From the IMG/VR virus record IMGVR_UViG_3300043409_000956, positions 29,093-93,092 of that record: a stretch of 64,000 bases of DNA. One strand, given 5' to 3'. Source of the DNA: a virus. The position numbers were made by a program, and so were the translations under genes. The notes beneath the pieces are model-generated. The model had not been told where the DNA came from. It did not search any database and saw nothing but the letters and a program-made list of their open reading frames with translations. Shown piece after piece: positions 1-64,000 of the stretch; positions within the stretch are counted from its first letter, which is position 1, and each line of letters begins with the position of its first letter.

Positions 1-1
1 G

Positions 2-142
2 TCATTTTTGCTATGTGCCGCGGCATTTGTAGCAGATCTGGGGTGGGATTTGAAAGTAGACTTTCCAGTCTTTCAGGCAATGATGTATATTGTTATTGCA
101 GGGTTAGGATTTACAGCAAGCGAAAAGTTTGCAACCAAATAA
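2..142 (+). CDS. C-terminal end of a small membrane protein (partial, cut by window edge)
   Basis: An open frame runs from the window edge to the TAA at 140-142 and encodes 46 residues. They contain two hydrophobic stretches (FLLCAAAFVADLGW and FQAMMYIVIAGLGF) ending in a charged tail, SEKFATK. This looks like a small inner-membrane protein of the type often seen in lysis or holin-like genes, but the N-terminus is missing, so no function is assigned. The following gene starts 10 nt downstream. Confidence 0.5.
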   Translation, partial: SFLLCAAAFVADLGWDLKVDFPVFQAMMYIVIAGLGFTASEKFATK

Positions 143-152
143 GGAAATCAAT

Positions 153-356
153 ATGAAAAACTATATATTTGTAGCAGGATTATGTTTAGCGGTGGCATCG
201 ACTGTACATGCAGGTGGCGAGGAAAAGAAGGTCTGCGAAGACAAAAAAGACAAAGCCGGTAAAGTTGTTAACGGCAAAGACGGCAAGCCACAGCAGACCT
301 GTAAAACCATCAAGGTGCACAAAAAGGTTGAAGGCGAAAAAGTTCCCACCAAGTAA
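153..356 (+). CDS. Small secreted lysine-rich protein
   Basis: A 67-aa protein that starts at the ATG at 153, preceded by an AAGGAA ribosome site at 141-146; an in-frame earlier start at 129 lies inside the previous gene and lacks such a site. The first 22 residues form a clear signal peptide (KNY, a hydrophobic core, then TVHAGG) with a likely cleavage after HA. The mature part is about 45 residues, very rich in Lys, Asp and Glu, with two cysteines (VCED and QTCKT) that could form one disulfide. It is probably exported to the periplasm. Family not recognised. Confidence 0.65.
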   Translation: MKNYIFVAGLCLAVASTVHAGGEEKKVCEDKKDKAGKVVNGKDGKPQQTCKTIKVHKKVEGEKVPTK

Positions 357-371
357 ATTGGCACTACTCCC

Positions 372-400
372 AAACCGGACTGGTTGACTCTGTCCGGTTT
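372..400 (+). terminator. Hairpin between the secreted protein gene and dnaJ
   Basis: AAACCGGAC (372-380) pairs perfectly with GTCCGGTTT (392-400) around an 11-nt loop. The downstream T-richness is weak (TTTCTCGTTT), so it may be a weak terminator. The -35 box of the next promoter (384-389) lies in the loop. Confidence 0.5.
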
Positions 401-412
401 CTCGTTTATAAT
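384..412 (+). promoter_or_regulatory. Sigma70-like promoter for dnaJ
   Basis: TTGACT (384-389), 17-nt spacer, TATAAT (407-412). The ATG of dnaJ (420) lies 7 nt after the -10 box, so the start codon sits at the expected transcription start and the mRNA would be leaderless. The spacer has G at position 7 and TCT at positions 11-13, as in several other promoters of the window. Confidence 0.75.
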
Positions 413-419
413 AAGAGAT

Positions 420-1262
420 ATGACTCATTATGCCACATTAGGTGTTGCCGAAACAGCAACCGCAGACGAAATTAAACGAGCATATCGCGGTCTTGCATCT
501 AAACATCACCCCGACAAGGGTGGAGATACACAACGGTTCCAAGAGATACAGGCCGCATACGCTGTACTAGAAGACTCCAACCGGCGGGCACAGTATGATC
601 AAGAGCGTCGTAATCCTGGTGGTGGTTTTAGATTTAATGTAAATGGTCAAGATTTCGATCAAATGCCTCCAGAAATGGAAAATATATTTAGAAACTTTGG
701 ATTTCCGGGCAGTCCGTTTGGGGCACAACGCCATCCTAGAAAGAATAAAGATCTAAGAGTTGAAGTAGTAATGCCCTTGGCTGAAACACTACAAGAACAA
801 AAGAAAACATTGAGTGTACAGACCACAACAGGCCACAGGGAAACAGTAGAAGTAACAGTACCAAGGGGCATACACACAGGATCACAAATAAAATATCCCG
901 GCCTGGGGGATAACATGTTCAACACACTACCACGTGGGGATCTTTATATTGTGTTTACTGTGCCACCAGATCCCAAGTTTAAAGTAGACGGCGTTGATTT
1001 AATATCTAGAGTAGCAATTAATTGCTTAGATGCCATCACAGGTGGGGTCACAGAGATTACAGGGTTAGACGGGCGTGTGTTTGAACTACAGATACCTGTG
1101 GGAACACAACCTGGTACCCTGATGCGTGTGCGCGGAGAAGGATTGTATCATTTAAATCATACTGTTCGTGGCAATTTGTTGGTTGAAATTGTTGTTAGTG
1201 TGCCACAGAACCTGACTGAAACACAGTTAGAATTAATCCGACAAATTCAGTCTAACCAATAA
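420..1262 (+). CDS. dnaJ: DnaJ/CbpA-type co-chaperone (Hsp40)
   Basis: A 280-aa J-domain protein that would stimulate the ATPase of host DnaK and hand over client proteins. The N-terminal J domain is complete, with the HPD motif at residues 30-32 (KHHPDKGG). A Gly/Phe-rich linker follows (about residues 65-105, with GGGFRF and FPGSPFG), then two beta-rich C-terminal substrate-binding domains. The Cys-rich zinc domain of classical DnaJ is absent, so it is the CbpA/type II layout. The ATG at 420 was chosen because it starts the J domain exactly and lies just after a strong -10 box; an upstream in-frame ATG at 384 is inside the -35 box. ClpA follows, giving a chaperone/unfoldase pair. Confidence 0.93.
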   Translation: MTHYATLGVAETATADEIKRAYRGLASKHHPDKGGDTQRFQEIQAAYAVLEDSNRRAQYDQERRNPGGGFRFNVNGQDFDQMPPEMENIFRNFGFPGSPFGAQRHPRKNKDLRVEVVMPLAETLQEQKKTLSVQTTTGHRETVEVTVPRGIHTGSQIKYPGLGDNMFNTLPRGDLYIVFTVPPDPKFKVDGVDLISRVAINCLDAITGGVTEITGLDGRVFELQIPVGTQPGTLMRVRGEGLYHLNHTVRGNLLVEIVVSVPQNLTETQLELIRQIQSNQ

Positions 1263-1274
1263 ATATTTTAAAGG

Positions 1275-1303
1275 TTGCGTATGTACAGGATTTGCTGTAT
1301 ACT
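1275..1303 (+). promoter_or_regulatory. Possible promoter for clpA
   Basis: TTGCGT (1275-1280), 17-nt spacer, TATACT (1298-1303), 23 nt before the clpA ATG. The -35 box matches consensus only in TTG. A late-promoter-like ATAAATA also lies at 1259-1265 over the dnaJ stop codon. Confidence 0.4.
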
Positions 1304-1326
1304 TATATCACAACAATATCATAAAC

Positions 1327-3606
1327 ATGATGACAATCCAACCGAATCCCGAAATTGAAGTAATTGTTAACTCAGCTATTAAATCAGCTAAAGAACTTAA
1401 CCACGAATATGTAACCCTTGAGCATCTACTCAAAGCGGTTGTGTTGTACAAGCCATTTTACGAGCTTTGTCAAAATTTTGGTGCCGATATTGACAGCATG
1501 GTAATCGAGTTACATCAATATCTTGTATCACAAACATATCTGGTCAGCACAGAGAATGGCTGCGAGCCAAAGAAAACACATGCCCTGGAGCGTATGTTTA
1601 ATCGTGCCTTTACACAGGTGTTGTTCAGTGGACGCACACACATACAAGTGATTGATATCTTCCTAAGTATGTCCAACGAGGCAAATAGTCATGCCGCATA
1701 CTTCATGCTCAAATACGGTCTGGATAGACAAAAGTTAATTGAATTTTATAATGAGAATTATCAAGAGTCCAAACAAGTAAAGGCCGCTCGCAAGTTGCGG
1801 ACACATGATGTACTTGATGAGTATTGTACCAACCTCAGTGAGTCTGCCGCGGCCGGCAACATTGATCCAGTGATTGGTCGTGAATTTGAGATTAACGAAA
1901 TAGCACAGGTCCTGGCCAAACGCAACAAGTCAAATATCTTAATGGTGGGTGATCCCGGTGTGGGTAAAACAGCCATTGCAGAAGGACTGGCAAGAAACAT
2001 CTTTAATAAAGAAGTGCCCGACTACCTACATGATTACACAGTATTCAATTTGGACATTGGCAGTATCCTGGCGGGCAGTAAATACCGCGGTGAGTTTGAA
2101 GAAAAAGTCAAAGACGTTATTGAAGCATTGATTGCACGTGGCAAGTGTATCCTGTTCATAGACGAGGCACATCAAATGCAGGGCGCAGGCTCAGGCAGTC
2201 AAAGTAGTGTGGACTTTGGTAACATGATCAAACCTGCACTGAGCAAGGGACAGATCAAAGTCATTGCAAGTACCACGTGGGAAGAATACTCACAGAGCTT
2301 TGAAAAGGATCGTGCGTTGATGCGTCGATTCCATAGACTGTCAATTGATGAACCTACTCCAGCAGTGGCCAAAGATATCTTGCGTGGCTTGCGTGGATAC
2401 TTTGAAGAGTTCCATGGCGGCATTATTGATGATACAGCCATTGAAAGTGCTGTTGATCTAAGTGTACGCTATCAAACCGACAAGCGCCTGCCCGACAAAG
2501 CAATTGACTTGATAGACAGCGCCTGTGCCAGAGTCAAGTTGGTAGAAAAAGAGTGGGTTGTGGCCAAGAGTCACATCATTGACACCCTGAGCAAGTTCAC
2601 AAAGATACCTGCAGATCAAATTGGTGCAGAAACTGTGCGTAGTTTAGATAACTTAGAAGGCAACATCAAAGCCAAGTTGTATGGACAGGAACAAGTTGTT
2701 GATACAATCTTAGAACGTATATATGTCAGCCGGGCAGGACTCAAAGGCATCAACAAACCCATTGGTAGTTTTCTATTCATTGGACCCACCGGCACAGGTA
2801 AAACTGAACTTGCTAAACTCCTGGCCGAAAACCTCGGGATGAAACTATTAAGATACGATATGAGTGAGTACCAAGAACGGCATTCGGCCAGCAAACTGAT
2901 CGGTGCACCCCCGGGGTATGTAGGCTATGAAGACAGCAACTTAGGTGGTGGCATGCTGATCAGCGATCTAGAAAAGAACACCAATGCAGTCATCTTGTTT
3001 GATGAAATTGAAAAAGCACACCCAGACGTTAGCAATGTACTACTACAGTTGATGGATGAAGGTACGATTACCTCGAGCAATGGCAAAAAAGCAGATGCAC
3101 GTAATGCCATCATCATCATGACCAGTAACTTGGGAGCCGCAGACAATGAACGTAACAGCATTGGATTTAGCTCACCGGAAAAAACTGGTGAAGACGACAA
3201 GGCTGTTAAGGAATTCTTTAAGCCTGAGTTCCGTAATCGCCTGGATGGTATTTGTAAGTTTAACCGACTAGATAAGTTAAGTATTAAGAAAGTAGTTGCC
3301 AAGTTCATTAACGAAGTCAACGACTTGTTAAGTGAAAAGACTATTAAGATTCGATTGACCGAGTCCGCTGTAGACTATTTGGCTGAAGTTGGATATGATA
3401 GCAAGATGGGTGCAAGACCACTAGGTCGTAAAATTAACGATTTGATCAAAGTACCGCTAAGTAAAAAGATACTATTTGAGCGTGTATCCCCAAATAGTAG
3501 TATTACTGTGGACTGGACTGGAACTGAATTTACATTCGATAGCAGAATTTGCATTGAAGCACCCCCCACTGTGGATGAGCATGGATACATCGTACTGGAA
3601 AAATAA
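1327..3606 (+). CDS. clpA: ClpA-like AAA+ unfoldase (two ATPase domains)
   Basis: A 759-aa Clp/Hsp100 ATPase, about the length of bacterial ClpA. An N-terminal Clp repeat domain (residues about 5-150) is followed by D1 with Walker A GDPGVGKT (208-215) and Walker B ending in DE (279-280), then D2 with Walker A GPTGTGKT (486-493) and Walker B ending in DE (559-560). No ClpB-type coiled-coil middle domain is seen. An IGF tripeptide at 612-614 sits where ClpA/ClpX carry the loop that docks on ClpP, so it could feed proteins to the host ClpP peptidase. No clpP or clpS is present in the window. The start could be either of two adjacent ATGs (1327 or 1330). Confidence 0.92.
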   Translation: MMTIQPNPEIEVIVNSAIKSAKELNHEYVTLEHLLKAVVLYKPFYELCQNFGADIDSMVIELHQYLVSQTYLVSTENGCEPKKTHALERMFNRAFTQVLFSGRTHIQVIDIFLSMSNEANSHAAYFMLKYGLDRQKLIEFYNENYQESKQVKAARKLRTHDVLDEYCTNLSESAAAGNIDPVIGREFEINEIAQVLAKRNKSNILMVGDPGVGKTAIAEGLARNIFNKEVPDYLHDYTVFNLDIGSILAGSKYRGEFEEKVKDVIEALIARGKCILFIDEAHQMQGAGSGSQSSVDFGNMIKPALSKGQIKVIASTTWEEYSQSFEKDRALMRRFHRLSIDEPTPAVAKDILRGLRGYFEEFHGGIIDDTAIESAVDLSVRYQTDKRLPDKAIDLIDSACARVKLVEKEWVVAKSHIIDTLSKFTKIPADQIGAETVRSLDNLEGNIKAKLYGQEQVVDTILERIYVSRAGLKGINKPIGSFLFIGPTGTGKTELAKLLAENLGMKLLRYDMSEYQERHSASKLIGAPPGYVGYEDSNLGGGMLISDLEKNTNAVILFDEIEKAHPDVSNVLLQLMDEGTITSSNGKKADARNAIIIMTSNLGAADNERNSIGFSSPEKTGEDDKAVKEFFKPEFRNRLDGICKFNRLDKLSIKKVVAKFINEVNDLLSEKTIKIRLTESAVDYLAEVGYDSKMGARPLGRKINDLIKVPLSKKILFERVSPNSSITVDWTGTEFTFDSRICIEAPPTVDEHGYIVLEK

Positions 3607-4291
3607 AAATCACTCGGTCAAATTTGAAGAAACTACCAAACAGTTTTTTGGAAAATACTTGTATCGATTAAAAATGTCTGTTCCTGGTGGGCGTATTATA
3701 TACGAGAATAGAGATTATGCTGAGGCAGTTGAATCAAGGCGCCATTTCCGACAGTTTAATCCTGGCGGATACTGGGGCAAAGGTACATTAAATACAGATA
3801 GTATAGATGTAGGATTACTATATGCTATTCGCGAGTTAAAAGACACTAATCCAAATATCAAAATGCGTGTGGAAGAGCCCGAGATACAGTTCTACGCTGA
3901 GTCTGAAGCGGAGTTAAAAGCTATATCCATTAAGCTAGGGGCAAAATACAATACCGCACTATTGTCAATATCTGGTCCTGCCAGTGACTCCACACAACAA
4001 CTGCTAAAAACTGGCGTAATTATACGCAAAAAAGAATTTGGGTACAAGTATAAGATTATATTGCGTGATTGTCGTTGTGAAATTGATACTAAACAACAAA
4101 TTCTCAACTACATGGAGGGCATGGGCGCAGACGAAGTCAAAGTTTCTGCGGGAACTAAACGTATGCTTGGCTCAAAGTACAACGGATTCTGGGGGATTTG
4201 GTTTTATGCCAACGACGAGAAAGTTATAACTTTTTTAGAACTAATACATCCAGGTTGTGTATTAAATATTCATCCAGTGGTCGTTGCCTAA
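3581..4291 (+). CDS. Conserved phage protein of unknown function
   Basis: A 236-aa protein that starts inside the end of clpA (26-nt overlap) at the ATG at 3581; longer starts would overlap clpA further. The sequence begins MDTSYWKNKNHSVKFEET and contains a basic, aromatic segment (RRHFRQFNPGGYWGKGT) followed by alternating strands and helices. It has no membrane segments or signal peptide and no catalytic motif that I can name. It is followed by a late-promoter-like box and a small conserved gene. Family not recognised. Confidence 0.65.
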   Translation: MDTSYWKNKNHSVKFEETTKQFFGKYLYRLKMSVPGGRIIYENRDYAEAVESRRHFRQFNPGGYWGKGTLNTDSIDVGLLYAIRELKDTNPNIKMRVEEPEIQFYAESEAELKAISIKLGAKYNTALLSISGPASDSTQQLLKTGVIIRKKEFGYKYKIILRDCRCEIDTKQQILNYMEGMGADEVKVSAGTKRMLGSKYNGFWGIWFYANDEKVITFLELIHPGCVLNIHPVVVA

Positions 4292-4298
4292 ATAAATA
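4288..4298 (+). promoter_or_regulatory. T4-like late promoter box
   Basis: CTAAATAAATA, a match to the TATAAATA-type late promoter of T4-like phages, lies at the stop codon of the preceding gene and 24 nt before the next ATG, which has its own AAGGAG site (4310-4315). Confidence 0.5.
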
Positions 4299-4321
4299 CT
4301 TGTATATTCAAGGAGAAGCCC

Positions 4322-4486
4322 ATGGCTAAGATTCAAGAAGAGATAATTGTCATTACCATCAGTAAACTAGTTAAAAACGACGATGCCGGGCATGATATTG
4401 CAAACACAGAAACTTTAACAGCATTGGCATCTGTAGCAGAAGAACTACTGGGTCAGGGCGTGGTAGTTGAAGTTAACAAAGCATAA
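4322..4486 (+). CDS. Small conserved T4-like phage protein (54 aa)
   Basis: A short gene of 54 residues that begins MAKIQEEIIVITISKLVK and ends VVEVNKA. It has an AAGGAG ribosome site 6 nt before the ATG and a late-promoter-like box 24 nt upstream. It is acidic, soluble and predicted alpha/beta; I know similar short proteins from marine T4-like phages, without assigned function. It is followed after 21 nt by the glycosyltransferase gene, with which it is probably cotranscribed. Confidence 0.7.
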   Translation: MAKIQEEIIVITISKLVKNDDAGHDIANTETLTALASVAEELLGQGVVVEVNKA

Positions 4487-4507
4487 ACAAACCTAAGAAA
4501 GTAATCA

Positions 4508-5407
4508 ATGAGTAAAGAAAAAAAGATTAATCAATCTGCCGCTGTAGAGTTGATCAAAAAAGCCGCGGCTGCCAGGGCGCAACAACAAACACAAGCACCT
4601 GCACAACAACCAGGTCCGGGTGTACCGTTTGACTTTAGTAAAACACATCTACACATCGGCATTCCTTGTTATGGTGGTATGGTTAGTGAACCCACCATGA
4701 CCAGCTTCTTGCGTTTTATCTTGTTGGCACAACAGGCAGGCTTAAATTGGAGCCTAGACACCATGGTCAACGAATCATTGGTTACTCGTGCTCGTAATAA
4801 CTTGATGGCCAAGATGATGACCAACACAGCGGCCACACATTTTATGTTCATCGACGCAGACATTCGCTTTGAACCAGATGCTATTCTTAAAATGATTGCC
4901 TGTGACAAGGATGTCATTGGCGGACTGTATCCCAAGAAAGCCCTGCCAGTCAACTATGTGATTAACCTGCGTCCGGAAACTAAGATCCAAGGTGATATCT
5001 TCACTGTAGACACAATGGGCACAGGCTTCTTGTTGTTCAAGCGTCATGTGTACGAGAAACTGATTGCGGCACATCCAGAGTGCAAGTATGTTGACGATGT
5101 TGGCCTGGGCAAACAGTATGAGCCAATGATGTATAGTATCTTTGATTGTAACATTGATGCCCGCGGACACTATCTAAGTGAAGATTGGTTGTTCTGCAGA
5201 CGCTGGGCGGCCATTGGTGGCGAGATTTGGGCACACGGTAAAGTGTTGTTGAACCACATCGGACACTATGAGTTTGCTGGTGACTTGAGCAAGATGCCAA
5301 AATTTGGCGATGAAGCCAGTAGTGCATTGCCAGGCGGAGCACCAGCCGCACTACGAGATGCTATCAATATGGCTGCCAAGGGCGCACCACAGGCCATCAC
5401 AACCTAA
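4508..5407 (+). CDS. GT-A fold glycosyltransferase-like protein
   Basis: A 299-aa protein with a Gln/Ala/Pro-rich N-terminal extension (residues about 20-40) and a glycosyltransferase-A-like core. The core begins with HIGIPCYGG (about 50-58), contains the metal/nucleotide-sugar motif FIDADIRF with DAD at 116-118, then GGLYPKK, and a later DWLFCRRW segment typical of the acceptor side. It probably transfers a sugar from a nucleotide donor, either to phage DNA, a virion protein or the host surface. Related proteins occur in many marine T4-like phages. No signal peptide. The neighbours downstream are beta-rich small proteins. Confidence 0.75.
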   Translation: MSKEKKINQSAAVELIKKAAAARAQQQTQAPAQQPGPGVPFDFSKTHLHIGIPCYGGMVSEPTMTSFLRFILLAQQAGLNWSLDTMVNESLVTRARNNLMAKMMTNTAATHFMFIDADIRFEPDAILKMIACDKDVIGGLYPKKALPVNYVINLRPETKIQGDIFTVDTMGTGFLLFKRHVYEKLIAAHPECKYVDDVGLGKQYEPMMYSIFDCNIDARGHYLSEDWLFCRRWAAIGGEIWAHGKVLLNHIGHYEFAGDLSKMPKFGDEASSALPGGAPAALRDAINMAAKGAPQAITT

Positions 5408-5416
5408 GGAAACGAT

Positions 5417-5890
5417 ATGTCAATGGAAAAGATACACTTTAAGATCAAACTCAGTGGAACATATTGGGATAAACGACCACACTATGTTATTCTAATAGAT
5501 GATCAAGAGTGTGTCAATGCCTACATTACAAAAGATTCCGATGAAGTAGAATATGTTGAATTTGATTGTAGTGTGGAAGAAGACACCGAGCATGTTTTAC
5601 GCATACAGTTTGACAATAAAGCACAAGAAGATACAGTCACAGATGTTGCAGATCCCAATAATCATGTAATTATCAAAGACATGTTATTAAACATCATAGA
5701 CATTGAAGTTGATGATATTGAATTAGGTACCTTAACCCAGATGTTAAGCGTATTTAAATATGATGAGCCCCGTGATTGGCCCGAACCCAATAGCACAGAG
5801 TGGGCCAACTGTGTTAATCTTGGTTTTAACGGTACGTATGAGCTTAAATTTAGTAGTCCATTTTACCTCTGGCTACTAGAGAACATATAA
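5417..5890 (+). CDS. Beta-sandwich protein, possible carbohydrate-binding-like fold
   Basis: A 157-aa acidic protein made mostly of predicted beta strands: FKIKLSG, HYVILIDD, VEYVEFDCSV, HVLRIQFDN, then LLNIIDIEVDDIEL. The order and spacing resemble the 93-aa protein at 6545-6826 (RYRVYVDN, HRLRVEN, FSVENIKLDG), so the two look like distant paralogues. The pattern is reminiscent of small carbohydrate-binding modules, but no catalytic or metal site is evident. It starts 9 nt after the glycosyltransferase, preceded by AAGGAAACG, and ends at a clear terminator. Confidence 0.6.
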   Translation: MSMEKIHFKIKLSGTYWDKRPHYVILIDDQECVNAYITKDSDEVEYVEFDCSVEEDTEHVLRIQFDNKAQEDTVTDVADPNNHVIIKDMLLNIIDIEVDDIELGTLTQMLSVFKYDEPRDWPEPNSTEWANCVNLGFNGTYELKFSSPFYLWLLENI

Positions 5891-5893
5891 ACT

Positions 5894-5913
5894 GGCCCGC
5901 AAGGGCCTTTTTT
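5894..5913 (+). terminator. Rho-independent terminator
   Basis: GGCCC (5894-5898), GCAA tetraloop, GGGCC (5903-5907), then six T. It lies 3 nt after the stop codon of the preceding gene. Confidence 0.85.
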
Positions 5914-5921
5914 GTTTCCTG

Positions 5922-5928
5922 CTAAATA
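5922..5928 (+). promoter_or_regulatory. T4-like late promoter box
   Basis: CTAAATA directly after the terminator and 7 nt before the next ATG (5936); it probably drives the nucleotidyltransferase and following genes. The following start has little room for a leader. Confidence 0.5.
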
Positions 5929-5935
5929 CAGTACT

Positions 5936-6541
5936 ATGTTTATTTTTGAACTGTTTGAAGCAAAACCAGCCGAAAAGACTGTGGTCATATTGCCCGGTGG
6001 GTTCCATCCCTTTCATCCCGGGCACCTGAGTCTGTACACTTCGGCACAGAAGATGTTTCCTGGTGCTGATATCTACTACGCGGCCACCAACGACAAGGCC
6101 AATAGACCATTTGACATTGCAGACAAAGCACGATTAGCACAAATTGCTGGTGTTCCCCCAGGACATTTTGTACAAGTTAAGAGCCCTTTCCAAGCCAAAG
6201 AAATTACCGCCAATTACGATCCAGCCACAACTGTATTAGTATTTGCCCGTAGTATCAAAGACCGAGATGAACCACCACACGCAGGTGGCGTCAAGAAGGA
6301 TGGCAATCCTGCATACTTACAACCTTACAGTAAAAACCCTGCTCCAATGAGTCAGCATGGTTATATGGCTTACTTGCCTACTGTGGAATTTGCCGCAGGT
6401 CCCAGTGGCATTACTAGTGCTACGCAAATTCGTACAATGTGGCCCAAAGCCACACCAGAACAAAAAGCCGAGATTGTCAGCGACTTGTATCCCAAGAACC
6501 CCCGGGCCGCACATCAGATTCTAGACAAATACCTAGGATAA
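5936..6541 (+). CDS. Cytidylyltransferase-like nucleotidyltransferase
   Basis: A 201-aa protein of the HxGH nucleotidyltransferase superfamily, which includes NMN, pantetheine-phosphate and glycerol-phosphate (cytidylyl) transferases. The N-terminal motif PGGFHPFHPGHLSLY carries the HPGH signature, and a later segment, SGITSATQIR, resembles the ISST..R motif that contacts the nucleotide phosphates. The family transfers a nucleotidyl group to a phosphorylated substrate; the substrate cannot be read from sequence. The start at 5936 follows the late-promoter box. Similar proteins in marine T4-like phages are usually annotated as cytitidyltransferase. The N-terminus (MFIFELFEAK) also resembles a short targeting sequence. 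Confidence 0.8.
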   Translation: MFIFELFEAKPAEKTVVILPGGFHPFHPGHLSLYTSAQKMFPGADIYYAATNDKANRPFDIADKARLAQIAGVPPGHFVQVKSPFQAKEITANYDPATTVLVFARSIKDRDEPPHAGGVKKDGNPAYLQPYSKNPAPMSQHGYMAYLPTVEFAAGPSGITSATQIRTMWPKATPEQKAEIVSDLYPKNPRAAHQILDKYLG

Positions 6542-6544
6542 TAC

Positions 6545-6826
6545 ATGTTACGACACGCCGAATTAAAATTTAATGTTCATTGTTATTACAGCGGTACCAA
6601 CCCAAGATACCGAGTGTATGTTGATAACGATTTAATTACAGAGCGCACATTTGTTTGGAGATCTGGCGAACAGTATATAGAAGAAACAGTTATCATTGAA
6701 GCACCTGCGGGAACACATCGACTACGAGTGGAAAATGTTGATCCGGCATTGGGTACATTTAGTGTAGAGAATATAAAGTTAGACGGAATCACTCCTGCTG
6801 GGAATACCGTATTCGAAATAGTATAA
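6545..6826 (+). CDS. Small beta-sandwich protein, paralogue-like to 5417-5890
   Basis: A 93-aa protein, almost all predicted beta strands: AELKFNVHCYYSG, RYRVYVDNDLITERTF, QYIEETVIIEAPAG, HRLRVENVDP, FSVENIKLDGI. It resembles the protein at 5417-5890 in strand order. It starts 3 nt after the nucleotidyltransferase stop and is probably translationally coupled to it. The fold suggests ligand or carbohydrate binding, or a virion decoration role, but there is no direct evidence. Confidence 0.6.
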   Translation: MLRHAELKFNVHCYYSGTNPRYRVYVDNDLITERTFVWRSGEQYIEETVIIEAPAGTHRLRVENVDPALGTFSVENIKLDGITPAGNTVFEIV

Positions 6827-6827
6827 C

Positions 6828-6834
6828 ATAAATA
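6828..6834 (+). promoter_or_regulatory. T4-like late promoter box
   Basis: ATAAATA overlapping the end of the preceding gene's spacer, 21 nt before the ATG at 6856. An AGGATTAGGAT ribosome site follows. Confidence 0.5.
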
Positions 6835-6855
6835 TAGCATAACCAGGATTAGGAT

Positions 6856-7344
6856 ATGAAACCAACAGATTTTATTGTAGAACACAACCCATTTATAGCA
6901 CAAGATGCCAATGAAATGCACGGCGACCACGAAGTACAAATGGCCCGAGCTGATTGTTATAATGCCGCAGACTATGCCATCAAACTACATAAGATTTTGC
7001 AAGGTATAAAAGAGACTGGACAACTAGAAGGTTGGGTCAGCGAAAAGATCACCCTGGCCAACGACTACTTGCGTACTGTTTATGAGTACTTGAGTTACGA
7101 AAATCGTGAACAAGAATCGGGCGCAATGCCTGCGTTTGCTTATGAATCTGCTGATCGTCGATTTGAAGAAGTTGTGGCAGAGTCTGCCAGTATTGGTGCC
7201 AGTGTCTCAGGTGGTATGGCCATTGGTGCAGTAGGTTCCGCAACTCCCATGCAACGCCGTGTCAAGCAAGAGTCAGCTGCCACTAAAAAGTATGGCAACG
7301 CAATGAAAACAAAACAGCCCAAGATTGGTAAAGGCGTTTATTAA
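6856..7344 (+). CDS. Putative virion-associated protein with capsid-targeting-like N-terminus
   Basis: A 162-aa protein. Its first ten residues, MKPTDFIVEH, closely match the MKIKDIIVES that opens two minus-strand proteins at the other end of the window, and resemble the short cleaved targeting peptide of T4 internal head proteins (Met-Lys..Ile-x-Glu). The middle (about 35-80) is a helical hairpin (IKLHKILQGIKETGQLEGWVSEKITLANDYLRTVYEYL) found in many marine phage proteins. A Gly/Ala/Ser-rich segment (VVAESASIGASVSGGMAIGAVGSA) and a Lys-rich tail follow. The next gene overlaps by one base (TAATG). A late-promoter box fits expression with virion genes. Function unknown. Confidence 0.65.
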   Translation: MKPTDFIVEHNPFIAQDANEMHGDHEVQMARADCYNAADYAIKLHKILQGIKETGQLEGWVSEKITLANDYLRTVYEYLSYENREQESGAMPAFAYESADRRFEEVVAESASIGASVSGGMAIGAVGSATPMQRRVKQESAATKKYGNAMKTKQPKIGKGVY

Positions 7345-7976
7345 TGAGTATGCGTGATCTATTAACCCAGCTGTCAGCGTTGGAAGAAGGTTCCAAGGTT
7401 CGATTTGCCGGCGAGCCCAAACAACGGCCCGGCGATCAAGTGCGTGGCACAGATCGGGCCGTGGGTAAAAAAGGTCAACATCCATTTCAAAATCGCTTGG
7501 TTGGTGGTGAAAGCATCCTGCGTGATTTAGAAGCCGCATTGCACGAAACACCTGTTAGAGACTTGATGCGTGAGTATCAAGACTTTGTCAACGAAGCTCC
7601 TGTTCCTCCCGTGCCCGCTCCAGCAGGTCAACAACAAAATCCCAATCCCAATCCCAATCAACCAAATCAAGATCCAGCAATTTTAGCCGCACAGGCCAAA
7701 CTTGCACAACAACAAAAAACCAAACAAGATGCCGCATTGCAACAAGGTATCTCTAAATTAAAATCAGCTGGTGCTGATGTTGACATGCAGACCATGAATG
7801 ACAAAAACAATGATCTAGCGCCGGTATTAGCACCCATCATGAGCAACCCACAGCTACAAGGCAAATTCCAAGAATTAATCAAACAGGCCAATGCCGAGCA
7901 AAAGAAACAACAACAAGCACAACAGACTGCCGTGCCCGCAGGTGCTGTTGGCGCACCAGTTCCAGGACAGAAATAA
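7344..7976 (+). CDS. Low-complexity conserved phage protein
   Basis: A 210-aa protein with an N-terminal conserved part (RDLLTQLSALEEGSKVRFAGEPKQ, then NRLVGGESILRDLEAALHE) and a Pro/Gln/Asn-rich linker encoded by a short tandem repeat of AATCCC (7638-7659). The C-terminal half is a helical Gln/Lys-rich region with a polar low-complexity tail. ALEEG near residue 15 and the linker resemble processing sites and hinges of virion-internal proteins. It sits between two other candidate virion proteins, spacing -1 and +1 nt. No enzymatic motif. Confidence 0.6.
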   Translation: MSMRDLLTQLSALEEGSKVRFAGEPKQRPGDQVRGTDRAVGKKGQHPFQNRLVGGESILRDLEAALHETPVRDLMREYQDFVNEAPVPPVPAPAGQQQNPNPNPNQPNQDPAILAAQAKLAQQQKTKQDAALQQGISKLKSAGADVDMQTMNDKNNDLAPVLAPIMSNPQLQGKFQELIKQANAEQKKQQQAQQTAVPAGAVGAPVPGQK

Positions 7977-7977
7977 T

Positions 7978-10512
7978 ATGAACTTATACGACCTATCTCA
8001 TCCTAGCAAAAAGAAAAAACAACAACTAGCCATGGAAAGCCGCCTGGCTGAATTTGCACCACCTGGTGGAGATGATGGCGGTCCCGACGAAGATGAGATA
8101 CTATTCAAACTAGCCAAACAATGGTGGCTTGGCACTGAACAAGACATGATTCGTGTGGAACGCACACTAGCATCAATGGGTTGGGAAATTGGTGAAGATG
8201 AAGGCAGTTATGACGACGGTGGTGTGTTTGTTGTACGTGCCGGTGATGTCAACGGTAAAAGTTATCAGTCATGGCCGCATGAGGAATTAGTAACGGAAGG
8301 TGCCACGGTAACAACAACCCCTGGATCCGTTGAGCCAGGTGGTGCAGTAGACAACTTTAAACAACAGATGGCCAACAATACTGAACTTGCATATCAGAAA
8401 AAACAACAAGGCATGGCCGAAGGTGACACTGTAGTCAAACACCGTATCGGCCTAACTGTCACAGACCCCAACCACCCCATGGCGAGCAAGCGCAACGAAC
8501 CCTTTCAACGGACTGTGCGTGTGCCCGGCGATGATCCTGCCAAGGCCATCAATGCGGCCATTGCACACTATCGCCGCAAAGGTTACAAAGTGCATGACCA
8601 TCACTACATGGGCACAGTGGACTATACCATAGACGAAGCGGCACCCGATTGGTTGAGACGCACAGCCGGTGCGGCCACAGGTGCATTGGCCGGTGTTGGT
8701 GCAAGTTTCCCCGGTGCGGCCATTGCAGGTCCCATTGGTGGTGCAGTGGCAGGTGCATACGGAGCCAAAGCCGGATATGATTTAGGTGCCGATGCCGCTG
8801 ACTGGGTATATGACAAAGTCACTGGCGAACGAGTTCCGGCAGACAAGACCGAGGTTGATGAAGCATTAACAATGAAGCATCAGCGAGCTCATACAACTCA
8901 AAGACGCCCCGACATCAGCAATAGCCTGGCCGATAGAGACTTTGACATGTCAGAGAAACCCAATGTTGCCAAGAGTGCAGATGGTCACCCCACAGTCAAG
9001 TGGCGTCATCATGGCCATGCCGGACATACTAGAGTTGAGCCCACACTGAACCCGACCACAGTGCAACGCAAGGACACAAGACCCATACCATCTTTCTTGA
9101 AGAAAGGCATGGCGGAAGACGCAGAAAACTTTAACGGCATTGAGTTATCAATGAAGATACAACTCCAAGATGTTGAATATGTTGATGATGAAGATTATGA
9201 TAATCAAGTAATATATGTCACTGCTAGTAGCAACGGTAGGGAACTGGGGCATGTGTTATTTTCGTTTGATGGTGAGTATTTAATGCCTCAGGATTTAGAA
9301 GTAGAAGAAAAGTATCGTGGACAGGGCATTGCTCAAACAATGTATGATTATGTAAAGAGCAAAGGATATAAAATACGCCGCAGTGGACAACAAACTGATG
9401 CAGGCGCTGGATTTTGGGACAAACATAAACCTGGAAAAAATGTCTGGGAACAAGGTGTGGCGGAAGGCTCACTAAACGAATTTGCACCAGATGGCTTTAA
9501 CGGTGATGACGATGAAGGATTCAGTCCGGAAATTGCCAAGATGGCGTATGATGCTGGTAGTGTCAAGGGCGTGAGCCTTGCTGACGGTGCTACATTAGCC
9601 AGAGCAATGGCGATAACGGAGTGGGACAAACAAGACGGTGGCATTTACACCCAGCACTTTGCAAAAGGCTTCAAAGCAGGTCGTATGAATAAAATCAATC
9701 ACCACAATAAACAATACAATCTCAACTTGAAGTTGATGAAAGATGGTAGCATTAGACGCGGTCAGCAAGGTGTGGCGGAAGGTTCATTAGAAGAAGATGA
9801 ATATGATAAAATGCTAAGAGATTTGTTGAAGGCAAGACCTGACTTAACTAAAAAATATGCCAAAGATGTTCAAAAGTCAAAAGATATTGAAAGTGGCAAA
9901 GAGTTAAACAAACTTGTTAAAAAGAATCCTGGTGTATTGAAAACATACAGTGATGCTGTAAAGAGAGATAAGAAACTAGGTGTGGCGGAAGGTGGATACC
10001 GTCAAGGTTTTGCAGATCCCAACGCACCCAGTCTAGGTGGCAGTCGTAGAAAAGATGACGAAGGCAACTCAGAGTTTGATGACCGTCAGCGTAGACAAAC
10101 CGGAATGATATTCTACAAGGTTGACGACGCCGAACTAGCACAACAACTAGGACTCAAACAAACTCGTGCAGGCAAGTGGTATTTGCGTACAGGTAACAGA
10201 CATGCACAACAGACTGCTGACCGTGCATTTGGCCTGGGACGCATTTGGTATCCAAAGAATGAAACTGTAGAGTCAGAAGAGCTCGGCGAACTCAGCAATG
10301 AGTTGTTGGGTCGTTACAAAAAAGAACTAGGTATCCGTGCTAGTGCCGCAGATCGAGCAGGCAACTTTGACAAAGGTCACGAATACTTTAAAAAAATCAA
10401 CCGAGCAACTGTTCGCCAAGGTGATAATGATGCTCGCAGACACGCAGAAAAAGAAAACGATGTAATGGAAACTCGTTTAAATATGATGCGTAAGGCAGGA
10501 TACGATCTATGA
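7978..10512 (+). CDS. Modular polyprotein-like protein with repeated VAEG joints and a GNAT-like module
   Basis: An 844-aa protein built from unrelated modules separated by short repeats: GMAEG (E148), GMAED (E380), GVAEG (E496, E601, E671). Between the first two lies a Gly/Ala-rich glycine-zipper membrane-like stretch (about residues 224-270). The second interval has a GNAT acetyltransferase-like core, with YRGQGIA at 446-452 in the place of the acetyl-CoA loop. Further modules are acidic, helical or Lys-rich. The joints are identical at DNA level (GGTGTGGCGGAAGG) and resemble (L/I/V/M)-x-E|G sites of T4-type prohead proteases. It may be a packaged precursor cut into several peptides during head maturation. 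The start at 7978 follows the previous stop by 1 nt. Function inferred, not shown. Confidence 0.65.
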   Translation: MNLYDLSHPSKKKKQQLAMESRLAEFAPPGGDDGGPDEDEILFKLAKQWWLGTEQDMIRVERTLASMGWEIGEDEGSYDDGGVFVVRAGDVNGKSYQSWPHEELVTEGATVTTTPGSVEPGGAVDNFKQQMANNTELAYQKKQQGMAEGDTVVKHRIGLTVTDPNHPMASKRNEPFQRTVRVPGDDPAKAINAAIAHYRRKGYKVHDHHYMGTVDYTIDEAAPDWLRRTAGAATGALAGVGASFPGAAIAGPIGGAVAGAYGAKAGYDLGADAADWVYDKVTGERVPADKTEVDEALTMKHQRAHTTQRRPDISNSLADRDFDMSEKPNVAKSADGHPTVKWRHHGHAGHTRVEPTLNPTTVQRKDTRPIPSFLKKGMAEDAENFNGIELSMKIQLQDVEYVDDEDYDNQVIYVTASSNGRELGHVLFSFDGEYLMPQDLEVEEKYRGQGIAQTMYDYVKSKGYKIRRSGQQTDAGAGFWDKHKPGKNVWEQGVAEGSLNEFAPDGFNGDDDEGFSPEIAKMAYDAGSVKGVSLADGATLARAMAITEWDKQDGGIYTQHFAKGFKAGRMNKINHHNKQYNLNLKLMKDGSIRRGQQGVAEGSLEEDEYDKMLRDLLKARPDLTKKYAKDVQKSKDIESGKELNKLVKKNPGVLKTYSDAVKRDKKLGVAEGGYRQGFADPNAPSLGGSRRKDDEGNSEFDDRQRRQTGMIFYKVDDAELAQQLGLKQTRAGKWYLRTGNRHAQQTADRAFGLGRIWYPKNETVESEELGELSNELLGRYKKELGIRASAADRAGNFDKGHEYFKKINRATVRQGDNDARRHAEKENDVMETRLNMMRKAGYDL
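9454..9467 (+). repeat. 14-nt joint repeat, copy 1
   Basis: GGTGTGGCGGAAGG, encoding GVAEG inside the modular protein. Further exact copies are at 9769-9782 and 9979-9992, and on the minus strand at 60003-60016 in another modular gene. Confidence 0.8.
9769..9782 (+). repeat. 14-nt joint repeat, copy 2
   Basis: An exact copy of GGTGTGGCGGAAGG at the boundary between two modules of the 844-aa protein. Confidence 0.8.
9979..9992 (+). repeat. 14-nt joint repeat, copy 3
   Basis: An exact copy of GGTGTGGCGGAAGG before the last module of the 844-aa protein. Confidence 0.8.
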
Positions 10513-10940
10513 CACTATCAGAAACTACAAAAATAGCATTTGCTAGCGAATATACCTTTTATTTGAAGGCACACAACTTTCACTGGAATGTGGAAGGTGC
10601 TGACTTCCTAGAACATCACCAGTTGTTTGGCATGATCTACGAAGAAGTATACGGTGCCATTGACGATTTTGCAGAAAAGATTCGCGGCATCGGTAGTTAT
10701 GTGCCAGCCAGCTACACCAGATTCAGTCAATTGAGTCAAATTGGTGACGAGACCAACATACTCAGCCCGGGTGCCATGTTGCATGAACTATCAGAAGACA
10801 ATGAAAAAATGTTGTTGGTACTGAAGATGGCTTATGATGCAGCCGAACAAGCCGGCGAGCATGGATTCTCAAACTTCTTAGCTGAACGGTTAGATGCACA
10901 TCGTAAACACGGTTGGATGTTGAGAGCAAGTCTAAAATAA
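10509..10940 (+). CDS. dps: Dps-like ferritin-family DNA-protection protein
   Basis: A 143-aa protein of the Dps/ferritin-like family, which binds DNA and oxidises ferrous iron with hydrogen peroxide. The family signature is present: HNFHWNVEGADFLEHHQLF near residues 21-39, with the ferroxidase histidines, and AIDDFAEKIR about 20 residues later, with the acidic ligands. It is slightly shorter than cellular Dps (about 155-165 aa). It overlaps the end of the modular protein by ATGA, so it is translationally coupled. It may protect phage DNA or scavenge iron during infection. Dps-like genes are known in marine T4-like phages. Confidence 0.85.
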   Translation: MTLSETTKIAFASEYTFYLKAHNFHWNVEGADFLEHHQLFGMIYEEVYGAIDDFAEKIRGIGSYVPASYTRFSQLSQIGDETNILSPGAMLHELSEDNEKMLLVLKMAYDAAEQAGEHGFSNFLAERLDAHRKHGWMLRASLK

Positions 10941-11641
10941 TGTTGCCCATCATAGCAACATTGGTGATGACACATATCACCATCATATGTGTCACAGTTT
11001 TCCTACACCGCGGACAAGCACATCGCGGATTGATATTTCATCCTGTACTTAGTCACTTTATGCGAGCCTGGCTTTGGCTAACAACCGGAATGGTCACTAA
11101 ACAATGGGTAGCCATACATCGTAAGCATCATAGGTTCAGTGATGTTGCGGGTGACCCACATAGCCCACACGTATATGGAATTGGACGAGTATTGTTTAAA
11201 GGAGCAATGTTATATCATGAAGCAAGCAAAGATACGGACATGGTTAATACATATGGTGCTGGTACTCCTGCTGATTGGATGGAGCTTCACGTATACCAGC
11301 CTTACTCTAGACTTGGCATTGGCATTCTCTTTGTGCTAGACGTCTTGGTGTTTGGATGGTGGGGTCCTGTAATTTGGGGCATCCAGATGATATGGATACC
11401 GTTTTGGGCAGCCGGAGTCATAAACGGCGTTGGTCATTGGATTGGGTATCGTAATGGTGAAACCAAAGATCATAGTCGTAACATCGTGCCTTGGGGCATT
11501 GTCGTTGGTGGAGAGGAGTTGCACAACAATCACCACCTGAACCCAGCAAGTCCCAGGCTCAGCAAGACCTGGTTTGAATTTGATGCAGGCTGGATGTACA
11601 TAAATATTTTTAAATCGCTTGGACTACTTAAAATTAAATGA
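10940..11641 (+). CDS. Fatty acid desaturase (acyl-lipid/acyl-CoA delta-9 type)
   Basis: A 233-aa integral membrane di-iron desaturase. All three histidine boxes are present: HRGQAHR from residue 23, HRKHH at 60-64 and HNNHH at 195-199. At least two hydrophobic spans are seen before box 1 and in the segment VLDVLVFGWWGPVIWGIQMIWIPF. It would introduce a double bond into host acyl chains, changing membrane fluidity. The length is shorter than most bacterial members (about 280-370 aa), as in the phage versions I know. The start codon shares a base with the dps stop (TAATG). Confidence 0.9.
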   Translation: MLPIIATLVMTHITIICVTVFLHRGQAHRGLIFHPVLSHFMRAWLWLTTGMVTKQWVAIHRKHHRFSDVAGDPHSPHVYGIGRVLFKGAMLYHEASKDTDMVNTYGAGTPADWMELHVYQPYSRLGIGILFVLDVLVFGWWGPVIWGIQMIWIPFWAAGVINGVGHWIGYRNGETKDHSRNIVPWGIVVGGEELHNNHHLNPASPRLSKTWFEFDAGWMYINIFKSLGLLKIK

Positions 11642-12267
11642 CATTTTTCTATAAAGAATTAGACCTGCCACCCATACCAGAAGAATTACTAGCACATTTG
11701 CCCGAGATCAGCGATGAGACAACTGCAAAAGATATCGGATATGGATACAGACATTTTAAAAATGGTGTAGAGTTGCATGCCTGCACCTACTCGTGGACTG
11801 TGATCAACGAAGGAATAATGTTGCCATGGTTAAAACAAAATATACTGCCGATACAAAAACATTTAGCAAATGCCACAGTCGATATTCCAGTATACATGCA
11901 GACCGCGACTCCGAGACACCCAGAAGGTGGGGTACATATTGTGCATTCTGATTTCAAAAGAATTGCCGGACTAAATTATCATTGGGCTCTGGGCGGTGAC
12001 GCTGTTGTTAATCGATGGTACAAAGAAAAAGGCAAACCCTTACTGCGCCGTAAAACACAACGTGGGCGACAGTCGGATTCCGGGCGTGTTAAATATGATG
12101 ATTTAGAAATATTAGAAGAAGTTATTATAAAAAAGAATTGTTGGTATCTTATCAACGTGGCCTGCTTGCATGATGTACAAAACATCACCAGCACAAGACA
12201 AGGTATAACAGTTCCATTTATTTCCAACAAAGTGTTGGAGTTGGCAGGTTTTACAGAACACCCTTAG
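11638..12267 (+). CDS. 2OG-Fe(II) oxygenase-like protein
   Basis: A 209-aa protein overlapping the desaturase by 4 nt. An iron-binding facial triad can be read: HSD in GGVHIVHSDFKR and a later His in VACLHDVQN, followed by an Arg in STRQGITVPF where 2-oxoglutarate would be held. Many marine phages carry small oxygenases with this layout, usually of unknown substrate. The first 60 residues are a variable N-terminal extension. It could hydroxylate a protein, a nucleobase or a lipid; the desaturase next door is a neighbour but not proof of a shared pathway. A structured intergenic region follows. Confidence 0.6.
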   Translation: MTFFYKELDLPPIPEELLAHLPEISDETTAKDIGYGYRHFKNGVELHACTYSWTVINEGIMLPWLKQNILPIQKHLANATVDIPVYMQTATPRHPEGGVHIVHSDFKRIAGLNYHWALGGDAVVNRWYKEKGKPLLRRKTQRGRQSDSGRVKYDDLEILEEVIIKKNCWYLINVACLHDVQNITSTRQGITVPFISNKVLELAGFTEHP

Positions 12268-12364
12268 GACCGTAACTTAGGTTACGTGGGTGACCCGGCT
12301 GCTGGGTTCCAAATGTGGGAGTCGTGCCCCATCAAGCATTTGGTGAAGTGAGCACTATTTTTTT
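12268..12364 (+). ncRNA. Structured intergenic RNA / compound terminator
   Basis: Three successive hairpins fill this gap: CGTAAC-TTAG-GTTACG (12271-12286), a second from ACCCGG-CTG-CTGGGT around 12293-12307, and CCAAATG (12309-12315) pairing with CATTTGG (12337-12343) and enclosing an inner TGGG/CCCA pair. Seven T follow at 12358-12364. It may simply terminate the operon, or be a small stable RNA ending at the T-run. It does not fold as a tRNA. Confidence 0.5.
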
Positions 12365-12375
12365 CTAAAGAATTG

Positions 12376-12384
12376 TGTTATAAT
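12376..12384 (+). promoter_or_regulatory. Extended -10 promoter (TGTTATAAT)
   Basis: TGT followed by TATAAT (12379-12384), the extended -10 form; no good -35 box (TATTTT at 17-nt spacing, inside the T-run). The next ATG is 5 nt downstream, so the mRNA would be nearly leaderless. Confidence 0.55.
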
Positions 12385-12389
12385 CAATA

Positions 12390-12932
12390 ATGAAATCTGA
12401 TCAATGGGCAATTACTCTCCCGCCAAGCAAGGACACAATAATCAGTAGCGCCGATTATCGTACATTGAAATTTGTACAGCTACTTGTTAGTAAAATGATT
12501 AACATATCTGTTGCGGAATTGAAAAAAAGTCCTAAACTAATTCTGTCAGATCAAGAACAAATAATCAATCTCATTTACCAAATAGTCAATGTTGAGTTAA
12601 CTGGTATAGATACGTATAAGACTATTAGACAAGATCTTTATTATGTACACCATATTTCGGTAGATGTTACCAAAGAGTTCCTTACTATTGTCGGCGGTGT
12701 CGATACTGTCGTCGAACTTGCACATCAGTCCGAAATTAATAACTTAACTCAGTATATAGAACATTGTGATAATCATAAAAGTTTTGTTTTCAACTTGCTA
12801 TACAATACAGATTACAATAAATCTGCTGTTGAAATTTACAAATGGTTTCTCAACGAATTAACAAAATATCCGCCTGACACTAGTTATGTATCGTACAACC
12901 TGAATAAACTGTTAAGTAACATTAACCTATGA
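12390..12932 (+). CDS. Unknown AT-rich accessory protein
   Basis: A 180-aa, mainly helical, soluble protein (LKFVQLLVSKMINISVAELKK, IINLIYQIVNVEL, VVELAHQSEINNL). Codon use is more AT-rich than in the flanking core genes, which suggests recent acquisition together with the next gene, whose start overlaps its stop (ATGA). No motif is recognised. Because it is coupled to a PP-loop ATPase it may act with it. The promoter directly upstream makes this two-gene unit independent of the preceding operon. Confidence 0.6.
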   Translation: MKSDQWAITLPPSKDTIISSADYRTLKFVQLLVSKMINISVAELKKSPKLILSDQEQIINLIYQIVNVELTGIDTYKTIRQDLYYVHHISVDVTKEFLTIVGGVDTVVELAHQSEINNLTQYIEHCDNHKSFVFNLLYNTDYNKSAVEIYKWFLNELTKYPPDTSYVSYNLNKLLSNINL

Positions 12933-14110
12933 ACAGCGACGTTAATACATTAATAAAATCCAATAGCACATTAACATTGAGGCTATCTACACCTATCAAC
13001 AACATAAAAGGTAGATATTGGATTAATCTAAGAACTATGTTGTTTGGAGTCACCGACATTAGAGCCAGAGTCGGAACTTTTAGTAACCCGTGGTCAACTG
13101 AATTGTCTGACACTTACCGAGTGCCTCCGTTAATTTATATAAATGATAAACTCAAAGATATAGTTGACGCAAGAGCTGTTGAATTAAATCAGTATGCCAA
13201 AAAAACCAACAAACGAATATTAATACAATGGAGCGGTGGTATAGATTCGACGTTGGTTCTTTCTGCATTTATTAAAAACATATCAGCGGCTGATTTATTA
13301 AATGTTTCTGTTATTCTAACACTTAATTCAATCATTGAAAATTATGACTTTTACTGTACACAAATAGCAGGAAAGATATCATGTATAAATTGGTTAGATA
13401 TTGAGATAACCGACGATGTACTAAGAAATAATATCATTCTACACGGAGACCCGGCTGATTGTTTATTTGGTCCCAGTATATCAATGTACCAATCATTGAT
13501 GCACGATAATACTCATTTAGCACCATTTAAAGATAATATAAACTTAGTTGCAAGAACTATAGATCGTTCAAAACTTGATGTTGTAAACAAATATCAAATT
13601 CGAGGATTTGGTAAATGGTATGCTGAAAAAATAACTGATAATCTATTGGAGATTGCACCTGACAATATTACCAGTATTGCTGATTGGTGGTGGTGGCACT
13701 ATTTTAATTTTAAATGGCAATTTAGCCTATCAAGACCTTTCCTACGCAGAAGAACAAATGGTAACGAAGACGTTGGGTTATCTCCGGTCCTTGTTACAGA
13801 ATTTTTGGAAACAGCTTTTTTTAATACAGACCGTTTCCAGCAGTGGAGTTATAGTAACTTGCCATATCTAGTGGGAAATGATATAAAAAATCACAAACAA
13901 GAAGCCAAACAATACATTTACGAATTAGACAAGAATCAAAAATATTTAAGTTGTAAAACCAAAGTAGAGTCCATGCCGGTGTATGATCACGGGCTTGTAC
14001 TAAACTTACGTAGACCAATAATGTGGGATCAGCAATGGAAAGGCTATCATACAAACTATCCAGACTTGCTACCAACATGTGTAGAACATTTAGAAAAATA
14101 TAAAGGTTAA
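12929..14110 (+). CDS. Asparagine-synthase-like PP-loop ATP pyrophosphatase
   Basis: A 393-aa protein with the PP-loop SGGIDS at residues 102-107 (ILIQWSGGIDSTLVLS), which adenylates a carboxylate or carbonyl using ATP and releases pyrophosphate. A later HGDPADCLFGPS resembles the GDGxDExFGGY loop of asparagine synthetase. No N-terminal glutaminase domain is present, so ammonia or another protein must supply the nucleophile. The C-terminus has several Trp/Arg clusters. The gene is AT-rich like its upstream partner. A second, distant PP-loop protein is encoded at 34614-35453. Substrate unknown. Confidence 0.7.
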   Translation: MNSDVNTLIKSNSTLTLRLSTPINNIKGRYWINLRTMLFGVTDIRARVGTFSNPWSTELSDTYRVPPLIYINDKLKDIVDARAVELNQYAKKTNKRILIQWSGGIDSTLVLSAFIKNISAADLLNVSVILTLNSIIENYDFYCTQIAGKISCINWLDIEITDDVLRNNIILHGDPADCLFGPSISMYQSLMHDNTHLAPFKDNINLVARTIDRSKLDVVNKYQIRGFGKWYAEKITDNLLEIAPDNITSIADWWWWHYFNFKWQFSLSRPFLRRRTNGNEDVGLSPVLVTEFLETAFFNTDRFQQWSYSNLPYLVGNDIKNHKQEAKQYIYELDKNQKYLSCKTKVESMPVYDHGLVLNLRRPIMWDQQWKGYHTNYPDLLPTCVEHLEKYKG

Positions 14111-14118
14111 ATTTCTAT

Positions 14119-14147
14119 TTGCTTTTTCCAATAAGTTAGTGTAAAAT
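14119..14147 (+). promoter_or_regulatory. Sigma70-like promoter for the dsbA-like gene
   Basis: TTGCTT (14119-14124), 17-nt spacer, TAAAAT (14142-14147); 22 nt before the ATG at 14170, which has its own AGGAG site. Confidence 0.55.
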
Positions 14148-14169
14148 ACATTTTTAACTAGGAGACACT

Positions 14170-14436
14170 ATGTCACAAGGACCACGCATGTTCAGCGGCG
14201 AACAAAAAGCCAAACTCACACAACTCATCAACGAAGGCATGCAAGTCATGATGGAAGTTGATACCTTAAATGAAGGCTTGGCTGATACAGTTAAAGCCAT
14301 TGCAGAAGAACTTGAAGTCAAACCTGCTGTGCTTAAAAAAGCAATTCGAATTGCACACAAAGCCGCGCTGGGACAAACCAATGCAGATCACGAAGAACTA
14401 AACACTATTTTAGAGACTGTTGGTAAAACTCTGTAA
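14170..14436 (+). CDS. dsbA: DsbA-like double-stranded DNA binding protein
   Basis: An 88-aa, almost fully helical protein, close in length to T4 DsbA (89 aa), a late-transcription accessory DNA-binding protein (unrelated to the disulfide enzyme of that name). It begins with a polar motif (PRMFSGEQKAKLTQLINEG), then helices DTVKAIAEELEVKPAVLKKAIRIAHKAA. Near-identical proteins in marine T4-like phages carry this annotation. It starts after an AGGAG site and shares one base with the next gene. The late-promoter-like boxes in this window fit a T4-like late transcription programme. Confidence 0.6.
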   Translation: MSQGPRMFSGEQKAKLTQLINEGMQVMMEVDTLNEGLADTVKAIAEELEVKPAVLKKAIRIAHKAALGQTNADHEELNTILETVGKTL

Positions 14437-14726
14437 TGAATGACATCCTCAGTGGAACCTCTAACTGGATCAAAGAAGATTATAAAAGCGATAGACTTCG
14501 TTTTTGTTTTGAGGTTTTGGCTTGGGCTATATCTATTGGCTGTAGTATCACTATGGCCCTCACCGTGCCTAATCCTCCCCTTCTCACCATGTACCCAATT
14601 TGGATTACAGGTTGTGCTATATATGCTTGGTGCGCTTATAGTCGTCGTTCCTTTGGTATGCTGGCTAATTATATCCTGCTGGTCACTATCGACACCGTTG
14701 GACTCGTGCGTATGCTCATCCAATGA
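14436..14726 (+). CDS. Small membrane protein conserved in T4-like phages
   Basis: A 96-aa protein with three predicted transmembrane segments (about residues 25-45, 48-66 and 75-94) after a short charged N-terminus (NWIKEDYKSDRLRF). The segment SIGCSITMALTVPNPPLLTMYPIW is typical of a small membrane protein usually found next to DsbA or DNA polymerase in marine T4-like phages. Its stop is at 14724-14726 and its start overlaps the dsbA stop (TAATG). Function unknown. Confidence 0.65.
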   Translation: MNDILSGTSNWIKEDYKSDRLRFCFEVLAWAISIGCSITMALTVPNPPLLTMYPIWITGCAIYAWCAYSRRSFGMLANYILLVTIDTVGLVRMLIQ

Positions 14727-14727
14727 A

Positions 14728-14809
14728 GATAAATATTATCACTAGTCTCGCCGGACTTGAAACGGCATGAAGAGTTGTGTAAGCTCAAAGTTACGCAAAG
14801 GACAGATGA
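14728..14809 (+). promoter_or_regulatory. Leader of the DNA polymerase gene with late-type box and hairpins
   Basis: GATAAATA (14728-14735) lies inside an imperfect palindrome (GATAAATATTATC). About 45 nt later GTGTAA pairs with TTACGC around an 8-nt loop (14775-14794), just before an AAAGGACAG ribosome site. In T4 the polymerase gene has an autoregulatory operator hairpin at this place; this hairpin is a candidate equivalent. Confidence 0.4.
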
Positions 14810-17473
14810 ATGAGTTATGTAGACGCTCTCTTTGATAGAGCAAAAGATAAGATACACATAGTTGAGCGAGTCAACGGAGAACGAGTATATCGTGAATATC
14901 CTGCAGACTATATCTTTTACTATGATGATCCCCGCGGCAAGTTTCGCACCATATACGACACCCCGGTTGGCAGGTTCAGTAGTCGCAACAGCAAAGAATA
15001 TCACAAAGAACTAAAAGCCAACTCAGGTAAGCGACTATGGGAAAGTGACATCAATCCCATCTTCCGATGTCTTGAGACCAATTACCTTGGTGTACCTAGT
15101 CCCAAATTACACACAGCCTTTTTCGATATTGAGGTGGACTTTGATCCCTTGCGAGGCTTTAGTAAACCCGAAGATCCCTTTAATCCTATCACTGCTATTT
15201 CAGTTTACCTAGACTGGATGGATAAACTAGTCACGCTGGTTATTCCTCCCAAAAGTTATTCGTGGGAAACTGCACAGGAAATTTGTAACAGGTATGATAA
15301 CTGTTTCTTGTTTGAACGAGAAGCAGACATGTTGGACACATTTCTTGACTTGATTGATGACGCAGATATTTTAAGTGGATGGAACAGTGAAGGCTTTGAT
15401 ATTCCCTACACTGTCATGCGTATTCAACGTGTACTAAGCAAGGATGATACAAGACGCTTTTGTCTATGGGGACAACTGCCCAAGCAAAGAACTTTTGAAC
15501 GCTTCGGTGCTGAAAATTTGACCTTTGACTTGATTGGTCGTGTGCATATGGACTATATGCAACTGTACCGCAAGTACACCTATGAGGAACGACACAGTTA
15601 TAGTCTAGACGCAATTGGTGAATATGAAGAATGTGGCAGTAAGGTTGCTTACGAAGGCACATTGGATCAACTTTACAATAAAGATTTCCCGACGTTTATT
15701 GAATATAACCGACAAGATACCATGCTAATTGCTAAGTTTGATAAGAAGCTCCGCTTCTTGGATCTAGCAAACGAACTTGCTCATGACAACACGGTGTTGT
15801 TACCAACCACAATGGGTGCGGTTGCAGTAACAGAGCAGGCTATCATTAATGAAGCTCATCAGCGTGGTATGATTGTTCCTAATAGAAAGAGCAAAGATGA
15901 CCCAAGAGAAACGCAAGCCGCAGGTGCCTATGTTGCTTACCCCAAAAGGGGAGTACACGAATACATCGGTGCGATCGACATCAACAGTCTCTACCCCTCG
16001 GCTATTAGAGCCCTTAACATGGGCCCAGAAACAATCGTTGGGCAACTCCGGACCACAATGACCGACCACTACATCAAGGAAAAGATGACAGCAGGTTCGT
16101 CTTTTGCTGATGCGTGGGAAAATATGTTTGGTAGTTTGGAATATCAGGCAGTCATGAACAACGAGCTTGGTACTGAGATTACCATCGACTGGGCCAGTGG
16201 TGAAGAAACTGTACACAGTGCGGCTGAAGTCTGGCGATTAATATTCAACGGTAACCAACCGTGGACACTCAGTGCCAATGGCACTATATTTAGATATGAC
16301 ATGAAGGGTATTATTCCCGGCTTGTTGGAAAGGTGGTATGCAGAACGTAAAGAAATGCAAGCAAAAAAGAAGACCGCAGAAACTGCTGAAGACACGGCGT
16401 TCTGGGATAAACGCCAACTCGTTAAAAAAATTAACCTTAATTCGCTCTATGGGGCTATCCTCAACCCACATTGCAGGTTCTTTGACCAAAGAATTGGCCA
16501 AAGTACGACACTTACTGGTAGGATCATTGCCAAACACATGGACGCCACAGTTAACCAAGCAATTACAGGCGACTACGACCACGTTGGTTCGAGCATTATC
16601 TATGGCGACACGGACTCGGTATACTTTACAGCGTGGCCCGCGGTCAAAGCGGAAGTAGAATCCGGTGCAATGGAATGGAACAAAGACATTGCTGTACAAC
16701 TGTATGATACCATTGCCGATGGTGTAAATGAATCGTTCCCAGGGTTTATGGAACGGGCCTGTCATTGCCCTAGAGAAATGGGTGAGATCATCATGGGTGG
16801 TCGAGAGCTTGTGGCTCGCAAAGGTTTGTTTATTAAGAAGAAGCGTTATGCTGTGTTGATTTACGATATGGAAAATCATCGATTAGATGTAAACGGTAAG
16901 CCAGGCAAAGTAAAAGCCATGGGTCTAGACTTGAAGCGTAGTGATACTCCCAAAATTGTACAAGAGTTCTTGAGTGAAATACTTATGGATGTACTAACCA
17001 CAGACGATGCTAGAGAAGTAGTCATCGACAAAGTACGTGAATTTAAACTTGAATTTCAGAAACGTCCGGCTTGGGAAAAGGGCACTCCCAAGCGTGTGAA
17101 CAACTTGACCAAGTATACCGCAGAAGAAGCCAGACTAGGCAAAGCCAACATGCCGGGACATGTACGAGCCGCAATGAATTGGAACAATCTAAAGCGTATG
17201 CATGGTGACAACTATTCAACCAGTATTGTTGATGGTATGAAGACCATTGTTTGTAAATTACGAGATAATCCCTTGGGATATACCAGTGTTGGTTATCCCA
17301 CAGACGAAACACATATACCACAGTGGTTCAAAGATCTTCCGTTTGATCAAGACAGTATGGAAACAGGCATTGTGGATCAAAAGGTAGAAAACTTGTTGGG
17401 TGTACTAGAATGGCAAATTGCCGACAGTACAGACATCAAGTCAACATTTGACTCATTGTTTACTTGGGAATAA
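14810..17473 (+). CDS. gp43: Family B DNA polymerase, T4 gp43 type
   Basis: The replicative DNA polymerase of the phage, 887 aa (T4 gp43 is 898). The N-terminal 3'-5' exonuclease is intact: motif I FFDIEVDF has D106 and E108. Polymerase motif A DINSLYPSAI has D390, motif B KINLNSLYGA starts at K540, and motif C YGDTDS has D600 and D602. The C-terminus contains a probable clamp-interacting tail (SLFTWE). The chosen ATG is the only early one, after GGACAG. A methyltransferase and the probable sliding clamp follow. No intein or split is seen; in several related phages gp43 is interrupted, here it is continuous. Confidence 0.97.
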   Translation: MSYVDALFDRAKDKIHIVERVNGERVYREYPADYIFYYDDPRGKFRTIYDTPVGRFSSRNSKEYHKELKANSGKRLWESDINPIFRCLETNYLGVPSPKLHTAFFDIEVDFDPLRGFSKPEDPFNPITAISVYLDWMDKLVTLVIPPKSYSWETAQEICNRYDNCFLFEREADMLDTFLDLIDDADILSGWNSEGFDIPYTVMRIQRVLSKDDTRRFCLWGQLPKQRTFERFGAENLTFDLIGRVHMDYMQLYRKYTYEERHSYSLDAIGEYEECGSKVAYEGTLDQLYNKDFPTFIEYNRQDTMLIAKFDKKLRFLDLANELAHDNTVLLPTTMGAVAVTEQAIINEAHQRGMIVPNRKSKDDPRETQAAGAYVAYPKRGVHEYIGAIDINSLYPSAIRALNMGPETIVGQLRTTMTDHYIKEKMTAGSSFADAWENMFGSLEYQAVMNNELGTEITIDWASGEETVHSAAEVWRLIFNGNQPWTLSANGTIFRYDMKGIIPGLLERWYAERKEMQAKKKTAETAEDTAFWDKRQLVKKINLNSLYGAILNPHCRFFDQRIGQSTTLTGRIIAKHMDATVNQAITGDYDHVGSSIIYGDTDSVYFTAWPAVKAEVESGAMEWNKDIAVQLYDTIADGVNESFPGFMERACHCPREMGEIIMGGRELVARKGLFIKKKRYAVLIYDMENHRLDVNGKPGKVKAMGLDLKRSDTPKIVQEFLSEILMDVLTTDDAREVVIDKVREFKLEFQKRPAWEKGTPKRVNNLTKYTAEEARLGKANMPGHVRAAMNWNNLKRMHGDNYSTSIVDGMKTIVCKLRDNPLGYTSVGYPTDETHIPQWFKDLPFDQDSMETGIVDQKVENLLGVLEWQIADSTDIKSTFDSLFTWE

Positions 17474-17475
17474 TT

Positions 17476-18408
17476 ATGAAACTAAGTGAACTTGTTGACC
17501 TAAGAGAAAGACTTAAAAAAGCATTTTATCTTGATCCGGTGTTGGCCAGTATTGATAACTTGCGATTAAATCTTAGCCTGGTAAATCAAAACGTAGATGA
17601 GAATTACAGCGAGCAACTAGATCTACTGATCAAAGATTATAGAGACATTCGCACAGAAGTACACAAGCCCAGCGAGCGTGTGCAGGAAATCATTGATGCA
17701 ATCAACAAAGAAATATCATCTAAGAGCAGTCATTTCTTTTTGAACAATTACGAAGATGAATTAAATTACGAAGATCCCAATAACATCCGTCGAGTTCGTG
17801 TGATGTACATTCCAGTGCAAGTACAACAAGAAATTGAATCTCGTATTGGGTTATATTCAAATTGGAAGTACCCCGGATTGGAACTGGGATGTAGGGATGG
17901 TGAATGGACAAAATTCCTAGTGGCCAGTGACCCGTTGTACATTGCTGATGCACATCAGGATTTTTTAGATAGTGCAATCAAAGAATATGCTCCGGAATTT
18001 CAACGTCGGGTCCGTCCTTACTTGATTCGAAACAACGAGTACGGTGTTCTGCCACAAAGTCAATTTAGCTTTGTTTTTAGTTGGAATCATTTCAATTACA
18101 AAACATTAGAGACCACCAAACAGACGCTAAAGCAAGTGTATAACTTACTTCGTCCCGGTGGTGTGTGTATGTTTAGTTATAACAATGGCGATATACCAGC
18201 TGGTGCGGCTTATGCAGAAACCTACTTCATGAGTTACATGCCAAAGAGTTTGTTGCTACCCATGTGCCAAAGTCTAGGATACGAAGTTGTTTATCAACAA
18301 GATCATGAGCCAGCGGTGAGTTGGCTAGAACTACGCAGGCCTGGTGAGCTGAGTACAATAAAAGGACATCAGGCTCTGGGCATAATCAAAGAAAAAACTG
18401 TCGAATAA
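17476..18408 (+). CDS. Class I SAM-dependent methyltransferase
   Basis: A 310-aa protein that starts 2 nt after the polymerase stop (ATG at 17476). The N-terminal 100 residues are helical and charged (coiled-coil-like, KLSELVDLRERLKKAF). The catalytic domain carries the SAM motif I variant GLELGCRDGEWTKFL (about 135-149), a post-I acidic residue in YIADAHQDF, and the strand-5 motif LLRPGGVCMFSYNNG (about 222-236). The target is unknown. The position between polymerase and clamp could suggest DNA or nucleotide chemistry, but small-molecule targets are equally possible. Confidence 0.75.
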   Translation: MKLSELVDLRERLKKAFYLDPVLASIDNLRLNLSLVNQNVDENYSEQLDLLIKDYRDIRTEVHKPSERVQEIIDAINKEISSKSSHFFLNNYEDELNYEDPNNIRRVRVMYIPVQVQQEIESRIGLYSNWKYPGLELGCRDGEWTKFLVASDPLYIADAHQDFLDSAIKEYAPEFQRRVRPYLIRNNEYGVLPQSQFSFVFSWNHFNYKTLETTKQTLKQVYNLLRPGGVCMFSYNNGDIPAGAAYAETYFMSYMPKSLLLPMCQSLGYEVVYQQDHEPAVSWLELRRPGELSTIKGHQALGIIKEKTVE

Positions 18409-18409
18409 G

Positions 18410-18439
18410 TTGACAGGTCTAAATACAATCATCTATAAT
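18410..18439 (+). promoter_or_regulatory. Dual promoter for the clamp gene
   Basis: TTGACA (18410-18415), 18-nt spacer, TATAAT (18434-18439); a late-type CTAAATA (18419-18425) lies inside the spacer. The AGGAG site and ATG (18462) follow. Overlapping early and late elements fit a replication gene needed throughout infection. Confidence 0.65.
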
Positions 18440-18461
18440 ACACATTAACAGGAGAAACTCA

Positions 18462-19193
18462 ATGCAAGACTATTTGAAAGACATTGTACAGCACACACAC
18501 GGACTAGGCACCATTGACTTGGTCAAGGTCACAGGCACAGATACCGAAACTCGGGTTATTGCTCTAGCCGAAGACAAAACAGCAGTGGTAGACGCAGTAT
18601 TTAAAAGCGCACACCCAGACTTCATTGGCACATTTGGTATGCCAAACTTGGCCAAGTTGAACACCATATTGGGTATTCCGGAATACAAGGAAGATGCCAA
18701 ACTGTCAATTACCAAGCAAGATCGCAATGGCGAGTCAGTTCCAGTTGGTATCCACTTTGAAAACAAAGCCGGCGACTTTAAAAACGATTATCGTTTCATG
18801 ACTGCCGAAATCATCAACGACAAGTTGAAGAATCAAAAGATGCGGCCAGTTAAATGGAATGTGGACTTTGCACCCACTGTACAAAACATTCAGCGCCTGC
18901 GTTTTCAAGCCAGTGCCAACAGTGACGAAACCACCTTTACTGCTCGAACAGAAAACGGCGACTTGAAGTTCTTCTTTGGTGACCATGCCAGCCACGCAGG
19001 TAACTTTGTATTCCAAGCCGGAGTCACAGGCACACTGAGCAAGGCATGGTCATGGCCAGTTGCGGCTGTGATGGCTATCTTGGCCCTGCCCGGAGACAAG
19101 GCATTCAGAATCAGTGATGAAGGTGCCGCACAGATCACAGTGGACTCGGGCGTTGCTGTTTGGAACTACACACTACCAGCACAGACCAAGTAA
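18462..19193 (+). CDS. Probable DNA polymerase sliding clamp, gp45-like
   Basis: A 243-aa, beta-rich protein, close to the length of T4 gp45 (228 aa). The segment HPDFIGTFGMPNLAKLNTIL matches in shape the inter-strand helix region of gp45 (FLGILSLV context). It is followed by alternating strands and a final SGVAVWNYTLPAQTK. It would form the trimeric ring that tethers DNA polymerase, and in T4-like phages it also activates late promoters. The location beside gp43 with its own strong promoter supports this. I am certain of the gene, less so of the clamp assignment, since clamps diverge strongly. Confidence 0.65.
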   Translation: MQDYLKDIVQHTHGLGTIDLVKVTGTDTETRVIALAEDKTAVVDAVFKSAHPDFIGTFGMPNLAKLNTILGIPEYKEDAKLSITKQDRNGESVPVGIHFENKAGDFKNDYRFMTAEIINDKLKNQKMRPVKWNVDFAPTVQNIQRLRFQASANSDETTFTARTENGDLKFFFGDHASHAGNFVFQAGVTGTLSKAWSWPVAAVMAILALPGDKAFRISDEGAAQITVDSGVAVWNYTLPAQTK

Positions 19194-19837
19194 TGTCATT
19201 TTCCTTCCACCAATACTGGGAACCAAAAGGTCATGTGTTTGGTACTTGCATGAGCAAGCCGGATCTTGACCTTATGTATGTCAACATACCCAAGAATGCC
19301 AGTTCGTGGACCAAACCCAACTTGTTGGATCAACACTGGGAATTTTATAACTACCACCTTGATCATATCAGACATAAACATGCCATGGTTGTGTTACGAG
19401 ATCCTGTGGAGCGTTGGCTCAGTGGTATATGCGAATACTTTACATTGTACCATCGAGATATAGACACTACTGAATTTAATTCTGCATTTTACGATCTGCT
19501 GATGGAACAAATTACATTTGACGATCATACAGAAAAACAAGCGTACTTTATCAATGGTCTAAATCCCAATAGGATAACTTTCTTTTGGTGTGATGCAGAT
19601 TATCGCTTGTACTTTAGTCAGTTCTTGCGTAACCAAGGCATTCCCGAAGCCGCTAGATATGCAAATTATGACTTTCAACATACCACAGAAGATCGCCAGG
19701 ATGGCGATACTCGCAGACTTAAATTTAAAAATATATTCAAGCACCTACTAGACAATCCTGTGTATCTTGAACGAATCAAACAGCATTATGCTCCAGACTA
19801 CGAATTAATAAATAAAGTGAAATTTTGGCGTGGATGA
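19193..19837 (+). CDS. Sulfotransferase-like P-loop protein
   Basis: A 214-aa protein sharing one base with the clamp stop (TAATG). It has the two PAPS-binding signatures of sulfotransferases: IPKNASSWT (residues 32-40, 5'-phosphosulfate loop) and VVLRDPVERWLSG (about 67-79, 3'-phosphate site). The enzyme would transfer sulfate from PAPS to a hydroxyl, perhaps on a surface glycan, in line with the sugar genes of this phage. It is shorter than most cellular sulfotransferases, and transferase activity is inferred from the two motifs only. Confidence 0.7.
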   Translation: MSFSFHQYWEPKGHVFGTCMSKPDLDLMYVNIPKNASSWTKPNLLDQHWEFYNYHLDHIRHKHAMVVLRDPVERWLSGICEYFTLYHRDIDTTEFNSAFYDLLMEQITFDDHTEKQAYFINGLNPNRITFFWCDADYRLYFSQFLRNQGIPEAARYANYDFQHTTEDRQDGDTRRLKFKNIFKHLLDNPVYLERIKQHYAPDYELINKVKFWRG

Positions 19838-21371
19838 TTTAACCAGTAAACAAAAAGACTATGCAGTATTCCTGCCTGCTATCAGTGGCTTCTATGCTAC
19901 CTTTGTGGGCAAGCAAAGAGATACTGCCAGTGTGCCGTATGTAGACCCTGCACGTTTTCCGCAGGGCTTAACTGATATGGAGCAACTCAACTGGTTAAAC
20001 AGCCAGAAAGCGTTGTTCCCATATAAATGGTCGCTTTACTCCGGCGGCCATGCTAACCTCGATCTAAACAAACAAGATTGGAGCGAGGACATGGTTCGAA
20101 ATCGTGATCCCAACACACTGGTCTTAGGCGACTCTGGCGGATTCCAGATTGCTAAAGGACTATGGGAAGGCGATTGGAAAGCCAACTCAGGATGCCTGAA
20201 GGCCCAGAAAAAACGTGAACAAGTTTTGGCTTGGCTGGACGGCATTGCTGATTATGGAATGATTTTAGATATACCAACCTGGGTTGTAAATGATCCACAC
20301 GCCAGTTCAAAGTGTCAAATCACCACACATCAACAGGCAGTTGATGCCACCAAGTTCAACAACGAATACTTTATGCGTAATCGCAAAGGCAAGAACAATG
20401 GTGGTGCCAAGTTCTTAAATGTGTTACAGGGTGCCACACACACAGAAGCAGAAGATTGGTATCAAACCATGAAACATTACTGTGACCCTGCTGTGTATCC
20501 AGACACACACTTTGACGGTTGGAGCATGGGTGGTCAAAACATGTGTGATGTACACTTGGTATTAAAACGCCTGGTGGCCTTGCGCTATGATAACTTGTTA
20601 CAAGAAGGAGTTCATGATTGGATGCACTTCTTGGGTACTAGTAAACTAGAGTGGGCTGTTTTATTAACTGTAATTCAACGTGCCATTAGAAAATATGTTA
20701 ACCCCTCCTTTACCATCAGTTTTGATTGTGCCAGTCCGTTCCTTGCAACAGCCAATGGTCAGGTCTACTTTGAAAATGTGTTTGAACACGATAGCAAATG
20801 GAGTTACCGGATGGCTCCCAGTGCAGACGATAAAAAATACGCCACAGACACCCGTAAATGGAGTACCGGAGTAGTTGCTGATGGAATCTATCCACGATGG
20901 GAAGATAGCCCATTGAGCGACTTGTTTAAGATGAAAGATATTTGCATCTACAAACCCGGCGACCTAAATAAGAATGGCAAAGAAGGCAAAACATCGTGGG
21001 ATAGTTTTAGTTACGCATTGCTAATGGGCCATAATGTTTGGATGCACTTGACTGCGGTTCAAGAAGCCAACAGACGTTTTGATGCTGGCGAACATCCTGC
21101 TATGATGCAACGTTCGGGCGGAGACTATGCCAGATTTGAAGACATCGTAGAAGCAATCTTTGCGGCTCCCACCAAACAAGATGCATTGGACATTATTGAG
21201 CTGTATGATACATATTGGATGGAAATTATTGGAACTCGTGGTGCCAAAGGTAAGAAAGCTAAAAACTCAAACACCATGTTTAAATCCTTATTTGAAGTTG
21301 ACGAGCCTGAAAGCAATGACGACTCGGTTGAATTAGATCAAACAGCATTGGACAACTTGGAAGGATCATGA
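19830..21371 (+). CDS. dpdA: DpdA/TGT-like 7-deazaguanine transglycosylase
   Basis: A 513-aa protein of the tRNA-guanine transglycosylase superfamily. The catalytic signatures are GDSGGFQ with D101, the glycine-rich GWSMGGQ (about 230-236) and SFDCASPF with the presumed nucleophile D299, which corresponds to the FDCV.PTR motif of TGT. The Cys-rich zinc site of bacterial TGT is not obvious. Phage members (DpdA) exchange guanine in DNA for 7-deazaguanine bases such as preQ0, which blocks restriction. FolE, QueD and QueE elsewhere in the window supply the precursor. The start is a GTG at 19830 that overlaps the previous gene by 8 nt; no earlier ATG exists in frame. Confidence 0.82.
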   Translation: MDDLTSKQKDYAVFLPAISGFYATFVGKQRDTASVPYVDPARFPQGLTDMEQLNWLNSQKALFPYKWSLYSGGHANLDLNKQDWSEDMVRNRDPNTLVLGDSGGFQIAKGLWEGDWKANSGCLKAQKKREQVLAWLDGIADYGMILDIPTWVVNDPHASSKCQITTHQQAVDATKFNNEYFMRNRKGKNNGGAKFLNVLQGATHTEAEDWYQTMKHYCDPAVYPDTHFDGWSMGGQNMCDVHLVLKRLVALRYDNLLQEGVHDWMHFLGTSKLEWAVLLTVIQRAIRKYVNPSFTISFDCASPFLATANGQVYFENVFEHDSKWSYRMAPSADDKKYATDTRKWSTGVVADGIYPRWEDSPLSDLFKMKDICIYKPGDLNKNGKEGKTSWDSFSYALLMGHNVWMHLTAVQEANRRFDAGEHPAMMQRSGGDYARFEDIVEAIFAAPTKQDALDIIELYDTYWMEIIGTRGAKGKKAKNSNTMFKSLFEVDEPESNDDSVELDQTALDNLEGS

Positions 21372-21556
21372 TGATTAAAAATCGAATTGCACATTTAGAA
21401 CAACAACACCATGCACTAGACAAGCAAGTTGATCAAATGGAACGCACTGGAAACTTTTCGGACAAACAGATTGCCGAATTAAAGAAAAAGAGGTTGCACT
21501 TTAAAGATGAAATTGCTAAACTAAAGCAACAACTCCGGGATGAATTGAATGATTAG
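21368..21556 (+). CDS. Small coiled-coil DUF465 (YdcH-like) protein
   Basis: A 62-aa helical hairpin starting at overlapping ATGATG (21368 or 21371), which overlaps the dpdA stop. The segment NRIAHLEQQHHALDKQVDQM followed by QIAELKKKRLHFKDEIAKLKQQL matches the DUF465/YdcH family of small coiled-coil proteins, common in proteobacteria and rare in phage. It is coupled to dpdA on one side and to the next gene (8-nt overlap) on the other. Role unknown; possibly an adaptor. Confidence 0.75.
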   Translation: MMIKNRIAHLEQQHHALDKQVDQMERTGNFSDKQIAELKKKRLHFKDEIAKLKQQLRDELND

Positions 21557-22085
21557 AGAAGGGCATGAAGAAACGAAATTCTTCGTAGGCACAGAAGTAG
21601 AACATACTCCTGCGTTTGGTAAGACAACTTTGTTTGTTGTTGGCATCCAGGATGCGAAAGATATACAGTCAATAATTGACGAGCGATCCTGTTTGCTTGA
21701 CGAATCAAAACACATCAAGCATATCTATTTTGGTGCTAATCACAGTTTCCCCAACCTGGCAGTTAACGATGGTGCTGACTGGGCCAAGTGGGAAAAGATG
21801 ATTTACAACTTCCTGGACCGAGATTACTTATGCACATTGGATATTGATGTGGCCTGTGTCGAAGGATTACTAGAAGCCGGCTTTGTTGAATACCATAACT
21901 TTATCCCTATGATTTCAGTTAAATTGCCCTATGTATTACAACTGGGGTATAATGCTGTCGTTAAACTTGATGACAAAGACTTCAATGCCACAACACCCGG
22001 AGTTTGGTGCCATCAATTACACAACCTATTAGACCGTAAGGTATTCACTGAGTGGTCTAAATATACCAAAGACGAAACATTATGA
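21549..22085 (+). CDS. Conserved T4-like phage protein beside dpdA
   Basis: A 178-aa protein with the opening pattern ETKFFVGTEVEHTPAFGKTTLFVVG, then DAKDIQSIIDERSC, and IKHIYFGANHSFPN. I know this family as a conserved protein of unknown function in marine T4-like phages. Conserved acidic and histidine residues (GTEVEH, GANHSF, DIDVACVEG) suggest a metal or nucleotide site. It overlaps both neighbours by 4-8 nt and lies between dpdA and a T-fold protein, so a link with base modification is plausible but unproved. Confidence 0.65.
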   Translation: MIREGHEETKFFVGTEVEHTPAFGKTTLFVVGIQDAKDIQSIIDERSCLLDESKHIKHIYFGANHSFPNLAVNDGADWAKWEKMIYNFLDRDYLCTLDIDVACVEGLLEAGFVEYHNFIPMISVKLPYVLQLGYNAVVKLDDKDFNATTPGVWCHQLHNLLDRKVFTEWSKYTKDETL

Positions 22086-22522
22086 CACAAGAAGAACGCG
22101 AACAAGTTGAACGAATTAAACAACGTGCAGATCGTAAGATCTGGGTCACATTCCGTAAAGAAGGTATACATTGCTATCCTGCGGCGGCCACTGATCCTGC
22201 ACTGGCCACAGGCGATGAATATGATGTGAGTTTCTTGGGATCTCCACATCGTCACATATTCCACTTTAGAGTGTGGATTGATGTGTTGCACAACGATCGT
22301 GACATTGAGTTTATTCAATTCAAACGTTGGTTAGAAAATTTGTACAAAGACGGCATCTTGCAACTGGACTACAAGAGTTGTGAAATGATGTCAGATGATT
22401 TGTATTTGCAAATTGCCAATCGTTATCCCAACCGTGCTATCTGGATTGAAGTTTCTGAAGATGGTGAGAATGGCGCACTAATTAAGTATGAGACCTTTCG
22501 GCCACAACTTATTAGTGTGTGA
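22082..22522 (+). CDS. T-fold (QueD/6-PTPS-like) protein of unknown role
   Basis: A 146-aa protein. GSPHRHIFHFRVWIDV has the HxH-then-strand layout of the QueD zinc site, IEFIQFKRWLENL corresponds to the DF..LK helix, and KSCEMMSDDLYLQI plus WIEVSEDGENG match the (T)xE..A and vxE..xxG elements of the QueD substrate pocket. The annotated QueD of this window (35534-36040) shows similar elements. It is therefore a likely T-fold paralogue that binds a pterin or deazapurine. The position two genes after dpdA supports a role in deazaguanine chemistry. It is not close to QueF, whose E(S/T)KSxK motif is absent. Confidence 0.5.
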   Translation: MTQEEREQVERIKQRADRKIWVTFRKEGIHCYPAAATDPALATGDEYDVSFLGSPHRHIFHFRVWIDVLHNDRDIEFIQFKRWLENLYKDGILQLDYKSCEMMSDDLYLQIANRYPNRAIWIEVSEDGENGALIKYETFRPQLISV

Positions 22523-23331
22523 TGTTAACGTTTGATGTAAGTTCCCCCAATCTTGTGTTGGTGCAGTATCCGGGTGGCGGATATGGGAATTTACTACATC
22601 ATTTGTTGACTGAATTTCTCGAAGATACAGTAAAAGTAAATAACGACCAGTTTGCTGTCAGTGGTACTGGTAATAGCCACAACACCGTTAAGTACACCGC
22701 CAAACACGAAACTCCGTTTGATCGAGAATACGTACCCGAAGTGTTTTTTCAATCAGCGCATGATCAAATAGCACAAGGTCGAAAGTTTTTAGTTTTATGT
22801 GACCCAACTCCGGTTGCAGATAATCGTAAACAATTATTAGCACAGTTTCCGAATGCCCACATGGTTCGGGTATATACTGATACCTTTATCGACAGGTTAG
22901 TGATGTTAACTAATCTAATGACCAAGTCCTACACCGATAATACCAAACAAGAATTATACAAAAATTCCCTACTAGGACACGATACTGTTGCTGGACTAAC
23001 TGACGAACAAATTGTTGATATGTTGGTGTTGACCTTTAGACAAAAGTTCAATGCATATGGTATGATGTTTAATAAGCCATTGAGTAATGATCGCATATAT
23101 AACTTTAACTTTAGATCCTTTACTAATTTTGATTCATTACTAAAAGAGTTACAGGGTGTTGCAACTTTTCTAAATACATCTATAACAGATGTAGAACAGT
23201 TGAGGTGTTTCTTTAGTGAATGGAAAATGACCCAGTCATCACATCAATACTATGACTATACCGCAGATACTGTAACCAACTCAAACGATTTAACGGGCAA
23301 GGCATTGGTTAAATTTTATGCGACACTTTAA
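22522..23331 (+). CDS. Unknown protein with P-loop-like N-terminus
   Basis: A 269-aa protein starting at ATG 22522, sharing a base with the previous stop. An early glycine-rich turn after a hydrophobic strand (LVLVQYPGGGYGNLLHHLL) resembles the N-terminal loop of small sulfotransferase-like phage proteins; another protein in the window (56786-57433) opens in the same way (IVMHYPPGARGDFLGG). The C-terminal half is helical, with an FSEWK segment. No clear second motif is seen, so activity is open. It overlaps the next gene by 14 nt. Confidence 0.6.
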   Translation: MLTFDVSSPNLVLVQYPGGGYGNLLHHLLTEFLEDTVKVNNDQFAVSGTGNSHNTVKYTAKHETPFDREYVPEVFFQSAHDQIAQGRKFLVLCDPTPVADNRKQLLAQFPNAHMVRVYTDTFIDRLVMLTNLMTKSYTDNTKQELYKNSLLGHDTVAGLTDEQIVDMLVLTFRQKFNAYGMMFNKPLSNDRIYNFNFRSFTNFDSLLKELQGVATFLNTSITDVEQLRCFFSEWKMTQSSHQYYDYTADTVTNSNDLTGKALVKFYATL

Positions 23332-23824
23332 TACATATACTCAACTACAATGTAAATGCAATCCCAGCATGGCTCCCACTTTGCAGGACCAAGAGTTTAC
23401 GGACTGGTTGTCCACAGTACCACACAATAACTTGTTAGACCTAACAGACAAACACGAACAAGATAAATCAGACTACTATTCTTTTAAAAAACACCAGCAA
23501 GGGCAAGCGCCCTGGGACGTTGTCACTTATACCAATACCACTCGGGTTGTAGACTTGACACAATTACTCGGCAGAATAGATCAATTGGCAAACCAGATTA
23601 ACAGCAATGGGTATTTTTATCTTGCACTAAACAAATGGACAACAACAGTATCTAATCCGGATTCAGACTTTGCAAAATTAAGTTACGACCAGGCCATCGA
23701 GCAGTATGTGGCAAAATACATTAAAAATTATTCCTGTGTAGATTACAAATACATAGACAATGATCGTGGTGGACTTGGTAACTTTGTACACGGAAACAAT
23801 AGATGTTGGCTACAGAAGCTATGA
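23318..23824 (+). CDS. Unknown protein
   Basis: A 168-aa soluble protein, starting within the previous gene (ATG 23318). It is rich in Asn, Gln and Tyr with a central helix (VVDLTQLLGRIDQLANQINSNG) and ends CWLQKL. Similar organisation to the two neighbours, with overlapping starts and stops, suggests a small cotranscribed group (22522-24384) of related accessory genes. Not recognised. Confidence 0.55.
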   Translation: MRHFNTYTQLQCKCNPSMAPTLQDQEFTDWLSTVPHNNLLDLTDKHEQDKSDYYSFKKHQQGQAPWDVVTYTNTTRVVDLTQLLGRIDQLANQINSNGYFYLALNKWTTTVSNPDSDFAKLSYDQAIEQYVAKYIKNYSCVDYKYIDNDRGGLGNFVHGNNRCWLQKL

Positions 23825-24384
23825 GTATCTATAATATAATGACCAAAAAGAACATGCGGTCGTTGATGATACATTTCAACCAACTGTACCAACATTATCG
23901 ATCAACACCCGATGTGTTAGTACCAACTGACAAAATAACTGTTAAATTGTTAAAGCCTGGAAGTACGTTAGTATGGAACTCATATGGTTATCGTTTTGTC
24001 AATCACATACAGGATCTGCACATATATGATGATTTTCAAAAGTCTAACATAAGTTTAGACAGGACATTTGATAACATTGTGATTGTTAATCCAATGGTAC
24101 TACGTTATACAACAACCACAGAGTTATCAGAAAGATTACTTCCGTTAATTACCAAAATCAATGAAGGTGGTAGACTTCAATTGAGCTTTAATAGTCAATT
24201 TCTACTTTGGAATCGTGTTAGTTCACCAATTGGTCCTGAAATAGAACTTTTGGTTAACAAACTAGAGCAACAAGGCTTGCAATTAATCTTTAAAGATGTT
24301 AAACTACTACAAACAACAATTACAGGAGACTGTAAGTTTTTGTTTGACAAATCTAAACAACTTGACATACATAAGGAACTATAA
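23821..24384 (+). CDS. Unknown protein, possible Rossmann-like fold
   Basis: A 187-aa protein starting at ATG 23821, which overlaps the previous stop (ATGA); an earlier in-frame ATG at 23803 is possible. It contains LLKPGSTLVWNSYGYRF, FDNIVIVNPMVLRY and ITKINEGGRLQLSFNSQFLL, a layout that recalls the later strands of a degenerate methyltransferase. The SAM-binding GxGxG is not seen. Function not assigned. Confidence 0.55.
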   Translation: MSIYNIMTKKNMRSLMIHFNQLYQHYRSTPDVLVPTDKITVKLLKPGSTLVWNSYGYRFVNHIQDLHIYDDFQKSNISLDRTFDNIVIVNPMVLRYTTTTELSERLLPLITKINEGGRLQLSFNSQFLLWNRVSSPIGPEIELLVNKLEQQGLQLIFKDVKLLQTTITGDCKFLFDKSKQLDIHKEL

Positions 24385-24651
24385 ATGTCGCAAGATTGGC
24401 TTAAAAAATATCTTCGTATGAAACCCGAAGTTGACTTTCTCTTTAACGAGCTCGACGAGTATCTAGAGTTCTGTAAAAAGCAGGGTTATGTATACGATGA
24501 ATGTCATCTAGGTAACGAAAAGACTCCGTGGGGTGAATGGCAACGAGTCAAGGCAGGAAAGATTCCTAAAAACAATTGGAGTCCTTATCCCAAAGAACCA
24601 CGTCGAGAGTGGAAACCACGTGATACCAATTCCAATTGGAAGTATCGTTAA
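24385..24651 (+). CDS. Small conserved phage protein
   Basis: An 88-aa protein with a helical N-terminus (WLKKYLRMKPEVDFLFNELDEYLEFC) and a Trp/Pro/Lys-rich tail (NNWSPYPKEPRREWKPRD). Proteins of this kind are conserved in marine T4-like phages and have no assigned role. The stop shares one base with the start of the glycosyltransferase (TAATG), indicating coupling. Confidence 0.65.
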   Translation: MSQDWLKKYLRMKPEVDFLFNELDEYLEFCKKQGYVYDECHLGNEKTPWGEWQRVKAGKIPKNNWSPYPKEPRREWKPRDTNSNWKYR

Positions 24652-25847
24652 TGCGTAAGTTGTTCTACATGGGACTAGAGCCCTACAAGGCCAGATATAC
24701 TCTACAGTTGCAAGACTGGAACGAAGCAGTCTTTCGGCGTCGTGGCATTGACTATGTGTTGGTGCCTGGTGATACATTAAGTAATGATCAGGCCATAGTG
24801 ACAGGACAAGTTCTAGATGCACATGGACGCACATACTTTGGCATGAGCCAACTTATGAATTTGGTCAAGATGATGAAGGCTGGAGAAGTCACAAATGAAG
24901 ATGTTGTGTACTTTGAAGACATGTTTCAGCCCGGAATTGAATCATTACCGTACATCATCAATCAAGTTCCAGAACATCTTAGGCCTAGGATTTATGTTCG
25001 TTGTCTTGCTCAGAGCATTGATCCTGATGATTTTGTTCATGTATGGGGTATGGGTAAATGGATGGGCTTGTATGAAAAAATGGTAGACAGTTTTGTTACT
25101 GGTGTATTGGCCAGTAACGAAGAAATGGTCATGCACATGAAAATTGCAGGCTGGGAAGCCCCTGTATACAACATCTCCGGACTAGCGTTCGGTCGAGATG
25201 AAGTCCGTGCAAGAGTACCAGGTGAATTGAAACCATTTGATCAACGTAAAATGCGTGTGGGCTTTGCGGCTAGATGGGATCAAGAAAAGCAACCAGACTT
25301 CTACATGGACTTGATTGAAGAATGGAATCGGAGACATGATGCCATGGGACTTGATCCCACGAATCGTGTGGAGTTTGCCATCTTCTCAGGTGCCGCACTA
25401 AAGAGCAATAACGACAGTTATATGGCCCGTACAAGAGACCTACAGGCTCGCGGACTGTTGACATTGTATGAGGATTTAGATAAAAATGACTATTATGCTT
25501 TGCTTGACGATACTAGGGTTTTATTTAATTGTGCTTTACAAGATTGGGTCTCAAACACTGTATCTGAGGCTGATACTCTGGGCTGTAATGTGCTTTACCC
25601 TGCTTATCGCAGTTTCCCCGAAACCTTTGCTAATGATCCTGACCGACTTTATGTCCCTTGGAGCATAGACGATGCTATCCGCAAGTTGATGGTGTTGCTG
25701 GCCAAGCCGCATGCCAACCTAGGTCGTATCAGCGCCTGGACTGACGGCACTATTGATCGCGTCTGCGATATTATGGAAGGCAAAGGCGAGTCTTGGCGGC
25801 GTATGAGTACAGACTATCGCCGGCACACACATGAATCAAAATTTTAA
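24651..25847 (+). CDS. GT-B fold glycosyltransferase (GT4-like)
   Basis: A 398-aa protein with the two-domain GT-B plan. An N-terminal acceptor domain (residues about 1-180) is followed by a C-terminal donor domain starting near KMRVGFAARWDQEKQPDF (about 203-220), where GT4 enzymes have their GRL..KG motif. It continues to LYEDLDKNDYYALLDDTRVLFNCALQDWVSNTVSEADTLG, the equivalent of the EX7E donor-binding segment with E at SEAD. It would transfer a sugar from a nucleotide donor, perhaps one produced by the GalE/HldD cluster 3 kb downstream. Start at ATG 24651. Confidence 0.72.
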   Translation: MRKLFYMGLEPYKARYTLQLQDWNEAVFRRRGIDYVLVPGDTLSNDQAIVTGQVLDAHGRTYFGMSQLMNLVKMMKAGEVTNEDVVYFEDMFQPGIESLPYIINQVPEHLRPRIYVRCLAQSIDPDDFVHVWGMGKWMGLYEKMVDSFVTGVLASNEEMVMHMKIAGWEAPVYNISGLAFGRDEVRARVPGELKPFDQRKMRVGFAARWDQEKQPDFYMDLIEEWNRRHDAMGLDPTNRVEFAIFSGAALKSNNDSYMARTRDLQARGLLTLYEDLDKNDYYALLDDTRVLFNCALQDWVSNTVSEADTLGCNVLYPAYRSFPETFANDPDRLYVPWSIDDAIRKLMVLLAKPHANLGRISAWTDGTIDRVCDIMEGKGESWRRMSTDYRRHTHESKF

Positions 25848-25859
25848 CAAAGGAAAAAT

Positions 25860-26309
25860 ATGTCTATTACTATTAAAAACTTAGAGGCGGCGTTTGCCGG
25901 TGAGTCACAGGCTCACACTAAATATCGCTATTTTGCAAAACTGGCTCGTGCCGAAGGATTTGAAGATGTTGCAAAACACTTTGAACATACAGCAGATCAA
26001 GAACTGCTACACGCATGGGGCCATTTAGAATTGATCATTGGCAAGCCAACAACTCGCGAATGTTTGGAAAAGGCTATCGAAGGTGAGACCTATGAGTTCA
26101 CCACAATGTATCCAGAGATGAAACATCAAGCCATTGTTGAAGGTGACGAACATGCTGTGCTTGAAGCAGACATGCAAATTGGCGAAAGTAAAGAACACGC
26201 AGAGCAATTTGCCGCTATTCTAGCCAAGGCAGAAAAGCGTTTTTCCGCTCTACAACGAGTAGAGCAACATCATGCAAATCTTTACAAACAAAAATTGGAG
26301 GCACTATAA
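25860..26309 (+). CDS. rbr: Rubrerythrin di-iron domain
   Basis: A 149-aa ferritin-like protein. It has the rubrerythrin signature LEAAFAGESQAHTKYRYFAKLA with the first Glu ligand, then FEHTADQELLHAWGHLEL with the E..H ligand pair, and the second pair EADMQIGESKEHAEQFAAI. Rubrerythrins reduce hydrogen peroxide to water using electrons from rubredoxin. The usual C-terminal rubredoxin domain is missing here but is encoded by the next small gene. An AAGGAAAAAT ribosome site precedes the ATG. It could protect the infected cell from oxidative damage, as could Dps. Confidence 0.92.
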   Translation: MSITIKNLEAAFAGESQAHTKYRYFAKLARAEGFEDVAKHFEHTADQELLHAWGHLELIIGKPTTRECLEKAIEGETYEFTTMYPEMKHQAIVEGDEHAVLEADMQIGESKEHAEQFAAILAKAEKRFSALQRVEQHHANLYKQKLEAL

Positions 26310-26310
26310 T

Positions 26311-26439
26311 ATGGAACATGTATGTGTAATTTGTGGTCATGTACACGACGAAGAAACAGAAGGCAAATGGGAAGATCTTCCTGAGGACTTTCCTTGTCCT
26401 GAATGCGGTGGGTTCAAAGCAGACTACGAGTCTATTTAA
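26311..26439 (+). CDS. Free-standing rubredoxin
   Basis: A 42-aa gene starting 1 nt after the rubrerythrin stop, in another reading frame. The four iron-binding cysteines are clear: C5 and C8 (HVCVICGHVH) and C29 and C32 (FPCPECGGFK). The length equals that of the rubredoxin domain normally fused to rubrerythrin, so it is the detached electron-donor partner. It is too short for standard length cut-offs. The GGAG before the ATG lies in the end of the rubrerythrin gene (AATTGGAGGCACTATAAT). Confidence 0.88.
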   Translation: MEHVCVICGHVHDEETEGKWEDLPEDFPCPECGGFKADYESI

Positions 26440-26441
26440 AA

Positions 26442-27665
26442 ATGTCTAAGAAGAAATCTGAACAAGCGGAAGCAGTCAACGCCGAGTACGAGCAGTTAAT
26501 GGCGACTCTCAAGTTCACTCCACGTACCTATAAAATCTCCATGTGGGGCTATGGTGGTGAAATAGTCATGGGTACCGTGGATAAAAAAGTCTGGAACTAC
26601 TGCATGAAAAACTCAGTAGATCTGCAAGAAATAGCCTGGAGCGATGAAGACACTGTGCAAGATGAAATGGGATTAGATTTAGATCAGTTACCGTTTACAC
26701 CAGGGTCCTGGTATGAATGTGATAGCATGGCACATGTGAATGGGGTCAGTCGCGACTCGGGACACATCCAGATTGAAGATGAAAAAGGCAACACAGTATT
26801 TGAAAAAAGCCTAGATGACTGCGACGGTTGCGAAGACAGTCCGCAGTGGTCGGGGCAAGATGAAGTCTGGGTGGGCAGTCGCAAAAAAGGCGAAGTGGTA
26901 TTCATTGGTAGAAGCAACGAAAAAGGCACATTCTTCGACGGTGAGATTGAACTGCGAGCCCCGTTTGATATTGAAAAACTAGAACTCTACTACGATGAAG
27001 TGGACGGAGAAGAGATTGTGAACTCCGTGATGTATGACGGTGAAGAAATCGACAACAACGGTGGCAGCACTGACGGCAAGAGTTCAGACATGATCATGGT
27101 TCGGCTCACTGACAACAAGGGAAACTTTGAACGCTATGCACCCGAAGAGAAAGATTGGGGTCATCCTCCACATGGTTCAAGTCCCAGCACCTGGGAAAAG
27201 TCTAAAACATTTAAGTTTACAAAAGTCCAACCCACACTGCCTGGGTATTACAGTTGTACCTGGAAGCACTATGGCACAACATATGGCACAGCATACTGGG
27301 ATGGCACACAGTTTGGCGAATGGGAATACGGCAAGTTCAATCCTATTACAGGAGAGATTGTGACTTGGTCGGGCTATAACTGGGACACTGGTTCATGGGT
27401 CAACCAACCACCAGAACCTGTAGATATTGCGTGTGACAATAAAAAATGCGGTTGGGTAGGCAAGAGTGAGGATCGTCGCACTGACGATGACTACAACGAT
27501 CACTGCCCCGAATGTGATGGCACAGAGTTTACTTGGATTGACTATGATCCAGACTCAGCAGTTGGACGCAAGAATCGTGCTAAGTACTGTCGAGAGTGGG
27601 ATCCTGCAATTGCCATGGATCGTATTGTTGCTACTGCAACAGAACAAAGTTTAGAAGAAAAGTAA
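26442..27665 (+). CDS. Large acidic protein with C-terminal zinc-ribbon
   Basis: A 407-aa acidic protein starting 2 nt after the rubredoxin gene. The middle is rich in Trp, Gly and Asp (GSWYECDSMAHVNGVS, CDGCEDSPQWSGQDEVW) with predicted beta strands, and a Cys pair is found in DCDGCED. The C-terminus holds a two-pair Cys motif, CDNKKCGWVG and HCPECDG, separated by about 20 residues, which looks like a zinc ribbon or a rubredoxin-like knuckle. It may be a metal-binding or structural protein. A family name is not recognised. Confidence 0.6.
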   Translation: MSKKKSEQAEAVNAEYEQLMATLKFTPRTYKISMWGYGGEIVMGTVDKKVWNYCMKNSVDLQEIAWSDEDTVQDEMGLDLDQLPFTPGSWYECDSMAHVNGVSRDSGHIQIEDEKGNTVFEKSLDDCDGCEDSPQWSGQDEVWVGSRKKGEVVFIGRSNEKGTFFDGEIELRAPFDIEKLELYYDEVDGEEIVNSVMYDGEEIDNNGGSTDGKSSDMIMVRLTDNKGNFERYAPEEKDWGHPPHGSSPSTWEKSKTFKFTKVQPTLPGYYSCTWKHYGTTYGTAYWDGTQFGEWEYGKFNPITGEIVTWSGYNWDTGSWVNQPPEPVDIACDNKKCGWVGKSEDRRTDDDYNDHCPECDGTEFTWIDYDPDSAVGRKNRAKYCREWDPAIAMDRIVATATEQSLEEK

Positions 27666-27689
27666 TCATTTAACATAAAGGAAAATAAA

Positions 27690-27872
27690 ATGACTGATTT
27701 AAAAGCACCGTTTGAAGCATACTTGGCTGAGAACGAAAAATTCGAAGGTGGTAACAATGCCGCAGGTACCCGTGCTCGCAAAGCATTGGCCGAACTAGGT
27801 AAAGCAGTCAAGGCACGCCGTAACGAAATTACCGAAACTAAAAATGCGAGAGTTGCCGCTAAAGCAAAATAA
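27690..27872 (+). CDS. Small basic histone H1/Hc1-like DNA-binding protein
   Basis: A 60-aa protein: FEAYLAENEKFEGG followed by NNAAGTRARKALAELGKAVKARRNEI and an Ala/Lys tail. The pattern GN.AAGTRARKAL..L is shared with small H1/Hc1-like chromatin proteins of bacteria, so it probably binds DNA. AAGGAAAA precedes the ATG by 8 nt. The last base of the stop is the first base of the galE ATG. Confidence 0.5.
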   Translation: MTDLKAPFEAYLAENEKFEGGNNAAGTRARKALAELGKAVKARRNEITETKNARVAAKAK

Positions 27873-28843
27873 TGAACAGAACTGTTGTTGTAACAGGTGG
27901 ATGTGGCTACATAGGTAGCCATGTTGCTCGTGCATTTAAACAAAACAATGATACTGTACACATCATTGATCAAGTCAACCGCGAGCATACTCTCAAAGAC
28001 ATTGATGGATATCTGATTGCCGACTTTGCCAGTGACGAAGCCCTGGCTATGATAGTTAACCTAGCACCCGATGTTGTTGTACATTGTGCTGGCACCAGCT
28101 TGGTTGGGCCCAGCATAACTGACCCCGCCGAATACTACACAAACAACATAGTCAAGACCATTGCCTTGTTGAATGTTGTTAGACACATGTCCAAACGGCC
28201 TGTGATACTGTTTAGCAGTAGTGCCAGTGTGTACGGCGTACCTGATACTTGGCCCACCGATGAAGGCAGTGACATACAACCCATCAGTCCCTACGGTGCT
28301 ACCAAGGCCATGACTGAACGCATACTAGATGACTATTTCAAAGCATACGACATTCATAGTATGTGTTTTAGATATTTTAATGCGGCAGGTGCCGAGCCTT
28401 TTAATTCGGATCTTGGGCAAGAACCTGGTGCAACACATATTGTTGCTCGTGCATTAGAAGCCAGCATTGCTAATCGTGCATTTACAATCAACGGTGACGA
28501 CTACGATACCGACGATGGTACTTGTGTTCGAGACTATGTGCATGTATGGGATTTAGCTCAGGCACATATACTAGGTGTCAACTACCTGCTAGATGACTAT
28601 CCGCAACCAGGTGCTTATGTTTTAAATCTTGGCACTCGAGAGGGAATAAGTAATAAACAAATCGTTGATTATGTGTTTAACAAATACGGATTACCATTTG
28701 TTAACTACGGACCAAAGCGGCCGGGCGACCCAGATATACTCGTAGCCGATGCTACACAAGCAAAGAACCTATTGGGATGGGTGCCCAAGTACAGCAACAT
28801 TGAAACTATTATCAACTCAGCACACAAATGGTATACTAAATGA
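27872..28843 (+). CDS. galE: UDP-glucose 4-epimerase (GalE-like)
   Basis: A 323-aa short-chain dehydrogenase/reductase-type epimerase. NAD(P)-binding GGCGYIG is at residues 9-15, SSSASVYG holds the catalytic Ser region, and YGATK has Y141 and K145. The late motif GTCVRDYVHVWDLAQAH is diagnostic for GalE. It would interconvert UDP-glucose and UDP-galactose, making donors for the phage glycosyltransferases. It begins a compact nucleotide-sugar operon (galE, cupin, hldE-C, hldE-N, hldD, DegT-like), in which all junctions overlap. Confidence 0.88.
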   Translation: MNRTVVVTGGCGYIGSHVARAFKQNNDTVHIIDQVNREHTLKDIDGYLIADFASDEALAMIVNLAPDVVVHCAGTSLVGPSITDPAEYYTNNIVKTIALLNVVRHMSKRPVILFSSSASVYGVPDTWPTDEGSDIQPISPYGATKAMTERILDDYFKAYDIHSMCFRYFNAAGAEPFNSDLGQEPGATHIVARALEASIANRAFTINGDDYDTDDGTCVRDYVHVWDLAQAHILGVNYLLDDYPQPGAYVLNLGTREGISNKQIVDYVFNKYGLPFVNYGPKRPGDPDILVADATQAKNLLGWVPKYSNIETIINSAHKWYTK

Positions 28844-29199
28844 CAAGACTATACGGACAAGTAGAAAAAGGGTGGGGTTCAGAAGAAATCTGGGCCAGCA
28901 ACGACCGATACTGCGGTAAGTTAATGAACTTTAATACCGGTGCAAAATTCAGTATGCATTTCCATGCAGAAAAAGATGAGAGCTGGTATGTGCTCAGTGG
29001 AAAGTTCAGTGTACACTACATCGACACCGTAGATGCCAGTCTACGTACAGCAGAACTGAATCCTGGAGACACATGGCATAACCTACCATTGTTGCCACAT
29101 CAATTAGAGTGTGTTGAAGCTGGTACTGTAATCGAAGTTAGTACACCAGACAGCGTAGAAGACAACTATCGTGTGGGTAAAGGTGATAGTCAACGATGA
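28840..29199 (+). CDS. Cupin-domain sugar-isomerase-like protein
   Basis: A 119-aa single-domain cupin. Motif 1 is FSMHFHAEKDESWYVLSGKF, with HxH and Glu as metal ligands; motif 2 is LNPGDTWHNLPLLPHQLECV, with a His. It resembles the C-terminal cupin of mannose-6-phosphate isomerase/GDP-mannose pyrophosphorylase-type proteins. In this operon it probably acts on a sugar phosphate or nucleotide sugar. ATGA overlap with galE and with the next gene. Confidence 0.75.
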   Translation: MTRLYGQVEKGWGSEEIWASNDRYCGKLMNFNTGAKFSMHFHAEKDESWYVLSGKFSVHYIDTVDASLRTAELNPGDTWHNLPLLPHQLECVEAGTVIEVSTPDSVEDNYRVGKGDSQR

Positions 29200-29606
29200 C
29201 TCGAGTATTTGTTAACGGCACCTTTGATATTATGCATCGAGGTCATCTCGAAATGCTCGAATATGCTCGTAGCCTTGGTGATGAAGTATTGGTTGCCATA
29301 GATTCTGACAGACGTGTTCGAGAACTAAAAGGCGGTGGCCGACCTATCAATAACCAAATAGATAGACAATTTATGCTAGAAAGTTTAAAATACGTTGACA
29401 GAGTTTGCATTTTTGATTCTGACGCGGAATTAATCAACACAATCAAACAGTATGATGTTGACGTTATGGTCAAGGGCAGTGACTATAAAGGTTATCCTAT
29501 AATTGGACAAGAGTACTGTAAACACATTGAATTTTTTAAATTAATAAATGAATACTCAACAACCAAAGCAATTCAACATATTGCTGATCGGCGACGACTG
29601 CATTGA
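29196..29606 (+). CDS. hldE-C: Heptose-1-phosphate adenylyltransferase (HldE C-terminal domain)
   Basis: A 136-aa nucleotidyltransferase. The HxGH motif is VNGTFDIMHRGHLEML, with HRGH at 14-17, and the family signature KGSDYKG.PI.G, then EYSTTKAI, corresponds to the ATP-binding STT segment of RfaE2/HldE. It converts D-glycero-beta-D-manno-heptose 1-phosphate and ATP to ADP-heptose. In bacteria it is usually fused behind the kinase domain; here it is a separate gene placed before it, and the two reading frames overlap by 59 nt. Confidence 0.88.
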   Translation: MTRVFVNGTFDIMHRGHLEMLEYARSLGDEVLVAIDSDRRVRELKGGGRPINNQIDRQFMLESLKYVDRVCIFDSDAELINTIKQYDVDVMVKGSDYKGYPIIGQEYCKHIEFFKLINEYSTTKAIQHIADRRRLH

Positions 29607-30294
29607 TGTATACCAATTTGGCACTGTAGATCGCATCAGTCCCGAAGCTCCTGTACCTGTATTTGAATGCACCCATAAGGATACCAAACCCGGCATGGCC
29701 GGCAATGTGGCCAAGAACTTGGAAGCACTGGGTTGTCGGGTCACATACCTACACAACGAAACATCAACCAAGACCAGACTAATTGATGTTCGTAGTAAGC
29801 AACAAATTGTACGCATAGACAGCGACAGTCGATGCACACCGTTAACATTTGATACTGTTATCCCACCAGGGTATGATGCTATTGTTGTCAGTGATTATAA
29901 CAAGGGTACAGTAACATATGAATTACTTACGGAGTTACGTGAAGGTTTTGCAGGTCCCATCTTTGTTGACACAAAGAAAACAGATCTGGCACAACTGGAA
30001 GGTTGTATTGTAAAGATTAATCAACTTGAGTCGAGTCGTATTACCAGTCGGTGTACAGACTTGATTGTAACACAAGGTGACAAGGGTGCGGTCTGGAGTG
30101 ACATACATTTTACTGCCAGACGTGTAGAAGTTGCTGATGTGTGTGGTGCTGGGGATACATTCCTAGCCGCACTAACTTACAAATATCTAACAGAAGACAA
30201 CATGCCGCCTGCTATAAACTTTGCTATCCGTGCCAGTGCTGTTACTGTACAGCACATCGGTAACTATGCACCCACTGTAGAGGAAATTGCATGA
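29548..30294 (+). CDS. hldE-N: Heptose-7-phosphate kinase (HldE N-terminal domain, PfkB family)
   Basis: A 248-aa sugar kinase of the ribokinase/PfkB family. The N-terminal strand FNILLIGDDCIDVYQFG and PEAPVPVFE are typical of HldE/RfaE1, as is the Gly-rich KPGMAGNVAKNL. The catalytic DVCGAGDTFLAAL has GAGD at 200-203. It phosphorylates heptose 7-phosphate at C1. It is shorter than the bacterial domain (about 315 aa). ATG 29548 lies inside the preceding gene; starting later would remove the first strand, so the 59-nt overlap is probably real. Confidence 0.85.
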   Translation: MNTQQPKQFNILLIGDDCIDVYQFGTVDRISPEAPVPVFECTHKDTKPGMAGNVAKNLEALGCRVTYLHNETSTKTRLIDVRSKQQIVRIDSDSRCTPLTFDTVIPPGYDAIVVSDYNKGTVTYELLTELREGFAGPIFVDTKKTDLAQLEGCIVKINQLESSRITSRCTDLIVTQGDKGAVWSDIHFTARRVEVADVCGAGDTFLAALTYKYLTEDNMPPAINFAIRASAVTVQHIGNYAPTVEEIA

Positions 30295-31136
30295 AAGTAA
30301 TGGTCACAGGTAGTCGAGGTTTTATTGGACAAAACTTAATCGCCTACTTAAAACTACACACTGACTGGCATGTGGATGGTTGGAATATCACAGACAACCC
30401 AGATCTATTGTTCAACGACTATGACTGGATCATTCACTTGGGCGCAAACTCAAGTACTGTGGAGCGTGATGTTGACAGCATAATGCGTACCAATTATGAT
30501 TTTAGTCGTTGGCTATATCAACGCTGTTGCGAAGAGGGTATCAACTTACAATACGCCAGTAGTGCCAGTGTTTACGGCGTTGTATCAGATTTCAAAGAAA
30601 CTAGCCCACCAGATCCACGTAATCCCTATGCTTGGAGCAAGTACTTGTTTGATCGACATGTGGAACAAAATCCCACAGACCGAATCGTTGTGCAGGGATT
30701 TAGATACTTTAATGTATACGGTCACTATGAAGAACACAAAGGTGGACAAGCAAGCCCTGTTACGCAATTCAGACGGCAGGCCGAGTCTACAGGTGTTATC
30801 AAACTATTCCACGACAGCGACAAGTATCTGCGTGATTTTATCTGTGTGGAAGATGTTGCTTGGACACACTTACAGTTCGCACAACGAGTGCCCAAGTCCG
30901 GTGTTTGGAATGTGGGCACTGGAAATGCTGTTAGTTTTAAATACGTTGCTGATCAAATCGTAATGGTAACTCATGCCGACATTGAATACATAGACATGCC
31001 CGAAGTATTAAAGGGCAACTATCAAGCATATACCCGCGCCGATATTGCCAAGTTGTACGAAGCAATAGGTCCACAAAATTGGATGACCGTTAGAGAATGG
31101 ATCAAGGTAAACCCCGATGTTCGACGATTTATATAA
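30291..31136 (+). CDS. hldD: ADP-L-glycero-D-manno-heptose 6-epimerase (HldD)
   Basis: A 281-aa SDR-type epimerase. GSRGFIG binds NADP, SSASVYG and YAWSK (Y113, K117) form the active site, and the long segment FRYFNVYGHYEEHKGGQASP and later LRDFICVEDVAWTHLQF are characteristic of HldD. It converts ADP-D-glycero-heptose to ADP-L-glycero-heptose, the precursor of the LPS inner core. Together with the two HldE parts it forms a nearly complete ADP-heptose pathway (GmhA and GmhB are not seen). Overlaps of 4 and 20 nt tie it to its neighbours. Confidence 0.92.
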   Translation: MKVMVTGSRGFIGQNLIAYLKLHTDWHVDGWNITDNPDLLFNDYDWIIHLGANSSTVERDVDSIMRTNYDFSRWLYQRCCEEGINLQYASSASVYGVVSDFKETSPPDPRNPYAWSKYLFDRHVEQNPTDRIVVQGFRYFNVYGHYEEHKGGQASPVTQFRRQAESTGVIKLFHDSDKYLRDFICVEDVAWTHLQFAQRVPKSGVWNVGTGNAVSFKYVADQIVMVTHADIEYIDMPEVLKGNYQAYTRADIAKLYEAIGPQNWMTVREWIKVNPDVRRFI

Positions 31137-31701
31137 ATTTGAATCTGCATTAGCAAAGTATACCGGAGCTCCGTATGTGGTGGTTACAGATGGATGCACC
31201 CATGCCATAGAGTTATGCTTTAGGTTCAACCGTATTACCGCCTGTGAGTTCTCTGCATTTACCTATATCAGTATCCCACAATTAATGCGACAACTGGGTG
31301 TACACTATACCTTAAGGTCGGACTATTGGAACACCATTGGTGAATACAATTTTATAGGTACTAATATTTGGGATAGTGCCAGGCTATTACGTAGAGGCAT
31401 GTACAAGCCAGGCCAGATCCAATGTCTCAGCTTTGGTCACGGCAAGCCACTAAGTGTTGGCAAGGCTGGTGCTATCTTAACAGACTCTTACGCACAGTAT
31501 AGAGAACTGAGCCTAATGCGTAGTGATGGAAGAGATCTTTTAGTTACACCCTGGGAACGTCAACAGACATTCGGTGAGGGCTATCACTACTGTCCAACAC
31601 TAGAAACTTGTAGAATGGGTTTAGATTTATTGGATATGGTTAGTCAAGAACCTAAATATCATCAATATCCGGACTTGAGAACCATTGACTTTACAAGTTA
31701 A
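31117..31701 (+). CDS. Minimal DegT/DnrJ-like PLP aminotransferase-fold protein
   Basis: A 194-aa protein related to sugar aminotransferases of the DegT/DnrJ/EryC1 family, which are about 370 aa. It retains the early YTGAPYVVVTDGCTHAIELC (cofactor phosphate region), NIWDSAR in the place of the EDAA motif, and CLSFGHGKPLSVGKAGAILTD where the PLP lysine sits (SF..tKnl..geGG). The C-terminal small domain is absent. It may act as an aminotransferase on a keto-sugar or be a degenerate partner of the full-length DegT at 58396-59514. The 20-nt overlap with hldD indicates coupling. Confidence 0.65.
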   Translation: MFDDLYKFESALAKYTGAPYVVVTDGCTHAIELCFRFNRITACEFSAFTYISIPQLMRQLGVHYTLRSDYWNTIGEYNFIGTNIWDSARLLRRGMYKPGQIQCLSFGHGKPLSVGKAGAILTDSYAQYRELSLMRSDGRDLLVTPWERQQTFGEGYHYCPTLETCRMGLDLLDMVSQEPKYHQYPDLRTIDFTS

Positions 31702-31713
31702 AGATATTACAAT
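31685..31713 (+). promoter_or_regulatory. Sigma70-like promoter for folE
   Basis: TTGACT (31685-31690), 17-nt spacer, TACAAT (31708-31713), inside the end of the mini-DegT gene. It gives a leader of about 35 nt with GGAG at 31744-31747 before a TTG start. Confidence 0.6.
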
Positions 31714-31754
31714 ACAACAAAGACATCCTCGTCTTAATAACTCGGAGAACTAAA

Positions 31755-32489
31755 TTGAACGAAAATTGGATTGACACCATAGACGACAAGGGCTATGAAG
31801 AAGGTTACTTAGGCAACGCTATTCGCTTTCGAATGAAGCGTGACGGCAAAAGGTTTTGGGCCGGCGACAACATCAGTGACTATGTCAGCGAAGCAGATAA
31901 AGAACAACTAATCGACGATGCCGCAGAAGCATTTGAAGGTGTACTTGATGCACTACTAATTGATCGAGAAACTGATCCCAACAGTCAAGGTACAGCACGA
32001 CGACTGGCCAAAATGTACTTTAATGAAGTAATGGCTGGACGTTATGAACCAAGTCCCAATGCCACAGCCTTTCCTAACGATACCGACGGCAAATACGAAG
32101 GCATGTTGGTAGTACGCAGTGAGCTCAAATCAATGTGTAGTCATCATCACCAGCCGGTGTCGGGTGTGGCATACATTGGTATTATTGCAGGACCAAAACT
32201 AATCGGACTTAGCAAGTATACTCGTATTGCACAATGGTGTGCCCGTAGAGGTACCTTACAAGAAGAATTGTGTATGGATATTGCCCGCGAAATTGAATAT
32301 GCAACAGGATCGCCAGACGTGGGTGTTTACATACAGGCCACCCACGGTTGTTGTGAGAATCGTGGTATTATGGCTCACAGTAGTTTGACACAAACTACGG
32401 TATTGCATGGCGCCTTCCAAGCTGACCAAAGCACAAAGAAGGAATTCTTTGACAACATCAAACTACAACAAGACTTTGCACCCCGCTAA
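31755..32489 (+). CDS. folE: GTP cyclohydrolase I (FolE)
   Basis: A 244-aa enzyme that converts GTP to dihydroneopterin triphosphate, the first step to preQ0 and folate. The zinc and active-site motifs are complete: MCSHHHQPVSGVAYIGI, GLSKYTRI, ARRGTLQEELC and ATHGCCENRGI. The start is a TTG at 31755, well placed after GGAG (7-nt spacing); the first in-frame ATG would delete about 26 residues, so TTG is preferred. It belongs functionally with queD and queE further down. It has its own promoter and may thus be expressed early. Confidence 0.93.
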   Translation: MNENWIDTIDDKGYEEGYLGNAIRFRMKRDGKRFWAGDNISDYVSEADKEQLIDDAAEAFEGVLDALLIDRETDPNSQGTARRLAKMYFNEVMAGRYEPSPNATAFPNDTDGKYEGMLVVRSELKSMCSHHHQPVSGVAYIGIIAGPKLIGLSKYTRIAQWCARRGTLQEELCMDIAREIEYATGSPDVGVYIQATHGCCENRGIMAHSSLTQTTVLHGAFQADQSTKKEFFDNIKLQQDFAPR

Positions 32490-32490
32490 T

Positions 32491-32519
32491 TTGGCACAAA
32501 CGGCGATCTTTGTTACAAT
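32491..32519 (+). promoter_or_regulatory. Sigma70-like promoter for the exported hydrolase
   Basis: TTGGCA (32491-32496), 17-nt spacer with the shared G..ATCT element, TACAAT (32514-32519). The ATG follows after 6 nt (32526), so the transcript would be leaderless. Confidence 0.65.
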
Positions 32520-32525
32520 GCTTGC

Positions 32526-33320
32526 ATGAACCTAATAAATTTACTTAAAACCGGCTTTGTAATACTTTTGTACACCCTGTGTAACATGGGGAATTGTAAC
32601 AGTTTACAATTTATAGATGCGCCTAAACGTTTTTTTGGCAGTAAAGATCCCACTACCATTTACACTTTTAGTAACTCAAATGCTCGGGCTACAATAATAT
32701 TCTTTCCTGGTGGTGACGGTAGTTTTAAAATAAACGAAAACATAAAGAATCACAAAGGCCTGCCGCGGATGCTACAAATGATTGCTGATGCAGGTTATAA
32801 TGTAGTGTTTGTAGATAGTCCGTATCCGTTATTGGACTCTGGATCGGGCGGGTATCCCGCAATGCGAGATTCCGGCGATCATCTAGATAGAATGGATTCT
32901 GTATTAAAGCATCATCAAGGGCAAAATTTACCAATCTGGCTAATGGGTCATAGCAACGGGTCGTTTACTGTAAGTTCCTTTTTTTATCGCTTGCAAAAAG
33001 AACATAGAACAAAAGAAATCAGCGGAATAATTCTGTCAGGCACACGCAATGTTGCAAAGTTTCAAGATTCAATGGATACTAATGTTATATTTGTGCATCA
33101 TGAAAAAGATGGATGTTTTAACACATTATATCGAGATGCTGTAAACAATTACAACAAAGTAAAATCGTTTAACCAAGGACCAACTACGTTTATAACTATC
33201 ACCGGTGGCACTAGCGGTAGTATCCCCGGTGGTCCCAGCGGCCCCTGCTATTCGGGATACCATATGTATTATGATGCTCATACCGAAACTGTGCAAAATA
33301 TTTTATCTAAATTACCGTAA
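32526..33320 (+). CDS. Exported alpha/beta-hydrolase
   Basis: A 264-aa protein. The first 25 residues form a signal peptide or lipoprotein-like signal (LLKTGFVILLYTLCNMGNC). The hydrolase core has a strand followed by IIFFPGGDGSF (oxyanion region), the nucleophile elbow GHSNGS (Ser), and a late acidic/His region (DAHTETVQ near the C-terminus). It would act in the periplasm as an esterase, lipase or peptidase of unknown substrate. The independent promoter without leader and the export signal suggest a recently acquired, individually regulated gene (moron-like). Confidence 0.7.
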   Translation: MNLINLLKTGFVILLYTLCNMGNCNSLQFIDAPKRFFGSKDPTTIYTFSNSNARATIIFFPGGDGSFKINENIKNHKGLPRMLQMIADAGYNVVFVDSPYPLLDSGSGGYPAMRDSGDHLDRMDSVLKHHQGQNLPIWLMGHSNGSFTVSSFFYRLQKEHRTKEISGIILSGTRNVAKFQDSMDTNVIFVHHEKDGCFNTLYRDAVNNYNKVKSFNQGPTTFITITGGTSGSIPGGPSGPCYSGYHMYYDAHTETVQNILSKLP

Positions 33321-33329
33321 GGAGATGTA

Positions 33330-33788
33330 ATGAAGTGGTTACTTGACTTTTTAGAAAAGCATGGTCGCAAACGCATAGTCATGGATCGTGTCAATAACGA
33401 GCCATACTTAGAACGCTACTATCTTTTCTTAAAGGATCGTAAGCGTTTTCCCTTTAATGTGTTTTTACACAAATTCTTAAAATCAGATCCAGATGATGTG
33501 CATGACCATCCTTGGCCCTATGCCACAGTTATTCTCAAAGGTGGGTATTGGGAATGGACCCCACAGTTTGACAGCTCGGGTAAAAAGATTAATGAAATTG
33601 CCAATTGGCGTGGTGCTGGACACTTTCGCGTTTGCAGTGCCAACAGTTATCACCGCATCGAACTTGATCCTACTGTAGAGTGTTGGACCTTGTTCATGCC
33701 TGGACCACAGACTCAAGATTGGGGATTTCTAACTCGCACGGGTTGGGTACAACATGAACAATATTTAGATGCTAGGGCTGGCAAATGA
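33330..33788 (+). CDS. Cupin-like protein
   Basis: A 152-aa protein with the metal-site-like motif DDVHDHPWPYATVILKGGYWEW and a later HRIELDPTVECWTLFMPGP, typical of small cupin/RmlC-like proteins carried by marine T4-like phages. GGAG precedes the ATG (33321-33329 region). It may bind a sugar or a metal. ATGA overlap with the next gene; it is probably part of the folE-queE stretch but there is no direct link. Confidence 0.65.
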   Translation: MKWLLDFLEKHGRKRIVMDRVNNEPYLERYYLFLKDRKRFPFNVFLHKFLKSDPDDVHDHPWPYATVILKGGYWEWTPQFDSSGKKINEIANWRGAGHFRVCSANSYHRIELDPTVECWTLFMPGPQTQDWGFLTRTGWVQHEQYLDARAGK

Positions 33789-34105
33789 TGCAACTGCCGC
33801 CAGGTGTTACAGTCAACTACTTTATTGCCATTGAGATTGATCGATTAACTGAAGAAATGGTCGACTGGTTTGAGATGATAGGCGGCCAAGTTGGCAAAGA
33901 AATCAAATGGACCAGGCGCGGTAGTACTATCAATTTGCCCGTTGTGCAATATGGCCAAGGCAAGCCCAGTTACTACAGACAAGATGGATCAGGCAGTGTG
34001 CGTCTAAATTTCCACGGTGATGATGCCAGTGCGGCCAGTATGTTTATATTGAAATTCATGGAACATGTTCAACAACACAATTTGAAAGAGGTACACTTTG
34101 CATAA
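33785..34105 (+). CDS. Conserved small phage protein
   Basis: A 106-aa alpha/beta protein (VNYFIAIEIDRLTEEMVDWFEM, then KWTRRGSTINLPVVQYGQG, and MFILKFMEHVQQHNL). No motif is recognised. It overlaps the cupin stop and the next start, so it is coupled in both directions. Confidence 0.6.
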   Translation: MMQLPPGVTVNYFIAIEIDRLTEEMVDWFEMIGGQVGKEIKWTRRGSTINLPVVQYGQGKPSYYRQDGSGSVRLNFHGDDASAASMFILKFMEHVQQHNLKEVHFA

Positions 34106-34610
34106 AGTATATTATACACCAGACGATGTTCGGTATTGGTTACACAACATCATCAGAGACATGACCGCACACAACTGGCGACCCGACTACATTGTGGGCA
34201 TTGGTCGAGGTGGATTGATTCCTGCTACCATGTTGAGTCATTATATGAATGTGCCCATGCAAACACTTGATGTTAGCCTGCGTGACAGCACAGTTGGACC
34301 AACCAGTAACTGCGGCATGGCCGAAGATGCATATGGTGGCGGCCGTGTGTTTCACCGTAAAAATATATTGGTTGTAGATGACATCAACGACTCAGGTGCC
34401 ACACTTGAATGGATCAAAAACGATTGGCCAGCTTCGTGTATGCCCAACGATACTGCGTGGCAAGACATTTGGCACAGCAATGTTCGCTTTGCTGTGATGG
34501 TCAATAATCAGACTAGTGCGTTCAAAGATGCTGACTATGTGGGTGCTCATATTAACAAACTAGAGCAAGATATTTGGTGTGTTTTTCCCTGGGAAGAATG
34601 GTGGAGATAA
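34098..34610 (+). CDS. Phosphoribosyltransferase (type I PRTase)
   Basis: A 170-aa PRTase. The PRPP-binding signature is ILVVDDINDSGAT (about residues 90-102), and an N-terminal DYIVGIGRGGLIPATMLSHY segment matches the purine/xanthine PRTase fold. The enzyme would couple a nucleobase to PRPP, possibly hypoxanthine, guanine or a deazapurine. The start is a TTG at 34098 that overlaps the previous gene by 8 nt after AGAGG; no better ATG exists nearby. The proximity to folE, queD and queE makes salvage of deazaguanine or guanine an attractive but unproved idea. Confidence 0.8.
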   Translation: MHKVYYTPDDVRYWLHNIIRDMTAHNWRPDYIVGIGRGGLIPATMLSHYMNVPMQTLDVSLRDSTVGPTSNCGMAEDAYGGGRVFHRKNILVVDDINDSGATLEWIKNDWPASCMPNDTAWQDIWHSNVRFAVMVNNQTSAFKDADYVGAHINKLEQDIWCVFPWEEWWR

Positions 34611-34613
34611 TAC

Positions 34614-35453
34614 ATGGCCGGACATAACGATTGGTACGATGTCAAGTTAGAAAAATTAAGTGACCACAATGAGTTTACTATAAACTTCAATGTGGATAAG
34701 CCAACACAACTAATGTCTTTTCAAGATGCAACTGATTATACTGCCAATTTAATATACCAGCAGAGTAAAAATATCTTTTTGGGACTAAGCGGCGGATTAG
34801 ATAGTGAATTTGTTGCCAATGTATTTGTTAGAAATAATATTCCATTTACTCCTATTATATTAACATTCAATAAAACCAAAGAACATTACTATGCATTAGA
34901 ATGGTGTGAAGTTAATAATATTATTCCAACCATAGTTGATGTGTCCGAAGACGATAAAGATTTTGTTAAGTATGCCAATTGGTTATCCAATTTTACTTCC
35001 ACCCAAGTTCATTCAATGTCTATGACTTGTTACATGTCAAGGATTGTAAAAAAACACGGAGGGAAACTAATACATGCAGATCCAACTTTGGTAAAAATTA
35101 CCAATGGATTTTATGATCCGGTGACTGACCAATTGGAAATCTCTTGGTACGAATTTCTATTAGAACTGGTCTATCCAGCAGAACATGTAGGTGGTTTCTT
35201 TTTCCATACGCCGGAGTTGGCACTTGCGTATGCAACAGAATTAGATACTTCGTTAAGCAACAATAGAGCAAAAACTAAGTTATATAAAAATGTTGCTTAT
35301 CGTCCTAAAAATTGGCCGCCGGTTGTTCCCATCAACGATATGTTAAAACGTAAAATTAAATTTCAGTATCACAAACCGTTGGTCACAGTCAATTGTGAAT
35401 GGACAAAAGAAAAATTCATTATGCTCTTGACAGACCTAAATAATAATGTATAA
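34614..35453 (+). CDS. PP-loop ATP-pyrophosphatase-like protein
   Basis: A 279-aa protein with SGGLDS at residues 59-64 (IFLGLSGGLDSEFVANVF), the ATP-binding PP-loop. It lacks the four-Cys zinc site of QueC and the asparagine synthetase GDG loop, so the substrate is open. Its place just before queD and queE is where QueC could be expected; a QueC-like role would need an unusual enzyme. Codon use is AT-rich, similar to the PP-loop gene at 12929-14110. The gene ends inside the next promoter. Confidence 0.65.
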   Translation: MAGHNDWYDVKLEKLSDHNEFTINFNVDKPTQLMSFQDATDYTANLIYQQSKNIFLGLSGGLDSEFVANVFVRNNIPFTPIILTFNKTKEHYYALEWCEVNNIIPTIVDVSEDDKDFVKYANWLSNFTSTQVHSMSMTCYMSRIVKKHGGKLIHADPTLVKITNGFYDPVTDQLEISWYEFLLELVYPAEHVGGFFFHTPELALAYATELDTSLSNNRAKTKLYKNVAYRPKNWPPVVPINDMLKRKIKFQYHKPLVTVNCEWTKEKFIMLLTDLNNNV

Positions 35454-35459
35454 TAAATA
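35427..35459 (+). promoter_or_regulatory. Promoter cluster upstream of queD (sigma70 and late-type)
   Basis: TTGACA (35427-35432), 16-nt spacer, TATAAT (35449-35454), overlapping the stop of the preceding gene. Late-type CTAAATA (35436-35442) and ATAAATA (35453-35459) boxes overlap it. Confidence 0.55.
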
Positions 35460-35486
35460 CATAGCGGTCTTGGACATCATTCCCGC

Positions 35487-35515
35487 TTTACAAACTCTGC
35501 TGTCTATGCTAAAAT
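35487..35515 (+). promoter_or_regulatory. Second promoter of queD
   Basis: TTTACA (35487-35492), 17-nt spacer with G at 7 and TCT at 11-13, TAAAAT (35510-35515). It is followed by AGGAG and the ATG at 35534. Confidence 0.5.
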
Positions 35516-35533
35516 TAACATAGGAGAAACAGC

Positions 35534-36040
35534 ATGACAACATCGAATCCCGTAGTTTACAAGTACACCAGTACCAAAGAGTATCACGACGCATTTCCGT
35601 GCGCCTACAGACAGTGGAGGAGCGATAGCCATTGTAATTTAATACACGGATATTCATTCAGTATGAAGTTCTATTTTGGAACCGACGAACTGGATGTGCG
35701 TAACTGGGCCGCCGATTATGGTGGACTCAAAGAACTCAAGAAGACCTTAGAAGATCAATTCGATCACACACTTATTGTGGCAGCGGATGATCCTGAAATG
35801 GCAACATTCAAACTGTTACAAGAGCGCAACATGGCCAAGGTTGTTGTGTTACCCCGACTGGGCTGTGAAGGACTCAGTGACATGCTGTACAAGTATGTGA
35901 ATGGTGTTTACATTCCCGAAATGTGGGGTCCAGGTGAAGCCGCACGTTTATGGTGCTATCGTGTGGAAGTACGTGAGACACAAGCCAACATGGCTTTCCG
36001 TGAAGGTCACCGTGAATGGAATGAAGACCTATTTGCATAA
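35534..36040 (+). CDS. queD: QueD, 6-carboxy-tetrahydropterin synthase
   Basis: A 168-aa T-fold enzyme that converts dihydroneopterin triphosphate to 6-carboxy-tetrahydropterin in the preQ0 pathway. Recognisable parts are SHCNLIHGYSFSMKFYF (zinc and substrate site), FDHTLIV, GCEGLSDMLY and VEVRET. The usual HGH zinc motif is HGY here (residues 38-40), and an additional His (H33) precedes the Cys, so the metal ligands may be rearranged, as I also recall from marine phage QueD. It has two upstream promoters and overlaps the next gene by 20 nt. Confidence 0.85.
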   Translation: MTTSNPVVYKYTSTKEYHDAFPCAYRQWRSDSHCNLIHGYSFSMKFYFGTDELDVRNWAADYGGLKELKKTLEDQFDHTLIVAADDPEMATFKLLQERNMAKVVVLPRLGCEGLSDMLYKYVNGVYIPEMWGPGEAARLWCYRVEVRETQANMAFREGHREWNEDLFA

Positions 36041-36194
36041 ATTTTGGCGCCTTTGGGCTAAAGCATTAGGTGAAAAAGCAGGCAGTTCGGACGCAGAAGC
36101 GGACCGTATTGCTTGCATTCGTACTGTGATTGTGTTAACATACGTTGTAACCAATTGCTTTATCATTGCAGGGGTTATTAGACATTGGAACTAA
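36021..36194 (+). CDS. Small single-span membrane protein
   Basis: A 57-aa protein starting at ATG 36021 inside the end of queD, with a basic N-terminus (MKTYLHKFWRLWAKALGEKA), a polar linker, and one transmembrane helix (TVIVLTYVVTNCFIIAGVI). Its counterpart is common in marine T4-like phages. Function unknown. Confidence 0.65.
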   Translation: MKTYLHKFWRLWAKALGEKAGSSDAEADRIACIRTVIVLTYVVTNCFIIAGVIRHWN

Positions 36195-36196
36195 AC

Positions 36197-36484
36197 ATGA
36201 ACTCAAAAGAAAATGAAATTCTGCTAATTACCCAAGAGGAATGTGCAGAAGTAACGCAAGCCATTAGCAAATGCTATCGCTTTGGACTTGACAATTTCAA
36301 GCCCGGAAAACCCAAAACAAATAGAGATCACTTAGCAGAAGAACTAGGCGATCTGCAGGCCATGATTGATTTATGTATTCAGTTTAATCTTGTAACAGGT
36401 GAGCAAATACAAGATGCCGCAGACAACAAAATTGCCAAACTACATCAATGGTCAAGTATTTTTAAAGAAGAAGTAAATGAGTAA
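36197..36484 (+). CDS. mazG: MazG-like nucleotide pyrophosphohydrolase
   Basis: A 95-aa all-helical protein with the MazG metal-binding signature EECAEVTQAISKCYRFG followed by HLAEELGDLQAMIDL (EExxE, then ExxD). It would hydrolyse (d)NTPs or similar nucleotides to monophosphates, changing the host nucleotide or alarmone pool. ATG 36197 is preferred to the upstream TTG at 36185. It overlaps queE by 8 nt. Confidence 0.75.
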   Translation: MNSKENEILLITQEECAEVTQAISKCYRFGLDNFKPGKPKTNRDHLAEELGDLQAMIDLCIQFNLVTGEQIQDAADNKIAKLHQWSSIFKEEVNE

Positions 36485-37328
36485 ACTCAAAGTAGCAGAA
36501 TTATTTTATTCAATACAAGGCGAAGGACGCTACATGGGTGTGCCCAGTGTGTTCTTGCGTGTGTTTGGATGTAACTTTAAATGTGCCGGATTTGGCATGC
36601 CTCAAGGAGAACTCAGCAATGAAGCTATCAATATTGACCCTACTGACTACACCGACTACAAATCCCTTCCTCTTGTGTCTACAGGTTGTGACAGTTACGC
36701 TAGTTGGGATCCTCGCTTTAAGCATCTATCTCCCGTTATTGATACTGATGCGATTGCCCTTGCTATTGTGGATACGCTACCGCACAAGGAATGGCGCGAC
36801 GAACATTTAGTTATTACTGGAGGTGAGCCACTACTAGGTTGGCAACGAGCTTATCCTGATTTATTAGATCATCCCAAGATGGCAGGACTAAAAGAGATTA
36901 CATTTGAGACAAACGGCACTCAACCCTTTGATCCAAAGTTTAGACAGTATCTGTTGAACTGGAGTTTGGGTAATAAGGAGCGTGGACGCAATGCATTAAC
37001 ATTCAGTGTAAGTGCCAAACTTCCTTGTAGTGGCGAGCGGTGGGAAGAAGCAATATGCCCAGAAGTAGTGTGTTCATACGAAGAAGTTGGTTATACTTAC
37101 TTGAAACTGGTGGTGGCAACAGAACAGGATATAACAGATGCAGAACGAGCAGTTGAAGAATATCGTACAGCAGGGTTTATGGGTCCTGTGTATGTCATGC
37201 CTGTTGGTGGTGTTGAGCGGGTGTATACCCTTAACAATCGTGCAGTAGCAGAAATGGCAATGCGAAAAGGTTGGCGGTACAGTGATAGACTACAAGTGCC
37301 ACTCTTTAAAAACGAATGGGGAACCTGA
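36477..37328 (+). CDS. queE: QueE, 7-carboxy-7-deazaguanine synthase (radical SAM)
   Basis: A 283-aa radical SAM enzyme that makes 7-carboxy-7-deazaguanine from carboxy-tetrahydropterin. The N-terminus has YSIQGEGRYMGVPSVFLRVFGCNFKC. The three cluster cysteines appear to be C32, C36 and C71 (GCDSYASWD), a wider spacing than CxxxCxxC and of the type known for QueE. HLVITGGEPLL is the GGE motif that binds SAM. Next in the pathway would be QueC, which is not visible in this window, then the DpdA-like transglycosylase at 19830-21371. Confidence 0.88.
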   Translation: MSKLKVAELFYSIQGEGRYMGVPSVFLRVFGCNFKCAGFGMPQGELSNEAINIDPTDYTDYKSLPLVSTGCDSYASWDPRFKHLSPVIDTDAIALAIVDTLPHKEWRDEHLVITGGEPLLGWQRAYPDLLDHPKMAGLKEITFETNGTQPFDPKFRQYLLNWSLGNKERGRNALTFSVSAKLPCSGERWEEAICPEVVCSYEEVGYTYLKLVVATEQDITDAERAVEEYRTAGFMGPVYVMPVGGVERVYTLNNRAVAEMAMRKGWRYSDRLQVPLFKNEWGT

Positions 37329-37331
37329 GTG

Positions 37332-37580
37332 ATGGGCTCGGGTTATTACGGTAAACTAGCAATGTCCTGGAACCGCGACGATTGGTTTTATCGCAAATGC
37401 ATTGGATGGCGGCTAAGTTTTGCTGTTTGGCCCAGACGTTGCGATATCACCAACCGTGTTATATGGCTCAAGTTTGGATATCGTGGTACTGCTGTATTAA
37501 CAGGGCCCGGAGATAGTATAGTAGAACATCGTTGGCATGATAAGATGGAACATCTTATTTGGAAAATTAAAGGCTATTAA
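37332..37580 (+). CDS. Small conserved T4-like phage protein
   Basis: An 82-aa protein starting at ATG 37332 (a GTG at 37329 is possible). It is aromatic-rich (GYYGKLAMSWNRDDWFYRKC, then VIWLKFGYRGTA and EHRWHDKMEHLIWK). I know near-identical proteins from marine T4-like phages, unassigned. It is separated from queE by 3 nt. Confidence 0.65.
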   Translation: MGSGYYGKLAMSWNRDDWFYRKCIGWRLSFAVWPRRCDITNRVIWLKFGYRGTAVLTGPGDSIVEHRWHDKMEHLIWKIKGY

Positions 37581-37581
37581 T

Positions 37582-38145
37582 ATGATTTATCATAAACCAA
37601 TTCATCTCAATGGCTGGGAAGAAGCTAATAAATCATTTATGGAATATGTTTCTGCTAACACAAAGTTCATGAAAACCGACTACTTTTGGAATATTATAAG
37701 GCCTGAGTTGCATAAACCTTGTTACGATTTGTATTCTCCTATTTTTAAAGAAGCTGGATTTAATCTACTAAGAATATCATTACTAATAGTCAACAAAAGA
37801 ACCAGATCAAACATACATCAAGACGAAGATTATATCAACGGATACCCTACTAGAATGTCTAGAATAAATATCCCAATTCTTAATTGTGACTCTTCAGTGA
37901 CGAAATTTTATAGTTCGATTAAATGGAATCCTATTATAAAAACTCACATAAACGGTATTAAATACACATATCACCATCCAGATGATTGCAAACTTGAATC
38001 TAGTGTTACCTTATCAAGCCCAATGATATTACGTGTAAGAGAACTACACAATGTATCCATGCTAAAGGGTGTATATCCGAGACTTGCTATATCGTGCGCT
38101 GTGGATCCAGATCCAATATATCTATTAGAGGAACAACATGACTGA
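37582..38145 (+). CDS. 2OG-Fe(II) oxygenase-like protein
   Basis: A 187-aa, AT-rich gene. A likely iron site is NIHQDEDYINGYPTRMSRINIPILNC (HxD) with a distal His in RVRELHNVSMLKG and Arg in YPRLAISC; the layout resembles the oxygenase-like protein at 11638-12267. The substrate is unknown. The AT-rich base composition, unlike its neighbours, points to separate acquisition. It overlaps the next gene by 8 nt. Confidence 0.55.
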   Translation: MIYHKPIHLNGWEEANKSFMEYVSANTKFMKTDYFWNIIRPELHKPCYDLYSPIFKEAGFNLLRISLLIVNKRTRSNIHQDEDYINGYPTRMSRINIPILNCDSSVTKFYSSIKWNPIIKTHINGIKYTYHHPDDCKLESSVTLSSPMILRVRELHNVSMLKGVYPRLAISCAVDPDPIYLLEEQHD

Positions 38146-38524
38146 AAAGAAAACACCGGTAAAGAAAACAGTGGCAAAAAAACCTGCTGAAACAAAATTA
38201 CGAGTTACTGCCAAAGGTAAGACACCCAAAGACGTTGCCACAGAACGAGGTGAACCTTGGGTCAGTGTGTTGAATGTAGAACTTGATCCCGACAACATCG
38301 GCAATGGTGCATTTGAACTAGATTGGAATGACAAGTTTATTGCCAATTTGGTACGTGCAGGTTACCAAGGTAAAACAGACAGTGACATGGTAGACCAATG
38401 GTTCCAAAGTGTTTGTCGTAATATTCTAGCAGAAAACTATGAACAATGGGCGGCCAATCAACCCAATGGTGGACGTACTGTACAACAACAAGATCTAGGC
38501 AACGGCAAAACTTCAGTGAGTTAA
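38138..38524 (+). CDS. Conserved T4-like phage protein with basic N-terminus
   Basis: A 128-aa protein with a Lys/Ala-rich N-terminus (TEKKTPVKKTVAKKPAET), which may bind nucleic acid. It is followed by a conserved acidic core (DPDNIGNGAFELDWNDKFIANLVRAGYQGKTD), MVDQWFQSVCRNIL and a Gln/Gly-rich tail. Proteins like this are shared by many marine T4-like phages. Function unknown. Confidence 0.65.
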   Translation: MTEKKTPVKKTVAKKPAETKLRVTAKGKTPKDVATERGEPWVSVLNVELDPDNIGNGAFELDWNDKFIANLVRAGYQGKTDSDMVDQWFQSVCRNILAENYEQWAANQPNGGRTVQQQDLGNGKTSVS

Positions 38525-38992
38525 ATGACCGACGAACTGAACAGCGCCAAAGGTCGAGACAGCTTTGACATTGTTACTGGCAATACTGTAGTTAACTTTT
38601 TCAATAGAAATATAACACCCTATGCCACCAGTACACTGGGTCCTAAGTTTGATCTTGTACCTGTAGAAAAGCAAAAAGATCTAATGATCAATCATGCTAG
38701 GATGTATGCCCAGCAAGAGTATGATCGTATCATGGAACTTGTGTCGGTGTTACAACGACAGGCAGACGATATCAAACGCAGATTAGATGTTGCAGATGCT
38801 GTGCATGCCGCTGAGTATCAGTTCCAAGTTGTAATGGGCAACCTATACTGGTTGGTATGGGACGTTAGGAAACAAAAAACACTGCTGGTCATGACTGGCC
38901 CCGCAGACTGGAACACCGGAGCTCCAGACAGTTACGAATACTTAATGCAGGTCAAGTACATGGGCGACCACACTTGGATGGAAATCAAATGA
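38525..38992 (+). CDS. DUF2452-like phage protein
   Basis: A 155-aa protein that begins directly after the previous stop. The helical centre (LMINHARMYAQQEYDRIMELVSVLQRQADDIKRRLDVADAV) followed by AEYQFQVVMGNLYWLVWDVRKQKTLLVMTGPADWN matches my memory of the phage family DUF2452, whose role is unknown. It overlaps the next gene by ATGA. Confidence 0.6.
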   Translation: MTDELNSAKGRDSFDIVTGNTVVNFFNRNITPYATSTLGPKFDLVPVEKQKDLMINHARMYAQQEYDRIMELVSVLQRQADDIKRRLDVADAVHAAEYQFQVVMGNLYWLVWDVRKQKTLLVMTGPADWNTGAPDSYEYLMQVKYMGDHTWMEIK

Positions 38993-39726
38993 TCTTGTAC
39001 ATCAATGGTGACAGTCACAGCACAGGTGCCGATGCTGTAGTTCCTTATAGTTTTGCTAACGATAGCGATCGTCATTATGCTACACCACATAGGCATGCCC
39101 ATGCACAAAATTTAGCGGCTTCATTTGGTGTTGTTGCCGCGCATCAATTGGGTTGGTCGTGGATCAACCAGGCTGAAAGTGGTGGGTGCAATGATCGTAT
39201 CATACGCACCACAGAAATCTTTTTAGAAACATCTAAAATTGAAGATTTGTTTATCCTGATAGGTTGGACAACTTGGGAACGAGAAGAATGGTTGCACAAT
39301 GATATTTACTATCAAGTAAATGCCAGCGGCAGGGACCAGGTTCCCCCGGAATTACGGGATAAATATAAACAGTGGGTTGTAGCCCAGGATGATTTCGAAA
39401 GAGAACGTAAGATGCTGGCCTGGCATGAACGTATACACCAATTCCATATGAGCCTTAGGTCTCGTGGTATTAGGCATTTATTTTTCAACACCTACTCAGA
39501 TTTTGCACCAATTGGTCGTAACCAAATTACCACCAATCAGGGTAATCCGGGCCCATTTGATTGGCACAACTGCTACATAGATCCGTATGACCAGGATCAA
39601 ACCTACTACTACTGGCTTCGAAATGCAGGATTCCAACCGGTATCAGACGGAAACTATCATTATGGTAAGGAAGCTCATGCAAAATGGGCAGAATACTTGG
39701 TTACACATTTGACTCAATTAGAATAA
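38989..39726 (+). CDS. SGNH/GDSL hydrolase-like protein
   Basis: A 245-aa protein. The N-terminus ILYINGDSHSTGADAV has GDSH at 7-10 in place of the GDS block of SGNH esterases, and the C-terminal GNYHYGKEAHAKWAEYL supplies a DxxH-like pair (block V). IGWTTWEREEW and DWHNCYIDP are conserved in the phage group. It could remove acetyl or other acyl groups from surface polysaccharide. The last part of the gene contains the -35 box of the exonuclease promoter. Confidence 0.68.
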   Translation: MILYINGDSHSTGADAVVPYSFANDSDRHYATPHRHAHAQNLAASFGVVAAHQLGWSWINQAESGGCNDRIIRTTEIFLETSKIEDLFILIGWTTWEREEWLHNDIYYQVNASGRDQVPPELRDKYKQWVVAQDDFERERKMLAWHERIHQFHMSLRSRGIRHLFFNTYSDFAPIGRNQITTNQGNPGPFDWHNCYIDPYDQDQTYYYWLRNAGFQPVSDGNYHYGKEAHAKWAEYLVTHLTQLE

Positions 39727-39737
39727 TATGCTATTAT
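39709..39737 (+). promoter_or_regulatory. Sigma70-like promoter for the exonuclease
   Basis: TTGACT (39709-39714), 17-nt spacer, TATTAT (39732-39737). The ATG (39744) is 6 nt downstream, which predicts a leaderless message. Confidence 0.65.
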
Positions 39738-39743
39738 AACTAC

Positions 39744-40733
39744 ATGAAATATCTTATCGTAGACACCGCAAATACTTTCTTCCGTGCTCGTCATGCGGCA
39801 CATCGGCAGAGTGACACTTGGGATAGACTTGGGTTTGCAATCCATGTCACACTGAGTAGTGTGGCAAAAGCATTTCGCGATCAGCGGGCTGATCATGTCA
39901 TATTCTGTTTAGAAGGTCGTTCATGGCGTAAGGATTATTATGAGCCGTACAAGAAAAACCGAGCAGTCGCCCGTGCGGCGCTCACAGAAAAAGAGCAAGA
40001 AGAAGATCAACTATTTTGGGACGCTTTTGATGAACTCAAAACGTTCCTGTACGAAAAGTCCAATTGTACTGTTCTCCAGCACAGTCAACTCGAAGCGGAT
40101 GACTTGGTGGCAGGATGGATTCAAGCACACCCTGGAGATGAACATATAATTGTGAGTTCAGACACAGATTTCTATCAACTGCTGGCCAACAATGTTAAAC
40201 AATACAACGGAATATCAGATGAGCTCCATACCACCAAGGGCATCTTTGACAAGAAAGGTGCCCCAGTCAAAGATAAAAAAACTAAAGAAGCAAAAACTAT
40301 TCCAGACCCTAAATGGATACTGTTCGAAAAGTGTATGCGTGGAGACCCCACTGACAACATCTTCTCGGCATTCCCTGGTGTCCGCACTAAGGGCTCTTCG
40401 AAAAGAATTGGACTCGAGGAAGCCTTCCAAGACCGTGAAAATAAAGGTTTCTCTTGGAACAATATGATGTTGCAACGTTGGGTAGACCACAATGGTGCAG
40501 AACATCGTGTGTTGGATGATTATGAACGCAATCGTGTGTTGGTGGATCTCTCTGCACAGCCCGATGCCATCAAACAGATCATTGCAGAAACCATTGCCAC
40601 AAATAGTGTAGTAAAGGCGATACCGCAGATTGGTACTCTGTTCTTAAAGTTCTGTGGCAAGTATGATTTGAAACGCATCAGCGAACAGGCACAGACGCAT
40701 GTGGACTTTTTGTCTAGGAGTTATCCCGAATGA
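39744..40733 (+). CDS. rnh: 5'-3' exonuclease / flap endonuclease, T4 RNase H type
   Basis: A 329-aa FEN/PIN-like nuclease that would remove RNA primers during lagging-strand synthesis. The acidic catalytic residues are readable: IVDTANTFFRARH (D7), EGRSWRKDYYEPYKKNR, LEADDLVAGW, VSSDTDFYQLL and MRGDPTDNI. It is similar in length to T4 RNase H (305 aa). ATG 39744 was chosen because it starts the first strand and follows the promoter; an earlier in-frame ATG at 39684 falls in the upstream gene. ATGA overlap with the next gene. Confidence 0.9.
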   Translation: MKYLIVDTANTFFRARHAAHRQSDTWDRLGFAIHVTLSSVAKAFRDQRADHVIFCLEGRSWRKDYYEPYKKNRAVARAALTEKEQEEDQLFWDAFDELKTFLYEKSNCTVLQHSQLEADDLVAGWIQAHPGDEHIIVSSDTDFYQLLANNVKQYNGISDELHTTKGIFDKKGAPVKDKKTKEAKTIPDPKWILFEKCMRGDPTDNIFSAFPGVRTKGSSKRIGLEEAFQDRENKGFSWNNMMLQRWVDHNGAEHRVLDDYERNRVLVDLSAQPDAIKQIIAETIATNSVVKAIPQIGTLFLKFCGKYDLKRISEQAQTHVDFLSRSYPE

Positions 40734-40948
40734 ACGAGCGTGTACAAGCTCTTGCTGACCTGGCCAAACAAAGTGTGCCACAAGGTATACTTGATGTAGA
40801 CAAATGGATTGAAACTTATAACAAAGAGTTTGCTAGATTGATTGTGTTGGAATGTGCAGATGTTGCCTACAAGTTTGATGAGTTGACTTTAGGGCAAGGA
40901 TATACAGTTGCCAAACATATCAAGAAACATTTCGGAGTTGACGAATGA
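40730..40948 (+). CDS. Small conserved phage protein
   Basis: A 72-aa helical protein (VQALADLAKQSVPQGILDVDKWIETYNKEFARLIVLECADVAYKF) coupled by ATGA at both ends. A very common small protein of marine T4-like phages next to other short genes. Function unknown. Confidence 0.7.
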   Translation: MNERVQALADLAKQSVPQGILDVDKWIETYNKEFARLIVLECADVAYKFDELTLGQGYTVAKHIKKHFGVDE

Positions 40949-41439
40949 AACAAGAACTAGACGAACTACTTTGTACTAAGTATCCCAAGATGATGGTAAA
41001 TCGCAACAAGGATATGAAAGAAACTTGTATGTGCTGGGGCTTTGAATGTGGAGATGGTTGGTTCAATATTATTGATCAACTCATGGGCAATATACAACAT
41101 CACATTGATTGGAAAGAAAAAAAACGTGATTGGGCTATTAGATTTAACAGTACTGCCGCACCAGAAGATATGCGACCAGTCCCAGACTCCATTCATCAAG
41201 TTACCTTAGACCAAGTCAAAGAGAAGTTTGGTACGCTAAGGTTCTACTACACAGGTGGTGACGAATACATCAGCGGACTTGTTAGCATGGCAGAAAGCAT
41301 GAGTGGTATCACTTGTGAATCGTGTGGTAACCCCGGTAAGAGTACGGGTGGTGGTTGGATTACTACCTTGTGCAAAGAACATGCAGAAGCTCGTAGGATT
41401 TATATTGGCAATGAAGAAGATGAAACTGTCAAAGATTAG
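40945..41439 (+). CDS. Conserved phage protein with C-terminal zinc finger
   Basis: A 164-aa protein. The N-terminal part has CMCWGFECGDGWFNII, the middle SIHQVTLDQVKEKFGTLRFYYTGG, and the C-terminus a zinc-finger-like CESCGNPGKSTGGGWITTLCKEHA (two CxxC-like half-sites, the second Cys-His). The family is widespread in marine phages, role unknown. A second copy of its 3' end lies at 42510-42596, after the inserted oxygenase gene. Confidence 0.72.
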   Translation: MKQELDELLCTKYPKMMVNRNKDMKETCMCWGFECGDGWFNIIDQLMGNIQHHIDWKEKKRDWAIRFNSTAAPEDMRPVPDSIHQVTLDQVKEKFGTLRFYYTGGDEYISGLVSMAESMSGITCESCGNPGKSTGGGWITTLCKEHAEARRIYIGNEEDETVKD

Positions 41440-41479
41440 ATAGAGAAATAAAATAACAACTAACATAGAAAGTATATAC

Positions 41480-42511
41480 ATGACACAAAAAATATTTAAT
41501 TCCAAATATCCGATTCTAGAAGCTTGTATGAATCGTGGTTCGACTTTAGAATTAGCTCTGGCAGTACATCGCGCTGGTGCATACCCGAGCTTATGTTCTT
41601 GGACTTATCTGGAAGTTCCCAGACATGTTTCCGAAAATATGCAGGCGTTAAAAAATGATCTCGTTTCTTTTATTGAAATAACTAAATCAAATAATATACA
41701 CATAAGTTTTGAGTTAGACGAATTTGCCCTTGACCCTAATTTAGGTGCATTCGATCGAGAGTTATTCAGAAGAAACATTAGAATTTGCCATGACATGATC
41801 AGGGAGTTTGCAATCCCCACCGTGGAAATAATATACGGAAACTCAAATTCTCCCAGACCATATCGACAGATTCGTCCGGATACCGCAGGGCGTTTGATAG
41901 AATTAACACAGCCGTTGCATGAAATGGGCACCAAAGTTTTTAACAGAACATACGATCCTGTGGACGAAGAAACTAGAAAAAAATATTTCTTCGACGGCTT
42001 CTGCGTCAAAGGCATTGACTCGTCGGGATTCGGCGGAACAAAACACACAGTAAAAGAATTATTCTTATTACAAAAAGAACTAACTCCTGATGCGTTGATT
42101 ATTCCATACGGCGGTATTGGTACAGCGGCACAGGTCAAAGAATATTTTGATCTAGGAGCAGATATGGTGGGGGTGGGCAGTGTATTGGCTTTTAGTAAAG
42201 AAAGCACTATCGGCGACGCAACCAAGCAATCAGTGGTTTCTTCAACTAAAGATAAATTACAAAAATTTGAACATACATTTAGGATTGGCAATAATATAGT
42301 CAAACGCAAACAATCTATGTTACCATTGGAAAATCAATATCAAGGCCCTGATGATTTTAATCATACAAAAAGCCTTATAACTGGTTTGTATAATCCATCC
42401 GATGATAATACTGGCCATGTGTATATAGGACATGCCATTGATCATATCAACGAAGTACTTCCAGTTGATGAAATTATTCAAAATTTAATGTCGGACATGG
42501 TTGACAAATAA
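41480..42511 (+). CDS. Nitronate-monooxygenase-like FMN enzyme, probably inserted
   Basis: A 343-aa TIM-barrel protein similar to nitronate monooxygenase/2-nitropropane dioxygenase. The phosphate-binding region is IIPYGGIGTAAQVKEYFDLGADMVGVGSVLAF and the earlier GIDSSGFGG fits the conserved G.(D/E)(A/S)GGH loop. It would oxidise a nitronate or a related substrate with FMN; the true substrate is unknown. The gene is more AT-rich than its neighbours and is followed immediately by a duplicate tail of the zinc-finger gene, so it was probably inserted there. The start is after AAAGTATATAC, without a strong ribosome site. Confidence 0.7.
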   Translation: MTQKIFNSKYPILEACMNRGSTLELALAVHRAGAYPSLCSWTYLEVPRHVSENMQALKNDLVSFIEITKSNNIHISFELDEFALDPNLGAFDRELFRRNIRICHDMIREFAIPTVEIIYGNSNSPRPYRQIRPDTAGRLIELTQPLHEMGTKVFNRTYDPVDEETRKKYFFDGFCVKGIDSSGFGGTKHTVKELFLLQKELTPDALIIPYGGIGTAAQVKEYFDLGADMVGVGSVLAFSKESTIGDATKQSVVSSTKDKLQKFEHTFRIGNNIVKRKQSMLPLENQYQGPDDFNHTKSLITGLYNPSDDNTGHVYIGHAIDHINEVLPVDEIIQNLMSDMVDK

Positions 42512-42596
42512 TCCTGGTAAGAGTACAGGTGGTGGTTGGATTAAAACAGTATGTGAAGCCCATAGTGGCAGAAAGAACAATGATGAAAACAGTTAA
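42510..42596 (+). pseudogene. Duplicated 3' fragment of the zinc-finger gene
   Basis: This stretch encodes NPGKSTGGGWIKTVCEAH, which matches NPGKSTGGGWITTLCKEHA of the gene at 40945-41439, and then SGRKNNDENS and a stop. It has no start codon of its own and is the residue of a gene tail cut off by insertion of the oxygenase gene. Confidence 0.75.
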
Positions 42597-42744
42597 AGAA
42601 ATATTATCAATTGCTATTTTAATAATGTCTACAATTATGGTTGTAGCAACTTGGGATCAGCTAGGTAACACAGGATGGCTAATTGCTGTAGTGGGATGGC
42701 TTGAAATTGTAGTAAATCAACGCAAGGAAACAAACAAACAATGA
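42580..42744 (+). CDS. Small two-span membrane protein
   Basis: A 54-aa protein starting at overlapping ATGATG (42580/42583), whose start lies inside the duplicated gene tail. It has two hydrophobic segments, ILSIAILIMSTIMVVATW and GWLIAVVGWLEIVV, around a short polar loop. The tail KETNKQ is polar. Probably an inner-membrane protein. It overlaps the next gene (ATGA). Confidence 0.6.
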   Translation: MMKTVKEILSIAILIMSTIMVVATWDQLGNTGWLIAVVGWLEIVVNQRKETNKQ

Positions 42745-43304
42745 TCTCTCTTAAACAATTTATGGAAACTGTCAACTACCGGATTACCGAAGGTAGTGAG
42801 TATGGATGGCAATGCTACGGATCTAGTGCCTATATGTTGGATTCATGGAATGGTGAGCCAGATGGTCACAGTTTTACCATTGTATTTGATACTGGTACAC
42901 AGACCGTATGCGAAGTGCAAGCACACGACTACCTACATCAACGAGCATATCGTTTGATCAATGCAGACTATGCCAAAGCCAACAAAAAAGAAGCCAAGCG
43001 TCGTGGTGTTAGTCGTCGAGAAGCATGGGACGATGTTGACTATGTTGATCTAGAAACAGATGCGGACTGGTTGGACAAAGCCCAGGCCATTGCTCGTGGA
43101 GAGGACTACGATAGTCGTGTAGATGTTCCATTGGATTTAGAGGATGAGTTGGTGTTTGAAATGATGAAGCAAGCACATGACCGCGACATCACTCTTAACC
43201 AATATGTTGAACTGATACTAAAACAAGCAATGGATAAACCACAAGACACAGACAGCGTTGAAGAGCGTCTATGGAAACAGTCCTTGGAAAAAATCGACAA
43301 CTAA
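42741..43304 (+). CDS. Conserved phage protein with RHH-like C-terminus
   Basis: A 187-aa protein. The N-terminus MISLKQFMETVNYRITEGSEYG ends in a TEG site and recalls the targeting peptides of the modular proteins. SFTIVFDTGTQTVCEVQAHDY forms a beta core, WDDVDYVDLETDADW is acidic, and RDITLNQYVELILKQAM near the C-terminus resembles a ribbon-helix-helix DNA-binding unit (strand then helix) as in HicB-type proteins. The family is common in marine T4-like phages. Role unknown, possibly a DNA-binding regulator. Confidence 0.65.
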   Translation: MISLKQFMETVNYRITEGSEYGWQCYGSSAYMLDSWNGEPDGHSFTIVFDTGTQTVCEVQAHDYLHQRAYRLINADYAKANKKEAKRRGVSRREAWDDVDYVDLETDADWLDKAQAIARGEDYDSRVDVPLDLEDELVFEMMKQAHDRDITLNQYVELILKQAMDKPQDTDSVEERLWKQSLEKIDN

Positions 43305-43310
43305 TCTTGT

Positions 43311-43676
43311 ATGATTAAAAACATATACGCCAATGGACCTTTCTTACAGGTTGAGGGAACCGGCACAAGTTACAATACTCCATATATTCCTGCCACCATG
43401 CCCAGTGCTGGTATAGTACGCTACAATAACGGACACCTTGAAGTCTACGATGGAACCACTTGGCATGATATTGGTGGCAATGGTCAGGCCATGGTCAGTA
43501 TGACCAGCAATGCTGTTACTGCCATCATGTGGGCCGAAGAAAAAATGCACGAAGAGTTGCGTCTTAAAGAGTTGGCCGAAAAGCATCCTGCTGTTGCCGA
43601 TGCTGTGGCACATTTACAACAAGCTGAGGATCAACTACAAGTTGTTGCCGCTTTGGTAGAGGAAGAAAAATCATGA
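43311..43676 (+). CDS. Conserved phage protein, possible structural
   Basis: A 121-aa protein. The N-terminal half is Gly/Tyr/Asn-rich (SYNTPYIPATMPSAGIVRYNNGHLEVYDGTTWHDIGGN), of a type seen in tail or tail-fibre-linked proteins. The C-terminal half is a long coiled-coil-like helix (MWAEEKMHEELRLKELAEKH through EDQLQVVAALVEEEK). It may be a virion accessory. ATGA overlap with the following gene. Confidence 0.6.
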   Translation: MIKNIYANGPFLQVEGTGTSYNTPYIPATMPSAGIVRYNNGHLEVYDGTTWHDIGGNGQAMVSMTSNAVTAIMWAEEKMHEELRLKELAEKHPAVADAVAHLQQAEDQLQVVAALVEEEKS

Positions 43677-43834
43677 TGGCGGATTGGGATTTTGTCGTAA
43701 TGGTTATTGTGGTCACTATATTTCTTGTAGGGCTGTATTTTTATGCTCGCAATATCGAGCCCGGTTGTTCAGGTAATTGTCAACAGGGACGATTGCCTTG
43801 TGATTGTGTTCTAAACAAAAAGGATCAAGTATGA
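43673..43834 (+). CDS. Small membrane protein with C-terminal cysteines
   Basis: A 53-aa protein starting at overlapping ATGATG. One transmembrane helix (FVVMVIVVTIFLVGLYFYA) is followed by a Cys-rich tail (CSGNCQQGRLPCDC) that could bind metal or form disulfides. It is too short for usual gene-length cut-offs, but is tightly packed between two genes by ATGA overlaps. Confidence 0.6.
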   Translation: MMADWDFVVMVIVVTIFLVGLYFYARNIEPGCSGNCQQGRLPCDCVLNKKDQV

Positions 43835-44097
43835 GTTTTAGGAATTGGTTTAGAAATTGGTTGCACAATGATGATGAAATAAAAATCTCCCGCGATAGCA
43901 TGACTGTAGCAACTAGTGAGTTTGATACACCCATCAGACTCAGTATCACTCCTGCTCGTGGTGGTGTTGTGGTCACCACAAGGAATTATGATCGACAAAA
44001 GGATCGTAACAATGAGATTGTGCATGTGATACACGATGACGAAGATGTTGCTCGTCGCATTGGAGAAATTGTAGCCATGGAATTAATGAAAGCATGA
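43831..44097 (+). CDS. Small conserved protein, paralogue of 44094-44399
   Basis: An 88-aa protein: SFRNWFRNWLHNDDEIKISRD, then TPIRLSITPARGGVVVTTRNYD and a C-terminal EDVARRIGEIVAMELMKA helix. The next gene shows the same pattern (a GG turn between strands, a charged segment, then a C-terminal helix), so the two look like a tandem duplication. Function unknown. The start overlaps the preceding stop (ATGA). Confidence 0.6.
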   Translation: MSFRNWFRNWLHNDDEIKISRDSMTVATSEFDTPIRLSITPARGGVVVTTRNYDRQKDRNNEIVHVIHDDEDVARRIGEIVAMELMKA

Positions 44098-44399
44098 GTA
44101 GCGGCAACTATGTATACACAGGCCAAGGCATGCAAAGCGGTTACGGCGCCGTTCCCATAGGCGGACTTACATTCAACTCAACAAATAAAATGAACTTACC
44201 AGGTATAACATTCAAAATCACATCAGCCAATGGTGGCAGCATCATCACTGTCACCGATGACAGTCGCAGAGAAAATCAAATCACAATAAGTGGTTACGAG
44301 CGTGAAGAGCTCTACATTATCCCCGACGGTGTAGAAGACTTTGACAAAGAGTTGGGTAAAATTATTACAATGCATAGGATGAAACAACAACATGAGTGA
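44094..44399 (+). CDS. Small conserved protein, paralogue of 43831-44097
   Basis: A 101-aa protein with a Gly/Ser/Tyr-rich N-terminus (GNYVYTGQGMQSGYGAVPIGG), strands LPGITFKITSANGGSIITVTDD, and a C-terminal DFDKELGKIITMHRMKQQ helix. The core resembles the upstream neighbour. Conserved in marine T4-like phages without known role. It overlaps both neighbours. Confidence 0.6.
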   Translation: MSSGNYVYTGQGMQSGYGAVPIGGLTFNSTNKMNLPGITFKITSANGGSIITVTDDSRRENQITISGYEREELYIIPDGVEDFDKELGKIITMHRMKQQHE

Positions 44400-44850
44400 A
44401 ACAATCGCAAGACCTGTGGTCAAAAACAAATACTGGATTGTGGAAAATTCCGGCAACAAGGTAGCCACCATACAGGCTATTGACGAAGGTGGCTACGCTT
44501 ACGTACACAACGACCAACGTGAACGATTTGCCAGTATCAAATTGATCAGCAAAAAATACAACATTGAATTTGCCAAGCCTGCCCGGGACCGGTCTATTAA
44601 AAATGATGACGTGTACGGATATCCTTGTAACTCAAAGAGTCATAACGAAATTTATGATGTGGCACGTCGACTGCCCATATACAGCAAGAGTGCCAAGAGT
44701 CGTAGTTTCTTTTGCGCCGGTCATTACATGATCAAGTACAACCAAACTTGGATACATGAGTTGTGTCCAAAGTTGATTACATTAAATAGATACGAGTACC
44801 AAGGACCGTTCAAAAGCGAGTCTGAAGCCAAAGGAAAACAAAATGGATAA
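44392..44850 (+). CDS. Conserved T4-like phage protein
   Basis: A 152-aa protein with strand-rich N-terminus (NKYWIVENSGNKVATIQAIDEGGYAYVHN), a basic segment (FAKPARDRSIKND), and YGYPCNSKSHNEIYDVARRLPIYSKSAKSRSFFCAGHYMIKY. It contains conserved Cys and His residues, with no recognisable catalytic arrangement. Common in marine T4-like phages; function unknown. It overlaps both neighbours by 8 nt. Confidence 0.62.
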   Translation: MSETIARPVVKNKYWIVENSGNKVATIQAIDEGGYAYVHNDQRERFASIKLISKKYNIEFAKPARDRSIKNDDVYGYPCNSKSHNEIYDVARRLPIYSKSAKSRSFFCAGHYMIKYNQTWIHELCPKLITLNRYEYQGPFKSESEAKGKQNG

Positions 44851-45061
44851 TGTAAGCATTCACATCAAAAATTTTAACGACAGAGTTAAGGCCATGAACC
44901 AAACTCACAGTCGTGAGTTGACACTGTCTGCACAAGATGCACGTAGCCTACACTCAGATATCTTTGCTGTACTGGCACTGGTAACTGAAATCTCTGCCAA
45001 ATTAGAAAATATGGGAGATAATATTATCCAATTGGGTGTGGACGGTGGTGGTTTCAAATAA
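44843..45061 (+). CDS. Small helical conserved protein
   Basis: A 72-aa protein, mainly helices (SLHSDIFAVLALVTEISAKLENMGDNIIQL) with a Gly-rich tail. It may form a coiled coil. Its start overlaps the previous gene. A late-promoter-like box follows its stop. Confidence 0.6.
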   Translation: MDNVSIHIKNFNDRVKAMNQTHSRELTLSAQDARSLHSDIFAVLALVTEISAKLENMGDNIIQLGVDGGGFK

Positions 45062-45077
45062 ACTACACAGTTATTGA

Positions 45078-45085
45078 GATAAATA
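45078..45085 (+). promoter_or_regulatory. T4-like late promoter box
   Basis: GATAAATA (45078-45085), 23 nt before the ATG at 45109, with an AAGGAAA site between them. Confidence 0.5.
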
Positions 45086-45108
45086 ATAGTATCAAGGAAA
45101 ACTGAAAA

Positions 45109-45396
45109 ATGTCGAGACCCAAACCAACTGTGCTCGTGGAGCATGTTAACAAAACAACATATAAAGCAGATCAAGTGTTGGCCAGCGACGGAATATGGGC
45201 AGTTCATTTTGAAGGTAAGCCTATCAATTTAAAGACACACAATATACTGGTGTCTTATCCCGGTCCCAAGTACAAAAAAGTCAGTTTCTCTAATTCAGGC
45301 CATGCCATCAACCTGTGTAAAAAACTCAACACCTTATTCAAGACCGACAAATTCACCGTTGTGTTGTTGACAGCAGGTGAACGCATCTACCCATAA
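45109..45396 (+). CDS. Small conserved protein
   Basis: A 95-aa beta-rich protein (VLVEHVNKTTYKADQVLASDGIWAVHFEG, YKKVSFSNSG) with a final helix. The late-type box upstream suggests virion-stage expression. It overlaps the next gene by 20 nt. Not recognised. Confidence 0.6.
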   Translation: MSRPKPTVLVEHVNKTTYKADQVLASDGIWAVHFEGKPINLKTHNILVSYPGPKYKKVSFSNSGHAINLCKKLNTLFKTDKFTVVLLTAGERIYP

Positions 45397-45748
45397 ACAA
45401 CAAGAATTCCAAGAGCGATTCATCATCGCGGCTGGATATCCTGCGGAGCGTTTTACCGGAGTAGAGTTCACATGGTGGTTCAATCCCACCAATCACAACA
45501 GCATGAGGTTGACCCGTACCGGTTATGCTTGGACTATAAAACATAGTCAATGGAAGTATCACGAAATAAAGTTATCACATAAGATTAGTTCTAAGCATCT
45601 GTTACAATTGGAACGACAACTCCACCAACCGTATTTTGTAAAAGATTTGACACATCTGATAGTTTCGAGCGAAACTGATGCTGTTATGCTACAGTTACAC
45701 GCAGGAAATTTATCACAATATCTTGACAACTTACAAAATATATGTTAA
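45377..45748 (+). CDS. Unknown protein
   Basis: A 123-aa protein with a GTG start inside the previous gene. The N-terminal helix QQEFQERFIIAAGYPAERF precedes FTWWFNPTN and a helical C-terminus (SSKHLLQLERQLHQPYFVKD). No family recognised; its 3' end contains the -35 box of the methyltransferase promoter. Confidence 0.5.
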   Translation: MNASTHKQQEFQERFIIAAGYPAERFTGVEFTWWFNPTNHNSMRLTRTGYAWTIKHSQWKYHEIKLSHKISSKHLLQLERQLHQPYFVKDLTHLIVSSETDAVMLQLHAGNLSQYLDNLQNIC

Positions 45749-45751
45749 ACT
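45723..45751 (+). promoter_or_regulatory. Sigma70-like promoter for the TylF-like gene
   Basis: TTGACA (45723-45728), 17-nt spacer, TAAACT (45746-45751). The ATG at 45758 is 6 nt downstream, so the mRNA would lack a leader. Confidence 0.65.
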
Positions 45752-45757
45752 ATATTC

Positions 45758-46528
45758 ATGAATAACAAAGAACACCGCGCATTAGATTGCGAACTACAAA
45801 GACAACGCTACGCCGAAAATTCTGAACTGTTAAAAGGTTTGGGCTTTAATACTGACGTTATGAATATCAGACGTGTAGGCAGGGAATTAGCAACAGTTGA
45901 TACTTGGCGCTACATGGAAGACAAGGACCTTGAAGACCTCAAGGATTGTGTAACTGACTATGACTTGTATGAGTGGGTAGTTAACACCCAACTTGATCCT
46001 GCATTGTTAAAAACAGGATTGGTGCTTGAGTTTGGTACTGCAACTGGTCGTACATTGAATCAGTTTGCTTACTGGTTGCCAAACAAAACTATCCATGGAT
46101 TTGATAGTTGGCAAGGATTGCCTGAGAAGTTCAACGACTTGCCAGCAGGCCACTTTGCACAGGAACTGCCTAAGGTGTTGCCAAACTGCGAATTGGTACA
46201 AGGTTGGTTTGGAACTAGACCTCCACAAGATCAATCCAACATTGCAGAAAATATGGCACTGGCATTTGCCACCACTACACAGGAATCTATTGCACTTTTA
46301 CATCTGGATGCGGATTTGTACTCCAGTACAAAAACAGTCCTAAGTGCGTTTGCTAAACATATTGTTCCCGGCACTGTGATTTTGTTTAACGAGTATTGGA
46401 ACCATCCAACTTGGAAGAAACATGAATACCGGGCCTGGCAAGAACATTGTAAAATGCATAGCATTAAATACGAATACATTGGATATGCCAGTGATCATCA
46501 AGAAGTGGCAATTCGAGTAATCAAGTAG
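45758..46528 (+). CDS. TylF/MycF-type O-methyltransferase
   Basis: A 256-aa SAM methyltransferase of the macrocin-O-methyltransferase (TylF) family. Its motif I is VLEFGTATGRTLNQFA, followed by HGFDSWQGLPE, ELVQGWFGTRPP, LLHLDADLYSSTKTVL with the metal-binding acidic residues, and VILFNEYWNHPTWKKHEYRAWQEH. It would methylate a sugar hydroxyl, fitting the sugar genes in this phage. About 75 residues precede the catalytic domain. It has its own promoter with leaderless start. Confidence 0.82.
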   Translation: MNNKEHRALDCELQRQRYAENSELLKGLGFNTDVMNIRRVGRELATVDTWRYMEDKDLEDLKDCVTDYDLYEWVVNTQLDPALLKTGLVLEFGTATGRTLNQFAYWLPNKTIHGFDSWQGLPEKFNDLPAGHFAQELPKVLPNCELVQGWFGTRPPQDQSNIAENMALAFATTTQESIALLHLDADLYSSTKTVLSAFAKHIVPGTVILFNEYWNHPTWKKHEYRAWQEHCKMHSIKYEYIGYASDHQEVAIRVIK

Positions 46529-46529
46529 T

Positions 46530-46558
46530 TGACACAAAAAGATTTCTAGTGTAAACTA
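46530..46558 (+). promoter_or_regulatory. Sigma70-like promoter with spacer element (ParB-like operon)
   Basis: TTGACA (46530-46535), 17-nt spacer (G at position 7, TCT at 11-13), TAAACT (46553-46558). It starts the 46.6-48.9 kb nuclease group. Confidence 0.7.
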
Positions 46559-46563
46559 GAGAC

Positions 46564-46587
46564 ATGGTAGTGAATCCTACCTGCTAA
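46564..46587 (+). CDS. Leaderless mini-ORF (7 codons) ahead of the ParB-like gene
   Basis: ATG at 46564 lies 5 nt after the -10 box and encodes MVVNPTC before TAA (46585-46587). A 7-bp hairpin (CGGCAAC with GTTGCTG, 46601-46619) follows. A leader peptide regulating the next gene is possible, but the ATG may also only mark the transcription start. Confidence 0.3.
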   Translation: MVVNPTC

Positions 46588-46652
46588 CCGATAAACAACA
46601 CGGCAACATGGGGTTGCTGAGTTGTAATGGTTACGAACTAAAGGAAAATATC

Positions 46653-47840
46653 ATGGCTACTGCCACGCAATCTTATGCGGCTACAAAAAACGCCGTCTTT
46701 CTTAACTCTTCTTCCAACCTTGTTGATCTTGTCAAGCGTCTAAACGACACCATTGCCGCAATGCCCATCCAGGCACAACGCAATTGGCAGGCAAAACTTG
46801 CCAAAGCACTGGCAACATTTAAAAAGAACCACCCCGGCTTGACGAGTATAAACGATCCCAAACGATTCCGTTTGTGTAAGAGCCTGGTGGGCAAACTCCG
46901 AGACATTGTAATTGATACCACAATGCAACGGGAACCCAATTTGCAATGGATCCTTACCATCATTGAAAACTTCCGTGCATATCAGGCACAACCTATTCAA
47001 GTGTATGCCACTGGTGAGCAGTGGGGTGGGTGGGATGGTCAACACACCTCGATAGCCTTGTACTTGATTGCTGTACACGGACTTGGCGAAAACTTTGACG
47101 ATGTTGAAGTACCTATCAATGTGTACGATATTTCAAGTCGTGGCGAACTTCGCAGTAATTTCATTAACAACAACACCACAGTGGGCAAAAACGCAGGCAA
47201 AAAGCCTCTGGACATTATCGACATCTTTATGCAAAAGATTTACGGTGTTGAAGTTGATGGTGTTAACGAACCCGAGTGGGTTGAAGCACACCATAAATGG
47301 AAATACATTGCCGCGGCAGACATGTTCCTAACAGCAGAAAAGTTCAATGACACTGACCAAGCAGGTGCTATTAGTCGTCTCAATGAATTGGATGCGGCCA
47401 CAGTGGCGGTGGTGCGACAATTTGCTGTGTATGGCCGATATGTTGTTGCATCTCAACAACGCCCGATTAACACAAAAGAAATTCCTATCATTATTGAATT
47501 CCTAAACTTGTGTGAACAACAAGATATCACGTATACCGATGCCGAACTTGAAGACCTGGCACAACATTGTATTGACTTGTTTAACGCAAACTTTGATGCC
47601 AAAGGTCCATACTGGGACCAAGTGCATCAAGCCAACATGAATGCATGGACCAAGCACAATCGGAATCGTCCCAAGACTGATTGGAGTGATCCACCACGCA
47701 ACAGCAAGAACACACCACAAGGTACGGCATTCTTTTGGCATCAACTAAACAATAGTTGGGTTCCTGCACAGCCCACAGGCTTTAAATTTCCCAAGATGCC
47801 GTTTAGTGCATACACACCCGACGCAAAGGACTTGTTTTAA
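46653..47840 (+). CDS. ParB/sulfiredoxin-like fold protein
   Basis: A 395-aa protein. The segment IQVYATGEQWGGWDGQHTSIALYLIAV holds the DGQH motif typical of ParB-like nuclease and sulfiredoxin folds. It is preceded by a helical N-terminal region (LVDLVKRLNDTIAAMPIQAQRNWQAKLAKAL) and followed by a long helical C-terminus with LNLCEQQDITYTDAELEDLAQ. It may bind DNA or act as a nuclease or ATPase. ATG 46653 has an AAAGGAAAAT site; the upstream ATG at 46608 is part of the leader. A likely early gene. Confidence 0.65.
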   Translation: MATATQSYAATKNAVFLNSSSNLVDLVKRLNDTIAAMPIQAQRNWQAKLAKALATFKKNHPGLTSINDPKRFRLCKSLVGKLRDIVIDTTMQREPNLQWILTIIENFRAYQAQPIQVYATGEQWGGWDGQHTSIALYLIAVHGLGENFDDVEVPINVYDISSRGELRSNFINNNTTVGKNAGKKPLDIIDIFMQKIYGVEVDGVNEPEWVEAHHKWKYIAAADMFLTAEKFNDTDQAGAISRLNELDAATVAVVRQFAVYGRYVVASQQRPINTKEIPIIIEFLNLCEQQDITYTDAELEDLAQHCIDLFNANFDAKGPYWDQVHQANMNAWTKHNRNRPKTDWSDPPRNSKNTPQGTAFFWHQLNNSWVPAQPTGFKFPKMPFSAYTPDAKDLF

Positions 47841-47841
47841 T

Positions 47842-48321
47842 ATGAGTCACTTTTTATACATTCATCCCTGTATGGCAGGTACATCTGACGTATGGAAGAT
47901 TGGAGTTACCAAAACACCTTATTCGGCTGTGCGTGGTCGCCAAAAATACACCTGGGCCAAGTTTGGCCTTACACATTTGTATTTTGGAGAACCCAACGAT
48001 GTGTTGTGGTTAGAGCAACGAATCAAAGACATCTACCAGAACTTGTCGGGCAAGGCCATACAGGGTTACGGAACTGAGTTGTTCAAGATTGCAATAAAAC
48101 AACTATGTGCTGAGATCAATGGCCTTATCGAAAAATGCAATCTCAAAGTGATTGCAGTCAGTCTCAAAGAACCCTATACTGCAAGTTCAAGTGGCAAATG
48201 TCCTTTTGGTATTCCCAGTGAAATCTATGCTGATTTCTTTCTTGAATCTGTAGCAGATGAAGTTTTTAGTCAACCAACTTGGCCTAAGACTTTAGGCAAA
48301 CAAGTATTTTTAAAGAGTTAA
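47842..48321 (+). CDS. GIY-YIG-like nuclease (T5orf172-like)
   Basis: A 159-aa protein whose N-terminus FLYIHPCMAGTSDVWKIGVTKTPYSAVRGRQKYTW carries a VWKIG-T....AV..R pattern close to the GIY-YIG/T5orf172 fold, followed by EQRIKDIYQN with a likely metal Glu. It would cut or nick DNA. It lies directly after the ParB-like gene and before the HNH-like gene, suggesting a nuclease set aimed at host or competitor DNA. Confidence 0.6.
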   Translation: MSHFLYIHPCMAGTSDVWKIGVTKTPYSAVRGRQKYTWAKFGLTHLYFGEPNDVLWLEQRIKDIYQNLSGKAIQGYGTELFKIAIKQLCAEINGLIEKCNLKVIAVSLKEPYTASSSGKCPFGIPSEIYADFFLESVADEVFSQPTWPKTLGKQVFLKS

Positions 48322-48325
48322 TATA

Positions 48326-48895
48326 ATGAAACCCCTAATTGAACGTGTCACTGGGTTTGCACAAAAGAAACCCACACCTGTAAAACGTGGCGGTGCCAGT
48401 TACGACTCCACATATAAATTTTGTGTGCGTGGATTGAAACTGTGTGTTTGGATGTATCGACGTCTTAAGGTTGAGGACCAAACTGCACGTTTGATTAGGG
48501 ACGTCATGGACTTCTTGTTGCGTAGGTATCATGGGTACGCCATCAAGGAAAACATTGGAGCCCATTATTACGAAAAAGGTTTGCCACACGGAACCAAAAC
48601 TGAATTTGAACATGTGATACCTGCAAGTGTGGCACGAGACATGTTGTTGTATGATCGCCTTACCATTGACGAGGCTTTGAATATCCCAACTTGTAAGTTA
48701 AGCAAGAGCAAACACAAGAAGTTGAACTCAACTAAATTAGGTTCAACCACTCCGGACATTTATAACTTTTGGCAACGCTACCAAAGCCTCAACATCAGTG
48801 TGGAAACACATGATGGCACGGCAGTTGATTTAAAAACTTGGAATTTGGACACGCACTATCAAAAGTTTTTAGGCTCAAAATTGCTTAAATTTTAA
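48326..48895 (+). CDS. HNH-like endonuclease
   Basis: A 189-aa protein. TEFEHVIPASVARDML carries the EH(V/I)(I/V)P core of HNH nucleases. Then TIDEALNIPTCKLSKSKHKKLNS supplies the Cys and distal His/Asn typical of the C-terminal half of the motif. The N-terminus is basic (KKPTPVKRGG). It may degrade host DNA or act as a homing-type nuclease. A terminator follows. Confidence 0.55.
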   Translation: MKPLIERVTGFAQKKPTPVKRGGASYDSTYKFCVRGLKLCVWMYRRLKVEDQTARLIRDVMDFLLRRYHGYAIKENIGAHYYEKGLPHGTKTEFEHVIPASVARDMLLYDRLTIDEALNIPTCKLSKSKHKKLNSTKLGSTTPDIYNFWQRYQSLNISVETHDGTAVDLKTWNLDTHYQKFLGSKLLKF

Positions 48896-48905
48896 GCAGA
48901 AAAAG

Positions 48906-48929
48906 GTAATACTCTAGTACTACTTTTTT
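48906..48929 (+). terminator. Rho-independent terminator
   Basis: GTAATACT pairs with AGTACTAC (one mismatch) around a 2-nt loop, then six T. It closes the ParB-like/nuclease group. Confidence 0.6.
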
Positions 48930-48963
48930 GTTGTACTAAAACAACACCCGATTTGCCCGAAAT

Positions 48964-48992
48964 TTGACCCCGAATGGTATCTATTATATAAT
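48964..48992 (+). promoter_or_regulatory. Sigma70-like promoter with spacer element
   Basis: TTGACC (48964-48969), 17-nt spacer, TATAAT (48987-48992). An ATG at 48999 lies 6 nt downstream and opens a 9-codon frame that overlaps the AAGGAG site of the next gene (ATG 49022). Confidence 0.75.
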
Positions 48993-49021
48993 ACTTGTAT
49001 GGTGTTTAAAAAGGAGCTAAA

Positions 49022-49297
49022 ATGTTGAAATTTGCAAACGTCGCTAAAGTTGGAGATACAATCCGTGCATACGATTTCAAGCCCATGAAGGGCCGTGAAG
49101 ATTGTTTTGTAGAAGGTGTTGTTAAACGAATTGACAATAAATTATATGATGCTTTTGTAATTGAAGTCACATATGATTCTTGGGACGAGGACACCGAGGG
49201 TAAACAAATACACGGTCGTGTTGGCAAAGAAATTTTGGTTCCATTTGAAGTCAGCTTCATGGAATTTGACGCCCGTGTTATGAACTTGAGCCGCTAA
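49022..49297 (+). CDS. Small conserved phage protein
   Basis: A 91-aa protein: VGDTIRAYDFKPMKGREDCFVEGVV forms a small beta barrel-like N-terminus, then VKRIDNKLYDAFVIEVTYDSWDEDTEGKQIHGRVG. Proteins of this kind are common in marine T4-like phages. It has a strong promoter and AAGGAG site, pointing to early, abundant expression. Role unknown. Confidence 0.65.
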   Translation: MLKFANVAKVGDTIRAYDFKPMKGREDCFVEGVVKRIDNKLYDAFVIEVTYDSWDEDTEGKQIHGRVGKEILVPFEVSFMEFDARVMNLSR

Positions 49298-49303
49298 TAA
49301 CGG

Positions 49304-49332
49304 TTGACCCGAAAAGGCATCTTTTGTATAAT
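49304..49332 (+). promoter_or_regulatory. Sigma70-like promoter with spacer element
   Basis: TTGACC (49304-49309), 17-nt spacer containing AAAAGGCATCTTTTG, TATAAT (49327-49332). It drives the gene at 49363. Confidence 0.75.
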
Positions 49333-49362
49333 ACTTGTATAGAAACTAAAAAGGGGTTAGAA

Positions 49363-49590
49363 ATGTCAGAAGTAAATGCAGTTCCGTATTTTGGTATGTT
49401 TACAGATGCCGGCAATGTAGAAGTTTCCGTTATTGTAGAACATGCCAAGTCCAACAGCCTCAATTGGCCCCAAACGTATAAACTGTTGGAACAATTGGCA
49501 AAGGTCCCGGGCTATGGCGAAGTGTTGGACACCATGGTTCGTGAAATTGTGTATGATGCTTTGAGCTTTGAAACTACTTTTTACATTTAA
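49363..49590 (+). CDS. Small acidic early-type protein
   Basis: A 75-aa protein (AVPYFGMFTDAGNVEVSVIVEHA, LLEQLAKVPGYGEVLDTMVREIV). It has its own promoter 31 nt upstream and an AAGGGG site. Candidates of this size in early regions often modify host functions, but nothing in the sequence shows which. Confidence 0.6.
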   Translation: MSEVNAVPYFGMFTDAGNVEVSVIVEHAKSNSLNWPQTYKLLEQLAKVPGYGEVLDTMVREIVYDALSFETTFYI

Positions 49591-49614
49591 TTTTTAACAA
49601 TCGGAGAACTTAAA

Positions 49615-49839
49615 ATGACTTCAAACAAAACCGCACTAACTGCAATAGTTGAATGGGTGAACTTTCGCAAGAGCCTTGGTGTTTCATCAGTCAAACGGGT
49701 TGAACTGCAAGTTGCCGCAGAAATGTCTAACAATTTAGAACTTATTGTTTTAGATAAAGAAACATTAGAAGAAGTTGCACGCCTAACAGGCGGTACATAT
49801 ATTACTAGTACTGGTGCCAAATCAAAAATCGTATTTTAA
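49615..49839 (+). CDS. Small early-type protein
   Basis: A 74-aa alpha/beta protein (AIVEWVNFRKSLGVSSVKRVELQVAAEM then LELIVLDKETLEEVARLTGG). It follows the previous gene by 24 nt with a CGGAG site and probably shares its promoter. Not recognised. Confidence 0.6.
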   Translation: MTSNKTALTAIVEWVNFRKSLGVSSVKRVELQVAAEMSNNLELIVLDKETLEEVARLTGGTYITSTGAKSKIVF

Positions 49840-49840
49840 T

Positions 49841-49869
49841 TTGACAGTAAAAGACATCTTTAGTAAACT
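49841..49869 (+). promoter_or_regulatory. Sigma70-like promoter with spacer element (MoxR gene)
   Basis: TTGACA (49841-49846), 17-nt spacer containing AAAAGACATCTTTAG, TAAACT (49864-49869). The ATG at 49913 has an AAGGAG site. Confidence 0.75.
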
Positions 49870-49912
49870 AGATTCTGTGTTAGTAACAAAGACATTTTTT
49901 AAGGAGTAAGTA

Positions 49913-51013
49913 ATGTCCGTGACCGAAAACCGTAGTGTAACCCCCAATGAATGCCGTAGCCGTGTGCTTCGTGCATTTAAAAACAAACGCCCTGTGTTCT
50001 TATGGGGTCCTCCTGGAATTGGTAAGTCAGAATTGATTGCTGGCATTACTGAAGACTTGGGTGGACACATGATTGACCTGCGCCTGGGTCAGATGGAACC
50101 CACAGACATTCGTGGTATCCCGTTCTTTAACAAGAACAAAGAAGTCATGGATTGGGCTCCTCCTATCGACTTGCCTGATGCAGAGATGGCCAAGCAATTT
50201 CCTATTATTGTGCTATTCCTAGACGAAATGAATAGTGCGGCTCCGGCTGTACAGGCCGCGGGTTATCAACTTATTTTGAACCGTCGTGTTGGTAAGTACC
50301 ATTTGCCAGACAATGTTGTAATTGTTGCGGCAGGTAATCGCGAAAGCGACAAGGGTGTTACTTATCGTATGCCTAGTCCGCTGGCAAATCGCTTTGTTCA
50401 CTTGGAAGTGCGTCCGGACTTTGAGAGTTGGCAACAATGGGCTGTGGGACAAAAAATCCACAAGGATGTTGTGGGTTACATCTCCTTTGCCAAACAAGAC
50501 ATGTTTGACTTTGATCCAAAGAGCGCAAGTCGTGCATTTGCCACCCCACGTACCTGGACCTTTGTGAGCCAGTTCTTGTATGACGAGGATGCAACCGACG
50601 CTGAATTGGCTGACTTGATTGCAGGTACAGTAGGCGAAGGCCTGGCTCTTAAGTTTATGGCACACCGCAAGGTTGCAAGTCAAATGCCTAATCCAACAGA
50701 AATTTTAAGTGGCAAGGTCAAGGACTTGAAGGTCAAAGAAATCAGTGCCATGTACAGTTTGACAATTAGCCTGTGTTATGAACTTCAAGACAGTTTCAAG
50801 AAACTGGGCAAGGATAAACTTGCAGACTGGCATGCCCAAGCAGACAACTTCCTTGGCTTTATGATGGCTAATTTTACTACCGAGTTGGTTGTTATGGGTG
50901 CTCGTGTTGCACTTACCACATACAACCTGCCCATGGTACCGGGCAAGATGAAGAACTTTGACGAGTTCCATAAGCGTTTCGGTAAGTACATTATTGCGGC
51001 GTCAGGCAAATAA
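49913..51013 (+). CDS. MoxR-family AAA+ ATPase
   Basis: A 366-aa ATPase. Walker A is GPPGIGKS (32-39), then LGQMEPTDIRGIPFF, Walker B IIVLFLDEMNSA, and an arginine-finger context in SPLANRFVHLEV. MoxR ATPases act as chaperones that activate or assemble partner complexes, typically with a VWA-domain protein; here one is encoded two genes downstream (51567-52820). MoxR-VWA pairs are known in large phages and bacteria. It carries a promoter of the spacer-element type. Confidence 0.85.
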   Translation: MSVTENRSVTPNECRSRVLRAFKNKRPVFLWGPPGIGKSELIAGITEDLGGHMIDLRLGQMEPTDIRGIPFFNKNKEVMDWAPPIDLPDAEMAKQFPIIVLFLDEMNSAAPAVQAAGYQLILNRRVGKYHLPDNVVIVAAGNRESDKGVTYRMPSPLANRFVHLEVRPDFESWQQWAVGQKIHKDVVGYISFAKQDMFDFDPKSASRAFATPRTWTFVSQFLYDEDATDAELADLIAGTVGEGLALKFMAHRKVASQMPNPTEILSGKVKDLKVKEISAMYSLTISLCYELQDSFKKLGKDKLADWHAQADNFLGFMMANFTTELVVMGARVALTTYNLPMVPGKMKNFDEFHKRFGKYIIAASGK

Positions 51014-51077
51014 GTTCCGTTGGTCGCGGGTGGGGGCAGATGTAAATCGTAAGTCCCCCTTATTAAGGATTGGTAAA

Positions 51078-51515
51078 ATGGAATTTGTTGTCCCAGAAGA
51101 TTTTGTAGAAATTAATCCGCTACCACCTGTGTTGCGTATGCTGGGTCCTTTTTATATTAAACGGGTAGATGGACAACCAACACAAATTGGATATCGTACA
51201 ACGGCCCAACATCAGCGTACCCCACAGGGCCATGTTGGTGGTGGTATCTTACTTAACCTATGCGATTTTGCCATTGGCTATGTGGTTGGAATTGAACACT
51301 TTGGTTCAATGAAAGGTGTGCATAATATTGCCACCATCAGTTTGAGTACAGACTTTATTGCCAGTCCAAAGATAAACGAATGGTTGGTGACCGAAGTAGA
51401 AGTGCTCCGTGTGGGCAATAGGGTTGGGTTTGGTCAATGTATTGTTAAATCAGACAACCGTATTGTTTGTCGTGCAAGTGCCAACTTTGCTATAATTGAG
51501 CTTAAACCTGTTTGA
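51078..51515 (+). CDS. PaaI-like hotdog-fold thioesterase
   Basis: A 145-aa hotdog protein. PQGHVGGGILLNLCDFAIGY is the PaaI-type catalytic helix region (HGG motif with Asp/Glu nearby) and VTEVEVLRVGNRVGFGQCIVKSDNRIVCRASANFAII is the terminal beta sheet. It would hydrolyse acyl-CoA or acyl-ACP thioesters. Start at ATG 51078 with an AAGGATTG site. It sits between the MoxR ATPase and its VWA partner; the lipid link (desaturase upstream) is only suggestive. Confidence 0.75.
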   Translation: MEFVVPEDFVEINPLPPVLRMLGPFYIKRVDGQPTQIGYRTTAQHQRTPQGHVGGGILLNLCDFAIGYVVGIEHFGSMKGVHNIATISLSTDFIASPKINEWLVTEVEVLRVGNRVGFGQCIVKSDNRIVCRASANFAIIELKPV

Positions 51516-51540
51516 CCCAAAAAGACATCAATTGTATAAT
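51512..51540 (+). promoter_or_regulatory. Sigma70-like promoter with spacer element (VWA gene)
   Basis: TTGACC (51512-51517), 17-nt spacer containing AAAAAGACATCAATTG, TATAAT (51535-51540). It overlaps the stop of the thioesterase gene; ATG of the next gene at 51567. Confidence 0.75.
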
Positions 51541-51566
51541 TACATTATAGAAATCAAGGAGTTTGT

Positions 51567-52820
51567 ATGTCAGATGTAGTAGAAAAAGAAAAAGTAGTAA
51601 CAGTTACCAATCCAAAAACTGATGCCGCAGTTCGTGAAAAATTAATCACTGCTCGCATTGGACTCTTGCTCAAGGCTCCGTTCTTTGGTAATCTTGCAAC
51701 CCGCATGACCTTGGTCAATGCAGATGACTGGTGCCCCACTGCCGCAACAGACGGCCGCAAATTTTATTATAATTCAGAATTTGTAAACAAAATGCCACTC
51801 AAGCAGGTGGAATTCTTAGTGGGACACGAAGTGCTACATGCGGTGTATGACCATATGGGTCGTACCGGAGATCGCGATCGCAAAATTATGAACATTGCGG
51901 CAGACTATTGTGTTAATGCTGACTTGATTGAGCAACGCATTGGTGAGAAGATCACTGTATGTGGTATGTTGTACGATCCCAAGTACAAAGGCTGGAGCAT
52001 GGAAGAAGTCTATGATGACTTGATGAAGAATGCCAACAAAATTGATATTGGCAAACTGGCCCAAATGGTCTTGGACGAGCACTTGGATGGTGAAGGCGAG
52101 GGAGAAGGCGACAGTAAAGACGGCAAGGGTCGCCCTAAACTAAGCGAAGCTGAACGCAAGGCCATCAAAGACGAGATCAAAGAGGCTGTACTACAAGCCG
52201 CTCAGGCCGCTGGTGCTGGTAACTTGCCCGGTGGTGTTAGACGCATGATCAAGGACTTGACAGAACCCATGATTGGTTGGAAAGAATTGTTGGAGCAACA
52301 AATTCAAAGTACTATCAAGAACGACTTTACATTTGCTCGCCCTAGTCGTAAAGGTTGGCACATGGATGCCATCATGCCTGGCATGAAGCCTGGAGAAACT
52401 ATCGATATCTTTATTGGCATTGACACATCTGGTAGTATCGGTCCAGAAGATTTAAAAATCTTCTTTAGCGAGATCAAAGGTATCATGGATAGTTATACTG
52501 AGTACAAGATACATGTTGTAGGTTGGGATACTGAGATTGGTGGTGTTGGTGAGTTTACTAGCGACAACATGGCAGACATTACCGAGTTTGACCCTTTGGG
52601 TGGTGGTGGCACTGATCCCATGTGCGTGTGGCAGTACCTGCGTGAAAACAACATAGAACCCAAGAAGTTGATCATGTTCACTGACTATTGTTTCTTTGGA
52701 TGGGAGCCTAGTACAGTTGAAAACTATTGCGATACAGTTTGGATTATCAAAGGTAACCCCAGTGCTGAACCTGAGTTTGGTGTGTGGGCACACTACGAAG
52801 AAGCCGCAAAAGGAAAATAA
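51567..52820 (+). CDS. VWA-domain protein with HExxH (DUF2201-like metallopeptidase)
   Basis: A 417-aa protein. The N-terminal half has GHEVLHAVYDHM with HEVLH at 87-91 (HExxH-type zinc motif) and a following NIAADYCVNADLI. A long acidic, Gly/Lys-rich linker (GEGEGEGDSKDGKGRP) precedes a C-terminal von Willebrand A domain with the MIDAS motif DTSGS at 286-290 and a later GGGGTDPMC. Such proteins pair with MoxR ATPases, two genes upstream. They may act as a protein-remodelling complex on host targets. It has its own promoter. Confidence 0.85.
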   Translation: MSDVVEKEKVVTVTNPKTDAAVREKLITARIGLLLKAPFFGNLATRMTLVNADDWCPTAATDGRKFYYNSEFVNKMPLKQVEFLVGHEVLHAVYDHMGRTGDRDRKIMNIAADYCVNADLIEQRIGEKITVCGMLYDPKYKGWSMEEVYDDLMKNANKIDIGKLAQMVLDEHLDGEGEGEGDSKDGKGRPKLSEAERKAIKDEIKEAVLQAAQAAGAGNLPGGVRRMIKDLTEPMIGWKELLEQQIQSTIKNDFTFARPSRKGWHMDAIMPGMKPGETIDIFIGIDTSGSIGPEDLKIFFSEIKGIMDSYTEYKIHVVGWDTEIGGVGEFTSDNMADITEFDPLGGGGTDPMCVWQYLRENNIEPKKLIMFTDYCFFGWEPSTVENYCDTVWIIKGNPSAEPEFGVWAHYEEAAKGK

Positions 52821-52821
52821 A

Positions 52822-53154
52822 ATGAATGTACTCAATAGTGTAAATACTACAGCAGTGGATGAGAAAGATATTCCTGCATTGCCAGAGCCAACTTACCATA
52901 ATGCGCCCGAAGATTTGGAAACAGCAATCGAGCGCATTATGGAATTGGAAATGCGTCTAGAGGATTTAAGTCGTGCAGTGGAAATTGCACAAATTACTCG
53001 TCAGTTTGAAATACTCGAAGGTTTTAAATCGCAGGCTGATGAGTGTTTACAAAGTAAGATTGTAATCGAACAACCCGATTATGGTCCAATGAAAATTACT
53101 ATTGTAACTGACGAAAAGAAAAAGAAAAAACGAAAGGAAAAAACAAATGTATGA
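52822..53154 (+). CDS. Coiled-coil protein with Lys-rich tail
   Basis: A 110-aa protein starting 1 nt after the VWA gene. It is acidic and helical in the middle (LETAIERIMELEMRLEDLSRAVEIAQITRQFEIL), a probable coiled coil, and ends with a very basic tail (EKKKKKRKEK). Function unknown; it may bridge the membrane protein that follows, which overlaps it by 8 nt. Confidence 0.6.
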   Translation: MNVLNSVNTTAVDEKDIPALPEPTYHNAPEDLETAIERIMELEMRLEDLSRAVEIAQITRQFEILEGFKSQADECLQSKIVIEQPDYGPMKITIVTDEKKKKKRKEKTNV

Positions 53155-53842
53155 TACTATGACACTGGGCACCTATCGAGATGCCCCCGCAATCAATCAA
53201 GCAATGGGCCGTGTGTATTTTCACATGATGTGTGCTGTTGTTGTCAGCATGTTGGTCAGTGCCTGGGTAGGCAACGATCCAACACTAATGCAATTCTTTT
53301 TTACCGGGGCAATGAAATGGGTAACTATTTTTGCACCCTTGGTGGCCATCTTTGGGGTGAGCTTTGCTCTTAATGCAAACCCGCCCAAGGAAGTGGCAGT
53401 GACCTTGCTACATGGTTTCGCGGCCTTGATGGGTCTTAGTTTTGCCAGTATCTTTGTGGTGTTTAGTATGGGCAGTATTGTTACAGCCTTTATGGGTGCA
53501 GGAGTGTTGTTTGGTACCTTGAGCCTGTATGGATATTTTACCAAACGAAATCTTGATAGTGTTGGCAAGTACATGTTTATTGCTCTTATTGCAATTATCA
53601 TTGCCAGCTTGATTAATATCTGGATTGGGTCAAGTGTGTTCCAAACTGTTATTAGTGCCATTGCTATTGTGGTGTTCATGGCCTTGACTGCATACGACAC
53701 ACAACAGATTCGCGAAATGGTAAGTGTGGAAAGTGATGAGCCTGTGGAAATAATTGGTGCATTGACTTTGTACATGGATTTCATCAACATCTTTATTCAC
53801 TTACTACAGTTAATCGGTGTTATGCCAGGCAAAGACGAGTAA
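53147..53842 (+). CDS. Bax inhibitor-1/YccA-family membrane protein
   Basis: A 231-aa protein with about seven transmembrane segments (VYFHMMCAVVVSMLVSAWVG, TIFAPLVAIFGVSFAL, LMGLSFASIFVVFS and so on) and the late motif MALTAYDTQQIREM, characteristic of BI-1/LifeGuard/YccA proteins. In bacteria the family (YccA, YbhL) can inhibit FtsH or leak calcium/protons. A phage copy might protect a membrane protease target or delay cell death. It is coupled to the coiled-coil protein. Confidence 0.85.
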   Translation: MYDTMTLGTYRDAPAINQAMGRVYFHMMCAVVVSMLVSAWVGNDPTLMQFFFTGAMKWVTIFAPLVAIFGVSFALNANPPKEVAVTLLHGFAALMGLSFASIFVVFSMGSIVTAFMGAGVLFGTLSLYGYFTKRNLDSVGKYMFIALIAIIIASLINIWIGSSVFQTVISAIAIVVFMALTAYDTQQIREMVSVESDEPVEIIGALTLYMDFINIFIHLLQLIGVMPGKDE

Positions 53843-54129
53843 TGCTACGATACAAAGAGGTCAATGCCCTGGCGGTGTTTGGCTTGCGTAGAGTCGATCA
53901 CTGCCCTCCTCATTTTACCGCTGTGGATTTTGATCTACGCTCAAACGATAAAACCATATCTGATTGGATTTATACACATTTAGAAGGGCGATTCTTTTTG
54001 GGTGACCGTTACAATAAAACGGACACAGGATCAATCACAATGAACAAATGTGCCAGTTTTGAGCTGCCTGGCGAAGCCAGTTATTTTGCAATTCAGCTGG
54101 ATCAAATTAATATATTTGCCGACTTCTAA
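53842..54129 (+). CDS. Small unknown protein
   Basis: A 95-aa alpha/beta protein (NALAVFGLRRVDHCPPHFTAVDFDLRSNDKTISDWIYTHLEGRFFLGDRYN) sharing one base with the BI-1 stop (TAATG). It has no motif I can name. A late-type promoter box follows. Confidence 0.6.
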   Translation: MLRYKEVNALAVFGLRRVDHCPPHFTAVDFDLRSNDKTISDWIYTHLEGRFFLGDRYNKTDTGSITMNKCASFELPGEASYFAIQLDQINIFADF

Positions 54130-54156
54130 AAAATTTCTCCGCGAGTTTTATCTTGG

Positions 54157-54163
54157 TTAAATA
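54157..54163 (+). promoter_or_regulatory. T4-like late promoter box
   Basis: TTAAATA, 30 nt before the ATG at 54194, with a CTGGAGA ribosome site in between. Confidence 0.45.
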
Positions 54164-54193
54164 ATAGTAGTTAATGTTAACCTGGAGAAACAA

Positions 54194-54451
54194 ATGGAAC
54201 AAGATACTCAAGCACCTGAACAGCAACCTGTAAATTTAAGTCTACAAGACTTGTTGATAGTAGTGCAAACTCTGCAAGTTGTTACACAACGTGGCGCAAT
54301 ACGTGCAGATGAAATGACTAACATCGGTGGACTATATGACAGATTGGTTAGTTTCTTAACTGCATCTGGTGCAATCAAACCAGCTGGTAGTGAAGAATCG
54401 GCTGAGTCAATCAGTGACGAAGAACCAACTAAACCCAATCAAGGAGAATAA
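54194..54451 (+). CDS. Small conserved T4-like phage protein
   Basis: An 85-aa protein (VNLSLQDLLIVVQTLQVVTQRGAIRADEMTNIGGLYDRLVSFLTASG) with an acidic tail. Very common in marine T4-like phages, unknown role. A late-type box and ribosome site precede it; the next gene starts 1 nt after its stop. Confidence 0.65.
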   Translation: MEQDTQAPEQQPVNLSLQDLLIVVQTLQVVTQRGAIRADEMTNIGGLYDRLVSFLTASGAIKPAGSEESAESISDEEPTKPNQGE

Positions 54452-54452
54452 T

Positions 54453-55118
54453 ATGTTAAAACATATCGCCAGACACAATCAACAAAAAGCTATCGTAGTA
54501 TATCGTAGCGTACCTAGCGAAGAGCATATGGCACTCATTGTATACAGTGATGCTTTGCCCCGTGCTGTACATGACAATCTAATGAGAGCTGTAGAAAGTC
54601 CCGAAGGACAAAACACCCCGGATCTAGCAGATGTGTTATTCCGAACACTGGACAATGAAGGTGGAAAATTATTAACAAACCTACACAAAAGTGGTTGGAT
54701 GAAAAAAGTTCCAACTAACCAGGTTATTGTTACACCAAATAATAAAACCACAATTCGTTTAGATGAACTAAACAAGTTACTATCTGAAATGGCTAAAGGT
54801 GACGAGGCTGTTAAGCGCATGTCTGATCTAGATTCGTCGCGTGGTGCAACAGGTAAACAAAATAGAAAAACAATAGTAGAAAAAGAAGTTGGAGTTCCTC
54901 CCAACAGTCGTGCAGGTGAAGTGATTCTTCCTGAAAGCGGTTTCCTAACTGATGCGGATCTTGCCGCACAACGGTTAGAACAATCTGCTCAAATGAAGAA
55001 GCAGGCAGAACAATTATTAGCAGAGGCCAAACGCCTTGAAACCGAAGCCCAATCACTAACACCGCACAATGTCACAACAACCAAAAAAACCAAAACAGCC
55101 AAGAAGCAAGCGGCTTAA
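54453..55118 (+). CDS. Conserved T4-like phage protein with coiled-coil tail
   Basis: A 221-aa protein. The N-terminal domain (IARHNQQKAIVVYRSVPSEEHMALIVYSDALPRAVHDNLMRAVESPEGQN) is conserved in the T4-like marine phages I know. The middle has WMKKVPTNQVIVTPN and the C-terminus is a long Ala/Glu/Gln coiled coil (AAQRLEQSAQMKKQAEQLLAEAKRLETEA) with a Lys-rich end. Possibly virion-associated; function unknown. It overlaps the next gene by 50 nt. Confidence 0.65.
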   Translation: MLKHIARHNQQKAIVVYRSVPSEEHMALIVYSDALPRAVHDNLMRAVESPEGQNTPDLADVLFRTLDNEGGKLLTNLHKSGWMKKVPTNQVIVTPNNKTTIRLDELNKLLSEMAKGDEAVKRMSDLDSSRGATGKQNRKTIVEKEVGVPPNSRAGEVILPESGFLTDADLAAQRLEQSAQMKKQAEQLLAEAKRLETEAQSLTPHNVTTTKKTKTAKKQAA

Positions 55119-55410
55119 GGTTAGCAAAAAAGAACAGTGGGAACGCATCCTCAAAGACATTGATAAGTCGGATGCTCCTATTAGTTGTCTAGAATCCATT
55201 CAAGTTAATCTCAAAGATGGAACTAGCGTAATTGTAGACATAAAACAATTAATTGCCGAGGGACAAGATCCTGCTGTAGTTGAGTTTATGGTTCAAAGTA
55301 AACTCAAGGCCCTAGATCACATCATCGATGATGTTGATTTTTATATCAGTGTAGACTCTGTAGCAAAAACAGTACAGCCAATAACTGATAGTATTCTCAA
55401 AGACCTTTAA
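55069..55410 (+). CDS. Conserved T4-like phage protein
   Basis: A 113-aa protein with a Lys/Arg/Pro-rich N-terminus (QQPKKPKQPRSKRLKVSKKEQ) and an acidic alpha/beta core (IQVNLKDGTSVIVDIKQLI, ALDHIIDDVDFYISVDSVAKTV). The basic start suggests nucleic-acid contact. It overlaps the upstream gene in another frame by 50 nt. No function known. Confidence 0.62.
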   Translation: MSQQPKKPKQPRSKRLKVSKKEQWERILKDIDKSDAPISCLESIQVNLKDGTSVIVDIKQLIAEGQDPAVVEFMVQSKLKALDHIIDDVDFYISVDSVAKTVQPITDSILKDL

Positions 55411-55411
55411 T

Positions 55412-55918
55412 ATGATAAAAGCATTATTTGCCGTCGATCAATTTGGCGGAATGGGATACAACGGCGGTTTGCCTTGGCCACACAACCGAGCCGATCTAGC
55501 ACATTTCCAAAAATTAACCATGGGGCATGTCGTTGTTATGGGCCGCCGGTCATGGGATGATCCTGCATTAAGTAAACCCCTACTTGGACGAACTGTATAT
55601 GTGGCCACCAATCGATCGGTAACAGCAGGGCGTATATCCGGCAACATTGTGGAAGAAGTTTTAAAATTAGAAAAGATACACTCTAACAAAATTATCTGGA
55701 TTGTTGGTGGTCCGGATATTTTGAACGAATGTCGTGATTTATATGATGCTATTCACTTGACACACTTCAAGGGTTCGTATAAAATAGATACTAAGATAGA
55801 CTTAAAATCATTCTTATCTGGCTTTACTACAGAGTATGCCAGCGTAGCCGAAGACATCCAATCAACCTTTATTAGATATGAACCAATATTTAAACGCACT
55901 CGAGGAAGTCCTAACTAA
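55412..55918 (+). CDS. frd: Dihydrofolate reductase
   Basis: A 168-aa DHFR, which reduces dihydrofolate to tetrahydrofolate with NADPH. Key parts: KALFAVDQFGGMGYNGGLPWPHN (substrate loop), VVVMGRRSWDD (NADPH) and IIWIVGGPDIL (GG motif). Length is close to the usual 160-190 aa. Its end overlaps thyA by 41 nt. Together they supply dTMP for phage DNA, as in T4. Confidence 0.92.
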   Translation: MIKALFAVDQFGGMGYNGGLPWPHNRADLAHFQKLTMGHVVVMGRRSWDDPALSKPLLGRTVYVATNRSVTAGRISGNIVEEVLKLEKIHSNKIIWIVGGPDILNECRDLYDAIHLTHFKGSYKIDTKIDLKSFLSGFTTEYASVAEDIQSTFIRYEPIFKRTRGSPN

Positions 55919-56789
55919 AGGCACAGTCCGAGATGATCGTACAGGAGTAGGCACTATCGGCCTGTTCGGTATGCAACAACGATATAACTTGGCAGAAAGT
56001 TTCCCTGCTATAACTACTAAAAAGCTCGCTTGGAAAAGTGTAGTATCAGAGTTGCTGTGGTTCATCGAAGGTTCAGGAGACGAAACTCGCTTGCGAGAGA
56101 TATTACATGGTAGTAAGCAGTCGGAAAAGACAACTATCTGGACTGGCAATGCCACAGCATCTTATTGGAAACCCCGGGCAAAGTTTGAGGGTGACTTAGG
56201 TCGCGTATACGGAGTACAATGGAGGCATTGGCGTACACCGGTTGAGCACAAAGCAATGAGTTTCAAAGACGATTTTGGTACTACATACAACAGACAAAGT
56301 AGCATACATTTTAAAGAAGTTGATCAATTAATTACATTAATCAACGGCATTCGGCAAGACCCACACGGACGACGACATATACTTTCTGCATGGAACCCAG
56401 GCGAATTAGATGCCATGGCCCTGCCCCCGTGTCATGTGCTTGCTCAATTTTATGTAAACAACGGCCGACTGAGTTGCCAAATGTATCAAAGAAGTTGTGA
56501 CATGTTTTTAGGAGTCCCTTTTAATATCGCAAGTTACTCGCTACTCACAGCGATGATAGCTCAAGTGTGCGGCCTAGCGGTTGGTGAGTTCGTTCATGTA
56601 CTCGGCGATGCACACATCTACCTAAATCATGTTGAACAGGTAAAAGAACAATTAACTCGTGAACCATTACCTGCCGCAACTCTTTGGCTTAACCCTGATA
56701 TCACAGACATTACAGGGTTTACTATGCAAGATATCAGACTAGATGGCTACACCAGTCACGGTGCTATTCAAGCGGAGATGGCTGTATGA
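55878..56789 (+). CDS. thyA: Thymidylate synthase (ThyA)
   Basis: A 303-aa thymidylate synthase. The catalytic cysteine C185 is in ALPPCHVLAQFYV, and RDDRTGVGT, FPAITTKKLAWKSVVSELLWFIEG, DLGRVYGVQWRHW, QRSCDMFLGVPFNIASYSLL and LGDAHIYLNHVEQ are all conserved. It makes dTMP from dUMP using methylene-tetrahydrofolate; DHFR upstream regenerates the cofactor. No intron or split is seen, in contrast to T4 td. ATGA overlap with the next gene. Confidence 0.96.
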   Translation: MNQYLNALEEVLTKGTVRDDRTGVGTIGLFGMQQRYNLAESFPAITTKKLAWKSVVSELLWFIEGSGDETRLREILHGSKQSEKTTIWTGNATASYWKPRAKFEGDLGRVYGVQWRHWRTPVEHKAMSFKDDFGTTYNRQSSIHFKEVDQLITLINGIRQDPHGRRHILSAWNPGELDAMALPPCHVLAQFYVNNGRLSCQMYQRSCDMFLGVPFNIASYSLLTAMIAQVCGLAVGEFVHVLGDAHIYLNHVEQVKEQLTREPLPAATLWLNPDITDITGFTMQDIRLDGYTSHGAIQAEMAV

Positions 56790-57433
56790 TTGTAATGCAC
56801 TATCCGCCGGGTGCAAGAGGGGATTTTCTTGGTGGGTTGTTGTTGGATACTATACAGGAAACAAAAAATTTTGCTGTTGCCACACCACCACCAGGAAAAT
56901 ACACAAAGATACATCACTGTGAACATTGGAATTGGTTAGATACATCTGATACTATTAAAATTAGAATAGACAGTAATAACAATTCAGAAAATCTAATCAG
57001 AATTGCAATGCAACACCTGTTAAAAAACACACGTACCCAATTGGTATATTTGGAAGATGAGTTTGATCATATCTATGTTTATATCAAAGATATACTCAAC
57101 AGAGACAAAGAGTGTTTTTTGCACAAGCACAAATACGATTACTGGATTGATTTTAGTTACTTGTCCGACGTAGATTTTTTGTACGAGTTGTACATGCAAA
57201 TAAATCACACAACACCCGACGATAAATTATTTAAAAATGCTGTGGACAATGTAACAAAACAAAAAACAGAATTATCAACAAAACATAAAAAACTAGCAGA
57301 GTTGTTGGATTTTGAAATTAAGTTAGATCTATTGAACATGTGTAGATCATTTACACATACAGATTTTATTGAATCGCCAGATACAGCAAAATTTTTAAAA
57401 TTAAAAAATTATTCAAACACCCCATTTAATTAA
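56786..57433 (+). CDS. Unknown AT-rich protein, sulfotransferase-like N-terminus
   Basis: A 215-aa protein, AT-rich and coupled to thyA. It opens with IVMHYPPGARGDFLGGLLLD, similar in shape to the first strand and loop of the protein at 22522-23331, then is helical (LIRIAMQHLLKNTRTQLVYLEDEFDHIYVYIKDIL) and Lys-rich. The base composition differs from thyA, suggesting an acquired gene. Not assigned. Confidence 0.55.
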   Translation: MIVMHYPPGARGDFLGGLLLDTIQETKNFAVATPPPGKYTKIHHCEHWNWLDTSDTIKIRIDSNNNSENLIRIAMQHLLKNTRTQLVYLEDEFDHIYVYIKDILNRDKECFLHKHKYDYWIDFSYLSDVDFLYELYMQINHTTPDDKLFKNAVDNVTKQKTELSTKHKKLAELLDFEIKLDLLNMCRSFTHTDFIESPDTAKFLKLKNYSNTPFN

Positions 57434-57445
57434 AAGGTATAGTAT

Positions 57446-58414
57446 ATGAAGTTTATTGTAACAGGAGGTGCTGGCTTTATTGGGCACAATGTAGTACAGC
57501 AACTAGAAGCACTGGGACACGAATGCTTTATCATCGACAATATCACCAACTATGGCTTTGTCCCTAAAGATGAATTGGAATATTTGTCTAGCAGGCGCAA
57601 AGATCGTATTCGTTCAAATGTGCATCATATTGATTTACGCAACATAAAACACGTAGACGATTTCTTTAGAGCATTTGCTAGTGGATGTGCGGCGGTTATA
57701 CATCTTGCTAGTTTCCCCAGACAGAAAGTAGTCAGTGCCAATCCTGTGTGGGGTGCTGAAGTTATGAGTACTGCATTAGTCAACTTACTGGAACAAACAA
57801 AGAATCATCGTATTCCTAAATTTGTTTATATCAGTAGCAGTATGGTCTATGGAGACTTTGATGATGACGTAACCGAAGACTACAACTGTCGGCCACAGGG
57901 ACAATATGGCATCATGAAACTAATGGGAGAACACCTGGTTCGAGACTATACTCGTCGTGCCTGCTTTGATCATACCATTATTCGGCCAAGTGCTGTATAC
58001 GGCGAGTTTGATGTTGAAGATAGGGTTGTTAGCAAATTCATGCTGTCAGCAATGCGTGGTGAAGTGCTCCGAGTCAATGGAGCCAACGAAACCCTAGACT
58101 TTACCTATGTGGAAGATGCCGCCCGTGGTATTGTACAAGCAACTCTTGATTCTAACGCTAAAAATAAAACCTACAACATCACAAAAAGTCATAGTACTAC
58201 TCTATTAGAGGCCGCAACCTTGGCTATTAAAATTGCAGGTCGGGGCACAGTAGAAGTTCGCAACAAGGACGCAGACTTTCCAAGTCGCGGTGCACTGAAC
58301 ATTGCGGCCGCACGTAGGGACTTTGGATTTGATCCCAAAGTTGATGTAGAGGAAGGCTTCCGCAGATATCATGCATGGTTTAAAAAGAGCTCATATTGGA
58401 AAACGCGAATCTAA
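57446..58414 (+). CDS. NAD-dependent epimerase/dehydratase
   Basis: A 322-aa SDR-type nucleotide-sugar enzyme. GGAGFIGHNVVQQL binds NAD, ISSSMVYGDF holds the catalytic Ser, and QYGIMKLMGEHL has the YxxxK pair; IIRPSAVYGEFDVEDRV and LDFTYVEDAARGI are usual in UDP-glucuronate decarboxylase or dehydratase-type members. It acts on a UDP- or dTDP-sugar. It overlaps the aminotransferase by 19 nt, a common pair for making amino sugars. Confidence 0.82.
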   Translation: MKFIVTGGAGFIGHNVVQQLEALGHECFIIDNITNYGFVPKDELEYLSSRRKDRIRSNVHHIDLRNIKHVDDFFRAFASGCAAVIHLASFPRQKVVSANPVWGAEVMSTALVNLLEQTKNHRIPKFVYISSSMVYGDFDDDVTEDYNCRPQGQYGIMKLMGEHLVRDYTRRACFDHTIIRPSAVYGEFDVEDRVVSKFMLSAMRGEVLRVNGANETLDFTYVEDAARGIVQATLDSNAKNKTYNITKSHSTTLLEAATLAIKIAGRGTVEVRNKDADFPSRGALNIAAARRDFGFDPKVDVEEGFRRYHAWFKKSSYWKTRI

Positions 58415-59514
58415 TCCCTTTCTTTGGTATTCGTCGACAGTATGCTCTACACAGAGAAGAGCTGTTGACTGCCATTGATGATGTGTACCGGTCTGGACAA
58501 GTACTAGATGGCATGTACACCATGCGTTTTGAAGAAGCCATTGCCCGTAGATGTGACAGAGCCTATGCCATCACAGTCAACAGTGGCACACAGGGACTAA
58601 AGTTTGCATTACAAGAGTTTGAAGATGCAGACGACGCTTTAATAATCCCTGCTATTAGTTTTGTTGCCACAGTAAACATGGCCGCACAATCTGCATTTAA
58701 AAATACACACATGGTCGATGTTGATGCACAGGGATTGATGTATTTAGAATCACTAGAACGGGCGCACATCGAAGACAATGTCACCACTGTGATGTATGTT
58801 AACTTGTACGGCAACACCATTGACTACGATAGATTTAGACTGCAAACCGAATTCTTTACTTCGCAACGATTGAATGTGATTGAAGATGCCGCACAAAGTT
58901 TTGGTGCCAGTTACCGAGGTATCCCTAGCGGTAAGATGGGTGACATCAGTGTGTTAAGTTTTGATCCAACTAAAAACTTAAACAACTACGGGTCGGGTGG
59001 TATGGTCCTAACTGATGATGCTCGTATAGCATCAAACATACGCAACGAGCGCAACAATGGTAAAGAGTCTGATCACGAATATTCAGGTACCAACAGCAAA
59101 ATGAGCGAAGCTGATTGTGCTCAGATGTTGGTTAAACTACAGTACTTTGATGCTTGGCAAGAACGCAGAACTCGCATTGCTGAATACTATAGTACAGAAT
59201 TATTGAAGTTTGTTGATGTGCCTGCGGCCACACCGGGTGCTGTCCATGCTTGGCACAAGTATGTAATTCGAACAAAAGAACGCAGTAAGTTACAAAACCA
59301 ACTGACCATTGCCGGAATTGAAACAAAGATTCATTACAACAAGACCCTGTTTGATTACCCAGTGGGAGAATGTTATGGTCCGGATCCTGTTACAGGTAGT
59401 TTCTGGGAAGCAACTCGCCTTACCAGGGAATGCCTAAGCCTTCCTATATATCCCGAACTTGCTGATGATGAGGTTGAGCGTGTGGCGGAAGCTGTTAGAG
59501 ACTTTTACTGGTAA
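58396..59514 (+). CDS. DegT/DnrJ/EryC1-family sugar aminotransferase
   Basis: A 372-aa PLP enzyme of full family length. N-terminal IPFFGIRRQYALHREEL, then AITVNSGTQGLKFAL, VIEDAAQSFGASYRGI (EDAAQ, cofactor Asp) and VLSFDPTKNLNNYGSGG with the PLP lysine (about residue 195). It would transaminate the keto-sugar produced by the preceding epimerase/dehydratase. The start is TTG at 58396 (no early ATG), overlapping the upstream gene. The stop is 1 nt from the convergent minus-strand gene. Confidence 0.88.
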   Translation: MENANLIPFFGIRRQYALHREELLTAIDDVYRSGQVLDGMYTMRFEEAIARRCDRAYAITVNSGTQGLKFALQEFEDADDALIIPAISFVATVNMAAQSAFKNTHMVDVDAQGLMYLESLERAHIEDNVTTVMYVNLYGNTIDYDRFRLQTEFFTSQRLNVIEDAAQSFGASYRGIPSGKMGDISVLSFDPTKNLNNYGSGGMVLTDDARIASNIRNERNNGKESDHEYSGTNSKMSEADCAQMLVKLQYFDAWQERRTRIAEYYSTELLKFVDVPAATPGAVHAWHKYVIRTKERSKLQNQLTIAGIETKIHYNKTLFDYPVGECYGPDPVTGSFWEATRLTRECLSLPIYPELADDEVERVAEAVRDFYW

Positions 59515-59515
59515 T

Positions 59516-61246
59516 TTATTTCTTACGAGCCTTTGCTCTACCAGCCTTCATGTTGGCCAACCAGTGTGCCATGCGTTGCTTTTCACCTGATGAATTCTTT
59601 GCTGTCTTGCGTAATGAACTTACACTGGCCTTGGTATTGACACCTGAGCGTTTGGCCAATCCTTTACGTCCGGGATTTTTACCATCAGCAAAGTTTTCGT
59701 TTAATCCAAATCCATCCCGAACAGCATTCATTAGTTCGCTCACACTGGCTTCTGTGGTTGGAAGTGTATCTTGTTCGCCAATATGCGGGTCGCCTTCTTC
59801 AACAGTACCCAACGCATAAGTGAACATACTGTCACCTTCATTGTCAATGATAACAATATAGTATTCATCAGTCATTGCGCCACGAGTCGTGAATATAAAA
59901 GATCCATCGTCTTTACGCTGGCCTTTCCACCCCATGGCTCTCATTGCGCTGTTGATTTTATTCACAACTTCTGGCCAAGGTAACATATTGCCTAATGAGA
60001 AGCCTTCCGCCACACCCGGTGTATGTGTGGGTTGTGTCAATTGAGAGAACTCACGCCTGGCATGTTGTAGGGCATCAACTGCATGAGTTGATGACATTGC
60101 CTTCTTTCTTTTGTCAGTCTTTTTCCATATGACCGCGGCTTGACCATTGTCAATACTTTGTATTTGACCTATCTGCCATGGATTGTCTGGATGTCGTACC
60201 CAGTCGCCGCGATAGACGCCTTCCGTCATGCCTTGTAGATTCTTCTTGGCATATGATAGTTGTATTTTAGGAATCTGTAAGTTTAATCCTGGTGGTGGCC
60301 AGGTGGCCATCTGTGGGTGTGGCGCCGGGTCCAATGGTGGTGGTTCTCCGGGTCTTGGTTGATTACTTGCTTTCCATTGCTTCTCTGCTGTAAGATAATC
60401 TTGATACTGCTGGTTATATGCTTGTTGGGCCTGAGTAAATATGGCCTGATATGCGTCCATTACTTGAATTATATAATTAAAGTAAGTGGCACTCACTTTG
60501 AATTCTTGTGGATTTGCCGTTGCCCATTTGTTTATATCATCTCTGAAATTGTCGATTATTCCATTTGCGTACGATGTAACAAAAGTTTCTCTCTCGCCTG
60601 GCGGTTCATAGTATATGCTTTTTTGTAAATGTCCTAAATAACCTTGTAATCGTGCAGGAATACTTTCCAAGTAACCCTCAAGGCTACCATCATGTTGTCC
60701 ACCTTGGGTGGCCCCTGTTCCGTGCTGTGTTGAAAAATCTTTGTAATACTCATCATTCTGTATACCAATAACTGAGTTAGTTCCGGCGACACCGTGAAAC
60801 CCCACATTCATTTGTTTAAAGGCTGTGTCTATGGCCGTACCGCGGTCGCCTTTGTAGTATTGGGCTTTAATGCCATTGGGAACACTACTACCTTCGGGTG
60901 CCAATACAATAGCACGACCCAAGTTTATTTCGCCTTCGTTGTTGAATCTATACCAGGTGTCTTCTGCTCTAGCACCGGCGGCTTGATCTCTTGGCATCTC
61001 TGCAGGATTTGCAATGATCACATACTTACCGGGAAATTTACCCATATTATGATCGCCCACCATGCTATTAACAGTGAAGTGTAGGGTGTTTCTCTGACTA
61101 TGACCGTTAAACCTAGCGATTGCAGTCAATGATCCATCACCATTGGCCTGTATGTTATCCAACCCATCAACAACTCTGACTAATCTATAACCACCGGCTG
61201 GTGCTTCAGTAAGAGTAGATTCTACAATGATGTCTTTGATTTTCAC
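59516..61246 (-). CDS. Modular protein with capsid-targeting-like N-terminus and basic C-terminus
   Basis: A 576-aa protein. It begins MKIKDIIVESTLTEAPAG, in which IVE|S and LTE|A resemble T4-type prohead protease sites. A long first module (about 15-335) has DxxR, YxxG and Pro-rich segments. It is joined at GMTEG (339-343) to a small beta module (YRGDWVRHPDNPWQIGQIQSID), then at GVAEG (411-415) to an acidic module (PWPEVVNKINSAMRAM). A strongly basic C-terminus (GKNPGRKGLAKRSGVNTKAS, then SSGEKQRMAHWLANMKAGRA) is similar to the DNA-facing tails of phage head proteins I know. It is probably packaged and processed. Last of a three-gene operon (ATGA with the upstream gene). Confidence 0.6.
   Translation of the reverse strand: MKIKDIIVESTLTEAPAGGYRLVRVVDGLDNIQANGDGSLTAIARFNGHSQRNTLHFTVNSMVGDHNMGKFPGKYVIIANPAEMPRDQAAGARAEDTWYRFNNEGEINLGRAIVLAPEGSSVPNGIKAQYYKGDRGTAIDTAFKQMNVGFHGVAGTNSVIGIQNDEYYKDFSTQHGTGATQGGQHDGSLEGYLESIPARLQGYLGHLQKSIYYEPPGERETFVTSYANGIIDNFRDDINKWATANPQEFKVSATYFNYIIQVMDAYQAIFTQAQQAYNQQYQDYLTAEKQWKASNQPRPGEPPPLDPAPHPQMATWPPPGLNLQIPKIQLSYAKKNLQGMTEGVYRGDWVRHPDNPWQIGQIQSIDNGQAAVIWKKTDKRKKAMSSTHAVDALQHARREFSQLTQPTHTPGVAEGFSLGNMLPWPEVVNKINSAMRAMGWKGQRKDDGSFIFTTRGAMTDEYYIVIIDNEGDSMFTYALGTVEEGDPHIGEQDTLPTTEASVSELMNAVRDGFGLNENFADGKNPGRKGLAKRSGVNTKASVSSLRKTAKNSSGEKQRMAHWLANMKAGRAKARKK
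60003..60016 (-). repeat. 14-nt joint repeat, minus-strand copy
   Basis: The reverse complement of GGTGTGGCGGAAGG, encoding GVAEG at residues 411-415 of the modular protein. It is identical to the three plus-strand copies at 9454, 9769 and 9979, about 50 kb away. Confidence 0.8.
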
Positions 61247-61263
61247 TGCTGACTCCTTTTGGC
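61218..61263. repeat. 46-bp direct repeat, copy A
   Basis: This 46-bp block spans the stop of the ParB-like gene and the start of the next one. Read on the minus strand it encodes AKRSQQ-stop and, in the other frame, MKIKDIIVES. Copy B is at 61976-62021 with one mismatch (45/46). Confidence 0.9.
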
Positions 61264-62004
61264 CACATCCTGTTTGCTGATTTCTTCTATGTCCTTGTCT
61301 GCTACTATTTGCACAGGAATACTTTTTGTATCCGACAATTTATAGGCCCAGAATCTATGATGTCCATCTAACACTTGATATCCATTTTTGTATTTGCGAA
61401 CCAACAATGGAGGAAGTTTGTCACCCTTCTTTAAGCCAGCAATAATCTTTTCAACATTGGCTCGGCTCTTAGGTTGTTGCATCTTTGAATCTGGCTCGAA
61501 CCCCACTAGCCTATTGGCAGATATGTTGACTACCGGCAAGCTATCAAACCCTGCGTCATCTACTTCTGCCCCAAAATAGCCAGGGTCTGTGTATAATTTG
61601 ATCTTGCCTTCTGTGAGTTTCTTAGCAGGAACCCAGGCCATGATATCAGTTCGATTCAATAGTTCTGCCGCGGCCCAGGCTCTATGTGCCCCATCCAGTA
61701 TGTGTCCTTCAGCATCCGCCACAACAGGTTTTTTATCTACATGGTGTTGACTATACTCTCTAGCATGGTCAACATCAACAAACATGGCTCGACCATATGG
61801 ATCATTGCCTTCGTCTTCATCATTGGGTACATGTAGACTAGACAATGGCACACGCTTTAATTCATATTGCGGGTTACGCATTATTAATCGTTTTAAGAAC
61901 CCGCCACCTTGTTGGTCTTTGGGATGAATGCCACCCACATAATCCCATATCTGCTCTGCGCTGGCCATGTTTGAGGATTCTACAATGATGTCTTTGATTT
62001 TCAC
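61243..62004 (-). CDS. ParB/sulfiredoxin-like protein with two DGxHR motifs and CTS-like N-terminus
   Basis: A 253-aa protein that starts MKIKDIIVESSNM, as its downstream neighbour does, and ends AKRSQQ. Two ParB-like half-domains are visible: PVVADAEGHILDGAHRAWAA (DGAHR 104-108) and LLVRKYKNGYQVLDGHHRFWAY (DGHHR 213-217), separated by an LTEG joint (130-133). ParB-like folds of this type bind nucleotides or act as nucleases or kinases. If packaged and cut at the Glu sites, it would release two small ParB-like units in the new host. ATGA overlaps on both sides. Confidence 0.7.
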   Translation of the reverse strand: MKIKDIIVESSNMASAEQIWDYVGGIHPKDQQGGGFLKRLIMRNPQYELKRVPLSSLHVPNDEDEGNDPYGRAMFVDVDHAREYSQHHVDKKPVVADAEGHILDGAHRAWAAAELLNRTDIMAWVPAKKLTEGKIKLYTDPGYFGAEVDDAGFDSLPVVNISANRLVGFEPDSKMQQPKSRANVEKIIAGLKKGDKLPPLLVRKYKNGYQVLDGHHRFWAYKLSDTKSIPVQIVADKDIEEISKQDVAKRSQQ

Positions 62005-62021
62005 TGCTGAATCCTTTTGGC
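61976..62021. repeat. 46-bp direct repeat, copy B
   Basis: Same block at the junction of the first and second minus-strand genes: AKRIQQ-stop and MKIKDIIVES. Copy A is 758 bp away, so the whole ParB-like gene is bracketed by the two copies. Confidence 0.9.
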
Positions 62022-64000
62022 AAATGCCACAGCCTTGTTGATATCTTCTCGTGTGAACCGTTTCAATTCACCGCGCTGTACCAACTGTTGAATATCTGCT
62101 AGATCAAGGTCTGCGTATTGGGTTTCAAAGCCGCCTGTGACATCTTCACCCACCAGGGCTTCTTCACTGTCAAATCGACCGCGGCAGTCATATGCTGACC
62201 CATCTGAGGCAACCGTGTACACATGATCCACTCGATATTCATCATCTTCGGCCGTATCGTCTTCCCACCCCACATGAGCACGGATCTGCCACGCAGGGTG
62301 CAACATCTTCAGTGCAATGGCCATCACATGACAATGCCCGGCCATGTAGTCTTGGTCTTCGTTTACATTTTTTTTGACTTGTCTCAATGTGTATGTGACC
62401 TGGCCGGTGCGGTGATGTTGCCGAACCTGGTAACCCATGGCGCTGGCATAACGATTGACCATTCTATCATACAGTTTGGCACGACTTTCAGGATTTATAT
62501 TGGTACCGTATGGCGCCATGTCCACTTGGGGATCTTTACTGGCTGAGAATTCAATTGATTCAGGATTGTGTGCGTGAACAAATTGTCGAATAGCCGACAG
62601 CACTGTGGCAAACACTTCTTGTGCATTGCCTGCACCTGTGACTTCTTGGCTGTTGCCTCTCCAGAAGCTGACTGACCAGTCTGTGGGTGAGTCATTTGTC
62701 CAGGCCTCGGGCTCAAACATCACACTTAGTGCGGTGCCGTCTGACAATCGGGCAATGGCGTCAACTGCTTCACTTTCTTCACTTTGTTCCCAGTCAATAC
62801 CTCTGGGTTGATCAAAGGCTTCTGTTATGCCTGTGCTCCGGCGTACCCCAAATTCAAAATTTTCATCGCCGGGGTTGTATCCTTTAATGAACTTGTAATA
62901 ATATTCTTCTGCCTGTGCAGGTGTGTTGGCTTCGAAACGATCAATGACACGAGCAGGATTATTGACATCATATATTTCATAATTCTTGTTCAGGCGTTCA
63001 CGAGCTTGACTCATGCGGTCCAATCTGCGACTGATTTGACGGTCTGATCGACTTAGATAATTTTGCAGTAACCGGTCACTGATTTCGTTCAGCTCTTCGC
63101 CCATGGTCTTTTGAACCGGCCGCCAGTGGAACACAGTCATGCCCATGTTGGGATATTCTTCGTGCGCCCACTTTGCGCCTAATATGTCCTGTATCACCGG
63201 AACAAAATACTTGCGATACAAGCCGGCACGATTATCTTCCTTGGCTGTAAATGATATGCCGGGAGGACGAGATTTTTTAATATATTCTGGTAATCGTTGT
63301 TTGACCACATTGAGAACTGTGCTCAATATTTTGACAGTACTCTTGCTGGCACTTGTGGGCCGACTAGGTGTGTCATAGTTGCCATTCACAGTGAATGTAA
63401 TGTGTAAGGTGTCGTTAAACTCACTGCGGTCAAAGAACACATCTACCCACTGATTGTCCACTGTGGCATGAAACAGGCTATTTTTTCTTTTGCGATTGGC
63501 TTTGTAGTCAGCAGGTGCGTTGCCTAGTTCGTTGATCTGATCTTCTGCCACAGCAGGTTCTTGCTTGGGTTGTTTGACTGGTTTCTGTATTTGTGTCAGC
63601 GTATAGGTTGCGCCACCAGGATAATCTTGTCTTGTCAAATTGTAACCGGTGCCGCTGATATAGCGTTGAATCATTCTATCATACAGTCGAGCTCTACTGC
63701 CTGTGGGGTCGTCTTCTTTTTCTGCGCTAAAATTCAACATTGCTGGTTTACGCTTGGCAATAAATTGCCGCATGGCCGTCAGCACAGTGGCAAACACTCG
63801 CTGGGCATCGCCTTCTCCGGTGATCTCCATGTTTTCATCACGCTCAAATTCCACCATCCACTGGTTGTCGCCTTGAGACATGAACAGCACAATTAACTCA
63901 CTGCCGTCATCTAAATCGGCTGTGGCATGCCAGTCACCATTTGTTTTGGTCCATTGTATAGCGTAAGGTTGATCAAAGGCTTCGGACAGCTCTGTTTCTC
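62001..64000 (-). CDS. Large modular protein with three repeated domains and papain-like C-terminus (5' end beyond window)
   Basis: The frame is open to the window edge, giving at least 665 aa without the N-terminus. It contains three copies of a domain of about 130 residues: one after EAFDQP at 63966-63983, a divergent one around 63110-63480, and one after EAFDQP at 62805-62822. Each has ..VFATVL.A.RQF.., FSA.K...RA.LYDRM and ..YTL.Q..K. The EAFDQP joints are preceded by LSE and ITE (like cleavage sites). The C-terminal part (AGHCHVMAIALKM, VDHVYTVASDGSAYDCRGRF) has a Cys...His...Asp order resembling papain-like peptidases. An ATG codes only for an internal Met; the true start is outside. 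Probably packaged, role unknown. Confidence 0.6.
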   Translation of the reverse strand, partial: ETELSEAFDQPYAIQWTKTNGDWHATADLDDGSELIVLFMSQGDNQWMVEFERDENMEITGEGDAQRVFATVLTAMRQFIAKRKPAMLNFSAEKEDDPTGSRARLYDRMIQRYISGTGYNLTRQDYPGGATYTLTQIQKPVKQPKQEPAVAEDQINELGNAPADYKANRKRKNSLFHATVDNQWVDVFFDRSEFNDTLHITFTVNGNYDTPSRPTSASKSTVKILSTVLNVVKQRLPEYIKKSRPPGISFTAKEDNRAGLYRKYFVPVIQDILGAKWAHEEYPNMGMTVFHWRPVQKTMGEELNEISDRLLQNYLSRSDRQISRRLDRMSQARERLNKNYEIYDVNNPARVIDRFEANTPAQAEEYYYKFIKGYNPGDENFEFGVRRSTGITEAFDQPRGIDWEQSEESEAVDAIARLSDGTALSVMFEPEAWTNDSPTDWSVSFWRGNSQEVTGAGNAQEVFATVLSAIRQFVHAHNPESIEFSASKDPQVDMAPYGTNINPESRAKLYDRMVNRYASAMGYQVRQHHRTGQVTYTLRQVKKNVNEDQDYMAGHCHVMAIALKMLHPAWQIRAHVGWEDDTAEDDEYRVDHVYTVASDGSAYDCRGRFDSEEALVGEDVTGGFETQYADLDLADIQQLVQRGELKRFTREDINKAVAFAKRIQQ

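What the first reader, a model, noticed from the sequence alone, without database searches (positions are those of the whole stretch)
46530..51540. Promoter family with a conserved element inside the 17-bp spacer
Promoters at 46530, 48964, 49304, 49841 and 51512 have TTGAC(A/C), exactly 17 bp, then TATAAT or TAAACT, and spacers of the form cAAAAGRcATCtttG. G at spacer position 7 and TC at 11-12 are also kept at 384, 32491 and 35487. A normal sigma70 spacer is not conserved, so an extra contact by a phage factor or host subunit is likely; the genes served look early.
Basis: seen in the sequence. Interest (0 to 1): 0.65.

Follow-up and report, generated by a model that had tools for sequence, protein, structure and literature searches.

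The report
Jumbo-phage promoters with conserved spacer
This uncultured giant phage starts many of its genes from near-identical promoters whose normally meaningless middle stretch carries a conserved sequence at a fixed position; relatives keep the same key bases, so some unidentified protein probably reads it there.

Summary
Five window promoters, plus two more in the same 93-kb record, have TTGACN, a 17-bp spacer and TATAAT/TAAACT. Their spacer consensus is NNNAAWGRNATCTWTWG. Chosen without looking at the spacer, the record's promoters show spacer conservation far above shuffles (z 13). Flanks of the seven sites are at chance (27-28% identity) while spacer positions 4-13 are 77% identical, so recent local duplication is excluded.

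The window is a fragment of a T4-like jumbo phage, collinear with a 320-kb relative. There AAWGR sits exactly at spacer 4-8 in 31 of 50 promoters. It is rare at other offsets, in control viral contigs, in bacteria, and in T4, RB49, RaK2 and CBB. Orthologous promoters rarely change positions 4, 5 and 7 (2/111 versus 55/444 elsewhere). A hairpin or strict dyad was tested and rejected. tRNA promoters of the 320-kb relative lack the element.

So this is a real, selected, lineage-specific sub-element of T4-type early-like promoters. What reads it is unknown. I favour a phage-specified factor acting with RNA polymerase (0.45) over host polymerase alone (0.30).

The parts
46529..46557 (+). Member promoter: TTGACA-CAAAAAGATTTCTAGTG-TAAACT; starts right behind the stop codon of ORF 45758-46528
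48964..48992 (+). Member promoter: TTGACC-CCGAATGGTATCTATTA-TATAAT; serves 91-aa ORF 49022-49297
   Evidence: orthologues in G002 and G003
49304..49332 (+). Member promoter, closest to consensus: TTGACC-CGAAAAGGCATCTTTTG-TATAAT; serves short ORF starting at 49363
49841..49869 (+). Member promoter: TTGACA-GTAAAAGACATCTTTAG-TAAACT; serves MoxR-like AAA ATPase 49913-51013
51512..51540 (+). Member promoter: TTGACC-CAAAAAGACATCAATTG-TATAAT; the stop codon of the upstream ORF (ends 51515) lies inside the -35; serves DUF2201 gene 51567-52820
   Evidence: G009 orthologue TTGACC-AATAAAGAAAACAGTGT-TATAAT
32491..32519 (+). Divergent member: TTGGCA-CAAACGGCGATCTTTGT-TACAAT, ATG of ORF 32526-33320 only 6 nt after the -10 (probably leaderless)
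   Evidence: orthologue in G002 TTGGCG-TAAAAGGCAATCATTAG-TATAAT
384..412 (+). Not a member: promoter overlapped by hairpin ACCGGAC...GTCCGGT (terminator-like); serves DnaJ-domain gene
35487..35515 (+). Not a member: part of the conserved 5' leader of PTPS-family gene 35534-36040; real promoter is 35427
49022..49297 (+). 91-aa ORF of unknown function served by 48964
49913..51013 (+). MoxR-like AAA ATPase served by 49841
51567..52820 (+). DUF2201 metallopeptidase/VWA protein served by 51512
   Evidence: PF13203 E 1.9e-40, PF09967 E 7e-15

Best explanation
These are the strong sigma70-type, probably early, promoters of one lineage of T4-like jumbo phages. The spacer carries a selected sub-element: A at -26 and -25, W at -24, G at -23, R at -22, and in the window's own clade also ATC at -20 to -18. 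AAWGR lies about one helical turn downstream of the -35 hexamer, in rigid register with the 17-bp promoter. Most likely it is read on the RNA polymerase-promoter complex by a phage-specified protein (carried in the virion, or made early and acting as activator or shut-off factor). That would mark this set of protein-coding genes and leave tRNA-type promoters alone. Shown: the element, its register, its conservation between orthologues, its absence from tRNA promoters.
For: Spacer-blind conservation: z 13.2, 12.9 and 39 in G000, G001 and G009. The flanks are near zero bits while spacer 4, 5 and 7 reach 0.76, 0.97 and 0.80 bits in G009. AAWGR at spacer 4-8 only: 7/12, 9/20 and 31/50, with 4 or fewer at all other offsets together; control viral contigs 1/18, bacteria 0/13, T4/RB49/RaK2/CBB none. 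In orthologous promoters positions 4, 5 and 7 changed in 2 of 111 cells, others in 55 of 444, Fisher p 2e-4. Orthologues from the more distant G009 keep the left half and lose the right half. All 7 member promoters of the record are followed by an SD-preceded ORF, versus 1 of 5 other promoters. 0 of 33 element promoters but 5 of 27 others precede a tRNA in G009, p 0.015. T4 and RB49 share the host E. coli yet have different spacer consensus, so host polymerase alone does not dictate it.
Against: No reader protein was identified: no MotA, sigma region 2 or RNAP beta domain in the relatives searched (the AsiA search had no positive control), and no DNA-binding domain in the ORFs scanned near the sites. 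The records are fragments. A factor made only after infection could not help the first round of early transcription. A/T at -26/-25 recurs in several lineages, which host polymerase or DNA bending could explain.
Confidence: 0.45

Rival explanations
1. Host RNA polymerase alone reads the spacer: the sequence tunes DNA bend and shape near -25 and contacts around -20 to -13, making very strong promoters, with no extra factor.
For: A at -26/-25 is shared by G000 and G009, and A-rich spacer starts recur in G007, G016 and G013. G009 also has TGn and an A at -6. The literature describes extra consensus in T4 early promoters as optimising host polymerase (PMC2988021), spacer shape effects, and a beta' contact at -22 to -18 (PMC10911233).
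Against: The constant G at -23 and the rest of the spacer differ between lineages, even between T4 and RB49 on the same host. tRNA promoters of the same phage lack the element. The window sequence at -22..-18 (RNATC) is not the described Z consensus AACCT.
Confidence: 0.3
2. History: one promoter cassette spread by duplication and recombination within the lineage, and the spacer is a relic without function.
For: Leaders are also partly alike (-6..+20 identity 0.45), each lineage has its own version, and T4-like phages are known to shuffle promoter cassettes (PeSLs, cited in PMC4503421).
Against: Conservation is position-specific and orthologues change neighbouring positions but hardly ever 4, 5 and 7; outer flanks are at chance.
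Confidence: 0.13
3. The spacer encodes an RNA hairpin (composite terminator/promoter, PeSL type) or a dyad operator for a dimer.
For: AAAGRNATCTTT looks palindromic; CBB, RaK2 and RB49 promoters do overlap hairpins (mean z -3.8, -1.7, -1.35), and so does window site 384.
Against: Mean hairpin z is -0.34 for the seven members. No compensatory changes; pairs 5-14 and 6-13 are broken in about half of 29 spacers. G009 lacks the right half and shows no convincing covariation inside the spacer.
Confidence: 0.07

Closest known systems
T4-type early promoters (T4, RB49, RB69, Aeh1)
   Same: sigma70-type -35 and -10, upstream of short early ORFs, consensus extends beyond the hexamers and differs between phages (PMC2988021, PMC1524935; T4 and RB49 re-measured)
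   Different: T4 has GTTTAC, TGn and an A-rich UP region; none of the compared T4, RB49, RaK2 or CBB promoters has AAWGR at spacer 4-8
RpoD-like promoters of Pectobacterium phage CBB and RaK2
   Same: repeated promoters before short unknown ORFs in T4-like jumbo phages (PMC5259590), with a conserved spacer
   Different: there the spacer is largely one arm of a hairpin across the -35; in the window phage it is not
PeSL promoter/terminator cassettes of T4-like phages (Arbiol 2010, Comeau 2014; papers not held, known from citations and memory)
   Same: repeated early promoters in variable regions; window site 384 and stem-loops upstream of some members resemble it
   Different: the seven members as a set have no stem-loop overlapping the promoter
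Z-element of the spacer (-22 to -18, beta' subunit)
   Same: a spacer sequence read in the polymerase complex (PMC10911233)
   Different: different position and sequence; here -26 to -22 AAWGR
T4 middle promoters (MotA/AsiA)
   Same: a phage factor working with sigma70 next to the -35
   Different: the MotA box replaces the -35; here the -35 is intact and no MotA was found

Membership tests
T4-type early promoter | good sigma70 -35/-10 with about 17 bp spacing | tested here: met
T4-type early promoter | placed before mostly short ORFs of unknown function | tested here: met
   median ORF 92 aa in the record, 108 aa in G009
T4-type early promoter | TGn extended -10 | tested here: inconclusive
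   present in G009 (T 34/52, G 30/52) but not as TGn in the window members
T4-type early promoter | A-rich UP-like region at -40 to -44 | tested here: not met
   no clear A enrichment at these positions in G000
T4-type early promoter | transcribed immediately after infection by host polymerase | not testable with these tools
   no expression data
PeSL composite promoter/terminator | stem-loop overlapping or joined to the promoter | tested here: not met
   mean z -0.34 for the seven members; met only for site 384
MotA/AsiA middle promoter | MotA box in place of -35, MotA and AsiA encoded | tested here: not met
   -35 intact; no MotCF match; AsiA search uninformative
Z-element promoter | AACCT-like sequence at -22 to -18 | tested here: not met
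   consensus there is RNATC
Dyad operator | two-fold symmetric half sites kept across sites | tested here: not met
   no covariation, half of the sites break the symmetry

The most novel reading that the evidence does not exclude
A previously undescribed promoter element at -26 to -22, read by a phage-encoded RNA polymerase-bound factor that keeps the -35 contact, which switches a whole set of jumbo-phage genes; other T4-like jumbo phages carry their own spacer versions.
Probability: 0.33. Interest if true: 0.72.

Novelty: new variant of a known kind. Interest (0 to 1): 0.5.

Why it matters
The bases between -35 and -10 are usually treated as free. Here they are under position-specific selection in dozens of promoters, and several T4-like jumbo-phage lineages have their own conserved spacer. 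That gives a concrete handle on an open question: how T4-type phages single out, and later shut off, their early promoters (the shut-off mechanism is unknown even in T4, PMC2988021). It also warns that promoter surveys scoring only the hexamers miss the signal separating real phage promoters from chance matches.

Tried and rejected
Local duplication: rejected by flank identity. RNA hairpin and dyad: rejected. MotA, sigma70 region 2 and RNAP beta domain: none found in relatives; AsiA uninformative because its control did not ring. T4-type late promoter TATAAATA: depleted, not used to define classes. Host identification through bacterial genomes: 27 hits, mostly Clostridia, no link to this phage. 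Near-DNA search against named phages: no match. GcrA-type GANTC sites in the spacer: the sequence is GRNATC, not GANTC. The full PeSL papers are not held.

Full report
Setting. The window is bases 29093-93092 of a 93,092-bp IMG/VR virus record. I read the remaining 29 kb too. Its family-B DNA polymerase is closest, among named phages, to the jumbo phages Sinorhizobium phage Phosso (51.5%) and Agrobacterium phage Atu_ph07 (48%). A 320-kb uncultured contig (G009) is collinear with it, with DNA polymerase 87% identical and a median of 52% over shared ORFs; a 105-kb contig (G001) is closer still. The window is therefore a fragment of a T4-like jumbo phage. The host is unknown.

Observation. The five promoters are as described, with the first at 46529. 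Two more lie at record 13203 and 13576. To avoid choosing sites by their spacer, I collected every TTGAC-N17-TATAAT/TACAAT/TATACT/TAAACT. Spacer information exceeds within-spacer shuffles in all five records tested: z 13.2 (12 sites, own record), 12.9 (G001), 4.1 (G002), 39 (52 sites, G009) and 20 (G013). In G009, positions 4, 5 and 7 carry 0.76, 0.97 and 0.80 bits, while bases upstream of about -43 are near zero. Between the seven members the outer flanks are 27-28% identical and spacer 4-13 is 77% identical, which excludes recent local duplication.

Anatomy. In the window's clade (29 distinct spacers, a set chosen with the pattern) positions 4, 5, 7, 11 and 12 are nearly invariant, and 2, 9, 14 and 16 are free. 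In G009 only the left half AAWGR is kept. AAWGR occurs at offset 4-8 in 31 of 50 G009 promoters and at all other offsets together in 4. Numbering the last base of the -10 as -7, AAWGR covers -26 to -22, about one helical turn downstream of the -35. The seven members of the own record are each followed by an SD-preceded ORF, six with 26-43 nt and one with 95 nt after the -10; only one of five other matches is. In G009, 8 of 30 element promoters place an ATG 5-6 nt after the -10, which suggests leaderless mRNAs.

Selection. Among 37 orthologous promoter pairs (some overlapping in lineage), positions 4, 5 and 7 changed in 2 of 111 cells, positions 1-3 and 9-17 in 55 of 444, p 2e-4. The G009 orthologue of the DUF2201 promoter keeps TTGACC-NNWAAAGA and replaces much of the rest. 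This argues for constraint rather than passive spread of a cassette.

A class, not a general requirement. Of 27 other sigma70-type promoters in G009, five sit just before tRNA genes; none of the 33 element promoters does. Several element-free promoters are identical between G009 and G010, hence probably real.

Comparison with other phages. The same procedure on named phages shows that a lineage-specific spacer is common in T4-like phages, but the sequences differ. T4 has a weak GGATGTGG-like pattern. RB49 has GGGGATC-N3-GATCCCC inside the spacer. RaK2 has AGTACTG. CBB has AGAGTACTT or a hairpin across the -35. Atu_ph07 has an 18-bp TTATTTTTGAATAGTGTA. Uncultured contigs G007, G012 and G013 have yet others. 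In CBB, RaK2 and RB49 many spacers are hairpin arms, as expected of composite terminator/promoter cassettes. In the window phage the hairpin test fails (mean z -0.34) and no compensatory changes exist.

Sites to remove from or keep in the list. 384: hairpin ACCGGAC/GTCCGGT around the -35, MFE -15.7 kcal/mol for the stretch, in front of a DnaJ-domain gene. 35487: within a conserved leader of a PTPS-family gene; the promoter is 35427. 32491: a true but divergent member, because the G002 orthologue fits the consensus and has a good -10.

Mechanism. Because register with -35 and -10 is rigid and the element was found at 17-bp promoters, it is probably read in the polymerase-promoter complex. Host polymerase alone is possible, but it would not explain why T4 and RB49, on one host, differ, nor why tRNA promoters lack the element. 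I therefore favour a phage-specified factor (0.45), then host polymerase (0.30), history (0.13), and hairpin/operator (0.07). No factor was found, and expression timing is untested.

Novelty. Extended early-promoter consensus is known for T4-like phages (PMC2988021, PMC1524935), and RpoD-like promoters are known for CBB (PMC5259590). In the papers I could search I found no description of this spacer element or of lineage-specific spacer versions across jumbo phages; subscription papers are not covered. I file it as a new variant of a known kind.

Noticed in passing
window 366-425: Terminator-like hairpin ACCGGAC...GTCCGGT overlaps the -35 of the promoter of a DnaJ-domain gene; conserved in G001.
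   Followed up: partly
window 35455-35536: Conserved 5' leader of a PTPS (QueD-like) gene, with one stem that would cover the Shine-Dalgarno and start codon; kept in G002 and G009, no Rfam match: candidate unknown translational regulator of queuosine-type genes.
   Followed up: partly
window 32491-32526; G009 (L290-L299): ATG placed 5-6 nt after the -10 in the 32491 promoter and in 8 of 30 G009 element promoters: likely leaderless mRNAs.
   Followed up: partly
L298:7515-7589 and L298:876-1270: The relative G009 carries a tRNA with anticodon CTA (possible amber suppressor) with its own promoter, and a tmRNA candidate.
   Followed up: no
window 49913-52820: MoxR-like AAA ATPase and DUF2201 VWA/metallopeptidase gene, each with its own element promoter; MoxR ATPases were noted in group 2.2 jumbo phages (PMC7824862).
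   Followed up: partly
whole record and G009: T4-type late promoter TATAAATA is depleted (1 found versus 9 expected; 9 versus 25), so late transcription probably uses another signal.
   Followed up: no
L385-L394 (Atu_ph07), L375-L384 (Phosso), G007, G012: Each phage has its own repeated promoter with a conserved spacer, e.g. Atu_ph07 TTGACA-TTATTTTTGAATAGTGTA-TAACTT and G007 TTGACC-AATAAATCCCAATTTGC-TATAAT.
   Followed up: partly
window 59516-63890, minus strand: Three large minus-strand ORFs, the middle one ParB-like, against an otherwise plus-strand gene order.
   Followed up: no
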